Shown piece by piece: positions 1 through 64,000 of a stretch of DNA of 64,000 bases. Below the pieces are notes generated by a model. It searched no databases. It saw only the letters and a list, made by a program, of their open reading frames with translations, and was not told the origin of the DNA. Position 1 is the stretch's first letter. Each line of letters starts with the position of its first letter. The position numbers were made by a program, and so were the translations under genes. The stretch is from Combretum micranthum (taxonomy: Eukaryota; Streptophyta; Magnoliopsida; Myrtales; Combretaceae): the NCBI GenBank assembly GCA_024138025.1, contig JAMXBD010000639.1:1-64000 (forward strand). The letters are read 5' to 3'.

Positions 1-1960
1 CTTAGTGAGTTTCACTTTCAAATTAAATACTTCATCACATAATAGAAAAACAAGTTATATTATCAATCATTAAAAATGCACAACACGTGAGCATACAATA
101 CATAAAGACTTTTCTGGGAGTCCTCTGTTGAATGGATTTACGCTCTCCATTCGGGGTTAGATGTTTCAGGCCCATACGACCATAGATTTCAATTTTCTCA
201 TTTTATAGTGGTTGATTCAAGTGCCCACCCACTCACTAATTTTGTAGTTGATACAAGTGCCTACACCACTTCCATTTAATTCAGGCCATTCATGCCAACA
301 TTCGAGTTTACAGCCCCTCGTTGCCGAGCTATTATGTCTTCTTCCCACAAAAGATAAAATAACAAATGCAATGTGACTCAACATATGGTATGCATGGTCA
401 ATTTAATTATAAGATCATGTCATATTATTTATAAGTGGATTATAGGTGATCATGGATATTGCAGACACTTCAATTCTATACTACATCATATAAGCATTCA
501 AGTACTTTCCATTTCAATATTCTTATCATCAATTCAACCAAATAGAATTCACATGCGTATTCTAATTTAATCTTGTCCTGATTCTAATGCCACTATCATT
601 ACAAGCACAATCATAAGCATATAATTTAAAGATAGTGAACTTACTTTGCCATGGCACGAAAATCCACTTAATCATAATAGTCATCGGGAAGGTCTAGTCT
701 ATCTCGCAAGTCTCCTAATCAAAAGAAATAACTCAAATGAGTATTTCTATGAAGTTTGAGTGAACTTATAATTATATTCTAACAAGTTCATCAAAGTTCG
801 TCTAAGAGGAAATTCTAACTTAAAACAGCCATAACTTGGTCATTTTACTCGGAATTTCGCATATTATTATCAATTTCTAACTATTAAACAAGAGCTATCT
901 ATTTCTAAACTTATTTCATCAAACAAGGTCATTAGGTCCATGAACAGTAGGGTACAGAATATTATACAAATTCCCATCCCACAAATCAATTCCTAATTTC
1001 AATCCAAGCATCATTCGAAAGCTTTGATAGATACTTAGCTATTATTATATCTTGGAAGACTCTTTTATATACAAATAAACTCAATATCATGCATGATTCA
1101 TGGTTGTTGGTAAATCTATTTCTTAATGTACTTAGATAATGCTTTATAGGATGTGTAAGACACTATCTTCCTAGCTTGTTTCTACCAAATGCATTATAAG
1201 TATATGCATTACCTACAAGTTATTATCAGAAATGTTATGAGATGAGCTATCTATATGTATATCCTCAATGATATATGATATCAAATTCTTTTAGAAAACT
1301 TTACTTTGCAAAACTTTTGAAATTATTAGACTTAAGAAAACTAGTTTTATTTCTTGCAAAATCAGACTTGCTTTTATCAAAACTCAACCTTGATGACCTA
1401 TATGCCCAACACCTTTATTATTTTAATAAAATTCTTCATTTTGGAGTTGGAAAATAGATGTTTTCATAGGTGGTCTACCTAATTTAGAATTTTGCAAGAT
1501 TTTAAGGAATGAAAATATAGTTTAATATATACTTTGAAAAATTTCCTTGTTTTAGGATTATACTTTGATAAATTTCATTTATCCTACTCAAAATTAGGTC
1601 TTTATACATGTATTCCCTAGGACTTCTATTTTTCCATAAAAAGCCTTGTTTTGGCATTTGGAAATAGGTATTCAAATAGAGGTCATTTTCAAATCCGAAT
1701 TTTGAAATTTATATTTGGGGTTTTCTTTTGTAAAACTCATTTAATCTTTCAAAAACTATCTCCTAATCAAACCTACTCCTTAAGGCTTCAATTTTTTCTA
1801 ATAAAAATCTTCAATTTTTCTAATAAAAATCTTGTTCAGGGGTTGATAAATATGTTTTCATATATCAAGCTTTCCTTATTACGAATTTTAAGTTTGTTGT
1901 TGGGATTGAAATATAATGTTTACATAACTTTTATAAACTTTTCCTTGTTTTGAAAATATT
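1..1960 (-). repeat. Family C LTR, outermost copy, segment 1 (5' part off window)
   Basis: This is U5/R sequence of a minus-strand LTR that starts left of the window. Its reverse complement aligns along its length with 20636-21193 plus 24874-26290 of the plus-strand family C LTR at 19204-26763, so about 0.48 kb of LTR is missing on the left. It carries the repeat cassette with GTTGATACAAGTGCC units (about 185-330), the conserved ATTTACG..CATTCGGGGTT box near 135-165 and the box before TAACTTGGTCATTTT near 817-850. It is interrupted at 1960 by the family B LTR and resumes at 17659, which is shown by continuity with the uninterrupted copy. Short open frames here are chance ORFs. Confidence 0.85.
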
Positions 1961-2024
1961 TGTAAGCCCCAAATTTTTCAAGAATGGTTTTGGAATACCG
2001 AATCGAATCCCTAAAGTTGATTAA
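1961..2024 (+). repeat. Family B LTR, first 64 bp (start of U3)
   Basis: The LTR begins TGTAAGCCCC at 1961, inserted in the family C LTR. The flanking 5-mers ATATT (1956-1960) and ATATC (17659-17663) are a one-mismatch TSD, and the uninterrupted homologue near 20640 reads straight across the site. The LTR is split after 2024 by the complete element and continues at 13844. Confidence 0.85.
2020..2024. repeat. TSD ATTAA, left copy
   Basis: Identical to 13839-13843. The pair brackets the element 2025-13838 exactly. Confidence 0.95.
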
Positions 2025-2351
2025 TGTCACGCCCCAACGGTACCCTAAACGTGACAGTCCGCCACACTCAATATTAAAGCTTAAGTATGACAACCTTAGT
2101 CATTTCCAAAAGCTTTTATATTAAGTGTAAGGCTTACTTTCACAATTTTAGAGGACCATATATGGAATAATGAAGTTTAAGGAGATATAAAAACATATTA
2201 AGAAAAGAGGATTCACAATGAATATTTGTTCATAGCAAAACTATGCATACTTAGGAATAACTCCCTAAATTACTAAGCTATTATAAAAATATTTGCATGC
2301 TAATACTATGATGTACTTTTATCCAGAGTTCTAATATTTAAAAAGGGTTAC

Positions 2352-2393
2352 CTGCCCACATGGTCCACGTGGCCTTAGCCATAAGTACGGAAA
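2352..2393 (-). other. Micro-exon copy in the 3' LTR
   Basis: A 42-nt segment between TTTTGCAG and GTAATC with ATG 11 nt in (2382-2380), matching the copy in the 5' LTR. In the 3' LTR it has no downstream ORF1, so it is probably unused. Confidence 0.5.
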
Positions 2394-4460
2394 CTGCAAA
2401 AGGTAGCTATCGGGGTATAAGCTAATAGGCTTAGTGAGTAATTCCCAAAATTCATACTCAAGGAAAAATCAATCAAGTTTATTATTCAAACATATGAAAT
2501 GTTCAACCACGTGAGCATACAAGACATATGACTTTCCGGGAATCATATGTTGAATGAATTTACGCCCTTCATTCGGGGTTGGGGATTCAGGCCAATTACG
2601 GCCACCACTTTTAAAAACAATTTTATAGATCTTACCGGCTCCTATACGCCATCAAAAACTTGTAGTTTATTACCGGCTCCTACTAGCCATCAAAACTTGT
2701 AGTTTATTACAGGCTCCTACTAGCCATCAAACTTGTAGTTTATTATTCACCTACTAGCCATCACTTTTGTAGTTCTTACCGGCTCCTACTCGCCACTTAC
2801 ATGATATACCGGTTCTGTCTACCACCACTATTATACACTTGTCCCACCAATTGTATAGTAGTGAATGCAATGTGACTCAACATATGAGTGCATGAAAATT
2901 TCTTTAGTTAAGGTCTAGTTAATTACGTTTAAATTCCTTCAAGTGATCAATCAATTTCAAACACTTCAAATACTAATTCACATACAACTTTATTACAAAC
3001 AAGTCGAATTTCGATATACTTAGTATTCTTTCAACATATTATCATACACTTCCTTTTATTTTTCTTAAATTCTAGTGCAACTAATTTTACAAGCACAATC
3101 AAGAGTATGAAAATAACGGGAAATAACTCACGATGCCATTGACGTCTACTTCTTCTAAGCGGATGAGTCGTTCACACAATCCACTAAACCGTAATAGTTC
3201 TCGGGTGAAGAAATCCTTCCTCGGGTTCACCTAACCAAAGAAAATACCCATAATGAGTTTTTCTTGAAGATTTCTTGAATTTTGACAAAACAATGTCAAA
3301 GAACGTCAAAGTTCGTATGGAAGAATGTTCCAACTTAAAATGGCCATAACTTGGTCATTTTAACTCGGAATCGCGCATATAATATACCGATTTCTATCTA
3401 CTCGAAAAGATCTACCCATTTCTAAAATTATTTCCCACAAACAAAGCCATATAGGCTCCGAAAAACTGGTGACAAAATTCACCACGGATTTTCAAGTAAA
3501 AACAACTTTGGTTCAAGAAATCAAAATTTGTTTGATAAATACTTAGTTATCTATATAGTTGGAAAATTCTCTTTTTATAACTATATAACTCATACTTAAG
3601 CATGCTCAATGTTTTGTTGTCCAAATTATTTTTCTTAAGTAAAACAATGTCGGTTTGAAGCTTTTCGAAATTGTTTTCGTGAATTTCTTGAAATAATACC
3701 TTGTTTTCTTTTTTCTAAAAACGTTTTATGTTGGTTTTATTTATCTTTTTCTAAGTGACTTTTGAAAATAAATTTTCTACTTTCTAAGTTACACTAATAA
3801 TATTTTTTGAAGTTTTTCTAGAAAATGCTTTTCCTTATTTTCTTGTGTAAATTCCTTTGTTTACTTGTTTTGGCAAAAATCTTTACTTGATATTTCTCAT
3901 TCTTTTTCTCATGTCTCCATTTCCAAAAACAATTACTCATGCATGAAAATTTGTTTTTTCCTTATAAAAACAAAGTGGAACAATTAAGGACTTTTTGTAG
4001 AAAAACTAATTTCTATAATCTTATTAACTTTTTCTTGTAACTTGAAAAGTGAAAATTTTATTCTTTTCAAACCATAATTTTCTTTGCCTATTGTTTGCAA
4101 GGTCTTTACTTAAAATTTCCTTAGTCATCCATCTTATTTTCTTTATGAAAAGAACCATTTTTGTCAACAAAATATTTTCTTTTGAAAAGCAAAGTAAAGT
4201 AACAAAGATTTAACTAGCTTTTAAGTAAAAATAGTTTCTAAATTCATAGTGAATTCTTTTTTAACTTGAAAATGAAGAGTTTATTTTTGTTATCTTATAT
4301 TTTTATGTTTCACATAAACTTATTCCTAAGTGACAAAAAGTCTTCTTTTATTTCATTATCTTTAGAGAACAAAACTTTTGGACAACATTCTAAATGAACA
4401 TGATTATGAGAATAATAATAAACAAAGTAACATAAAGCATAAATAATAAAATCAAGTATT

Positions 4461-4579
4461 GGAGTCTTAGCTTTTTCAAGGCTCCCGGGACTAAGAAATA
4501 AACTAGTCCCATAAAGAATGAAAGAAGAAAAACTTGTTTTGACTTGATTAGGACAAGTCTAAGACTAGAGACTAGTCTT
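4461..4579 (-). other. Four-hairpin block H4-H1 (3' LTR)
   Basis: On the transcribed strand four perfect or near-perfect stems follow one another: AAGACTA/TAGTCTT, GACTTG/CAAGTC, GGGACTA/TAGTCCC and GGAGCCTT/AAGACTCC (one mismatch). The block recurs in eight LTRs of the window. Confidence 0.6.
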
Positions 4580-5015
4580 ATAAACAACTTGAAATAAATA
4601 AATTGCATTGAAGTAAATAAATTGCATGAAAGGTAAATAAATTGCAAGATTATGAGCTTATATGCTCTAAAGAATATGTATATAGTTATTTAGATATAGT
4701 AGATAGTTATGAACATAAAAGAAATATAAAGAACATAAAGGAAATATAAGGAACATAAAGGAACATAAAGAAATTGATATTATGAACAAAAACAAAGTAT
4801 GAATCTAATGTTGCTTTCTTAACCTTCATGGTTTTAGAAAACATACACTAAGCTCATACTAAGTAGATGAACATGGAGACTTCTTGAAGAACTTTTACCT
4901 AAAGAGATGAGCCTAAGAGAACTTCTTGAAGAGCTTCTTGGAGAGAAATTCTAGAGAGATTTTGAGAGAGTAATTTTAGTATAGAAGTGGTGTGAAAGAA
5001 GTGAAAGAGAGGGGG

Positions 5016-5023
5016 TATTTATA
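5016..5023 (-). promoter_or_regulatory. TATA box of the 3' LTR
   Basis: TATAAATA on the minus strand, in the same CCTATAAATACCCCCTC context as in the other family A LTRs, about 700 bp into U3. Confidence 0.75.
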
Positions 5024-5724
5024 GGAAAATGGGAGTGATTTTTGTGTGATTTAAATAAATGTAAATTAAAACAAATTGAGAGGGAAGAGAGAGAGAGATG
5101 TGCCGGCCACTTTTGAGAGAGAAGGGAGTGATTTAATTTTTTGTATTTTGTTAAATAAAAGATGTAATAAGTAAGATAGATGTGATATAAAGTTATGGGA
5201 AAGGTAAAAAGTTAAGATAATAGGTTATGTAGAGTGTAAGAGTAGGTGTAAGAAAAAGTAGAGATAAAAGAATAGTGTAGAATAGTAATGAATAGTGTAA
5301 TGTAAAGTAGATATGACAATTAAAGTACCGGTAGTAAGAAAATACGCGTATAATAGCTATATCTGTTATTTTTACTTACCGAAAAATTATGAAATTGATA
5401 TTTTTGGAAAACTTATATTTTTACGAGTCTAACGGTATATTCGGAATATTTTTACTATCCGGGCTTCCGGACACGTTTTTCGAGAACTGCGTCCGATCGG
5501 GTTCGAAGGACACCGAATTCGCGAAACTGAAACTTTTATAAACCTATGGTTATTACGGTCTATTTGAGCTACTTAACCCAACTTCGTTTTTCCGGGCCAA
5601 AGAAAACGGCAATGCCGGACTTAGATTGATACGGTAAACTAGGGTTTTGTTGACCTTTAGGGTTTCGTTTGACTTCCGGTTAGGGTTTTGTGCTAAACCG
5701 ATTCCGAAAATTTAGGGGTTTACA

Positions 5725-5737
5725 ACCTACCCCCCTT
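5725..5737 (-). other. Polypurine tract (PPT)
   Basis: Minus strand AAGGGGGGTAGGT directly abutting the 3' LTR, the expected plus-strand DNA primer. It fixes the element's orientation together with the primer site. Confidence 0.9.
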
Positions 5738-7243
5738 AAAGAAAGTTTTGTCCTCAAAACTTGGAAATTCCTACTTGTGGTTAGAACTTGGTTACTTGGG
5801 TTATGCGTCTTTCTTCAAAAAGATCTCTTTACTCGATTTCCTCATTTCTTAACTTCTGACTTTCTTAGGATAAATATCGGTATTGGGTATATCCACATAA
5901 AGAAGATTCTCTTTGTTCCATTCGTGCGTCCAGGTTTGTTATATCTCTGACTGATCCTTTTGCTTTAATCTCTTTTTCCTGTTGAGAGCGTTATATTGAC
6001 CGATTATGAAACGAACCATCTTCTTTGGTTAATCGATTTACCATAAGCATCCTTGCCTTCTTGTTTATTGTTTGTGAGAGATCCGAAATCTTGAGAAGGT
6101 TAATTCTGCTTTTATCGAATTTCATAAACCTTTTTATCCTTTGATATCTTTATTCTCTTATTCATATTCTTTTCTTCTACTGTCTCTTGAGCTTTTGGTT
6201 TATTGTTGGTCCGATTTTATGAACCATACTCATGATTCCTTCTTACTAACTCCTTTGTCCTTAGGTTATGCTAAATCATCCTTTAGCTCCTTTTAATACC
6301 TTTTTCTTCCTTTATTCCTTCTTTATCCTTCGTATCTTCTTATCTATGCTCTTTTGTTATTTCTACATGGTCGATCTTATCATTCTACCGACGTGGTTCC
6401 TCTTTTAAACCTTGTTGTGATCTCCAAAGTTTGGCTTTTCAACTCCCTTTTATTAATTTCTTATACCTAAGATTACGTTCTTAGATTACTTCTTTCCTTC
6501 TTCAGGCCATATCACTATCCAGAAAGCATTACTAAAACTTGTGAGTTATAAGGAATTTGAGGGTCATGCCTTCTTGATTTGATCCTTTGTTGGTGATATC
6601 GTGATCTTAATCTTGAGAGAAGCGTGTTTGCTCCTTAAAAGGTTTTCACCTTGTTCCTTTCTGAAAATTAACACGTTGGCTTGGGGTCTTTCTCTATTGC
6701 AGCGGGATGGGTATATTTCGTGATGACATACTTCATTTCGTAAGGTCTTGATTTTCTCGTTTTGTTGTCTCTCCAACTTCCTTACGAGTTTACTTTCCTT
6801 GTTTCTCCGAGTGAAATCTGTATCCAGAATTCTTTTCAAAACTTCTCACGAATATCTCCAAAGGTCAATTTCTCTTCATTCTTTAGCTACTTGATTTCCT
6901 TTATCAACTTGAAAGAATGTGTCTGTTCTTCTTATTTAGCAAATCCTTTGCCAACTATTTTCTTTTTGTTTTGTAAGCTCTATGTTTTCCTTGTTTCCTC
7001 TTATTGGATCTTATTTGAGAGGTATACATCTATTCAAAAGATTACTTATTTCCATTATTCCTTAGAGTCACGGGTGACTTCATGTTCTCACGTCTTTGTT
7101 GAAAGGTTGACCATTTCTTAGGTTTCCATTCTTTTGCATTATCTTTAACTAGGTTGACGTGTCATATATAGAAAGAATGTAGCACTTTGAACTTCAAGAA
7201 AGAGTAAAGCATCTTTATTCACTAAAAACTTCTTATGTATACA
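5738..7243 (-). other. Interior 3' of gag, no recognisable pol
   Basis: About 1.5 kb between the end of gag and the PPT. On the minus strand the only ORF of note (6839-6564, 91 codons, rich in Lys, Arg and Glu) shows no protease, YxDD reverse-transcriptase, RNase H or HHCC integrase motif that I can see. It may be a scrambled pol remnant or 3' untranslated sequence. Confidence 0.6.
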
Positions 7244-8670
7244 TTAGGATATCACTCTATTCATCCACATAAAGAAAACTTTACATTCTCCTGCTATAAC
7301 ATCAATAAAAGGAGGTTGGGGATTGACTGGTTCCTGCATCGCTGTTATAGCCTCTAATGCATCCAAGGCAGTCAAGTTTCCATTTCTTTTGTTCACTTCT
7401 TCACCTATCCATCGTCCCTGCAAGTTGTATACTCGAATTCCTGAAGCAGTAGGTCCAGGTCTGCTTTCACTTCCACTTCCATTTCCTTTTTCTACTCTTA
7501 TAGGAACAACTCCCTCTGATGATCTTGATAGAATGTTCCTTCCTTGTGGACAGTTGTTGGCAAAATGTCCTTTCTGATTGCAAACATAGCAAGCATCTAT
7601 CCCTCTGTTCGGGCATTTTGACATCTTATGGTTTGTATTTCCACAAAAGAAACATTTTCCAAATAGTGAGGGCACTTCTTCTAGTGTGCTCCATTGCACT
7701 TCCAGCACTTAATACCTCTTGGTATGATCCTTCTATTTTCTTGATTTTCTTTGGTAGGCATGAGATGGGGTTCTATGAAAAATTCCCTTTCGACGATCAG
7801 GTCTTCTTCCTCTTCTATTCTTTCTCTCCTTTTCCTTGCTCCTTCTACAATCCGAGCTCTTTCCACTAATTCTCGAAAATTCCTTATGTCAAATTCTTCC
7901 AACTTCATCCTTAGGTCTTCGTCCAATCCTCCTATAAAGACTTGCCTTTTAATTCTTCACTGTACTTATAGGAGTCTGGTGCATATTGCAACAATCTACT
8001 GAACTCAGTCTCATATTGTTCGATTGTTCTTCCTTTTGAGCGATTTGCAAAAGTCCGCACTGTATCTCACTCTTAAACTTCCTGGAAAATAATTCTCCAA
8101 AAACTCATGTCTAAACATTTCCCAAGTGATTGGAGTCATTAGATCTCTTTTCCTTGACTCCCACCATATCCTAGCGTTTAGACGACGAATGTTCCATACT
8201 TGATTTGCAAATGGGGTGGAACTTCATATGCATCAAAAGACATCTCTATTTGAGATAACCAATCTTCTGCCTCCTCCGGCTTGTCATAAGCTCCTTCAAA
8301 GAAGCGGTTACTTTTGATGAAGTTAGGCAACATGCTTTTGTATGGTCTTGCGGTGGAGATGGAGGTAGGGTGCACTTTGGCTATGCATGTTCCTATGCAC
8401 AGATGCCTCTGTTGAAGCCTGTTGTGGTAGGGTTGGTATAGACACTGGGGCTGTCGCTGATGCGGTTGCTGTGTTGCTTCTTGTACGGGTGCTTGTGCTG
8501 GCATATTTTGCCTAATTTCTTCTAATACGTGGGTTAGGTGTCCTAACGTGGCGTGTAAGTCCCTTTGAGGTGCGGCGCTCCTTGTCAGCAGGTTGATCTG
8601 CTTCTATTCTGGTTGGTTAGAGGCGCTTTGTTCCCTTCTTCGTCTATTCCTATTTCGGCTGTTTTAAACT
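7244..8670 (-). pseudogene. gag: gag, broken by frameshifts and a stop
   Basis: A Ty3/gypsy-type gag read on the minus strand. It starts near 8650 with an Arg-rich stretch (RNRNRRRREQ) that has no visible ATG and is preceded by TTTAAAACAG, a possible splice acceptor. The capsid-like core (PEEAEDWLSQIE at about 8265, then a WWES motif near 8150) is followed by ELVERARIVE near 7860 and by CCHC knuckles CX2CX4HX4C at about 7650-7560 (CFFCGNTNHKMSKC and CYVCNQKGHFANNC). A third, altered CWKC knuckle precedes them. The frame stops at 7244 about where the protease would begin. I count one in-frame TAG and at least four frame changes. Because the two LTRs also differ mainly by homopolymer indels, some of these may be assembly errors. 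Gag would form the particle and bind RNA. Confidence 0.88.
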
Positions 8671-8900
8671 TTCTAAGTTAGGTTTGTAAAGTTTTGATAA
8701 CTTAATTAAATTTTTGCCGGAATTTGGGGAAATATAACGGAAATTTAAATATGCATAAAAACAAAACAATCTCTGAAATCAAACTTAGAGCATAATTATA
8801 GAAATAAGGTTCATACATGAAATCGGAAATAAGATAAATCATAAAAGAAAATCACACAGAAATACCAAACATTGTTCCGAAAATTAAAAGATAGACCAGA
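8671..8900 (-). other. T-rich spacer between ORF1 and gag, possible intron
   Basis: On the minus strand this 230-bp stretch is rich in T and in stops. It follows the ORF1 stop (TGA, 8903-8901) and ends TTTAAAACAG just before the first gag-like codons. A convincing donor is not obvious. Confidence 0.3.
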
Positions 8901-9965
8901 TCATGAATCTAGTCTATTACAAAATCTAAGCTGGATTTCTAGGGATATGCTTCGTTTTCCTCTCCTTCCTTTTTCATTCTTCGGGAGCATCTCCCGGGTT
9001 GTTGCTGGACGAGCCTGGGTTCCAGTCCCTAATGAATTGGCTGAAATATCTCTCCTCTTCCGGACTGCCTCCCTGGATCTTTCGCGTCCGTCGGTTGACT
9101 CATCTCTAGTCTCCTCTGGTACTATGTCATGAATGGTTCTCCAAATAACGGCTTCATCCGTTTCCATGCTATTGTTCTCGTTGGGTGGAGCACTGTCTGT
9201 ATTCATGGCCGAACTCGTTTCTTGCCTTCCCGGAGTCTGTCGTCCCATTAAGTAGCGGATAATCCTTTCTTCAGTACTGTTACGGGGTTCTTCTTCCGCA
9301 ACAGTGGTCTGATTTCCTTCTTCTGGTCCTGCTTCATCCTCTTCCTCCGGTTCTTCCTCCGAATCTTCACTCTCTTCATCTTCTTCCATAGGCTCTTCCC
9401 TTATTATTGATCCGTCATCCCGCAGACGTAGGGGCTCGTTTCTTCTTAAGTTGGATACCCATAAAGGTAGGCGGCTCCGTGGGTACTTGGGTTGGTGGTC
9501 GTAGCACCTCCTGGTACACTCCATGCCAATGGAAGATGTCGTTGATATCCGCCTTCATCCATTCAAGGTGATCGATCAAGTTGTCGTGGGCGTAAACGAA
9601 CATAGGTCCGATTTTCCTCCAGGTTTGGAAATCTGGAGAAGTTCGTCCTCCATCTTTCCTAAGAACGAATGTGGCTTCCTTCAACATAGGTCTATCTTCA
9701 GCAATGGCCGCGATACGTTCTACCGCGTATATCATTTCCAACTCGGTCAGTTTCTTTCCTATGGGACAGTTGTGGATGGTCTGTACCACTTCCCTCCATT
9801 CCGTTTGTATCATTCCTCTCTTCCATATTTGGAACATTTCACGGACGGTCTTAGGTTGTCCTGCTAAGGCGAACTCTTCACATAGGACTCTAAGCCTCAG
9901 TCGGTAGTCTTCTGGTGTCTCGAAGGGTCCTTTCCGGAAATTCTTAGCTTGGAGACGGGCCTCAT
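8901..9965 (-). CDS. ORF1 upstream of gag, exon 2, function unknown (one apparent frameshift)
   Basis: About 355 codons on the minus strand. The first two thirds look like a folded, mixed helical protein (for example EDYRLRLRVLCEEF near 9910 and IFHWHGVYQEVL near 9530). The last third starts with a Glu/Asp-rich run (about 9400-9300) and ends in basic patches (RKRRD, KGRRGKR). The frame shifts once near 9440 in an AAGAAGAAA run, which may be a sequencing error. The frame is coherent back to 9965, yet its first ATG is only at 9837. Upstream are stops and an AG (CCATAG at 9971-9966) that could be a splice acceptor, and joining there to the phase-1 U5 micro-exon (10478-10448) supplies an ATG in frame. 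I do not recognise the protein. It is not gag, pro or pol. Ogre elements have an ORF1 in this place, but I see no similarity I can claim. Confidence 0.7.
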
Positions 9966-10447
9966 CTATGGTGATCTATGTAAAAGAAAGATATTAGAAG
10001 ACTAATTCTACCCATTCTACCTCATCTAGGTTTTTCTTATTTCTATCTAAGTCAATTCTTCTTAAGTCCATTTCTATAATTATGATTCCTAGGTTCTTAA
10101 ACCATGCTCTGATACCAACTTAAACTGTCACGCCCCAACGGGTACCCTAAACGTGACAGTCCGCCACACTCAATATTAAAGCTTAAGTATGACAACCTTA
10201 GTCATTTCCAAAAGCTTTTATATTAAGTGTAAGGCTTACTTTCACAATTTTAGAGGACCATATATGGAATAATGAAGTTAAGGAGATATAAAAACATATT
10301 AAGAAAAGAGATCACAATGAATATTTGTTCATAGCAAAACTATGCATACTTAGGAATAATCCCTAAATTACTAAGCTATTATAAAATATTTGCATGCTAA
10401 TACTATGATGTACTTTATCCAGAGTTCTAATATTCAAAAGGGATTAC
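9966..10447 (-). other. Proposed intron 2 of ORF1 (482 nt), spanning LTR end and PBS
   Basis: Donor GCAG/GTAATC at 10447-10446 inside U5 and acceptor CCATAG ending at 9966, after a CTTTCTTTTA pyrimidine stretch. An alternative acceptor ACATAG lies 10 nt upstream (ending 9976) but would put ORF1 out of frame. Splicing would remove the primer site, so spliced RNA would encode protein and only unspliced RNA could be reverse transcribed. Confidence 0.5.
10102..10117 (-). other. Primer binding site, initiator-Met tRNA
   Basis: Minus strand TGGTATCAGAGCATGG, the standard plant initiator-Met primer site, 8 nt downstream of the 5' LTR end (10126). Confidence 0.95.
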
Positions 10448-10489
10448 CTGCCCACATGGTCCACGTGGCCTTAGCCATAAGTACGGAAA
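10448..10489 (-). CDS. U5 micro-exon with the proposed ORF1 start codon
   Basis: A 42-nt segment between acceptor TACCTTTTGCAG and donor GCAG/GTAATC. ATG lies 11 nt in (10478-10476), giving ten codons (MAKATWTMWA) plus one base, that is phase 1. The leftover G joins the AT at 9965-9964 to make Asp and continues as E-A-R-L-Q in the ORF1 frame. Eight further LTRs, three of diverged sequence, keep the same length or nearly so and the same phase. Splicing is inferred, not shown. Confidence 0.55.
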
Positions 10490-10621
10490 CTGCAAAAGGT
10501 AGCTATCGGGGTATAAGCTAATAGGCTTAGTGAGTAATTCCCAAATTCATACTCAAGGAAAAATTATCAATCAAGTTTATTATTCAAACATATGAAATGT
10601 TCAACCACGTGAGCATACAAG

Positions 10622-10672
10622 ACATATGACTTTCCGGGAATCATATGTTGAATGAATTTACGCCCTTCATTC
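10622..10672 (-). other. Paired hairpins X and Y
   Basis: Stem X is ACATATGA/TCATATGT (8 bp) around CTTTCCGGGAA. Stem Y is GAATGAA/TTCATTC (7 bp) around TTTACGCCC. Both stems keep pairing but change sequence in other LTR subfamilies. Confidence 0.65.
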
Positions 10673-10730
10673 GGGGTTGGGGATTCAGGCCAATTACGGC
10701 CACCACTTTTAAAAACAATTTTATAGATCT

Positions 10731-10905
10731 TACCGGCTCCTATACGCCATCAAAAACTTGTAGTTTATTACCGGCTCCTACTAGCCATCAAAACTTGTAG
10801 TTTATTACAGGCTCCTACTAGCCATCAAAAACTTGTAGTTTATTACAGGCTCCTACTAGCCATCACTTTTGTAGTTCTTACCGGCTCCTACTCGCCACTT
10901 ACATG
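10731..10905 (-). repeat. U5 tandem repeat cassette, type I
   Basis: About four and a half units of roughly 37 bp, each built on CCGGCTCCTACTAGCCATCA followed by CTTGTAGTTTATTA. Other LTRs carry unrelated repeats at exactly this site. Confidence 0.85.
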
Positions 10906-12577
10906 ATATACCGGTTCTGTCTACCACCACTATTATACACTTGTCCCACCAATTGTATAGTAGTGAATGCAATGTGACTCAACATATGGAGTGCATGAAT
11001 AATTTCTTTAGTTAAGGTCTAGTTAATTACGTTTAAATTCCTTCAAGTGATCAATCAATTTCAAACACTTCAAAATACTAATTCACATACAACTTTATTA
11101 CAAACAAGTCGAATTTCGATATACTTAGTATTCTTTCAACATATTATCATACACTTCCATTTTATTTTTCTTAAATTCTAGTGCAACTAATTTTACAAGC
11201 ACAATCAAGAGTATGAAAATAACGGGAAATAACTCACGATGCCATTGACGTCTACTTCTTCTAAGCGGATGAGTCGTTCACACAATCCACTAAACCGTAA
11301 TAGTTCTCGGGGTGAAGAAATCCTTCCTCGGGTTCACCTAACCAAAGAAAATACCCATAATGAGTTTTTCTTGAAGATTTTCTTGAATTTTGACAAAACA
11401 ATGTCAAAGAACGTCAAAGTTCGTATGGAAGAATGTTCCAACTTAAAATGGCCATAACTTGGTCATTTTAACTCGGAATCGCGCATATAATATACCGATT
11501 TCTATCTACTCGAAAAGATCTACCCATTTCTAAAATTATTTCCCACAAACAAAGCCATATAGGCTCCGAAAAACTGGTGACAAAATTCACCACGGATTTT
11601 CAAGTAAAAACAACTTTGGTTCAAGAAATCAAAATTTGTTTGATAAATACTTAGTTATCTATATGTTGGAAATTCTCTTTTTATAACTATATAACTCATA
11701 CTTAAGCATGCTCAAGTGTTTTTTCCAAATTATTTTTCTTAAGTAAAACAATGTCGGTTGAAGCTTTTCGAAATTGTTTTTCGTGAATTTCTTGAAATAA
11801 ATACCTTGTTTTCTTTATTTCCTAAAAACGTTTTATGTTGGTTTTATTTATCTTTTTCTAAGTGACTTTTGAAAATAAAATTTTTCTACTTTCTAAGTTA
11901 CACTAATAATATTTTTGAAGTTTTTCTAGAAAATATGCTTTTCCTTATTTTCTTGTGTAAATTCCTTTGTTTACTTGTTTTGGCAAAAATCTTTACTTGA
12001 TATTTCTCATTCTTTTTCTCATGTCTCCCATTTCCAAAAAAAATTACTCATGCATGAAAATTTTGATTTCCTTATAAAAACAAAGTGGAACAATTAAGGA
12101 CTTTTTGTAGAAAAACTAATTTCTATAATCTTATTAACTTTTTCTTGTAACTTTGAAAAGTGAAAATTTTATTCTTTTCAAACCATAAATTTTCTTTGCC
12201 TATTTAGTTTGCAAAGGTCTTTACTTAGAAATTTCCTAAGTCATCCATCTTATTTTCTTTATGAAAAGAACCATTTTTGTCAACAAAATATTTTCTTTTG
12301 AAAAGCAAAGTAAAGTAACAAAGATTTAACTAGCTTTTAAGTAAAAATAGTTTCTAAATTCATAGTGAATTCTTTTTGTAACTTGAAAATGAATGAGTTT
12401 ATTTTTTTATCTTATATTTTTATGTTTCACATAAACTTATTCCTAAGTGACAAAAAGTCTTCTTTTATTTCATTATCTTTAGAGAACAAAACTTTTGGAC
12501 AACATTCTAAATGAACATGATTATGAGAATAATAATAAACAAAGTAACATAAAGCATAAATAATAAAATCAAGTATT

Positions 12578-12695
12578 GGAGTCTTAGCTTTTTCAAGGCT
12601 CCCGGGACTAAGAAATAAACTAGTCCCATTAAAATGAAAGAAGAAAAACTTGTTTTGACTTGATTAGGACAAGTCTAAGACTAGAGACTAGTCTT
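12578..12695 (-). other. Four-hairpin block H4-H1 (5' LTR)
   Basis: Same four stems as in the 3' LTR, about 440 nt downstream of the TATA box and inside the proposed intron 1. Confidence 0.6.
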
Positions 12696-13011
12696 ATAAA
12701 CAACTTGAAATAAATAAATTGCATGAAGTAAATAAATTGCATGAAAGGTAAATAAATTGCAAGATTATGAGCTTATATGCTCTAAAGAATATGTATATAG
12801 TTATTTAGATATAGTAGATAGTTATGAACATAAAAGAAATATGAAGAACATAAAGGAAATATAAGGAACATAAAGGAACATAAAGAAATTGATATTATGA
12901 ACAAAAACAAAGTATGAATCTAATGTTGCTTTCTTAACCTTCATGGTTTTAGAAAACATACACTAAGCTCATACTAAGTAGATGAACATGGAGACTTCTT
13001 GAAGAACTTTT

Positions 13012-13013
13012 AC
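13012..13013 (-). other. Conserved splice donor after the TATA box
   Basis: TTTAG/GTAAAAG about 120 bp downstream of TATA. AG/GTAA at the matching place is seen in LTRs at 4898, 14681, 18450, 20061, 24040, 28244, 38894, 57406 and 61599, including otherwise diverged families. Confidence 0.5.
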
Positions 13014-13131
13014 CTAAAGGAGATGAGCCTAAGAGAACTTCTTGAAGAGCTTCTTGGAGAGAAATTCTAGAGAGATTTTGAGAGAGTAATTTTAGTATAG
13101 AAGTGGTGTGAAAGAAGTGAAAGAGAGGGGG

Positions 13132-13139
13132 TATTTATA
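13132..13139 (-). promoter_or_regulatory. TATA box of the 5' LTR (element promoter)
   Basis: TATAAATA on the minus strand followed by CCCCCTC and CACTTCTTTCACAC, the probable start region about 30 bp downstream. The same arrangement is kept in every family A LTR here. Confidence 0.8.
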
Positions 13140-13838
13140 GGATGGGAGTGATTTTTGTGTGATTAAATAAATGTAAATTAAAACAAATGAGAGGGAAGAG
13201 AGAGAGAGATGTGCCGGCCACTTTTGAGAGGAGAGAGGGAGTGATTTAATTTTTGTATTTTTTAAATAAAAGATGTAATAAGTAAGATAGATGTGATATA
13301 AAGTTATGGGAAAGGTAAAAAGTTAAGATAATAGGTTATGTAGAGTGTAAGAGTAGGTGTAAGAAAAAGTAGAGATAAAAGAATAGTGTAGAATAGTAAT
13401 GAATAGTGTAATGTAAAGTAGATATGACAATTAAAGTACCGGTAGTAAGAAAATACGCGTATAATAGCTATATCTGTTATTTTTACTTACCGAAAAATTA
13501 TGAAATTGATATTTTTGGAAAACTTATATTTTTACGAGTCTAACGGTATATTCGGAATATTTTTACTAGTCCGGGCTTCCGGACACGTTTTTCGAGAACT
13601 CGTCCGATCGGGTTCGAAGGACACCCGAATTTCGCGAAACTGAAACTTTTATAAAACCTATGGTTATTACGGTCTATTGGAGCTTCTTAACCCAACTTCG
13701 TTTTTCCGGGCCAAAGAAAACGGCAATGCCGGACTTAGATTGATACGGTAAACTAGGGTTTTGTTGACCTTTAGGGTTTCGTTTGACTTCCGGTTAGGGT
13801 TTTATGCTACACCGATTCCGAAAATTTAGGGGTTTACA

Positions 13839-13843
13839 ATTAA
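13839..13843. repeat. TSD ATTAA, right copy
   Basis: Matches 2020-2024 and restores the family B LTR reading TTGATTAAACCC. Confidence 0.95.
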
Positions 13844-14514
13844 ACCCTAACCTTTGTCAAACCGGAGTTTCAAAAGTCAACAAAGTCCAAGACAATCAAG
13901 CAATTTCAACTCCGGCAATCCCGTGTTCTCAAACCCTAGAAAACAAAAATTAAGTTAATGGCTTAAAATAGTTCGTAATAATGTGGGGTAACATAAAATT
14001 ATTAGATTTGCAAATTTCGAGTGTCCTTCGGACTCAAATGGGATCAGCTCTCGAATAGCGTATCCTAGAGCTCGAAATATTAAAAATATTCCAATAACAC
14101 CAAAAGACTCGTAATTAAGAAAGGATTTCAAAAATATCAATTTTAAAATTTTTCGGTAACTAAAAATAACAGATATAGCCCGTTTACGCATATTTTTATT
14201 ACTACCGGTATTTTATATGTCTAGTCTACTATTTATAGTACTATTTCTACTATTCATTACTATTTCACTATTTCTACTTTTTCTTACACCTATTTCTTAC
14301 TACCTACATACCTATTTTTTTACACTTTTACATTTCCAATACATCTTATATCAAATCATATCTTGTATGTTAATTATTTTCTTACAAAATACACACAAAT
14401 CAACTCACTCTCCCTCTTCCTTCCCTAAGGCCGGCACTACCTCTCCCCCTCTTCCTCTTATTTATTTTTATTTTTCAATTATTTTATTACATCTAATTTT
14501 CACTCCAAAAATTC

Positions 14515-14522
14515 TATAAATA
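14515..14522 (+). promoter_or_regulatory. TATA box of family B LTR
   Basis: TATAAATA followed by CCCC and CACTCACTTTAC, at the same distance into U3 as in family A. Confidence 0.7.
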
Positions 14523-15008
14523 CCCCATTCCTCCTTCATTCTTTCACACACTCACTTTACATAACAAAACTCTACCAAAATACTCTCTCAAAACACTCTT
14601 TACCAATTTCTATTCTTCTAGAAGAAAATAACAAACACAAAATCCATTCATCTCTTTTCAAACCTTCCATAAAACCTTAGGTAAAAATCCTACCTATACT
14701 CTTTATCATGTTCATACAACTTAGCATGAGCTTAATGTATCTTTCTTAGACTCATATGAGTTAAAGAAGCAACAATATGTTCATGTTTTGTTTTTGTTCA
14801 TGTTCCTATTTTACATTATGTTATTATGTTGTTGTTATTATTGTTATTATTTTTGCTCTAATCTAACTTATATAATATTATGTATACTATGTATATATAT
14901 TTATTTAGAGCATATAAGCTCATTTGTTATTTATTTATTTTCATGTCTTGCAATTTGTTTATTTACTTGTTTTATGCAAATTTATTTACTTGTTTTATGC
15001 AAATTATT

Positions 15009-15173
15009 AAGACTAGTCTTTCTAGTCTTAGACTTGTCCATATCAAGTCAAAACAATTTCCTTTCTTTCTTTTCTTTTCTTTTAGGACTAGTCTATTTTT
15101 AGTCCCAGGTTGCCTTGATGAAGCTAAGGCTCCCAATACATGATCGGGATACCTTGATGAAGCTAAGGTTCCC
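15009..15173 (+). other. Four-hairpin block, family B, last hairpin duplicated
   Basis: AAGACTAG/CTAGTCTT, GACTTG/CAAGTC and GGACTA/TAGTCC, then GCCTT/AAGGC and a second copy ACCTT/AAGGT with the same loop GATGAAGCT. The G-C to A-T swap between the two copies keeps the pairing. Confidence 0.65.
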
Positions 15174-17604
15174 AATGCTTGACTATTTTATTATGTTTCT
15201 TTACTTACAAGCAATTCTTTTTATCTTATTATGTATTATCTTTACTTTTACATTACTACATGTTCATGCATAATTAAGAATATTGTTATCCTAAATAAAA
15301 ATAAAAATGGGTTCTTTCTTAAATAAAGAAAAGTAAACTAGATTTCTTAACAAAAAGAATTTTCAACAAAAAGATATAAGTTTTGTTTTAACTCTTTTTA
15401 AAGGATAAGCTAACCATAAATTCTAAAAGAATTAGTAATGTAGATTTCTTTAAAATAATAAAAGGAATTCTTTTCTTTTATAAACCAAACTAAATACTCC
15501 ATAAATGAAGAATTTTAGCATTATAAGATTTTAACTCAACCATACCTTTTATAAAACTTAAATAGGTTCATTATAAACTTTGAAAATCACCTACTAAGAA
15601 AGCCTCTTCAAAACTTAATTTTTATATGTTGTTATTCTCTTTTCAAAATTAAAAATGAAATTTTGCTAAGTTCTAATGTTAGCAATTCTTTATTAAGAAA
15701 TCTTTTCTTATAAACTTGTCCAAGAAAATTATTCTACTATTTAATAGATATTAAGAATAAAACAAGTTTTTCAAATCGAAATAAAGTCAACTCATTAATT
15801 TGAAAACCAACCTAGAAAAATAAAATTTGCTAAAAAGTAAAGTTTTAAAGGTATATCTATTTCCTAAAGAAGAGAAAGAATATAAAAAGAGGAAAACATA
15901 CATTTAACACAACTTCAAATATTTGACCACATCAAAAACTTAAAAGGATATTTTGAAAAGTTTATTTTTCAAATCACTAGAAATAAAGTTAGTAAATAAC
16001 TTAAAGAAACAAAAATTTTTAAAATGAATTTACTTTTGAAAAGAGAGAAAATGAAATTATAATAGGAAAACATTTACTCATAACAACTAAAATATTTTTT
16101 TTTTCCTTCTAACAATTCAGAAAAAGTAGAAAATCTCAAAAGTTTTATCATTTAAAAACCATCAAAGACAAATTATTTATGAAATATCAATATTGAGATA
16201 ACCTATCAAAATCATACATACAATATGAGTATAAAATATATGTTCAAAGGGTTTTTCAACTATATATTTATCCACATATTTTGCTTAAGGATTTTTGAAT
16301 AAAGTGAAGTTTGGAAAAACCATATTTTGCGAACTATAAATTCGTAACTATTCTGTACCGTAGTATTTTCCAACCCAAATGGCTTTTTATGACAAAAATA
16401 ACCTTAGAAATGGATAGATCTTTTTGAGTAGGTAGAAAACGGTATATTATTTAAGCAATTCCAAGTTAAATTGACCAAGTTATGGATAGTCTTCTTGATT
16501 AGGTAATCCCGAGGAGGAGTATTCATACCCGGAAGATTATTTTGATTAGTGGATTTACCGATCGACTCATCCATAAGAAGGATAGATCCTCATGGCCAAG
16601 TGAGTTTATTTCCTACCTTTTTACGTACTTGGTTGTGCTTGTAGCTAGAGGTACTAAAAGTAGGGAAAGATGAAAATGAACTATGTATGATAATATTGGT
16701 TGAAAATAATGCTAACCATACCGAGACATGAATCGTTGTTAATTAACTCGTGTTTTACTATTATTATATTGAAGTGTGTGCAAATTTTGTGATCACCTTT
16801 AAATTACTTTAATCATATACTATGAATTATACTAATTGATTCATGTATATCATGTAGTTAGATTCATTGCATGAGCTGCTATTCTTGAGGGGACAAGAGT
16901 ATGGTAGCCGGGTGTGTAGTAGCCAGAAATCTGCAAGATGGGCGATTAGGAGCCTGAAAGAACTATTTTGAGATGGGCGAGTATGCGCCTGAAATAAACT
17001 ACATGAGTTGGATTTAAAGATGGGTTTTAAAGAGCCTAGAACACCTAACCCTGAATTGAGGAGTAAATCCATTCAAACATATCATTTCCGGTAGATCATA
17101 TTTATTGCTTGATCACTTGCTTGATGCATTCATATGCTTGTTTAATAACTTGATTGAAATTATTTATACAAGTACGTTGATTCATGAATATTCTCACTAA
17201 GCTAGTTATGCTTATACTCCGATATACCTTTGTTGTACAGGACCTATATCTTTTATGCCCGAGGACTTCATATACTCAAGGGGATGATGTTTTAGAAAAG
17301 CTTCTGGAAACCTTTTGAAGATCTTAGGTTAAATATCTTTTAATGTCTTTTAGTGTTAGCATTATCTTGTGGTGAGAAAGGTTAAGTTGATATTATGATT
17401 GTTTGAAGAATTATAGGGGAAAACCCCTAAGATGATGTAAGGATTATATTCTCTTAATGATAAATTGGATGATTATTTAGATTCTTGTATGCTGTATTTA
17501 CTATCTCAAACTATATATCCCACCGGTGTCTCGTATTGTTGTGATAGATGCCTTACATATAGTGTTGAAAACTTTCGCATGACTTTGAGAAGTCATTCTT
17601 AAGT

Positions 17605-18078
17605 TTTAATACCGTATGTGGCGGACTGCGACGTTCAGGATACCTTTGGGGCGGGACAATATCCCTTAGTAGATCTAAGTTTTACTCATCAAGATCACTC
17701 ATTTATGATACCTATTCCCTAAGCCTTTCATTATTATTGTAAAATACTCATTTTGAAGTTGAAAAATAGCTTTTCTACATAAGGTTATTTTTAGATCCGA
17801 ATTTCCAAAAATTATTTTTGTTGAAATTAAAATAGATCTAAAGCTAAAAGGCTTAAGGAATAGGTATCATAAATGAGTGATCTTGATGAGTAAAACTTAG
17901 ATCTACTAAGGGATATTGTCACGCCCCAAAGGGTATCCTAAACGTGGCAGTCCACCACATATGGTATTAAATACTCATTTTGAAGTTGAAAAATAGCTTT
18001 TCATATAGGGTTATTTTTAAATCTGAATTTCCAAAAATTATTTTTATTGAAATTAAAATAGATCTCAAGCTTTCTAAC
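17605..18078. repeat. Inverted-triplication rearrangement
   Basis: Three blocks: A (17605-17658, LTR B end), B (17659-17732) and C (17741-17846). They are followed by inverted B (17847-17916) and inverted A (17917-17970), then a second direct copy of C (17971-18078). About 73 bases around B match with one mismatch. Arm A differs at about six places, several of them CG to CA or TG. The TGTCACGCCCC at 17917 is thus not an independent LTR start. Confidence 0.75.
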
Positions 18079-19203
18079 ACTTTTCCCACTATTAACATGC
18101 TACTACAAGTTCTTTATGTACATAAAAAAAAAAGGCATTTATGAACTCAAACAACTAGATATAGTTTATTATACTAGCCATAAAAGCAAATGCACTATGA
18201 TCATTATGTAGATATGGTTAAATGATGTATAAATGCACAAAACATTAATAATAACAACATAACTAAAAAACAAAGCATAATAATAGCAAAACAACATAAA
18301 TAGCAAGATCTACAACATTGTGATGGCAAGGATCTCATGTTCAAGTGTTTCCACGTCCTCGCATAAAGCTCATGGGGATTTTGAGTGGACTCACATATGT
18401 ATGATTTTTCCATTACATGTTTTTAAGGTGGTAAAGTATAGATCTATTACCTATTTAGATGTGTGGAGTAAGAAAACATGAAGGAAAACAAGAGCGTGTG
18501 TGTATGTGCGCGCGCTAGAGGGAGGAGGTGTCACGGCATGGAGAGGGGAGAAGAGAGAGTTTGCAAAGTTTTCCAAGAGTGAAAATGAAGAAAGAAAGAA
18601 AATGAAATGCTGAAGACATAAAAGAGTTTATATAGAAAATGGATTAAGGTTTATGTAATAAAAGAAAGAAAAAAAATAAAACAAATAGAGAGGGAGGGCA
18701 TGGGGGGGTGCCGGTTTCTTCAAGAGAGAGAGGGAGATGTGTGTGTTGTGTTATGCAAGTTTAAAAATTAAATTAAGTAATTTTAGTAGCAAAAGTTGTA
18801 TTGGAAAAGTAAATGTAAGGAAAATGATGAAATACTGAAAGAACAAATTATAAGGATGTAAGAATAGGGCATGGGTGGTTGTACTTGATGAACAATGTGA
18901 AAGAAATCAAAAAGTATATTAGACAATTAAAGTACATATAGTAAAGAAAATACTATAAAAGGCTATAACTGTAATTTTTATAACCCGAAAAATTATATAA
19001 CTGATATATTTGAAAATTTTATGAAATGACGATCTAATGGTACTAATAACATATTTTTAATATTTTGAGACCCCGAGACATGCTTTTTAATGTTTGTATC
19101 TGATTGGATTCGAAATTGATAAAAAATTTACTAATCTGATATTTTTAAGTATCCTAATATTATTACGAATCAATCTACACTCTTCACTTGTATTTCAACT
19201 TCT
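17659..19203 (-). repeat. Family C LTR, outermost copy, segment 2
   Basis: Resumes the LTR interrupted at 1960 and carries the rearrangement above. On the minus strand TATATAAA lies at 18634-18627 and donor-like AAATAG/GTAATAG at 18450-18449. It is cut at 19203 by insertion of a second family C LTR in opposite orientation and resumes at 26769. Confidence 0.88.
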
Positions 19204-21193
19204 TGTTAGCCCCTAATTTTTTTGTATAATATCAAGTTCAAACCCTAAACCGAAAAGTCAACCGAACAAAAGTCAACAAATTCCTAGGAAACCATAGTAG
19301 TTTAGATTTGGCATTCCCATATTCCTAAAACAAGGAGTCGAAATATGAGTAAATGGTGTAGTTTGGTTCGTAATAATACTATGATGCTTTAAAAGATAAA
19401 ATTAGCGAATTTTCGATGTGTTTCTAACCCGATAGTATACAGACTTCAAAAAGTATGTCCCGGGGCTCGAAATATTAAATATATGATATTAGTACCATTA
19501 GACTCATATTTCATAAGATTTCTAAATATATCAGTTATATAATTTTTCGGGTTATAAAAGTCACAGTTATAACTTTTTATCGTATTTTCATTACTATCGA
19601 TACTTTAAATGTCTAATCTACTTTTTGATTTCTTCTATACTATTCACAAGTACAACTACCCATAACCTATTTCTTACATCCTACTCTTACAATTTCATCA
19701 TTTTCCTTACAATTTACTTTTCTAATATAACTTTCATTACTTAAATTACTTAATTAATTTTGAATCTTACACAACACAAGATGAAGAAACTCCCTCTCTT
19801 CCTCTTGAAATCGGCGCAAATCCCCTCCCTCTTTCCTCTCTCCAATTTGTTTTATTTTCCTTTCTTTTATTACACATATCTAAACCACAAGTCTATATAA
19901 ATCCCTTTATACCAACTTCTTTTCACTTCCTTTCTTCCTTCCTTCTTACTTTAGAAAATTTTTGCAAAAACTCTCTTCTCTTTCTCTCCAAAACCATAAC
20001 TCACATACACACACACTCACATATTTTTTCTTCAAGTTTCTTGATCTAAACATCTAATAGGTAATAGATCTATACCTTATTACCTTAAAAATATGTAATG
20101 GCATGTTCATTCATGTGTGATTCCACATAAAAATCCCCATGAGTCAAGCTAGGGATGTGGAAACACTTGAACATGAGATCCTTGCCATCACAATGTTATA
20201 GATCTTGTTATTTGAGTTGTTTTGCTATTATCTTGTTTTATTATCAATTTATATTGTTATCATTAATGATTTGTGCATATATTCATCATCTATTTATATT
20301 CATATAACCATCATAGTGTTCATGCATTTATGACTAGTATAGTAAACTAGATCTAGTTGTTTTAAGTTCATAAATGCATTAGACTTTTGTTTTATGTTCG
20401 TAAATAACTTGTAATAGCTTGATAATAGTAGAAAAGTATGAAAGCTCAAGATCTACTTTAGTTTCAAGAAAAATAAATTTTGAAAATTCGGATAAAAAAG
20501 GAACCATATTTAGAAAACCTATTTTTTAACCTTAAAATGTGTATTTTACATTAAAAATGAAGAGCTTAGGAAATAGATATCATCATTGAGTGATCTTGAA
20601 GAGTAAAATTTAGATCCACTAAGAAATATTTTCAAAACAAGGAAAAGTTTACAAAAGTTATGTTGCAATCTCAAAAACAAGTTTTAAATTCGTAATAAAA
20701 GAAGCTTGAAATGTAAACACCCATTTTTCAACTTCAAAACAAGATTTTATTAAAGAAATGGAAACCTTAAGGGGTAGGTTTGATTAGGAAATGGTTTTTC
20801 AAAGACTAAATGAGTTTTACAAAGAAAACAAACTCAAATGAAATTTTCAAAAATTCGGATTTGAAAATGACCATTATTTAAACACCTATTTCCAAAAGCC
20901 AAAATAACGATTTTTATAAAAAAAAAAAAATGGAAGTCCTAAGGGATACATATAAAAAGACCTAATTTTGACAAAGATAAGAGAGGTTTATCAAAGTATA
21001 ATCCTACAACAATGAATGGTTTCCAAGAATAGATTAACCCATGTTTTCATTTTCAAAAATTTTATAAAATTCGTAATTAGGTAAACCACCTAATTAAACA
21101 TCTATTTTCTAACTCCAAAATGAAGGTTTTTTATTTAAATAATGAAGGTGATGGCTATGTAGGTCATCAAGGTTGAGTTTTGATAAAAGCAAG

Positions 21194-24100
21194 TGTCACG
21201 CCCCAATGGGTACCCTAAACGTGACAGTCCGCCACACTCAATACTAAATCTTAAGTATGACAACCTTAGCCATTCCCAAAAGCTTTTATATTAAGTGTAA
21301 GGCGTACTTTCACAACTTTAGAGGACCATATAAGGAATTATGAAGCTTAAGGGGATATAAAAACATATTAAGAAAAGAGGATTCACAATAATTATTCATT
21401 CATGTTAAAGACTTTACAAACTTAGGGACAACACCCTAAATTACTAATCTATTATATAAATATATGCATGCTAATACTAGGCTAAATTTTACCCAAATTT
21501 CTAATGTTCAAGAGAGATTACTTGCCCGCATGGTCCACGTGGCCTTAACCATAAGTACGGGAACTGCAAAAGATATCTATTGGGGTATAAGCTAATAGGC
21601 TTAGTGGGAACTATTTCCATAAATAACTTCTTGTAACAAGATTCAAACAAATTGATTTAATCAAACAAATGTAATGCACAAGCACGTGGGCAAACAAGCA
21701 TATAACTTTTCGGGAACTATATGTTGAATGGATTTACGCCCTCCATTCGGGGTTTGGTGATACTTATCATCAAAACAAGTAGTTTTAATAACAGAAAATT
21801 TTAAGCTTGCGAGCACTCATTGCCAAGCATTCATTAAAAGTTTAAACTTGCGAGCACTCATCGCCAAGTATTCCGAATCTACTTGATTTGACCTTGCTTT
21901 CGGATCAACCGCCAAGCATATTCCATTAAGCCGCCAAGCAATCGCTTTCGGATCTCCCGCCAAGTGTTGCTTTCGACATGAGCTTACTATCCTTCTCACC
22001 CAAGGATAATAACCCAACCATGCAATGTGACTCACTTCGTGGTATGCATGAGTTCATTGATTTATAAAGTCATAACATAATTATTTTCAACTTTATGGCA
22101 ATCAAGGAATTTCACACAAATCAATATTAAACTAAAACAATCACTTAGAACAATTCGGGCTTGGATATTCTTAGAATTCTTTCAAGGAATTATTTTACAT
22201 GCATATCGGTTTATCTTTTCCTAACTCTAGTGCAACTAGTTTGCAAGCACAACAAGTATAGCATTTAATGGAAATAAACTCACGATGCCATTGTCGTCTA
22301 TTCCTCTAAGCGGTTGAGTTGTTCACATACTCCACTTAATCGTAATAGTTCTTGGGGTAAAGGAATCCTTCCTCGGGGTTACCTAACCAAAGAAAATACC
22401 CACAATGAGTTTTTCTTGATGATTTTCTTGAATTTTGACAAAACAATGTCAAAGAACGTTAAAGTTCGTATAGAAGAATGTTCCAACTTAAAATGGCCAT
22501 AACGTGGTCATTTTAACTCGGAATCGCGCATATAATATACCGATTCCTACCTACTCGAAAAGATCTACCCATTTCCAAAATTATTTCCATCAAACAAAGC
22601 CATATAGGCTCCAAAACAGTGGTGACAAAATTCACCACGGATTTTCAAGTAAAAACAACTTTGGTTCAAGAAATCAAAATTTGTTTGATAAATACTTAGT
22701 TATCTATATAGTTGAAAAATTCTCTTTTTATAACTATATAACTCATATTTAAGCATGCTCAAGTGTCTTGTTGTCCAAATTATTTTTCTTAGGTAAAACA
22801 ATGTCGGGTTGAAGCTTTTCGGAAATTGTTTTTGTAAATTTCTTTGAAATGAATACCTTGCTTTCTTTGTTTTCTAAAAACGTTTTATGTTGGTTTTATT
22901 TATCTTTCCAAGTGACTTTTGAAAATAAAATTTTCTACTTTCTAAGTTACATTAATACTATATTTGAAGTTTTCTTAGGAAATATGTTATTCTTCATTTT
23001 TCTTGTGTAAATTCCTTTGTTTACTTGTTTTGCAAAAATCCTTTCTTGATATTTCTCATTCTTTTTCTCATTTTCAAAAATAATCATCCATGCATGAAAA
23101 TTTGTTTTCTTCATAAAAACAATGTGGAACAATTAAGGACTTTTTGTAGAAAAACTAATTTCTATAATCTTATTAACTTCTTCTTGTAACTTGAAAAGAA
23201 ATAACTTTATTATTTTCAAACCATAAATTTTCTTTGCCTATTTGTTTGCAAGGTCTTTACTTAAAAATTTCCTTAGTCATCCATCTTATTTTCTTTCTTT
23301 ATGAAAAGAACCATTTTTGTCAACAAAATATTTTCTTTTGAAAAACAAGGTGATAATAAAGATCTAAGTGGCTTCTTTAAAGTAAAAGTAGTTTATAAAA
23401 TTATAGTGAGTTCTTTTTTTGAAAAGGAATGAGTTTATTTTGTTGCTTTATAGATTTTATACTTTACATAAACTTATTTCTAAGTGACAAAATTCTTCTT
23501 TTTGTTTAAATAAAATTATGGACAACAATCTAAATGAACATGATTATGAGAATAATAATAACCAAAATAACATAAAGCATAATAATAAAGTCAAGTATTG
23601 GAGTCTTAGCTTTTTCAAGGCTCCCGGGACTAAGAAGTAAACTAGTCCCATAATAAAATGAAATGAAAGAAGGAAAAGCTTGTTTTGACTTGATGAGGAC
23701 AAGTCTAAGACTAGAGACTAGTCTTAAAAACAACTTGAAATAAATAAATTGCATTGAAGTAAATAAATTGCATGAAAGGTAAATAAATTGCAAGATCATG
23801 AGCTTATATGCTCTAAATAATGTATATAGCTATATAGATATAGTAGATAGTTATGAACATAAAAGAGACATAAATGAACATAAGAGAAACATAAATGAAT
23901 ATGAACATAAAGAAATTATGATTATGAACAAAAACAAAGTATGAACCTATTGTTGCTTTCTTAACCTTCATGGTTTTAGAAAACACACACTAAGCTCATA
24001 CTAAGTAGATGAACATGGAGACTTCTTGAGGAACTTTTACCTAAAGAAGATGAGCTTAAAGAGACTTCTTGAAGAACTTCTTGAGAGAAATTCTTGAGAG

Positions 24101-24868
24101 ATTTTGAGAGAGTAATTTTAGTGTAGAAGTGGTGTGAAAGAAGTGAAAGAGGGGGGGTATTTATAGGATTTGAGGAGTGATTTTTGTGTGATTAAAATAA
24201 AGTGAAAATTAAAACAAATTGAGGGCATTGAGGGGGGGTAGCGCCGGCCATGAGTGTGAGGGAGTGTGATTTATTTTTTTGACTTTTTGAAATAAAAGAT
24301 GTAATATGTAAGGTAGATGTGATATAAAGTTATGGGAAAGGTAAAAAGTTAAGTTTAGGTTATGTAGAGTGTAAGAATAGGTGTAAGAAAAGTAGAAAAG
24401 TAAGATAAAAGAATAGTGTAGAATAGTAATGAATAGTGTAATGTAAAGTAGATATGACAATTAAAGTACCGGTAGTAAGAAAATACGCGTATAATAGCTA
24501 TATCTGTTATTTTTACTTACCGAAAAATTACGAAACTGATATTTTTGGAAAACTTATATTTTTACGAGTCTAACGGTGTATTCGGAATATTTTTACTATT
24601 CCGGCTTCCGGACACGTTTTTCGAGAACTGTGTCCGATCGGGTTCGAAGGACACCCGAATTTCGCGAAACTGAAACTTTTATAAAACCTATGGTTATTAC
24701 GAACTATTCTAGCTAATTATCCCAACTTCGTTTTCTAGGGCAAAGAAAACGGCAATGCCGGATTTAGATGGATACGGTAAACTAGGGTTTTGTTGACTTT
24801 TAGGGTTCCGTTTGACTTCCGGTTTAGGGTTTTATGCTAAACCGATTCTGAAAATTTAGGGGTTTATA
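21194..24868 (-). mobile_element. Solo LTR of family A with type II cassette
   Basis: Starts TGTCACGCCCC and ends TTTATA (a C to T change of the usual TTTACA). The TSD GCAAG is perfect (21189-21193, 24869-24873). On the minus strand TATA is at 24165-24158, donor 24040, hairpin block 23725-23600, cassette 21985-21796 built on CCGCCAAGCA and TTTCGGAT units, hairpins near 21748-21699, and a 42-nt micro-exon at 21563-21522 (ATG at 21552-21550, peptide MVKATWTMRA, phase 1). Confidence 0.93.
21522..21563 (-). other. Micro-exon in solo LTR
   Basis: 42 nt between TTTTGCAG and GTAATC, ATG 11 nt in, ten codons plus one base. Confidence 0.5.
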
Positions 24869-26322
24869 GCAAGTACGATTTTACAAGAAAAAAAAAAACT
24901 ATTTTTCTTAAGTCAAGTAAATTTCAAAAGTTTAGCAAAGTAAAAGTTTTTCAAAAAGAATTCTTGATACTACATATATATACATATAGATAAATCATCT
25001 TGTAACCTTCATGACAATAGCTTGTAGGTATTGTATATATACACGATACAATTGTAGAAATAAAGTTAGAAAAGTAATGCCACATACTTCTTGTTGACAT
25101 TATCTAAGTGCATGAGAAATTAGAAATTTCCAACCCTCATGAATCATGCATGGTATTGAGTTATATATTATATAATAGAGTCTTCCAAGATATAATGATA
25201 GCTAAGTATCTATCAAAGCTTTAGTATGATGTTTGTTTTGAGGTTAAAAGTTGAATTGTGGAATGGGCAATTCGTGTAGTATTTTGTACCCTACTATTCA
25301 TGGAACAACCGACCTCATTTGTTGGAATAACTCTAAAAATAGATAGCTCTTATCAAAGGTAGAAATCGGTATATAATATGAGAAATTCCAAGTTAAAATA
25401 ACCAAGTTATAGCCATTTTAAGTTGAAATTTCCTCTTAGACGAATTTTGATGAACTTGATAGAATAGAATTTATAAGTTCATTCAAATTTCATAGAAAAT
25501 ACTCACTAGGGTTATTTCTTTTGATTAGGAGAATTAGGAGATGGACTAGACCTCCCCAAGAACTATTACAATTAAGTGGATTTCTATGCCATGGCAAAGT
25601 GAGTTCACTATCTTAAAGTTTTATGCTTATGCTTGTGCTTGTGCTTGTGCTTGTAATATTAGTGGCATTAGAATTAGGACAAGATAAAATTGATTGTATG
25701 AATATGATTTTATTATGGGTGAATGAATAATAAGAATATCGAAATAAGCTTGTTGTAATTATTTGAATTATTTAGTGTAGAATTGGATTGTCAGTAATAT
25801 CTATGATCACACATAAACTGTTAAATTATTATGCCATGATCTTATAATTAAATTGACATGAATACCATATGTGAGTCACATTGCATAGGTTATTATACCT
25901 TTGTGGGAAGAAGGCATAATAGCTGGGCAATGAGGGGCCTATAAACTCGAATATTGGCATAATGGCCAGAAATTTAAATTTTGGTGTATAGGCCGGAATT
26001 AAAAATGTGTGTGGGTAGGCACCTGTATCAACCATAGTATAAATGAAAAATAGGTGTGGGTGGGTACTTATATCAACCACAATAAAAAGTGAGAAATTTA
26101 AATGTTGGTCGTATGGGCTTGAAACACCTAACCCCGAATGAAGAGCGTAAATCCATTCAACATAAGAATTTACGGATGGTCTTATGTATTGTATGCTCAC
26201 ATGTTTGTGCATTTCATATGGTTGTCAATAACTTGTCCTATTACATACTGTTGTTGAGTATGTAATTTGGGAGTGAGACTCACTAAACTCGTAAGCTTAT
26301 ACCCAATAGTTTCCTATTGCAG

Positions 26323-26361
26323 TATGAATATTTATGGTTATCTCTGAGAAGTCACTTTGAG
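26323..26361 (+). other. Micro-exon in family C LTR
   Basis: Acceptor CCTATTGCAG, then 11 nt, ATG (26334), nine codons plus one base, donor GAG/GTACAG. The ninth codon is TGA and would be CGA before a CpG transition. An earlier ATG at 26324 is out of this frame. Confidence 0.4.
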
Positions 26362-26768
26362 GTACAGCTTTTGGAGTCTAAGGAGCTTTTTGAAGAAGTC
26401 AGGACCTAGATGTAGGCGTAGACTTCTAGTTAAATCTCCTAAATGGATATATATATATATATATATGTATATATGATGGTTGTTGTAAGAGACTTTTGAG
26501 AACTTAAGGACTCTTAATATTTTGATGGAGGTATGCCCCTTAGATCATGTAATAGCCTAATCTAGCTATAACTATTATGATTTACTTTCTTATTACTATG
26601 TATGTCTCCTTAAGCTATTTCGAATCAAAGTATGGTTCCTATATGTCGAACGTGAGCCTTACACCTGGTGTTTAAACTCATGGAGTACTAAGGTTGTCAT
26701 ACTTGAGTTTAAATATTGAATATAGCGGACTGTCGCGTTTAGGATACCCTTTGGGGCGTGACACTTCT

Positions 26769-26899
26769 TGGTTTAAGAACATAGGGTTGCCGAATCTAAA
26801 CCGTTAGGGTTTCTTAAGGATTTATTGACTTAAGGCTTTCGGTTGACTTTCCAATTTAGGGTTTGAACTCAATATTACCCTAAAAATTAAGGGTTTACA
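26769..26899 (-). repeat. Family C LTR, outermost copy, segment 3 (start of U3)
   Basis: Last 131 bp of the outermost LTR, ending AAGGGTTTACA at 26899. On the minus strand this is the LTR start TGTAAACCC. Its left end is off window, so no TSD test is possible. The following CGCAA would be the expected right TSD. Confidence 0.85.
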
Positions 26900-27335
26900 C
26901 GCAACGAGTTCAAAGACCAAGACTCGACAAGTTTAAAAAATACACAGCATTGGTCGAGGGGTTCCCCAATGCCTTGATGAGTCCATCGTTCAAGGTATAA
27001 CAAGTTCAAAATCTAAGACTTGACAAGATCAAAGAAGCACAGTATTGGTCAAAGGTAAATTTAAGGTACGATAGGTCCTAAGTCACGACAAGTTTGAATT
27101 CAAGACTCTCTGGAGTTCAAGTGAGCAAAGACATGTAGAGGTAAAAATGAGATGCGACAGTTTGAGGCATGACGAGTCTTTAAGGCATGATAGTTTAAAT
27201 ATTAGAGCCAATGTGGCAAACAAAGCTATGGAAGTGCATATAATGCTTAGCGACTTAAAAAACATTATTTCTAATGGACATTTGAATTTTTGAAGGCTAC
27301 ATATACTCTATCCTTAAAAGATTCAACAGTACATA
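26900..27335. other. Spacer with degenerate repeats
   Basis: No gene. Two diverged units about 97 bp apart (from 26903 and 27000) share AAGTTCAAA, GACTYGACAAG and CAGYATTGGTC, and a weaker third is near 27085. Origin not recognised. Confidence 0.4.
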
Positions 27336-28051
27336 TGTAAACCCCTAAATTTTCGGAATCGGTTTAGCACAAAACCCTAACCGGAAGTCAAACGAAACCC
27401 TAAAGGTCAACAAAACCCTAGTTTACCATAACCGCTTAAATCCGGCATTGCCGTTTTTTTTGGCCCTAAAAAACGAAGTTGGGATAATTAGCTCGAATAG
27501 TTCGTAATAACCATAGGTTTCATAAAAGTTTTAGTTTCGCGAGATTCGAGTGTCCTTCGAACCCGATCGGACACAGTTCTCGAAAAACGTGTCCGAAAGC
27601 CCAGACTAGTAAAAATATTCCGAATATACCGTTAGACTCGTAAAAATATAAGTTTTCCAAAAATATCAGTTTCGTAATTTTTCAACAAGTAAAAATAACA
27701 GATATAGCTATTATACGCATATTTTCTTACTACCGGTACTTTAATTGTCATATCTACTTTACATTACACTATTCATTACTATTCTACACTATTCTTTTAT
27801 CTCTACTTTTTCTTACACCTATTCTGACACTCTACATAACCTATAATCTTAACTTTTTACCTTTCCCATAACTTTATATCACATCTACTTTACAAATTAC
27901 ATCTTTCATTCAATAAAAGCCACAAAAATAAATCAAATCCAACCCCCCCCCCCAAATCACACAATGGCCGGCGCCCCTTTTGCCCCTCCCCCTCAATTTT
28001 TTGTTTTAATTTTATTTATTTAAATCACACAAAAATCACTCCACATTTTCC

Positions 28052-28059
28052 TATAAATA
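28052..28059 (+). promoter_or_regulatory. TATA box
   Basis: TATAAATA in the family A context, followed by CACTTCTTTCACAC. Confidence 0.7.
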
Positions 28060-28519
28060 CCCCCCTCCTCTTTCACTTCTTTCACACATTCACTACCCAC
28101 AAATTCTTACCAAAACTCTCTCAATTTTTCCTCTCAAAGCTCTCTCAAATTACTATCTCAAAACTCTCTCAAAATAATTCCACAACAACTTCCACCAACA
28201 ACAAAAACCCATAACCACATAACCATATCAAAGTCTTCTTTAGGTAACCCCTTTATGATTCTTTCTTCTTCTTTATGTCATGTAACTTTACATGACCATA
28301 GTATGAGTTTCCAAATACTACAAGTTGTGGAAACTACATTATGTTCATGTATTGTTCTTGTTCATGCCAATCCATTTATGTTTATGTTGATTTATTATTG
28401 TTTATATATCTATACATATTCTTTAGAGCATATAAGCTCACTTGCAATTTATTTATTTCATGCAAAGCAATTTATTTACTTTTCCATTGCAAATTTATTT
28501 ATTTATTCCTTGATGAAAT

Positions 28520-28645
28520 AAGACTAGTCTCTAGTCTTAGACTTGTCCTCATCAAGTCAAAACAAGCTTTTCTTTCTTTCATTTTATTTCATTATGGGAC
28601 TAGTTTATTTCTTAGTCCCGGGAGCCTTGAAAAAGCTAAGACTCC
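28520..28645 (+). other. Four-hairpin block
   Basis: All four stems intact. Loop of the second stem is TCCTCAT here and TCCTAAT in other copies. Confidence 0.6.
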
Positions 28646-29197
28646 AATACTTGACTTTACTATTTATGCTATTTTGTTTATTGTTTTTCTCATAATCATG
28701 TTTATTTAGATTGTTGTCCAAAAGTTTTATTTTCTAAAGATAATCAAATAAAATAAGGCTTTTTGTCGCTTAGGAATAAGTTTATGTGAAACATAAAAAT
28801 ATAAGATAACAAAAATAAACTCATTCATTTTCAAGATACAAAAAGAATTCACTATGAATTTAGAAACTATTTTTACTTAAAAAAAAAAAGCTACTTAAAT
28901 CTTTATTACTCTACCTTGTTTTCAAAAGAAAATATTTTGTTGACAAAACGGTTCTTTTCATAAGAAAGAAAATAAGATGGATGACTAAAGGAAATTTTTA
29001 AGTAAAGACCTTTGCAAACAAATAGGCAAAGAAAATTTATGGTTTGAAAATAATAAAGTTATTTCTTTTCAAGTTACAAGAGGAAAATAATAGAATTATA
29101 GAAAGTTGTTTTTCTACAAAAAAAAAAAAGTCCTTAATTGTTCCACATTGTTTTTATAAAGAAAACAAGTTTTCACGCAAGGATGATCATTTTTTGA

Positions 29198-29228
<31 letters not shown>

Positions 29229-30543
29229 TGAGACATGAGAAAAAGAATGAGAAATATCAAGTAAGAATTTTTGCAAAACAAGTAAACAAAAGAATTTACA
29301 TAAGAAAAATGAAGAATAACATATTTCCTAGAAAACTTCAAATATAGTATTAATGTAACTTAGGAAGTGGAAAATCTTATTTTCAAAAGTCACTTAGAAA
29401 AAGATAAATAAAACCAACGTTTTTAGAAATAAAAGAAAACAAGGTATTCATTTCAAGGAAATTTACAAAAACAATTTCCGAAAAGCTTCAACCCAACATT
29501 GTTTTACCTAAGAAAAATAATTGGACAACAAGACACATAAGCATGCTTAGATATGAGTTATATAGTTATAAAAAGAGAATTTTTCAACGATATAGATAAC
29601 TAAGTATTTATCAAACAAATTTTGATCTCTTGAACCAAAGTTGTTTTTACTTGAAAATCCGTGGTGAATTTTGTCACCACTGTTTCGGAGCCTATATGGC
29701 TTTGTTTGTAGGAAATAATTTTAGAAATGGGTAGATCTTTTCGAGTAGATAGAAATCGGTATATTATATGCACGATTCCGAGTTAAAATGACCAATTTAT
29801 GGCCATTTTAAGTTGGAACATTCTTCCATACGAACTTTAACGTTCTTTGACATTGTTTTGTCAAAATTCAAGAAAATCTTCAAGAAAAACTCATTGTGGG
29901 TATTTTCTTTGGTTAGGTGACCCCGAGGAAGGATTCCTTTACCCCGAGAACTATTGCGATTAAGTGGAGTGTGTGAACGACTCATCCGCTTAGAGGAATA
30001 GACGATAATGGCATCGTGAGTTAATCCCCGTTATTTTTCATATTCTTGATTGTGCTTGTAAAATTAGTTGCACTAGAATTTAAGAAAAATCAAAAGGAAG
30101 TGCATGATAATATGTTGAAAGAATACTAAGTATATCGAAACTCGATCTGTTTGTAATAAAGTTGTATGTGAATTAATATCTTGAAATGTTTGAAATTGAT
30201 TGATCACTTGAAAGAATTTAAACGTAACTACTAGACTTTAATTAAAGAAACTATTCATGCACTTCATATGTTGAGTCACATTGCATTCGCTACTATACAA
30301 TTGGTGGAACAAGTGTATAATAGTGATGGTAGACATAACCGGTATATCATGTAAGTGGCGAGTAGGAGCCGGTAAGAACTACTTAAATTGATGGCTAGTA
30401 GGAGACTGTAATAAACTACAAGTTTTTGATGGCTAGTAGGAGCCTATAATAACTACAAGTTTTTGATGGCGTATAGGAGCCGGTAAGATCTATAAAAGTG
30501 ATTTTAAAAGTTGTGGTTGTAATTGGCCTGAATACCCAACCCC

Positions 30544-30594
30544 GAATGAAGGGCGTAAATTCATTCAACATATGATTCCCGGAAAGTCATATGT
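30544..30594 (+). other. Paired hairpins Y and X
   Basis: Y: GAATGAA/TTCATTC. X: ACATATGA/TCATATGT around TTCCCGGAAAG. Confidence 0.65.
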
Positions 30595-30730
30595 CTTGTA
30601 TGCTCACGTGGTTGTTGCATTTCATACGTTTGAATAATAAACTTGATTGATAATTTACTTCGAGTATGAAATTTTTTGGGATTTACTCACTAAGCCTAGT
30701 AGCTTATACCCCGATAGATATCTTTTGCAG

Positions 30731-30772
30731 TTCCCTTACTTATGTTTAAGGCCACGTGGACCATGCGGGCAG
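30731..30772 (+). other. Micro-exon
   Basis: 42 nt after TCTTTTGCAG, ATG 11 nt in, donor GCAG/GTAATC, phase 1. Confidence 0.5.
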
Positions 30773-31101
30773 GTAATCCCTTTTTGAACATTAGAAATCT
30801 AAATAAAGAATAGCTTAGTATTGGCATGTTAATATGTATATACTAGATTAGTAATTCAAGGAATTGTCTTTAGGTTTGTAAAGTTTTTGCCATGAACAAA
30901 TAATTATTGCGAATCCTCTTTTCTTAATATGTTTTTATATCTCCTTAAGCTTCATAATTCCATATATGGTCCTCTAAAGTTGTGAAAGTATGCCTTACAC
31001 TTAATATAAAAGCTTTTGGGAATGGCTAAGGTTGTCATACTTAAGCTTTAATATTGAGTGTGGCGGGCTGTCACGTTTAGGGTACCCATTGGGGCATGAC
31101 A

Positions 31102-31805
31102 ATAGAAGTGTGAAAAGAGCTTTTACTTGCAAATAAATAAATTATTAATTTTTTTATTCTCTTATTCATTAATTTGTATATCTTAAAAAGGAGAGAGAAA
31201 AATATTTTAGTGCTCTATTATTGTATTTGATATTTATTAGAGTATCTAGTGAAAGAAAGGAAATACCTTATTTCCTAAAGTGTTGTAATAGTGGTGTATG
31301 GCTCAGTTTGTGCGTGATTGTCTATGGTGATAAATAAAGTGGTAGTGAAGTCCTCGATTGGAGGCATTGGTAGATCATGTGGAGTAAGAAATGGGTTGAA
31401 CTCTACGTTCAATATGAATAGAAAATTTCTATCCATATCTCTTTAATTTCTTATATTACAAATTTACTATGTATTATCCACTGCAATTAAATTTAAAATT
31501 AATATAGTGTATTAAAATTAATCGTTTGAGATTTTTTGGACAAAAACTCAATTTACCCCTCAAGTATTTTATAGAGTATTTTCATGGTTTCACTAGCATG
31601 ATGCATCATTGGAATATTATGTGGCACCTACATAAAAGACACATACTTGTCTTATAAAACAAAATATAGGAAGAGAGTTTAGTGTATTTACCTAAGGAAT
31701 GAAGTGGAAATGTGAGAGGGAGAATTGAGGGAGAGAGTGACGGGAAAGAGAGGTAGGGAAGGGAGAGAATTTTGAGTGAGTTTATGTGTTTGAAGAGAAA
31801 GAGAG
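31102..31805. other. Spacer; right part probably decayed LTR
   Basis: No gene. 31102-31560 is AT-rich with nothing recognised. From about 31650 the sequence (GTGTATTTACCTAAGG, then purine-rich GAGAGGGAGA) resembles the leader of a minus-strand LTR of this group, interrupted at 31805 and continuing at 34975. Confidence 0.4.
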
Positions 31806-34800
31806 TGTCACGCCCCAAGGGATACCCTAAACGTAATAGTCCGCCACACTCAATATTAAAGCTTAAGTATGACAACCTTAGCCACTCCCAAAAGCTTTTG
31901 ATATTAAGTGTAAATCGTGCTCTCACAAATTTAGAGGACCATACATGGAATTATGAAGTTTAAGAAGATATAAGAACAGATTAAGAAAAGAGGATTCATA
32001 ACATTCATTGATTCATAATAGTGATCTTACAAAGCTTAGGGACATTTCCCTTATTTACAAATCTATTACAAGAGTATTTCTACAACTTATCCAATGCTAA
32101 CTTTATCTTGAGATTCCTTAACTAAAAGGGAAATACTTGATTGTAGGGTCCACGTAGCCTCAACCACAAATATGTAAACTGCAAAAGATATCTCTAGGGG
32201 TATAAGCTAATAGGCTTAGTGAGAACTATTTTCATAAATAACTTCTTGTAACAAAATTTCAAACAAGTTGTTTAATCAAACAAATGGAATGCAACATATA
32301 CGTGGGCAAACAAAGCATATAGTTTTCCGGGAACTATATATTGAATGGATTTACACCCTCCATTCGGGGTTTGGTGATACGTAACCTCAAAACAAGTAGT
32401 TTTAGTTAAAAAGATTTATACTTTCGACCAATATCGCCAAGCATATGAAGTCTACTTGAATTGAGCCTTGCTTTCGGATCTTCCGCCAAGCATTTCCTTC
32501 ATGTCGTTAAGCAACCGCTTTTGGTCACTCCACCAAGTGTTGCTTTCAACCTAAGCTACAATCCTTCTCACCCAAGGATAATAACCCAATGCAATGTAAC
32601 TCACTTCATGATATGCATGAATCCATTTATTTATGATATCAAAACATTATTTTTATCAGATTTAAGGTGATCAAAGAATCTTATACAAATCAAGTGTTAT
32701 ACTAAAACAAACATTAAATCAATTCCAGCCTCGATATTCTTAGGATTCTTTCAAAGAATTATTTTACATACATCTCCATTTATCTTTTCTTAATTCTAAT
32801 GCAACTAAATTACAAGCACAACAAGTAAAGCAATTTAAGGAAATAAACTCACAATGCCAAGACGACGATTTCTCTAGCGGATGAGTCACCCACACACTCC
32901 ACTTAATCGAAATAGTCCTCGGGGTAAAGGTATTCTTCCTCGAAATCACCTAATCAAAGAAAATATCCAAAATGAGTATTTCTTGTTGATATTCTTGAAT
33001 TTTGACAAAACAATGTCATGAGAACGTCAAAGTTCGTATAAAGGAGAGTTCCAATTTAAAATGGCAATAACTTGGTCATTTTAACTCGGAATTGCGCATA
33101 CAATATACCGATTTCTACCTACTCGAAAAGATCTATCCATTTTTAAAACTATTTTCATCAAACTAAACCTTTTAGGCCTTGAAACAATGGTGATCAGATT
33201 CACTACGAATTTTCTTGTTGTCCATTCATGTTTCTTTAAGTAAAACAATGATAATTTGGTGTTTTAAAAATCTATAGTTTAAGAGAAATCATTTTGTAAA
33301 TTTTTTAAAATAAGTACTTCAATTCTTTTGTTTTCAAAGAATTTCCTTATGTTTGACTTATTTATTTTTTCCTAGATGACTTTTTGAAGAGTAATTTTCT
33401 TCTTTTCTACATTCTCTATATTAGTGTTATTTTTCCTATTTATTTTCTATACAAATTTTCTTTGACCATTTGTTTAAAAAGATCTTAGTTTGAAAATTCC
33501 CCTTCCTTTCTTATGTTATGTTTTTAATAGAAATAATTTTTGTATCAAAAATCATTTTCTTTTTGAAAAACAAAGTGAAATAACAAATGATTTAAAAAGC
33601 TTTTCATAACAAAAATAGTTTCTAAAATTGTAGTGAGTTCTTTTAATAACTTGAAAAGGAATGACTTTATTTTGTTAAACCATAGATTTTATATTTCCTA
33701 TAAACTTATCCCTAAGTGATAAAATCTCCTTTTATTAATTATTTTTAGAACTTAAAAAATTTGGACAACAATCTTAATGAACATGATTTATGAAAAATAA
33801 TAGCAAAAAAAATTAACATAAATAATAAATAAAGTCAAGTATTGGGAGTCTTAGCTTCTTGAAAGCTCCGGGACTAAGAAATAGATTAGTCCAAAAGAAA
33901 ATAAAATAAAATAAAGAAAATTTTGTTTGACTTGATGAGAACAAGTCTAAGACTAGAGACTAGTCTTAAAATAGCAAGAATTAAATAAATTGCAATGAAA
34001 TAAATAAATAACTTACATTGCATGAAAATAAATAAATTACAAGTGAGCTTATATGCTCTAAAGAATATGTATATATATGTATATAGATGCATAATAATAC
34101 TTAGATATAATAACAAGAACAAGAACAAGAACAAAATAAAACAATATAAAAGTGGTTTTGGAATTATTTTGAGAGAGTTTTGGGAGGATATTTGAAGAGA
34201 GTTTTGAGTAGAGAATTTGTGAGTAGTAATTGTGTGAAAGAAGTGAAAGAGGATATGGGTATTTATAGGAAAATATGGAGTGATTTTTGAGTAATTAAAA
34301 TAAAAGAAAATTGAAACAAAATTGAGAAAGAGGGAAGAGGGGGTGGCGGCCATAGTATAAAGGAGAGAGATTGTGTTTTATTTTTTGTATTTTTGTTGAT
34401 TAAATGAAGTAATAAGTAAGGTAGATGTAAAATAAAGTTATGGGAAAGGTAAAAAGTAAAGGTTATAGGTTATGGTGTATGTAAAAGTAGGTGTAAGAGA
34501 AAGTAGAGATAAAAGAATAGTGTAGAATAGTAATGAATAGTGTAATGTAAAGTAGACATGACAATTTAAGTACCAGTAGTAAGAAAATATATGTATAATT
34601 ACGATATCTGTTATTTTTACTTGCCGAAAAATTATAAAACTGATATTTTTAAAATCCTTATATTTTTACGAGTCTGACAATATATTCGGAATATTTTTAC
34701 TATTTCAAACCCCGGGACACGTTTTTCAAGAGCTATGTCCGATCGGGTTCAAGACGATTTGCGGTTTTACTAATCTGATCTTTTTAAGCTTTTTTAGGTA

Positions 34801-34974
34801 ATTACGCACTATTCTATACACTAAACTCTTACTTACTTTCTCCGAGTTACTTATTCGGGATTGCTGGACTTAAGCTATTACGTTTAACTGGGGTTTTGTT
34901 GACTTTAGAGTTCCGGTTAAATTCTAAATTAGGGTTTTAAGCTAAACTGGTTCAGAAAATTTAGGGGTTTTACA
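31806..34974 (-). mobile_element. Solo LTR, shorter subfamily, type II cassette
   Basis: TGTCACGCCCC at 31806 to GGGGTTTTACA at 34974, 3169 bp. Flanks GAGAG (31801-31805) and TAGAG (34975-34979) are a one-mismatch TSD. On the minus strand TATAAATA is at 34267-34260, hairpin block 33967-33845, cassette 32580-32405, hairpins 32365-32317 (X stem ATATAGTT/AACTATAT, 8 bp perfect), and the 42-nt micro-exon at 32178-32137. Its eleventh-base start is GTG instead of ATG, with the frame otherwise open. Confidence 0.88.
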
Positions 34975-35670
34975 TAGAGAGAAGAGGAGAGGAGAGAAAG
35001 TGGCTTAAAGATTGAGAGAAAAATTGGAAAAAGAGAGGGAATTGTTGAGGGAGGAGGGGGTATGGGGTGGTTAGTGTATGGTCGTTGCCATTTAATGGAG
35101 AGAGTGAGAGAGAGTACATTAGTTGTTAAAGAAAAGTATATTGAGTATGGTGTTAAGTAAGAAGTGTGTAAAAATAGGTACGGTGTAAGAATAGAATGAT
35201 AAAAGTGATTAAGTGAATAGTAAATAAAGTACAATGAATAAGACAAATAATACTGGTTGAAAATACAATACGTGTAAAATTCAGTTCAACTAACATTTTT
35301 ATAATTTGATAAAATATACTAATATATTTAAAAACTAATTTAATATTATTTTATTATTAATTGTTATCCAGTTATGTTGCCTTGTTTGGCATGTTGACAA
35401 TCTTGGATGAAGTTGTATTATTTAAGGTTTCAGAACGATTAGGATTTTGAAAACTTTTTTCATTTTAGGGAGGAGTTGTCCAAAACATTTTATTTATAAG
35501 ATTTCTATATTTATTTAATTCATCTGACATTGTGGGGTTACTTTGCTATGTTCGATTAAGTCTAGGGTTCTTAGGGTTTAGGGTTTACTTGAATTAATTT
35601 TAGGGTTTTGGTCCTAGTTTCAATTCCAAGGTTTGTATTAGAACTAATTGAAAATTCTAAGGGTTTACTG
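34975..35670 (-). repeat. Decayed LTR remnant around the 31806 insertion
   Basis: Order of features matches the U3 side of a minus-strand LTR of this group: purine-rich tract, AAGTACAATGAATAAGACAA, a gap of AT-rich DNA, then TAGGGTTTAGGGTTTA and a degraded end AGGGTTTACTG near 35670. Boundaries uncertain. Confidence 0.45.
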
Positions 35671-37361
35671 TTCAGGTACCCATTTAAAATTTTATGTAAA
35701 GTTAATATTCTAAATTTGATATTTTCCATATTTGGAAATATGATCTTACTATATATTGCAAGATAATATAAACCAAGTAAAATTTGAAAATGGTTATTAT
35801 TTGTGAATCATGTGTCATTTTCCTTATAACATAATTTTTTTAACTTGTTAAATAATATACCTCTATATATTGCAATATTTCTTTAGATTTTTTTTTCTTA
35901 TAGTGTCATTAAAAAACTCTTATGAAATTATTCAAAAAGTCTCTATCAATCTTAGGATTGAAAGATTTATATTGACTAAGTCACGTACCTAAATTGAGAA
36001 AGGAATTTTTCAAGAATGTCATGAAGAATTTTTAGGACACTACAAAAGAAAATTTAAACAAATGTTATAACTATTTAAAATTTTTGAAAATTCATGTTAT
36101 AAGACAAATGGCACTTGATTTACAAGTTATAATCTTTTTCAAATTTTGTTTGCTCTATTTTATCATAGAGTACATAATAAGACCTTATTTTTGAATAAAA
36201 TTGACATTGAGAGTTTTCTAGTGATATAAGATTTGATAAAAATCGAACATTACATGTGAAAAATTATTTATGGCCAAGCTTATCATATATAAAAAAAAAA
36301 TTTCTTTTTATTTCTAAAATAATATATCAATTAAAAAATCTAAAATTAATTTACAATGAATTAATACATAACTTTCCTTTAATTTTTAATCAATTAATTA
36401 GTAAATAGATAGTAAAATGCATTAAAACTAAAGTATATACACCAAAATACAATTAAAACTAAAGTATATGCGCTAAAATGCAAAAACTTATAATTGTGTT
36501 AACTTTTCTGCTAATAAAGACACTATATTGAAACTAAAAAAACTAAATCACTAAAATTAAAAGTTTAGATACTAAATTGCAAAAAATCAAATGTACATGC
36601 ACTTCTAGTGCCTTTATCCAAATTATATTTAATGATATGGATATTTTTTTTCCTTACATGGTACAAAGTGTATACATATATACATAAAGACAATAATGAA
36701 TGTCTCTGTTATTGCTTTGTATTGTTCTATCTTCTTTGAAAGACAACTGTACTAGTTGCTCATTTTCGACATGGGAATAACCACAAAAAAAAAAAAAAAA
36801 CAGTTTTAAGAGTTCTTTGAACTCAATAGAGATACACACACACACATATATATATATATCAATTAATATAATGTAGACCTAAATAACAACTAATGGAAAA
36901 AATAAGTAGTTATTAATAAGACAATTAATAAATAGCCTTTTTTCCCGGATAATAAAAAAGTTGGGCTTATAAAAAATAATTTACAAATTTAACAATACCT
37001 AATGAAACCTAATATGATAGTGAATTTCTTTAGAAGTAAAGTTTTTCTTATAGGAAGCCAATTTAGGATTCTTAAAATTATAATGCCTAACTCTTAGGTT
37101 TAAAGAAATTTGGAAATTGATTAAGAGAAAATTCATCTAACTGAAAAAATCCAAATTTATCCAAGTCAATGCACAATTTGAGTCAACTCATATCAATTGG
37201 CATGAGGGTCAATTCATGAAGCCCCTGAATCGCACTAACATTACTTAGACAACACCGAACTATTACTGGCCCATTGGTTTGGTCTGCTTCAATGACAAGT
37301 GAATAATTATTATTATCATCATCATCATCATCATCACTACACTAGTGGCCTCAGTAAAAAA
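35671..37361. other. AT-rich gene-free stretch
   Basis: No coding potential or known element seen. It contains an AC/AT microsatellite (about 36829-36860) and an ATT/ATC microsatellite (about 37305-37335). Confidence 0.5.
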
Positions 37362-37730
37362 GGTAAACTATATAGAAATGCATTTAAGTTTAACGATAAA
37401 TTCATTTAAGGTATCAACATTTCGAGTAGTTAAAGAAAGGAATTAACATTTGAAGATAAATGCATTTAAGGTATCAACATTTAAAGTGGTCAAAAAAAGA
37501 CATCAACATTTTGCAAAGTAAATCAAAAATGTATCAATATTTGACTATTAATAAAACATTAAGAAAATTTAATTGAAAACTAATCCAAATATTGGTACTC
37601 TAGCAGAATTTTATAGACTATTGATACCTTATTTGATTTACTTTGCCAAATATTGATTCCCCTTTTTAATAATTTGAAACATTGATACCTTAAATGAAAC
37701 TACATTGATATCTTTTAACGTAAATTACCC
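37362..37730. mobile_element. MITE-like inverted-repeat element
   Basis: Two arms of about 170 bp are imperfect reverse complements. Left reads CATTTAAGGTATCAACATTT and GCAAAGTAAATCAAA. The right arm inverted gives the same words in the same order. Ends are about GGTAAACTA and AATTTACC(C). Both flanks read TAAAAAA, a possible but low-complexity TSD. Confidence 0.6.
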
Positions 37731-38066
37731 TAAAAAAAGTGTGGGATTAAATAGGAAACCCCATTAACCTAACTTTAAAAAAATAATAAAATTTCGATTA
37801 TTCTTATAGTTCAATATTCATAACCCAATATAGGAATAACATGGTATATATGTGTATAAATATAAAGGATTGAATTGTTCATAATTATCATTATACTAAT
37901 ACACAACAAACATTTTAATTGATTATACTTACATTACATTCAAAACTTTCATTATGAGTGATTCACTATCCTAAGTACATAGTGACTTGTACTTTGAATG
38001 CTAGGATAGACATTAAACATGACCAATACTTAAAAAACTACTTAACTTATGCTTAAGAGTGCATGG
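37731..38066. other. Gene-free spacer
   Basis: AT-rich, no recognisable feature up to the LTR that follows; ends in the TSD CATGG (38062-38066). Confidence 0.5.
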
Positions 38067-38766
38067 TGTAAACCCCTAAATTTTCGGAATCGGTTTAGCA
38101 TAAAAACCCTAACCGGAAGTCAAACGAAACCCTAAAGGTCAACAAAACCCTAGTTTACCGTATCAATCTAAGTCCGGCATTGCCGTTTTCTTTGGCCCGG
38201 AAAAACGAAGTTGGGTTAATAGCTCAAATAGCTCGTAATAACCATAGGTTTTATAAAAGTTTCAGTTTCGCGAATTCGGATGTCCTTCGAACCCGATCGG
38301 ACGCAGTTCTCGAAAAACGTGTCCGGAAGCCCGGACTAGTAAAAATATTCCGAATATACCGTTAGACTCGTAAAAATATAAGTTTTCCAAAAATATCAAT
38401 TTCATAATTTTTCGGTAAGTAAAAATAACAGATATAGCTATTATACGCGTATTTTCTTACTACCGGTACTTTAATTGTCATATCTACTTTACATTACACT
38501 ATTCATTACTATTCTACACTATTCTTTTATCTCTACTTTTTCTTACACCTACTCTTACACTCTACATAACCTATATCTTAACTTTTTACCTTTCCCATAA
38601 CTTTATATCACATCTACCTTACTTATTACATCTTTTATTTAACAAAATACAAAAATTAAATCACTCCCTCTCTCCTCTCAAAAGTGGCCGGCACTCTCTC
38701 TCTCTCTTCCCTCTCCATTTGTTTTAATTTATTTATTTTATCACACAAAAATCACTCCCATTTTCC

Positions 38767-38774
38767 TATAAATA
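38767..38774 (+). promoter_or_regulatory. TATA box
   Basis: TATAAATA, followed by CCCCCTCCTC and CACTTCTTTCACAC. Confidence 0.75.
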
Positions 38775-39212
38775 CCCCCTCCTCTTTCACTTCTTTCACA
38801 CCACTTCTATACTAAAATTACTCTCTCAAAATCTCTCTAGAATTTCTCTCCAAGAAGCTCTTCAAGAAGTTCTCTTTAGGCTCATCTCTTTAGGTAAAAG
38901 TTCTTCAAGAAGTCTCCATGTTCATCTACTTAGTATGAGCTTAGTGTATGTTTTCTAAAACCATGAAGGTTAAGAAAGCAACATTAGATTCATACTTTGT
39001 TTTTGTTCATAATATCAATTTCTTTATGTTCCTTTATGTTCCTTATATTTCCTTTATGTTCTTCATATTTCTTTTATGTTCATAACTATCTACTATATCT
39101 AAATAACTATATACATATTCTTTAGAGCATATAAGCTCATAATCTTGCAATTTATTTACCTTTCATGCAATTTATTTACTTCAATGCAATTTATTTATTT
39201 CAAGTTGTTTAT

Positions 39213-39329
39213 AAGACTAGTCTCTAGTCTTAGACTTGTCCTAATCAAGTCAAAACAAGTTTTTCTTCTTTCATTTTATGGGACTAGTTTATTTCTTAGT
39301 CCCGGGAGCCTTGAAAAAGCTAAGACTCC
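39213..39329 (+). other. Four-hairpin block
   Basis: AAGACTA/TAGTCTT, GACTTG/CAAGTC, GGGACTA/TAGTCCC (39280-39303), GGAGCCTT/AAGACTCC. Confidence 0.6.
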
Positions 39330-41169
39330 AATACTTGATTTTATTATTTATGCTTTATGTTACTTTTTTATTATTATTCTCATAATCATGTTCATTTAGA
39401 ATGTTGTCCAAAAGTTTTGTTCTCTAAAGATAATGAAATAAAAGAAGACTTTTTGTCACTTAGGAAAAGTTTATGTGAAACATAAAAATATAAGATAACA
39501 AAAATAAACTCATTCATTTTCAAGTTACAAAAAGAATTCACTATAATTTAGAAACTATTTTTACTTAAAAGCTAGTTAAATCTTTGTTACTTTACTTTGC
39601 TTTTCAAAAGAAATATTTTGTTGACAAAAATGGTTCTTTTCATAAAGAAAATAAGATGGATGACTAAGGAAATTTTTAAAAAGACCTTGCAAATAGGCAA
39701 AGAAAATTTGGTTTGAAAAGAATAAAATTTTCACTTTTCAAGTTACAAGAAGTTAATAAGATTATAGAAATTAGTTTTTCTACAAAAAGTCCTTAATTGT
39801 TCCACTTTGTTTTTACAAGGAAACCAAATTTTCATGCATGAGTAATTGTTTTTGGAAATGGAGACATGAGAAAAAGAATGAGAAATATCAAGTAAAGATT
39901 TTTGCAAAACAAGTAAACAAAGGAATTTACACAAGAAAATAAGAAAAGCATATTTTCTAGAAAAACTTCAAAAATATATAGTAACTTAGAAAGTAGAAAA
40001 TTTTATTTTCAAAAGTCACTTAGAAAAAGATAAATAAAACCAACATAAAACATTTTTAGAAAACAAAATAAAAAGGTATTCATTTCAAAGAAATTCACAA
40101 AAATTTCCGAAAAGCTTCAAACCGACATTGTTTTACTTAAGAAAAATAATTTGGACAACAAGACATTTGAGCATGCTTAAGTATGAGTTACATAGTCATA
40201 AAAAGAGAATTTTCCAACCATATAGATAACTAAGTATTTATCAAACAAATTTTGATTTCTTGAACCAAAGTTGTTTTTACTTGAAAATCCGTGGTAATTT
40301 TGTCACCAGTTTTTCGGAGCCTATGTGGCTTTGTTTGTGGGAAATAATTTTAGAAATGGGTAGATCTTTTCGAGTAGATAGAAATCGGTATATTATATGC
40401 GCGATTCCGAGTTAAAATGACCAAGTTATGGCCATTTTAAGTTGGAACATCTTCCATACGAACTTTAACGTTCTTTGACATTGTTTTGTCAAAATTCAAG
40501 AAGATCTTCAAGAAAAACTCATTGTGGGTATTTTCTTTGGTTAGGTGACCCCGAGGAAGGATTTCTTCACCCCGAGAACTATTACGATTAGTGGAGTGTG
40601 TGAACGACTCATCCGCTTAGAGGAATAGACGACAATGGCATCGTGAGTTTATTTCCATTAAATGCTACACTTGTTGTGCTTGTAAATTAGTTGCACTAGA
40701 GTTAGAAAAGATAAACCGATATGCATGTAAAATAATTCCTTGAAAGATTCTAAGAATATCGAAGCCCGAATTGTTCTAAGTGATTGTTTTAGTTAATATT
40801 GATTTGTGTGAAATTCCTTGATCACCATAAAGTTGAAAATAATTATGTTATGACTTTATAAATTAATGAACTCATGCATACCACGAAGTGAGTCACATTA
40901 CATGGTTGGGATATTATCCTTGGGTGAGAAGGATAGTAGGCTCATGTCGAAAGCAACACTTGGCGGAAGATCCGAAAGCGATTGCTTGGCGGCTTAATGG
41001 AATATGCTTGGCGGTTGATCCGAAAGCAAGGTCAAATCAAGTAGGTTCGGAATACTTGGCGATGAGTGCTCGCAAGTATAAAAGTTTTTATTGAATGCTT
41101 GGCGATGTGTGCTCGCAAGCTTAAATTTTCTATCATCAAATCTACTTGTTTTGAGTATCACCAAACCCC

Positions 41170-41219
41170 GAATGGAGGGCGTAAATCCATTCAACATATA
41201 GTTCCCGGAAAGCTATATG
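41170..41219 (+). other. Paired hairpins Y and X, variant stems
   Basis: Y: GAATGGA/TCCATTC, X: CATATAG/CTATATG around TTCCCGGAAAG. Both stems differ from the type I LTRs by paired changes. Confidence 0.65.
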
Positions 41220-41354
41220 ATTGTTTGCCCACGTGTTTGATGCATTACATATGTGTGATTAACCAACTTGTTTGAATCTTGTTACAAGAAGTTATTTATG
41301 GAAATAGTTCTCACTAAGCCTATTAGCTTATACCCCGATAGCTACCTTTTGCAG

Positions 41355-41395
41355 TTCCGTACTTATGGCTAAGGCCACGTGGACCATGTGGGCAG
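41355..41395 (+). other. Micro-exon
   Basis: 41 nt (one base shorter before the ATG), ATG at 41365, ten codons (MAKATWTMWA) plus one base, donor GCAG/GTAATC. Confidence 0.5.
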
Positions 41396-41722
41396 GTAAT
41401 CCCTTTTGAATATTAGAACTCTGGATAAAGTATATCATAGTATTAGCATGCAATATTTATATAATAGCTTAGTAATTTAGGGAATTGTTCCTAAGTATGC
41501 ACAGTCTTTGCTATGAACAAATATTCATTGTGAATCCTCTTTTCTTAATATGTTTTTATATCTCCTTAAGCTTCATTATTCCATATATGGTCCTCTAAAA
41601 TTGTGAAAGTAAGCCTTACACTTAATATAAAAGCTTTTGGAAATGACTAAGGTTGTCATACTTAAGCTTTAATATTGAGTGTGGCGGACTGTCACGTTTA
41701 GGGTACCCGTTGGGGCGTGACA

Positions 41723-42834
41723 CATGGTCATCTTGAACGAAAGAGCGACACCCTTATTAGAGTCATAAGGCTCTAACACGATACTTAGGCACTTAAGTCC
41801 AGCTAATTCAAGGTAGGGGGTTTTTAATATCAGCATATGGTTAACCCTCTAAAATGATTTTGCATTCAAGAGTGGTATAGAGGAGTAGGACTCATCGAAA
41901 CATCAGGTATTGAATGATTAGACTGATTAATGTCTAAATAATGACTATTAACCTAAGGTGAGGATAGTTTCCTTCCCATTCTCTTCCCGTCAATTAGGCA
42001 TCAACTTGTCTTATCAACCCCTTAAGTAGATGCATCTACTTAGGACCCATTCTGTTCACTATCGTGTTGCTAGGGCGATGAGTACTCCATTGTTGTTTGT
42101 TGAATCTTAATTAATGATATAAATTAATGGGGTACTGATTGCCAAATTAGGTTTGTGTGTACACATCGCATGTGCTTATGTCACTATGTACTAGGCTTTA
42201 TAGCTCAATTCCTTTTATTATTTTAGATTTTGATGATGAGACTTATGATGATGCTAATGATGTTCATCATTATGATTATATGGGGTATGGGTCTAACGTC
42301 ATGGTGTGGCTTGCAGACAATGATTATTAGATCTACTAGATTCTTTTATCTATTTTGAGAGAATTTTCATATAGTAAGGCTTACTTATGTTTTGAAGAGA
42401 TACCTAATGCTCCATTCAATTTAGATATGATTTTGATACTCTTACGAGATCCTTTTATAATGTCTTTTATCACATATGACATTTTGAGCTATCTACTTTA
42501 ATGGGAATCAGGCCAATCAAGTTATAAGACTGATGAGTACAGGCCGAGCTCAAGAACTATAGAACCTTACGATGCAAGTTTTGTCTGACAATTTGGAGTC
42601 AGAAGAAGCTAATTTAGTTGATGTTCCATCCATATATTATGACTTCAATGAACTACACGTGTTAGTGCTTCAAAAGGATGAGCAGATGAAGACTGGATGT
42701 CATGGCATTAGGCTGCCACTTAGGCCGCCATCTTTGAATTATAGGCCGCCATCTTACTTTATAGGACAACAGCTTATGCATTTGGCTGACCTATCCTTTA
42801 TTATTTTCACTAGTTTTTAATAGTTTTTGCCTTG
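41723..42834. other. Unassigned sequence
   Basis: No gene or element recognised. Composition is less AT-rich than the neighbourhood. TAGGCCGCCAT is repeated near 42721-42760. Confidence 0.35.
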
Positions 42835-43177
42835 TTTAAGGGTTTTACTATAAATCACTTTTATGTAATAGACTCTTTAGTTTTTGGATATTATTGAAAC
42901 CCTAGTGAGAAGTTTCTCTTTGTTTTCTCTGTTGAAAATGTGACCCAAAATCGAATCAAAAGCTACCAGCTCTGATGCATTTTGGCCAACCTAAATTTGT
43001 CTTAGTGTTGGATTTTTTTTGTCGACTCTAGAAGGAGTAGCCTGGCTCTAAGCTGCCGGCCTACATGTCCTAAGCTATCGGCCTTTATGGCTAAGCTGTC
43101 GGCCTAAGTGCCAGCTTACATTTAAACTGTCAGCTTTTAGGATGGCTTTCATGCCATCCTTCTTTTCATCCTATAAC

Positions 43178-43255
<78 letters not shown>

Positions 43256-43494
43256 GTGTGTTGTTTCTAGGGTGTTAAGTGTGAAAAAGTGTGAGACACG
43301 AAATTGTATTGAGAGCTTTAGAGAGACTTGATTAGAATTGAGTAGTTCTCTCTCAAACTTGTATTCCAACTTCAATTATAGTGGATTTCTCCTCCTCTAC
43401 CCATGGTTTTTTTTTTCCGTAAATGATTTTCCAAGTAAATTCTTGTGTGTTCTTTATTTTCTTGTTGCTATTATTTTTGAATTTGTTTCTAACA
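42835..43494 (+). repeat. Probable copia-type LTR remnant
   Basis: The right end has the usual layout of plant copia LTRs: GAGAGCTTTAGAGAG, GTGGATTTCTCCTCC, CCATGG, then TTCTTGTGTGTTCTT and an end TTTCTAACA at 43494. The left limit is a guess. It holds three or four units of CTAAGCTGYCGGCCTA (43020-43130) and a TG microsatellite. Confidence 0.35.
43176..43261. repeat. TA/TG microsatellite
   Basis: A TA run followed by about 30 TG dinucleotides with two CG interruptions. Confidence 0.95.
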
Positions 43495-43610
43495 TTCTCT
43501 TACCAATCACTTTGTTTGATTGTGGCAAGATCCATTCTTATCGATCCTTGCGATCATTGTGAACAACTCGTTCTTATCAATATATTTACAGATTGTAGCA
43601 AATAAATCGT

Positions 43611-44070
43611 GATCCCTATTTCCTAAATCATATCGATCTAGGGTTAGCGTGTTTCGAGTTGATTTGGTGCATCATATCCTTATCAATGTCAATCATATCT
43701 TTTAATTTCTTGTATTCTAAACACAAAAACTATATAAAAATAGCATTTTTATGTTGTCTTAACATTCGATTTGTGAGATCTGCTGCATGCCCATTTGAGA
43801 TCACTTTGTCTAAGTTTTATCTAAGTGAGGGTGGGAAATTTTATTCCAAAAGATTATGTGCCTAAAACCTTAGACACAGTGATCTCAAAGAGGCATGTAG
43901 CAGATCTCACAAATCGAATGATGAGACAAAATAAAAATGTTATTTTATATGGTTTTTGTATTTAGAATATAAGAAATTAAAAGATGTGATCGAAGTTGAT
44001 AAGGATATGACGCACCAAATCAACTAGAAATATGCTAACCCTAGATCAATATTACTCAAGAAATAGGGAT
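43611..44070. mobile_element. Foldback element, arms about 205 bp
   Basis: Arms 43611-43820 and 43866-44070 are inverted copies with roughly one difference per ten bases (for example ATCTAGGGTTAGC and GATTTGGTGC in both), round a 45-bp loop. It begins ATCCCTATTT and ends AAATAGGGAT. The right end abuts an LTR start at 44071, so the TSD cannot be tested. Confidence 0.75.
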
Positions 44071-45561
44071 TGTCATGTCCTAAATGGTACCCTAAAAGTA
44101 ATATTCCACACACTTAATATCAAAGCTTAAGCATGACAACCTTACTCATTCCCAAAAGCTTCGATATTAAGTGTAACGTATGCTCTCACAAATTTACAGG
44201 ACCATACTTTGAAATATGAAGCTTAAGAAGATACGATAACAAATTAAGAAATGAAAATCATAATATTCATTTGTAATAATTGCCTTACAAGTCTTGGGGG
44301 CATTCCTCCGCCAAAATAACTATAGTCTATTACAAGAAATTTTCTATGAAGTCTACATTTAAATTAATGCTAAACTTCATCTAAAAATTCCTTTATCAAA
44401 AAGGAAAATACCTAACTGCAAGGTTCCCGTGGCCTCAACCACAAATAGCTAAACTACAAAAGATATCTATAGGGGTATAAGCTAATAGGCTTGTGAGAAT
44501 TATTTCTATAAGTAAATACTTAACTAGCAAAATTCAAACAAGTTGTTTTAGTTAAGTTATGCTTTCAATCATTACCGCCAAGCATATTAAGTCTACCCGG
44601 GTTGAGCCATGCTTTCGGATTACTGCCAAGCATTGGTTTAATTCCATGTCGCCAAGAAAACGCTTTCGGTCATAGCCGCCAAGTGTTGCTTTCAACCGTG
44701 TTACTATCCTTTTCACCCAAGGATAATACCCCATGCAATGTGACTCACTTCGTGGTATGCATGAATCGATTTATTTAGGATATCATAGTATCATTATTAT
44801 CAATTTTAAGCTGATCATAGAATTTTAGACATATCAAATTCTATACTAAGACAATCAATTCTTTATAATAAATTTCCACCTTGATATTCTTAGTATTCTT
44901 TCATACAACTTTACATGCATAGCATTTTTTCTTTCCTTAATTCTAGTGCATCTATACTACAAGCACAATCAACTACATAATTTAAGGAAATAAACTCACG
45001 TGGCCATTGCGATTCTTCTTCTAAATGGATGAGTATAAAGTTATGAGAAATATAAAAAGTAAAGAAAATAGGTTTGTAGAGTGTAAGAATAGGTGTTAGA
45101 AAAGTAGAGATAGTTGAATAGTATAGAATAGTAATAAATAGTATAATGTAAAGTAGATGTAACTAATAAGTACCGGTAGTAAGAAAATACGTGTACAAAT
45201 GCGATATAGATATTTTAGCTACCGAAAAATTATAGAGCTGATATTTATGAAAACCATATATTTTTACAAGTCTAACGGTATATGAATATTTTTACTATTC
45301 GAGTCTAGGACAGGTTTTTGAAAATTGTATTTGTTTGGGTACAAAACGAATTGCGGTTTTACTAATATGATATTTTTAAGATTTTTTATGTAATTACAAA
45401 CTATTTTACATACTAATCTCTACTTACTCACTTAGGGTTACAAACACGGGATTGCGGACTTAAGCTGTTACATCTAACTAGGGTTTTGTTGATTTTAGGA
45501 TTTTGGTTGACCTTCTAATTAGGGTTTAAGCTTAAACGATCGCAAAAATTTGGGGTATACA
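44071..45561 (-). mobile_element. LTR with a 2-kb internal deletion, type II cassette
   Basis: TGTCATGTCC at 44071 to GGGGTATACA at 45561. Near 45034 the sequence jumps from AAATGGATGAG (U5 side) to TATAAAGTTATG (U3 side), removing TATA, donor and hairpin block, about 2.0 kb compared with family A. It keeps the cassette (44715-44562) and a 42-nt micro-exon (44453-44412, GTG in place of ATG). Flanks GGGAT and ACCAC are not a TSD. Confidence 0.8.
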
Positions 45562-45852
45562 ACCACACCCCTACCTATAGGCTAACAAGTGCCAGTTGAT
45601 GCTGCTCAACTCACGCACATTGTGAATACCCTTTCAAGGGTAATTGCACAACAACACCAGAATATGTGTTAGGATTTGCATATGATACAAGCTAATGTTA
45701 AGGCTTAGAGATAGGGACACATAGACAAAATGGTAATGGAGGAAATGATGCCCAACATGTTGATGTTTTTAGCCTAAATAAGTTTGTAGATTTGGTGTAT
45801 AAGTTTAAGCCAAAGCCTGGGAAGCCAATTGAAGCTCAACTATGAATGGAGG
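45562..45852 (+). pseudogene. gag: gag fragment, N-terminal part
   Basis: Decayed plus-strand Ty3/gypsy gag. Words such as AAQLTHIVNTLSRVIAQQ (near 45600) and KPKPGKPIEAQL (near 45815) match the order seen in gag N-termini. Several stops are present, including TGA where the motif expects Trp. The reading resumes at 53804 once the insertion 45853-53798 and one TSD copy are left out. Confidence 0.7.
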
Positions 45853-46566
45853 TGTCATGCCCCAAAATAGGGCCTAGTAGTATCATCGTAGTCATCATAA
45901 CACGTGTACACCCGTAATATGAGAACCGTCTTGCAAGTCAGATATTACAAGACTCTATCTTATAATTGTTGCATGTATGTAGTCATACCAATATATTATA
46001 GAAATACTAAGGATTCCGATTTTCCTTAGTTTGTCAAAACCACAGAGAATTAGTATCCCTACTAAATAATGAATTGAGATCAAACCATAAAATACAAAAT
46101 CTAATCAATTATACAATTTATCTATTTATTCTTTGAGACCAATATAATCTATGAAAATCTTCAGCAAGGTCTTTTGATGTAGCACTCTTCACTCATGCTT
46201 AACCCAATCCCAGCTAACGTTATACCTGCACAAAGATTGTTGGAGGGTGAGCAAAACCACACGCTCAGTGAGATGATCTGATCAGTCCACATATCAAACA
46301 ATAGAAATCAAGTTTAATTAGCAAACATATGTAATGCAACAATCACGCATATGAACAAATACAAGCCTGGAGAATCCAGAGTCCAAAGCAGGATGGAGAT
46401 TTACCCCTCTCATCAGGGTTGAAGGAACCAGTAGTACATAGTCTATCCAGAAGAAGCCAAGCATACAGAGGAATCTACGATTTCTCGTATTAGGGTTATC
46501 GCTTTTAATATGATAGCTTAACAAACCATCCCCTATACATACCTTTAGCAACTCCCTAAGCATTAG

Positions 46567-49465
46567 TGTAAGGACCCGCTATTACCCCTAGTTGAAATAA
46601 GCAATAGCAGTTCCCCAACTGCATATAATCTGCAGAATTATATGCAAAGTTGTCTTAAAAGGATTGTTTGATGAATTGTTCACCTAATCTTAAGGAATAA
46701 ATCATTTTGAGAAATAATTACTTAGTAGCTTTTCAAAACATATTAACATATATATACACAACTTCAAACAAAGGCAGATCAAGCTAGATATATACATACA
46801 TGTATTACATCCACAGGCTTCTTACAAGCCTTAAACAAAATAACAAAATATAAAGCTTAACAAAGCTTTACAAACATCCATTCTAACTAACTATCTAGTC
46901 TATTAAAAAAGAAGGGTTCCGTCCAGTCCTGGTCAAACTCTAGTCCTCATATTCCTCCAAGAAGTCCTCAAATCGGAGCCATAACCCATGCTCGCATAGG
47001 ACTCGTCCAGGTCATCACCTGAAATGTTAAAAGAGTGAGCCAGAGGCCCAGTAACAGTAACGAAAACAAAGGCGAAGTGATACACACGAGCTTAGGCTAA
47101 ATGCAAGATGCAACATCCATTCAATTATTCTTTAAGCTTTAATTAGTAAAACAACACAGGAGTATTCAAACTCCGGATAACAGGGAATAGCGAGGGGACC
47201 TGAGTAACACGTAGACGCTCAGGGGGTTGATATGAGTTGTTCGGGGACTCATACCATCCTAGATATCGTTAAGTCAAAAGTAAAGTAGCTTCCTCCAAGG
47301 TTATTGACCGTTACTTAACTTTATTCAAACTCAGTCCGTAACATAAGTCTAGTTCAACCCGTTCCCATAAACGTTTGAACTAGAATATGGTATTTCCCTC
47401 TAAGTTTTAAATAAATTTCACCGATCCATATAACCCCGTCGACTACCTGCACCCTTGTTGAAAGTCATATCAAATGACTAGGACGGTTTCAAGCGCCTAA
47501 GAACACGTACTCGAACCGAGCAAGGTGCCGCTCCCCGAACCAGATACCAACTTCCACCCCAGGCTCACTTAAACTGTGAGGGGGCGACCCTAGGCATGAA
47601 AGCCACCCTGGGAAGGAATGGATTTAAACGGCATAAAGCACAAGAAACAATCACATTTTAAGTTTTCCTTTTTATATAATTAAGTTTTTATGAATGCTAT
47701 CCCTAACAAAGACAAGCAAGTCACTGCGTACCTGTATTAGCTCGGGAGTTAATAGGGACGGCGACCGAGCGAGAATCAAATACTGTTCAACAGAATTATT
47801 ACAATTTTACACTTAGTTCAAGCTCAATATCAACCAATCTCATACATTATCATCCAAAGAAATTCAAATAAATCATCGCAAGATTTTTAAAATAAGTAAA
47901 GGAAATCACATATATAACATAACTAGTTTTAGCTTAACTCTCACGAAAATTCATTAATTGTTAAATCTATAAATATATTTAAATCATGTTAAATTATATC
48001 ATTTAATCATCATAATACATCAATTATCATATATCTATCTCATTTTAGATCAAATATATCCATTTGGTAAAGCAAATACCTATAAATCAATCAAAAACAA
48101 GTTTTTAACTTTATTTAGAAAATGTATCAGTTGGAAAGATGTAAAATTTAAGCACTGATACGTTTCGAATTTGTAAAAATTTAAAACATAAAAGTTGTAG
48201 ATCTCTTTCTTATCTTTCCAACGCAACTTGAATCATCTCAATCGGAGATTGGATGAAAAAGTTACAGCTGATATACGAAAACATGTTTGAGCTGCAGGGT
48301 TCTACGCCGGTTCCAACGCCGGCGGCGTTGAATGCAAAATTTGCCAGCGTTAAGGAACCCCGATTCTGGTCATGAAAAGTTATTTCAACACCGGCAGCGT
48401 AGACTTCAAAGCCGGCGGCGTAAATCCTACACCGGCAAAGTGCACCGGCAAATTTGCAGGCGTTGACAGCAGCGAAAATTTTCTAAAACTTTTCCCCTGT
48501 TTTTTCCTTTTACAAAACATGTTTTTACACTTCTTCAACTCATTCCAAATCTTTCCAAGCTTATTATAAGTTCATTTATCACTTCTATCAATCAATCAAC
48601 ATCTCAAAACATCTATCAATCCATTCTATCCATCATCCAACAATTACTTCACCAAAAATCCACAAATCCCAACTTCACTCAATCAAACAACCATCAGCCA
48701 TCACCAACTCCTCAAACCCCACTCTAAGCAAGTTAAACTAACATATTTAATCCTATTGCACTTCATATATCAACCATGCTACAAGAATTCCAAAATTAAG
48801 CAACAACTCATCAAAACACATATATACACATAGAAAAGAAAACAGATTACAACTTACCTCTTGGAGTTCTTTGCTCGGTTTAAGGGCTCTAAAGCAACCT
48901 TTTGGTGATGGTTGATGTAGAAATTTACTTCTCCAACCTAGGATCACCTTGGGAGGCTTTTTGAGAAGAAGAAGAGGGTGTTAGGGCAAATTTGGGAGTG
49001 TTTGTGAATGAGGGCAGATTTTGGACGATTTTTTTTTATTTTATTTTTTTGATAAGGTAAGGTTATGTTTATCTTTTAGGCTTTAAGGCATAAAGAGAGA
49101 GGGCAGGTGGCATTTGGAGATTAAAAGAGCTTTAATGAGACTTTAATGGTTTTGTTTTAAGGTTAATTAATGACTTTGGCTTAAGCTAATCAAGAAGGCT
49201 TAATGACTTTGTTTTGTTCTCTATTTTCTGCTACTCTAAACACATTTCAACATGCATTTATTCATTCTAAACATTCAAAACTCATCCTAAGACATATTAA
49301 TATTTTATAAAATAAACATATAATTAATCTAACATATCTAATTAATCCAACACAATCATATAACATATAATTCATCAAAATTAAATTCACTATCAACATA
49401 TATATATATACAAAATTTTACTAACTCACTCATAAAATTAAAATTAGGAATTCATGGCTATTTCA
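46567..49465 (-). mobile_element. Nested 2.9-kb solo LTR, separate family
   Basis: TGTAAGGACC at 46567 to GGCTATTTCA at 49465, perfect TSD ATTAG (46562-46566, 49466-49470). Read on the minus strand it also has an acceptor-like AACATTTCAG (47020-47019) followed four bases later by ATG. A GC-rich patch at 48305-48475 repeats GCCGGCGGCG and related words. The strand is inferred from the acceptor and from U5-like order. Confidence 0.8.
48305..48475. repeat. GC-rich CCGGCGGCG repeat patch
   Basis: About seven diverged units on CACCGGCA or GCCGGCGGCG at irregular spacing in otherwise AT-rich LTR DNA. Confidence 0.6.
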
Positions 49466-49984
49466 ATTAGTCATCCAAGCAATACTATAAGCGGCGTCCT
49501 TCATTTACCACTTAGTTTTTATGGTACCAACAGGACAAAGGTAACCTTGCATTGTCTATTTTCCATATAGGCATACCAAGCGTTTATTAGAGTCCCAGAT
49601 GGCCAACACGTAATAGACTACTACGCTTTCAAAAATGCAATTTATGCAATATATGTGATGCATGTCCATTTCGTTTTATGGTACCAATAGTTTTTAGTCA
49701 GGTTTAAGGCGATCATACAATTATAGACAAACATCAACATGCTCCATACAATTGTTATCATACAATGAAATTGTTAATTATAATAAGGTGTTTTGGCAAT
49801 CCCACATACACCAAGCAGCATGCAATTTACCTAAACCCACATGCAATTCAATTTGATATGTTATTATCAATGCAACTAACTACAAGCACAAACAATATAA
49901 TAAGGTCAAAGTCCCTCACCTGTAGTCCTCGCTATATCGCTGTAATAAGCTATTGGTAGTCCGAGAACCGATTTATATTCCTAT

Positions 49985-51285
49985 GGAATGAAATATCATA
50001 TATTTATTATTATACGATTATTCCTATAAGAGAAGTCTTCCTAAAATTAAGGGTGTTAACTTTAATCACATAATTTTAAATTACACTTAATTATTATGGT
50101 GTCTATTAATTTAATCGAATTCCTATGAATATCTAAATATTCTATATTTGATAAAGTTTTTATTATTTCTAAGGACTTTTTAAGGTTCTAACTTTTATAG
50201 TAAGAAATTATTATTTGTTATTTATTTTCATTTTGCTTCTCTTGATCTTTAATTGTTATTTATATATTTTTATTTAAGAGATTTACCTTTCTTTAAGTTC
50301 TATCACCTTACATAGAAGATTTTTATTTATTAAATATTTGTCTGTCTTTTATATTTAGTATTTTTATTTATTTAAGGGCACATTTTAGTATCTATACCTT
50401 TAAAAAAAAATTGTTTTAATAAAGTCGTATGTATTATGGAGTTTGAATATATCAAATATGTACATTTACTATGTTTAGCAAAATCTTAAATTTTTATTTC
50501 TAAATATTCCACGATATGGATATACCATATTTAATTCGATTAATTATTAGAATTTTATATTTATTTGATATTATCATTGATTTTATATTGTTTTTTTAGT
50601 TAATGGATTATAGTGATTATTATTTATCTTCTATTGTTTAATTTTCGCAGAGTTCTTCTTAATGTATATTATATACTTATCTTGTGATTTTTAGAGATCA
50701 CATTGCTCGTAAATTAAGCCTTTAAAATTTTCCATTGTTGTACATTTTCTTTATATATAAAGATTATTTTATTAATTTTGAAAATCTTATTTTTATTAGT
50801 TACCAAAAATCATATCTTTTATTTATATAATATACTAATCTTAGTATTAGTGATACTCATAAAAGAAGTAGTAACACTAGTATCAAAGATAATGTGATTA
50901 TATTAGTTTTAATATTACTACTAATAGTAAAAATAATTTTAATATAAAAACAATTTAATAGTTTTAGTAACAAAATCAATTATACTAATATTGGTAATAT
51001 CAATAGGCTTAATAATAATTTTAATATTACTACTAACAACATTAGTGATATTAATAATAGATCAACAATATTCATAATATAAGCAATAACATTGCTTAAG
51101 AAAATAAACTTTAATGATAAAATCAATATCAAAATATTTATTCATTTGTTTATTTATTTATTTTTATATATCATTTCATTAATAACATAAGTAGTTTAAG
51201 TTATATTTCTTTATTTTTAGCTAAAATAAATTACAGAATATTTATTATCATAATCATTTTATTTGGATTAATTAAATTAATTTAT
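49985..51285. other. Very AT-rich gene-free stretch
   Basis: Inside the 45853-53798 insertion; no ORF or repeat structure recognised. Confidence 0.5.
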
Positions 51286-51289
51286 CAGT

Positions 51290-51375
51290 TATTATTATTA
51301 TTGTTGTTGTTATTATTATTATTATTGTTGTTTTGTTGTTGTTGTTGTTTATTATTATTATTATTATTATTATTT
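51290..51375. repeat. ATT/GTT trinucleotide microsatellite
   Basis: Runs of TTATTATTA and TTGTTGTTG units. Confidence 0.95.
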
Positions 51376-52365
51376 TATATATAGTCCTCGCTGAAGGGGG
51401 ACTTCATCCAGGGGACGTCATTTACCTCTCCCTAATTTTGGGATATTCATTTTTTTAATTTAATTATTAATTTTATAATAAAAATTCGTAATAAATAAAA
51501 TATTAATTTTTAACACTTTTTACATTACTAAAACATATACTTATAATCTATATCTTACATAGCTCATACTAATAAAACTAATATTAAAAATTAATTTAAA
51601 AAATCATTATTTCAGAATTAATAAATAAAATATTATTAATTATTTTATCTAACAAAATAAATAAAATTATATTTTTCTACATTTTTAATAATACTAAAGT
51701 ATTTACATATACATACTTAAATAACTATATATTACTAAAAATAATTCCAAAAATTATAAAAAAATTATTTTCACTTCAGAATAAAATAAATATATTTTTT
51801 TAATAATTAACCCCTATCAGAATTAATAAAATTAATTTAATTTAATTTTTAAAAAAAATCTGCACATATTGGTTACTTTCACTTGAACAGTATAGGGCAC
51901 TATTCATCTTCAACCTTGGTTTTGATCTGATTTTCCATTGTTTTACATGCCCAAATTCATTCTAATTCATTTTAAGTATTTATACATGATATTTCTACAC
52001 ATATAACAACTCAAATCATCAAAACTCATCCTTAAATTACAATTTTCGGAATTAAATAAGTATAACTCAAGTTTAAGAGTTCTTACCTTCTTGGAGCTAT
52101 TTGGACAAGATTTGAAGCTTGCTTTGGGTTATTTTATGATTCTAAGATCACTAGGAGTTAGTTTAGATCAAAGTTTTTAACAAATAACAAATTAAAGTGT
52201 GTTAACTTACCTTGGAAAGCTTGTACCCAAATTTTTGTTTGAGCTTTAATGGAGGACGAATTTAGATATGTATTTGTTGTGTTTGAGGTATATTTTAGAG
52301 CTTTATTTGGAGTATGTTAAGCTTGAAAATAATATCTTCTATTTACTTGTTCCTTCTAGTGTATA

Positions 52366-52416
52366 AATAGAAGAAGAAGAAGAAGGAAAAGGAGAAAAGG
52401 AGAAGAAGAAGAGGAT
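52366..52416. repeat. GAA-rich purine tract next to a TATAAATAG
   Basis: AGAAGAAGAAGAAGG repeats follow GTATAAATAG at about 52362-52371. Confidence 0.8.
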
Positions 52417-52639
52417 GATACGGTGCAGTGTGTTTGTTTTCTAATTTTTCTAAGTGTGTATGTGTGTGTGTGTGTGTTGTCCAATTCTCATTTGTATATG
52501 TTGTGTATTTGTTTGAAAAATTGGCTCAATTATTAGGCAAGTGGAGAGGAGGTTTTCGGCTAAACAAGGGTTAAGAACTTCTACACCATACAAGTACCCA
52601 TTTGCTCCATAATTGCACCGTAACTTATGGAAAAAAAAA

Positions 52640-53370
52640 TTATTATATTAGTTAGTTGATAATTATTTTAGGTTTAGGATATATATAAATAAAAAAATAA
52701 AGAGAAGATGATGAATTTATAACCAACAGTGGAATAAGGAGAGGGTAAAAATATAAATTTGTGAAAAAAATCAATTTTGCGGGTTTAAGTGATACGTATG
52801 TTAAATACTAATTCAGTAATATTTTTAGATGAAAAGTTTCATATTCACGTTATTAAATATTCTGAACACTATGGTATACATAGAATTTTATTAAAGATTT
52901 GTATGTATGTGTTTGAATTTTCATTTTTGTTTAAGATTTGTCCGCATCCAGAGGAGAGTTCAAATTTGAAAGCAATTCCAATCCGTAATACATAACAAAA
53001 AAAAAAGAAAGAAAAAAAATGCAAGTGAGTTAGGATATATAGAATATAAAACAAAAAGAAGATGATAAATTTATAACTAATAAATATGTAAGGAGTAGGG
53101 AAAATATAAATTAGTAAAAAAATTAATTTTGTGGATCCAAATGATACATATAATAAATACTGATTTGATAATATTTTTGGATAAAAATTTAGATATTAAC
53201 GATATTAAATATTCTGAATACGATAGTATACATATAATCTTTAGTTTAATACTTTTACTTTTCAGTTTTTATACTTGTTATCGTAAATTATATTTTATTT
53301 GTTTAAAAGTTTTGTTTGGTGATGTTTTTATAAATTAATAACTATATTTCCCTTAATTCGACTTTATTAT
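52640..53370. repeat. Diverged direct repeat within the insertion
   Basis: 52665-52900 and 53030-53250 share the same order of words (AGAAGATGATGAATTTATAAC, AATTTTG, GATACRTA, AATAYTTTT, TATTAAATATTCTGAA), so an old duplication about 360 bp apart is likely. Confidence 0.55.
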
Positions 53371-53798
53371 AATTTTTTAAGATTTCTAATTACATATGAA
53401 TTTATTTCTATTTATAAATTTATTCTAGACTTTTTATTAGATTAGAAATTTAATTTTAATTTTATATTTGTTACTTAGTTCTTTTTACTAATTATAAATT
53501 ATATACTATATCAAAATTTTAGTTTTTATAGAGTCAGAATTATTTAACTTGAATGTTTTAATAATTTTTTTTTACATTAAAACTTAAGTTCTTAAATATT
53601 AAATAGTTTTCTTTATTCTTTATTATGAACTTTTAAAGTCTTAGTTATAAAGATTCCTTATTCTAATTTTTCATACTTAAAAAATTTAAATCGCGAAAAA
53701 TTTGAGTGATTTTTGATATTTTTATTATAGTTCATTTACGATTCTACATTTTATTTTATATTTATTATAACCGGGTTATGTAAAATCAAGGGATTATA

Positions 53799-54451
53799 GG
53801 AGGAAGTGGAGAAGATTTTTGTCTTGGATATTCCTAGGAATAAGAAGGTAGAATGTGCCTTTTATTTGCACACTAGAAGAGCAATTAATTGGTAGTTGAG
53901 TACTAAAAGACATATGGAAAAAGTGATTATTTGGGACAAATTCTAGTAAACTTTCTATAAGGAGTTTTCCCCTAAGAGCACCAAACAGTAGATGCTACAA
54001 GAGTATTATACTCTATAGAAAGCTGAATGTTTGTGGAAGAGTATGAGACTGAGTTAAACAGGTTGATAAGGTTTCTACAAGATGCTCTGAAGGAAAATGA
54101 GGCTGCCAAGGTAAGCAGGTTATCATTAGATTAGAACTTGAGATTCAACATCTTGTGAACTTGATGGATTTGACCAATTATTCTACTGTGGTCAACAAAG
54201 CGAAGACCGTTGAGCAAGGATTGAATAAGATTAAAGGTCGTGAGACATAGAGAATTCAAATTTATTTAGGAAAGCGACTAGCTACGAATGTCCTTGCCTA
54301 AGATAGGAGGAAGAAGTTGATCACATAGTAGTTTAGGTTAGGAGTTCAAGGAACTGATAGGAAGTGCTCCGGTGACTATGGGCCACATGATATCAAAGAC
54401 TATAAGTGGCCTAAGAATGCTTGTTTTTCATGTGGCAAGGTTAAGCATAGC
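53799..54451 (+). pseudogene. gag: gag fragment, C-terminal part
   Basis: Continues the gag broken at 45852: VEKIFVLDIP at 53812, a YLHTRRAINW motif with a stop where a second Trp is usual, EYETELNRLI-like reading near 54035, and a zinc knuckle CFSCGKVKHS at 54419-54451. The knuckle is cut before its last cysteine by the LTR start at 54452. Frameshifts and stops are frequent. Confidence 0.75.
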
Positions 54452-54637
54452 TGTCACGCCAATGGTATTCTAGTAGTAGTAAACAGGCTACACTTGATTA
54501 CCATCACTAGTTTACCTTCAGGGAATGACATCTTTTCAAATAACAGGATCTTTTAGTTGCTTTGATAAGAAATGACAAATACATATAAGTCATAAATTAG
54601 TAAACAAAATCATCTCAGTGCTTGAATAGAGCAATAC
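54452..54637 (-). repeat. Start fragment of an LTR (right part off window)
   Basis: TGTCACGCCAATGG, then ACAGGCTACACTTGAT, aligns loosely with the first 190 bp of the family A/B ends. Cut at 54637 by the next LTR. It should resume beyond 64000. Confidence 0.6.
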
Positions 54638-57600
54638 TGTCATGCCTCAAAGGGTACCCTAAACGTAATAGTCTGTCGTATGCTAAACGAAACTTAAGAA
54701 TCACTACCATAGTCATTCAAAAGTCTTGTGTTAGTATGTAAGGCATTCCCTTACGACAATAGAATACATAAACAATTGGAGATAGATAGTTCAATTTGAT
54801 AGGATAAGCATAAAAACATAAACCACAGATATCTCAGGATTAGTTACAAAGCATTTAAGGGGCATTCCCTAGCTACTCAAGAGTCTAGGTATCATCTTTT
54901 AGGAAAAACCCGATCGTTTAAGGTTTACTACTAAAGGCTATATAAAACTAATTATAATCTTCTAAGGAGATAACTCTTAGTTTCGTATTACCTGATTTGG
55001 CCAGGTCCGAGGATGCGGCCATATGTACAGAAACTACATTAGAAAAAAACTATAGGAATATAAGCTATGCTAGCTTAGTGAGTTTCACTTTTAAAATTAA
55101 ATACTCAACAAGCAATATATATCAGACAAGTTATATTAACAACCATATGAAATGCACAAGCACGTGAGCATACAATACATAAATCTTTCGGGGAGTCTTA
55201 TGTTGAATGGATTTACGCCCTCCATTCGGGGTTAGGTATTTCAAGCCCATACGACCATAGATTTCAATTTTTCTCATTTACATTATGGTTGATATAGGTG
55301 CCCACCCACACACAATTTTGTAGTTGATGCAAGTGCCTACACTACTACCATTTCAATTCCAGCCATTATGCCAACATTCGAGTTTACCGGCCCCTCGTTA
55401 CTCAGCTATTATGCCTTCTTTCCATAAATGTATAATAACCTATGCAATGTGACTCAACATATGGTATGCATGTCAATTTGATTATAAGATCATGTCATAT
55501 TAATTAACGATTCATGGGTGATAGATATTGCAGAAACTTCAATTCTATACTAAATCATACAATATTTACAATGATTTCATTCCGATATTCTTATCATCGA
55601 TTCAATCAATTTGAATTCACATGCACATTCTAATTTTTTCTTTCCCTAAAGCTAATGCCACTATCGTTACAAGCACATTCAAAAGCATATAATTTGAAGA
55701 TAGTGAACTCACTCGGCCATGGCCTCTGGTCTCTAATGGTAGTGATCCAGAAACATGAATTCCCCCCGATTCCAAAATCACCTAAACGAAAGAAATACCC
55801 TTATGAGTATTTCATACCACACTAATTCCAAACTTTTCAAATAAAACCATTTGAGTTCGTAATTTTCGTAATAATTAGAAATTCCAACTTAAAATGACCA
55901 TAACTTGGTCATTTTAACATGGAATTTCACAAATAAGCTATCGATTTCTATCTACTTCGAAAGATCTATCTATTTATGATGTTATTACTAAATTCTGAAA
56001 ATTCTTAGGTCTCAGAATGCTCAGATAAGATATAATCTGTAACTAGAATTTGCAATTTCGAAATTGTTTTGTGAAATTTGCATTATTTCTATCAAGTATA
56101 TTATACGTGCTTGCAATATCTACAAGTTACGATCATGAATGACATATGAGCTATCTACATATTAATCCTTAATTATTTTTTATTGAAAAGAATTGTTTGG
56201 AAGACTTTTACTTTGCAAAAATTTCAAGAACACTTTATTAGAAAAACTAGCTTTATTCCTTTGAAAATCATACATATTTTTACTATGATAAGGCCTTGAT
56301 GTCCTATATACCTAATACCTTCATTATCTTAATATATTTCTTCATTTAAATGTTGGAAAATAGGTGTTTTAAGTGTTTTTGCCTAGTGACGAACTTTGCA
56401 CAATTTCTAGAAAGGAAAATGTTGTTTGATCTTAGGTGGAAAACTTTTCCTTTATTTTATGTTTCTACTTTAATAAAACACATTTACTCTTATAAAAATC
56501 ATGTCTTTATTATATCTATTCCCTAATACTTCTATTTTTTTTATTAAAATACTCATTTTGACATTTCGAAATAGTTGTTTAAATGGGGATCATTCTTAGA
56601 TCTTAATTTTGGGAAATTGTTTTTGAGATTATTTCTTGTGAAAAACTCATTTAATGTTTCTAAAATTATGTCCTAATCAAACCTACTCCCTGAGGCTTTC
56701 ATTTCTTTAATAAAACTTTTGTTTCAGGGTTGAAACACAGGTGTTTTCTTGGCATTTCACCCTAGTTAAGAATTTCAACATTTTTGTTGGGTTTGAATCA
56801 TAGATCTAACTTAACTTTTACAACCCTCTTCTTGTTTTGAAAATTTCTCTTAATAAAACTAATCTTATCTTATAAAAATCACTCTTTTATGATACCTATC
56901 ACCTAAGCCCTTCATTTTATATGTAAAATCTTCATTTTGAAGTTGGAAAATATGTTTTCTAAATGGTTCTTTCTTAAGATCCGAATTTTAAAAATCACTT
57001 TTTGATAGAAACAAAATGGATCTTGAGTTTTGATCAACACCTTCCTTAAGAATATCATGTAGCAAGTCTTTCATGCATGTAGCTATGTCATTTTAACTAC
57101 TCTAAACAAGTAGATCTACTATACTACATATGTTATGAATATAAATGCATCGTGAACAATATGTGGGTGAGAATAATAATGAAAATATATGCACAAAATT
57201 TCTATAAGAACAATATATAACAATAATATATCAAAATACTAGTATATCAACTTTAATAACAAGAGCTACACATTATGATGGGAAGGTCATCATGTTTTAG
57301 TATTTCCACATCCCTGGCATAAAGCTTATGGGGATTTTTGGTGGAACCACACATGTATGACCTTGCCATTCCATGTTTTTATGGTGGTAGGGTCAAGATC
57401 TGTTACCTATTTAGTGTTTGGAGAAGGAAACTTGAAGAAAACAAAAGTGTTTGTGTGTATGCTTGAAGGAGGGGGTCACGGCAAGAGTAGAGAGGAGAGG
57501 GAGAGAATTTTGCTTTCCAAAGTTTGATCTATTGAAAAAGAAGTGAAAGTGAAAAGTGAAAGGTGAAAAAGATATGATATAGGAAAAGAATTTAGGGTTT

Positions 57601-57670
57601 TGTATGATTATCTAATAGAAGGAAAACAAAACAAATTGTGGCCAATTAGGGAAGGGGAGGGGGAGGGGGA
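54638..57670 (-). repeat. Family C-like LTR (right part off window)
   Basis: TGTCATGCCTC at 54638, left flank AATAC. Type III cassette (55255-55430), hairpins 55227-55177 (X stem ACATAA/TTATGT, Y GAATGGA/TCCATTC), universal box with a perfect 11-bp palindrome (55889-55917), donor-like ATAG/GTAACA at 57406. The micro-exon at 55033-54992 has the usual 42-nt length and phase but an unrelated peptide (MAASSDLAKS). Interrupted at 57670 close to its TATA region. Confidence 0.85.
54992..55033 (-). other. Micro-exon with unrelated peptide
   Basis: Acceptor TTTCTAATGTAG, 11 nt, ATG (55022-55020), ten codons plus one base, donor TCAG/GTAATA. Confidence 0.55.
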
Positions 57671-60600
57671 TGTCATGCCTCGAAGGTACCCTAAACGTGG
57701 TAGTCTGCTGTACGCAATACTAAAGCCTAGAAATGACCGCCTCAGTCGTGCGAAGGCTTCCATACTATGTACAAGGCGTCTAACATAAGGAGGAGACAGA
57801 TCGGAGTGATACATTTTATATTGATATGACTTGAGTAACAATGTAAAGGAAATACAATTCATTATACTTCAAATACAAATCACTATACTTCAATTTCAAT
57901 TCATCAAAAGATTTCACTACTTAAACTATTACAAAGCAATTCACAAAACCTAGCTAATATCTTCAAGCATTCTTATTTCCTGCCGGAATCCTGAAGTCAT
58001 ATTCGGCTCTAACTATCTCGGTCTACACTTAGCATTCTTGAGATAACCTGTTCATTCAAACATCTATTGGGGTATAAGCTACACTAGCTTAGTGAGAATC
58101 CCCTTAATTCCGTACCATAACAAGCAAGTTATAAATCATCCATATGCTATGCATGAATAAACACATGAGCAGACAATTATGTATGGGTATCCGGAACCCA
58201 TACACAGAATGGATTTATGCCCTTCGTATCTTGGGTTAGGGATAGTATTGAAAGTCTACACGACCGCTGCTAGTCCCCGAGCCCTCGGCTCATAGCACTC
58301 GACTTGGCTAGGCTCACACATGGAATGCATCCCCGATGCGCCTTAGTTCCCTATGAATGAGCTCTGATACCGGGTCTTATTATCCAAACGAGTCATTAGA
58401 CAATACCGATCAACCTACGTAGGAGTAGCACGCTACCAAATGCAACATGTCCGATGCGATGCATGACCAATTTAATTTTTTCTTAGGTCAAATCATTCAT
58501 GCATTCTTTAGAGTGACCAACCAATATCATACACATAAACAGAAATAATATGAACAATGCAGTTATCCAATCGAATCATGCTTTCGATATGCTTTAGTAT
58601 TCTTTAGCATACATACATCAAAATCTCATCATCTATCCCATCCCCATTCATATCGATTTTTATCTTGTTCCTATAATTATAATGCAACTAGCTACAAGCA
58701 CAAACAAGGTAACAAAATAAAAAAAACTCACTCGGCCATTGGATCACTGATCTCTTAGTAAAAGTAATCCGGTGGTAGGGAATCGTTGATTCCGTGGTCA
58801 CCTAAAAAGGAAGAAATACCATAATAAGTATTTCATCACTTAACTAATCTAAACTATCTTATACAAACTATCAAATTCGTAATTCTCGTCCTAAGCGGGA
58901 ATTCCAACTTAAAACGGTCATAACTTGGTCATTTTAACTTGGAATTTCACAAATTATATATCGATTCCTACCTACTTCGAAATATCTATCTAATTCTAAT
59001 ATCAAATTTGAGTTTTGAAAACTATGAAGCTTCGAAAAGATTGGATCAGATCAAATAGTAGCAAAATCGATTTAGAAAATTGATTTTGTAAAAGGTTCAT
59101 GAAGTTTCTACCATCTAAAGCAAGTATACATGCAATATCACAAATTACTATCATAAATGATATGTCATAAGATATATATATATATATATATACATGTTCT
59201 TGATGATGTTTATAAAAAGAAATTTTTAGAAAACTTTTTCTTTGTAAGACTTTATGAAAATCAACTTAGATAGGCTAGTCTTGTAGTCTTGACAATCCCC
59301 ACTTATTTTTAGAAAAGTTCCTTGATAAAATTTATTTATTTTGTTAAAATTAAGCCTTCACTATGTATATTCCCTAAGGCCTTTTTTTTTTAAATAAAAT
59401 TCTCACTTTACACTTTGTAAACATGTTTTTTAAATTGGTTCATCTAAAAATCCGAATTTTGTAAAACTTGTTTTTGTGGTGATTCCTTTAAGTAAAAATC
59501 ATTTGATACTTAGAAAATTAAGGCTCAACCATACCTAGCCTCTAAGGACTTCATTTCTTTAATAAAACTTCTATTTTGAGTTTGGAAAGTAAGTGTTTTA
59601 ACGACCTCACTCCAAAATTACGAATTTCCTAAGTTGACTAGCAACTCAAATTTTTCCTACTTCATTTCTACTCCTTGTTTTACATATTTTTCTTAGCAAA
59701 TCCCATCTTAATTTATAAAAACCATTACTTGATGATACCTTTGACCTAAACTCTTCATTTTTCATATAAAACATAAGTTTTGGAGTTGATAAATGGGTTT
59801 TCAAAATTGGTCTTGGTTGAGATCTGAATTTACAAAATTTATTTTTGGACATATCTTTTGATAAAATCTTGAGATCCGAATTTACAAAATTTTTTTTGGA
59901 CATATCTTTGGATAAAATCTATCTAAGCTTACGAAAATCCATCCTTTACATATCTTATCTTAAGAGCCTTTCATATCTTGAATAAAAACTTCATTTTTAA
60001 GTTGGAAAACATTTTTTTAAATTGGGTCTTAGCCTAAATCTGAAAATTGAATTTTGTTTTGAAAAATAATCTTTGAAAATCATCTTTGAACCATATAAAA
60101 TGAAGTCTTGATGATATATATACATTAAGCCTTCATTATCTCAAGTAAAAATTTCATTTGACACTTGGAAAGTGGTTTTTAAAAATGGGTCTTGCCTAGA
60201 TACGAACTTCACCATTTTTATTTGAGTTCAAAACCAAGATCTACACTTAATATGAACATAAATATAAAAGAAATCGATGGTAGAAAACTATAAACTCATA
60301 TATCTAAACATAAACATAACATAATCAAAGCTATATAAAAAACTAGATCTACAAAATATAACTACTTCTAGCAAGAAAATAATAATACTACAAGAGAGTA
60401 CTCATGGATAAGAGGAGTGTTTCATTTTGGCATCATCATCCTTAGCTTTTAAGCTTATGGAAGGTCATTTGATGTATGAAACTCTCACTATACTTTACCT
60501 ATATCATCTATGGAAGCTTTGGACAATATTTTTATCAAAAGATCTTGAAGAAATATGTGTGGGAGCTCATTTATTGAGTTGGGGCAGCAAGTGTTCTTGC

Positions 60601-60774
60601 AAGAACAAGAACGAAATGAAGAAAGAAAGAGAGGAAAAAGAGAGAGAAAAAGGTAAGGAATGATAAATGTTTGAAGGTGTAAATGAAGGAGAGTGTATAA
60701 TGAGTTAAAGACACATTAACTGAAGAAAAAAAAAAAAAAGAAATGGGTAGCCATTGGAGTACCATAGCAGGCAT
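57671..60774 (-). repeat. Further LTR of the group (right part off window)
   Basis: TGTCATGCCTCGAAGG at 57671, left flank GGGGA. Hairpin X is GTATGGGT/ACCCATAC (58181-58203) around ATCCGGA. The cassette (about 58255-58380) is of another kind. It includes an AT microsatellite (59171-59193) and several diverged copies of a TTCATTTT..GTTGGAAA word (59400-60190). Interrupted at 60774 by the next LTR. Confidence 0.8.
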
Positions 60775-61471
60775 TGTAAATCCCCGAAATTTTTGGATCC
60801 AAATTTAAAGACCTAAACCCTAATCGGAAGTCAAACGAATTCTTAAGTCAAACAAAACCCTAGTGAACCATAACCGTTTAACTCCGGCATTGCCGTTTTC
60901 TCAAGCCCTAGAAAACAAAGTTGGAAAAATTAGTTGTCATAGTTCGTAATAGCTATAGGTTTTATAAAAATATCAGATTGGGGAATTTCGAGTGTCCTTT
61001 GAACCCGATCGGACATGATTATTGAAAAACGTGTCCGGAAGCTCGGAATAGGAAAATTAATCTGAATATACCGTTAGACTCGTAAAAGTATAAGATTTCC
61101 AAAAATATCAATTTCGTAATTTTTCGGTAGCTAGAAATATCAGATATCGCTTTTATACGCGTACTTTCTTACTACCGGTATTAAAATATCATGTCTACTT
61201 TACATTACACTATTTTCTACTATTCTACACTATTCATCTATCTCTACTTTTTCTTACAACCTATTCTTACAAGCCATACACCTATTTCTTACACATTTTC
61301 ATTTCCAATACAACTTCACATCTTTCATTTCTTACTTTTAATTAATCAAAAGACAAAAATTTTAATTTTTCTCCCCCATGCATCAAATTAGTGTCGGCCC
61401 TCTCTCTCCCATGCTCAATTTGTTTTAATTTCCAATTATTTAATTAACACAATTTATCTCCCACATTTTCC

Positions 61472-61479
61472 TATAAATA
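61472..61479 (+). promoter_or_regulatory. TATA box of the mosaic LTR
   Basis: TATAAATA with CCCCCTC and CACTTCTTTCACAC downstream. Confidence 0.7.
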
Positions 61480-61900
61480 CCCCCTCATACCTTCACTTCT
61501 TTCACACTTCTTCTTCTCTAAAGTTACTATACTAAAATCTCTCCCAAATTCTTTCAAGAGTTCTCTCAAGAAGTCTTCTTAAGTTTAGTTTCCTTTAGGT
61601 AATAAATTCTCAAGAATTCTTCATGTTCATCTACTTAGTATGAGCTTAGTGTGTGTTTTCTAAAAACCATGAAGGTTAAGAAAGCAACATTAGATTCATA
61701 CTTTGTTTTTGTTCATAATATCAATCTCTTTATGTTCCTTTATGTTTTTTATATTTCCTTTATGTTCTTTATATTTCCTTTATGTACTTTATATTTTCTT
61801 CATGTTCTTTACTATCTAATATATCTATATAGCTATATATATTATTTAGAGCATATAAGCTCATTGTCTTACAATTTATTTATAAATTCAAGTTGATTTT

Positions 61901-62010
61901 AAGACTAGTCATTCTAGTCTTAGACTTGTCCTCATCAAGTCAAAACAATTCTTTTTTTTTCGGACTAGTCTTTTCTTAGTCCCGGGGTACCTTGATGAAG
62001 CTAAGGTCCC
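61901..62010 (+). other. Four-hairpin block, mosaic LTR
   Basis: AAGACTAG/CTAGTCTT, GACTTG/CAAGTC, GGACTA/TAGTCC, ACCTT/AAGGT. Confidence 0.6.
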
Positions 62011-63456
62011 AATACTTGATTTACTTTATTATTTACTTAGCTTTCAAGTTATTATTTACATTTCTATAGCTTATGATTCATATTCATGCATGAACATAAT
62101 GTTTTTGTCTCAACAAAATAAATGAAAAGTGTTTTCTTGAATTAAAGATTCTTTCTAAAAGAAATAAATATGGAAAATGGATTTCTTAAAAACCCATGAA
62201 CATGTATGGGAATGATTTTCTTACATAAACAAAAGGTTTTATGAAAACTTATCTTTTATCAAGAAGTAGAAATTCTTTTGGAATCATTACAAGAAATAAA
62301 AATGTCATTTTGCTACTTTTGAAATCCAAGTTTAGAAAATAAAACCACACTTTAAGAAATTAAATAATTACAAAAGATTTCATTTAGAAATAGAATATTC
62401 ATCTTAATAACTAAAGATCTTTCAAAAGTAAAATGAATATTCAATAGAATCTCAATTCAAAACTTTTAACCTTATTTTTATAAGTTGAGACAACTCATTT
62501 ACTTCATACATTGTTGTGAGTCATTACATAATATAATACCTTTCAAAAGTTTACAAAATAATTAAATATTTATCTTTTCAAAATGAGCTTGTTTACAAAA
62601 GGAAAACAAGTGTTTGCAAATTCGTGGCAAATTGGACGCTGTCTTTTCGGAACCCAAACGACTTAGTTTATGAAAATAAGTTTAGAAATGCATAGATCTT
62701 TCGAGTAGGTAGAAACGTATTATATACGCGAAATTCCGAGTTAAAATGAGCAAGTTATGGCCATTTTAAGTTGGAATTTCCCCTTATACGATTTTCTACG
62801 ATTTTAAGAAAAGATTAGAATCTTCAAGGATAGAATTTCATGAAATACTCATTTTGGGTATTCTTCTTGATTAGATAATCACGAGGAGGATTGTCGTATC
62901 CCGAGGATTAACGATTAAGTGGAATTTGAACGACCCATCCAATTCAAGAAAGGTGTCATCATGGCCGAGTGAGTTACTTCCCGTTAATTTTCTCATACTC
63001 TTGATTGTGCTTGTAAAATTAGTTGCACTAGAATCTAAGCAAAAATCAAAAAGAAGTGTATGATAATATGTTGAAGGATACTAAGTATATCGAAACCGAT
63101 TTGTTTGTAATAAGTTGTATGTATATTAATATCTTGAATTGTTTGAAATTGGTTGATCACTTGAAAGAAGTTAAATGTAACTACTAGACTTTAATTAAAG
63201 AAATTATTCATGCACTTCATATGTTGAGTCACATTGCATTCACTACTATACAATTGGTGGGACAAGTGTATAATAGTGGTGGTAGACATAACCGGTATAT
63301 CATGTAAGTGGCGAGTAGGAGCCAGTAAGAACTACAAAATTGGTGGCTAGTAGGAGCCTGTAATAACTACAAGTTTTTGATGGCGTATAGGAGCCGGTAA
63401 GATCTATAAAAGGTTTTTAAAAGTTGTGGCTGTAATTGGCCTGAATACCCAACCCC

Positions 63457-63507
63457 GAATGAAGGGCGTAAATTCATTCAACATATGATTCCCGGAAAGT
63501 CATATGT
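63457..63507 (+). other. Paired hairpins Y and X, mosaic LTR
   Basis: GAATGAA/TTCATTC and ACATATGA/TCATATGT, as in type I LTRs. Confidence 0.65.
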
Positions 63508-64000
63508 CTTGTATGCTCACGTGGTTGTTGCATTTCATACGTTTGAATAATAAACTTGATTGATAATTTACTTCGAGTATGAATTTTGGGATTTACTCAC
63601 TAAGCCCATAAGCTTACACCCCTATAGTATTTTTATTCTCAGGAACACCTATTTTGTGCCCGAGGTCTTCCAGTATCCGTATACGTTTTATGTTGAAGCT
63701 TTTGGAGGAAATCTACTCGAAGACTTAGATTAGAATTCCTTTGAAATCTTTAATTTTGGATGTTATGAAGTTTATCTCGATCCTTGGAATTAGCGGGGGT
63801 ATGCCCCTAAGAAATTATGTAACAGACCTTTGGTTATTTATGATATGATATACTTTATTTCTGGATTCTTGTATGTTTATCTTTACTTGCTTAAACTATG
63901 CTTCCCAAAAGCGTCTCCTATTACCGTGTTAGACGCCTTACATATAATACTAAGGCTTTCGCATGACTAAGGTAGCCATTCTTAAGCCTTGATATTATAT

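Follow-up and report, generated by a model that had tools for sequence, protein, structure and literature searches.

Predicted spliced exons in the LTR of a Combretum micranthum retrotransposon and a reading frame without its own start codon

A retrotransposon insertion and its reading frames

The window, that is, the whole stretch of DNA analysed here, comprises 64,000 nucleotides of Combretum micranthum contig JAMXBD010000639.1. A single retrotransposon insertion on its minus strand hosts the finding described below. We delineated the following parts.

10126..13838, minus strand: 5' LTR (TG...CA) of 3,713 bases, aligned to the 3' LTR, with the flanking duplication TTAAT
2025..5724, minus strand: 3' LTR of the same insertion; the TTAAT duplication lies at 2020-2024 and 13839-13843
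10106..10117, minus strand: primer-binding site TGGTATCAGAGC, inside both of the downstream introns predicted below
9418..9975, minus strand: first part of ORF1, an exon with the predicted acceptor CTTTCTTTTACATAG/ATC at 9975 in phase 0 and no start codon (80 rows, 303 pattern matches, frame test)
8904..9554, minus strand: later part of ORF1, acidic, in another frame in the window copy
8660..8920, minus strand: T-rich, intron-like stretch before gag, up to 52% T
8500..8658, minus strand: 5' part of gag, with a predicted acceptor AAAACAG/C at 8658 in phase 2, like the E2 donor described below; frame broken in the window copy
7247..8223, minus strand: gag, with a Retrotrans_gag-like piece at 8014-8223 and CCHC knuckles at 7247-7708 (Pfam); frame-broken in the window copy

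We take the primer site to be of the tRNA-Met type. The two LTRs differ by 37 substitutions and 47 indel events, many of the latter in short homopolymers, which is probably a sign of long-read assembly errors; the reading frames discussed here are probably affected too. Both ORF1 and gag are frame-broken in the window copy, and each was found only once within the window by tblastn. Since assembly errors make frames in single copies unreliable, we based the analysis on comparing copies, using patterns and copies from the 1.86 Gb assembly.

For ORF1 we collected 80 rows, made up of 30 of 150 scored places, 40 further ones and 10 of 39 LTR stretches. They correspond to 79 places, since one element is present twice; the window copy is among the rows. 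Two ORF1 copies (L072 and L102, G000 C2616) lie 8.27 kb apart on the same contig and possibly belong to LTR-sharing elements.

ORF1 evolves as code upstream of any ATG. Over its first 23 codons (9975-9907), the synonymous share of codon differences is 0.61 in the ORF1 frame and 0.11 in each of the other two; from 9975 to 9829 the values are 0.66 versus 0.15 and 0.12. Two ORF1 subtypes, represented by four rows, differ synonymously at 14-15 codons and conservatively at 6. The original prediction had ORF1 open back to 9965 without an early ATG. The absence of an ATG holds, and the opening reaches further, to 9975. The triplet at which a start would be expected reads ATA in 78 of the 80 rows (L045 read from the alignment), GTA in 2 and ATG in none. 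An in-frame ATG within the first 22 codons is absent from 79 of 80 rows, the remaining row having a private one at codon 11. A genome search with the deciding base left free gave 303 matches, and all among the matches listed have ATA. We found no Pfam domain in the first part of ORF1. A protein database yielded 37 candidate homologues, none significant, and there were none in viral contigs or in plasmids. A homologue 45% identical to ORF1 does exist in a second LTR family, described below.

The gag assignment comes from Pfam, with zf-CCHC at 5e-9 and Retrotrans_gag at 2e-4, just under Pfam's cut-off. Like ORF1, gag begins without an ATG: in 11 of 11 rows its first 154 nt contain none, whichever frame is read. 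Fusion of ORF1 to gag through a donor at 8920 was considered and dropped, as copies showed ORF1 stopping ahead of that donor.

A predicted coding micro-exon and a conserved start codon in the LTR

The LTR itself contains several segments with exon-like boundaries, which we call E1, E2 and E3.

10448..10489, minus strand: E3 core, a 42-nt micro-exon that in frame 0 codes for FPYLWLRPRGPCGQ (frame test), with the predicted donor CAG/GTAATC at 10447
11238..11337, minus strand: E2, the predicted start exon, with acceptor TTTTCTTTGGTTAG/GTGAACCC and the end ATG GCA TC/GTGAGT in phase 2
11243..11245, minus strand: predicted start codon of the ORF1 and gag mRNAs, in E2
13014..13113, minus strand: E1, a predicted non-coding leader exon, with donor TAG/GTAAAA at 13013 (rank 15 of 240 GTs)
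13128..13141, minus strand: TATA-box-like CCTATAAATACCCC, conserved in the aligned LTR copies A-F and H
25591..26361, plus strand: second LTR family (J), with E2 ATGGCAAA/GTGAGT and a 39-nt E3 in phase 0, YEYLWLSLRSHFE
54992..55720, minus strand: third LTR family (I), with E2 ATGGCCGA/GTGAGT and a 42-nt E3 in phase 0, FLYIWPHPRTWPNQ

The 42-nt segment had been noticed before, as a stretch between the acceptor TTTTGCAG and the donor GCAG/GTAATC. It is present at 10489-10448, and equivalent segments lie at all nine places where the original prediction put them. An exact pattern for it finds 2,466 copies genome-wide; the reversed pattern finds none. The acceptor block is among the best-conserved parts of the LTR tail. 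In 10 pairwise comparisons of seven diverged copies (the 39-nt J copy being aligned through its shorter donor), E3 is free of gaps, and each pair has 1 to 9 gap events in the 120 nt of predicted intron directly after it. Of the 80 ORF1 rows, 78 contain E3, with a length of exactly 42 nt in 62 of them and another length in 16.

We asked in which frame E3 has changed, using the 62 exact-length rows (37 distinct) together with four window copies; the 16 rows of other length were dropped. Among distinct exons, the synonymous share of codon differences is 0.72 in frame 0 and 0.11 and 0.16 in the other frames; with all copies aligned it is 0.70, 0.17 and 0.12. Changes from the commonest exon fall on the three codon positions in the numbers 53, 19 and 165. 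In control regions the synonymous share, over all frames, is 0.12-0.18 in the intron and 0.18-0.29 in the leader. When synonymous change was scanned along the entire LTR, with window copies only, E3 ranked first. Counted from the acceptor, frame 0 encodes FPYLWLRPRGPCGQ in 45 of 62 copies, and one of the two other frames contains a stop in all 62. E3 has thus evolved as code, in frame 0. In window copy G its last codon is a stop.

This frame changes how the segment is to be read. The original prediction placed the ORF1 start codon in the segment itself, at an ATG 11 nt in that leaves the segment in phase 1. In the window segment the ATG and, counted from it, the phase are as described, and GTG does replace ATG at 32178 and 44453. 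The layout differs in two other copies, at 41355 (41 nt, ATG 10 nt in) and at 26323 (39 nt, a stop in the ATG frame). The proposed comparison across genomic micro-exons bore out coding conservation, in frame 0 instead of phase 1. The ATG arises from overlapping Leu and Trp codons (TTA TGG), and it is missing in 7 of 78 ORF1-bearing rows, 6 of which still encode Leu in frame 0. Nor does the copy at 54992 encode an unrelated peptide, as had been thought: its frame 0 gives FLYIWPHPRTWPNQ, similar to FPYLWLRPRGPCGQ. Since frame 0 of E3 has no ATG, coding must extend further upstream.

A conserved start codon does exist in the LTR, as had been proposed, in a different segment: E2, at 11245-11243, about 750 bases upstream of the E3 coding segment. 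With a pattern that fixes TGGC and the spacing and allows at most one mismatch, E2 was found in 66 of the 70 ORF1 rows in reach, 10 further rows being too short. The ATG is present in 66 of 66 and the GT of the donor is intact in 63 of 66. When the spacing was left free, ATG stood 8 nt before the E2 donor in 64 of 70 rows and at another spacing in none, with no find in 6. A genome pattern with AT free gave 3,673 matches against 0 for the reversed control, and all the matches listed (about 100, by eye) have ATG. Within the window, a pattern with TGGC, the spacing and GTGAGT fixed and the first base free detected E2 at 12 loci in six LTR families; 11 have ATG and one (copy F) has TTG.

Upstream of E2, the TATA-like element suggests that transcription would start near 13113, at the head of E1. 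The E1 donor is found in LTR copies A, B, C, D and H and is not aligned in E, F and G; copy E has CTTTAG/GTAACC at 28238. The 192 nt of the predicted spliced leader E1+E2 are free of ATG, whereas the unspliced sequence ahead of the E2 start has 35; the absence is weakly significant, given that 5% of composition shuffles likewise have no ATG.

We rejected a second start block, ATG AAG GGC/GTAAAT at 10670, because 25 of 66 aligned sequences have GC in place of its GT. A block at 10685-10560 is conserved in 66 aligned sequences and across LTR families and contains a CATATGA...TCATATG inverted repeat, TTGTAT and AATAATAAA. It may be an RNA hairpin or the poly(A) region, and in the latter case E2 would lie in R and E3 in U5. 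Just upstream of it, at 10910-10730, are tandem repeats of about 37 nt (GGCTAGTAGGAGCCGGTAATAAACTACAAG...), whose number varies between copies.

A predicted splicing scheme and its alternatives

Joining E2 to E3 involves a short stretch ahead of the E3 core.

10490..10502, minus strand: 13-nt prefix that codes for YLLQ if the acceptor is at 10502 and is a pyrimidine tract if it is at 10489 (judged from phase fit and AG-AG spacing versus the weak score and the TAG/CAA ratio)

We propose the following scheme. An RNA starting near 13113 would have E1 spliced to E2, which would remove the ATG-rich leader. E2 would supply ATG GCA TC and end in phase 2. In the ORF1 mRNA, E2 would be joined to E3 at 10502, and E3, whose phase-0 end is at 10448, to the acceptor at 9975, giving MAS-YLLQ-FPYLWLRPRGPCGQ-ITIDEARLQ. 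In the gag mRNA, E2 would be joined directly to 8658, giving MAS-RNR... As the original prediction said of its intron, the predicted intron between the coding LTR segment and the ATG-less ORF1 contains the primer site. Both predicted downstream introns include the primer-binding site, which means that only unspliced RNA could serve as genomic RNA. We put the probability at roughly 0.68 that E2 and E3 are spliced LTR exons giving ORF1 its start codon and N-terminus, with E2 alone likely serving gag.

The phases would fit together as follows. The donor at 10447 and the acceptor at 9975 are both in phase 0, so that the ORF1 acceptor matches the end of E3; the E2 donor is in phase 2, like the acceptors at 10502 and 8658. 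The full set needs 10502, which is weak. With splice-site matrices, acceptor scores are 7.84 for E2, 7.07 for 10489, 4.89 for 9975, 2.46 for gag, 1.48 for 10502 and -0.38 for 9965. The E2 donor is weak as well (3.64), as is the gag acceptor. We read five joins of E2 to ORF1 in the window copy. Only 10502 with 9975 stays open, giving MASYLLQFPYLWLRPRGPCGQITIDEARLQ. Joined at 10489, E2 is out of phase and yields MASFRTYG and then a stop; joined directly to 9975 or 9965, it meets a stop within five residues; and 10502 with 9965 stops after 43. A second AG follows the ORF1 acceptor by 10 nt, out of frame (9975-9966; ATCACCATAG), with CCCTAG in an I-family stretch; it is a possible alternative acceptor.

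Every splice in this scheme we infer from sequence, as we do the choice of 10502 over 10489, and between the two acceptors the signs conflict. The AG-AG spacing before E3 in three LTR families is 13, 13 and 16 nt, all 1 mod 3, which is what coding that begins at the first AG would need. The CAG before 10489 is TAG in 196 matches and CAA in 91, a ratio more in keeping with an acceptor at 10489 than with a Gln codon. On balance we consider 10502 the more likely acceptor. If E3 begins at 10489 instead, the exons would be the same, E3 would have another phase-0 partner upstream and E2 would serve gag only. The score of 7.07 and the TAG/CAA ratio favour this arrangement, and a conserved ATG AAG/GTTAAG at 12944 has the phase 0 it requires. 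That ATG, however, has other leader ATGs ahead of it, the stretch from E2 to E3 yielded no conserved phase-0 start that has a credible donor, and the spacing of 1 mod 3 is kept in three LTR families. We regard this arrangement as unlikely, if a serious contender.

The remaining explanations fare worse. Starting ORF1 at the micro-exon ATG, in phase 1 with the join at CCATAG (9966/9965), gives an open frame in the window copy, and the ATG is present in 71 of 78 rows. But the ATG frame (frame 2) has a synonymous share of just 0.16, the rows lacking the ATG mostly keep Leu in frame 0, and the acceptor at 9965 ranks 196 of 332 AGs, whereas 9975, only 10 nt upstream, ranks 17; we find this start hardly tenable. 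Rather more room, though still little, is left for the view that the LTR segments are exons of a non-coding or short-peptide leader RNA, with ORF1 and gag starting internally or at non-AUG codons. Production of ORF1 and gag from LTR segments is, after all, a prediction from sequence, and the 10489 join yields a peptide of 8 residues; against this, E3 shows coding conservation and shares the phase of the better ORF1 acceptor, and ORF1 code runs upstream of any ATG. Finally, ORF1 might have had an ordinary start codon, lost here by mutation or assembly error, with the LTR segments as decoration. ACCATAGATG does look like a damaged start context, and indel errors are frequent, but a lost or mis-assembled ATG is ruled out by its absence from all 80 rows and from any match listed for the 303-match pattern, and E3 itself is coding.

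The E2-gag part of the preferred scheme is clearly less secure than the ORF1 part. With the acceptor at 8658 in phase 2, E2 would yield MAS-RNR..., and the window copy read in this way stops after 20 residues. Among nine rows with the exact acceptor motif, just one is open beyond 17 residues. The frame breaks where a G/A-rich run carries indels, and these indels are the likely cause; roughly 4 in 5 of about 100 gag matches listed (by eye) have a frame-keeping length through this run.

The I family offers a further instance of the set. One genomic stretch combines an E2 that ends in phase 2 with AGs spaced 16 nt apart (13+3), a 42-nt E3 and an ATG-less ORF1, which starts at the equivalent of 9975 and is 45% identical over 109 residues. 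The last E3 codon is a stop and ORF1 contains one stop, so this stretch is not intact. The primer site was found in 1 of 6 I-family stretches.

A stronger reading is conceivable, in which the genomic RNA of this family would give no protein. One LTR exon would be the sole source of a start codon for ORF1 and gag, every translatable mRNA would lack the primer-binding site, and splicing alone would sort RNA into translation or replication. We hold this tentatively and rate it somewhat below even odds.

Relation to known elements and to other LTR families

Partial precedents exist among animal viruses. The env mRNA of avian sarcoma-leukosis virus has a start codon and a few codons spliced to another ORF, and HTLV-1 and foamy virus have splice donors in R, i.e., inside the LTR. 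In these viruses gag is made from unspliced RNA, whereas here gag too would need a spliced mRNA.

Among plant elements, Tekay-type chromoviruses are the closest in layout. In the available text of PMC11728184 and PMC3485330, sunflower Tekay group 2 and rice Retrosat2, RIRE3 and RIRE8 have a domain-less extra ORF upstream of gag; the LTRs of the rice elements are about 3 kb or more, and those of RIRE8 and Retrosat2 end in GGGCGTGACA. Our element resembles them in having an extra ORF ahead of gag, namely ORF1, which follows the primer site; the rice elements are also similar in LTR length, and RIRE8 and Retrosat2 in the LTR end. As far as these descriptions go, ORF1 can be grouped with the 5' extra ORFs already known from Tekay-type elements. 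The same text reports neither an intron nor an LTR-encoded start for them: "intron" and "splic" do not occur in PMC11728184, and in PMC3485330 "intron" and "splicing" are absent and "spliced" appears once, in a reference title. The window copy matches these chromoviruses in primer site and CCHC gag, but no pol was detected in it: 11 minus-strand pieces of at least 30 aa from 7243 to 5692 gave no Pfam match, including none to reverse transcriptase or to integrase with a chromodomain. We therefore did not assign it to the Tekay lineage. The window LTR pair is spaced 8.10 kb apart, and four more pairs of equal spacing occur in the genome (8.07-8.30 kb); with five such places, the size class seems to lack pol. 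This suggests a family with ORF1 and gag and without pol, mobilised by another element.

Splicing in plant retrotransposons has been described at other positions. Ogre of pea and Medicago, a Ty3/gypsy element, contains an intron that is spliced (PMC6317226), and a long ORF separates its LTR from gag (PMC1142308); according to the text available, its intron lies between protease and reverse transcriptase, whereas the intron predicted here spans LTR and primer site. In the Copia elements BARE1 and EVADE, splicing yields a separate Gag RNA (PMC3735527, PMC12786077). There the intron as described follows the gag start codon, which in our element would itself be LTR-derived. Soybean Diaspora has a long LTR and leader, and splice sites have been predicted for it, the donors within the LTR and the acceptors near the start of gag, but these sites are predictions only, gag has its own putative start codon and the description includes no coding exon in the LTR (PMC1142308). 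The authors of that 2005 paper stated that they knew of no intron upstream of gag, and a 2025 review describes introns as generally absent from plant LTR elements, naming Ogre and EVADE as exceptions in the portion available (PMC12786077). A literature search at the level of titles and abstract openings found no report of a plant LTR that contains a coding or start exon and, since 2005, none of an intron upstream of gag.

The question bears on how LTR elements keep separate RNAs for translation and reverse transcription. If the scheme is true, the translated RNA differs from the copied RNA, and the separation is built into gene structure: the LTR start codon meets the coding region only when the primer site has been removed. 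Long plant LTRs could then contain coding exons, and annotation by ORFs between LTRs would miss the N-termini of the ORF1 and gag proteins.

In LTR families H, K and M, the E3 core was not recognised, though E2 is present. A different second segment follows the same CTCACTAAGC...AGCTTATA block in these families (H 63597-63760, plus strand; K 17194-17300, plus strand; M 58095-58000, minus strand). Family H has about 30 open codons there when read in phase 2.
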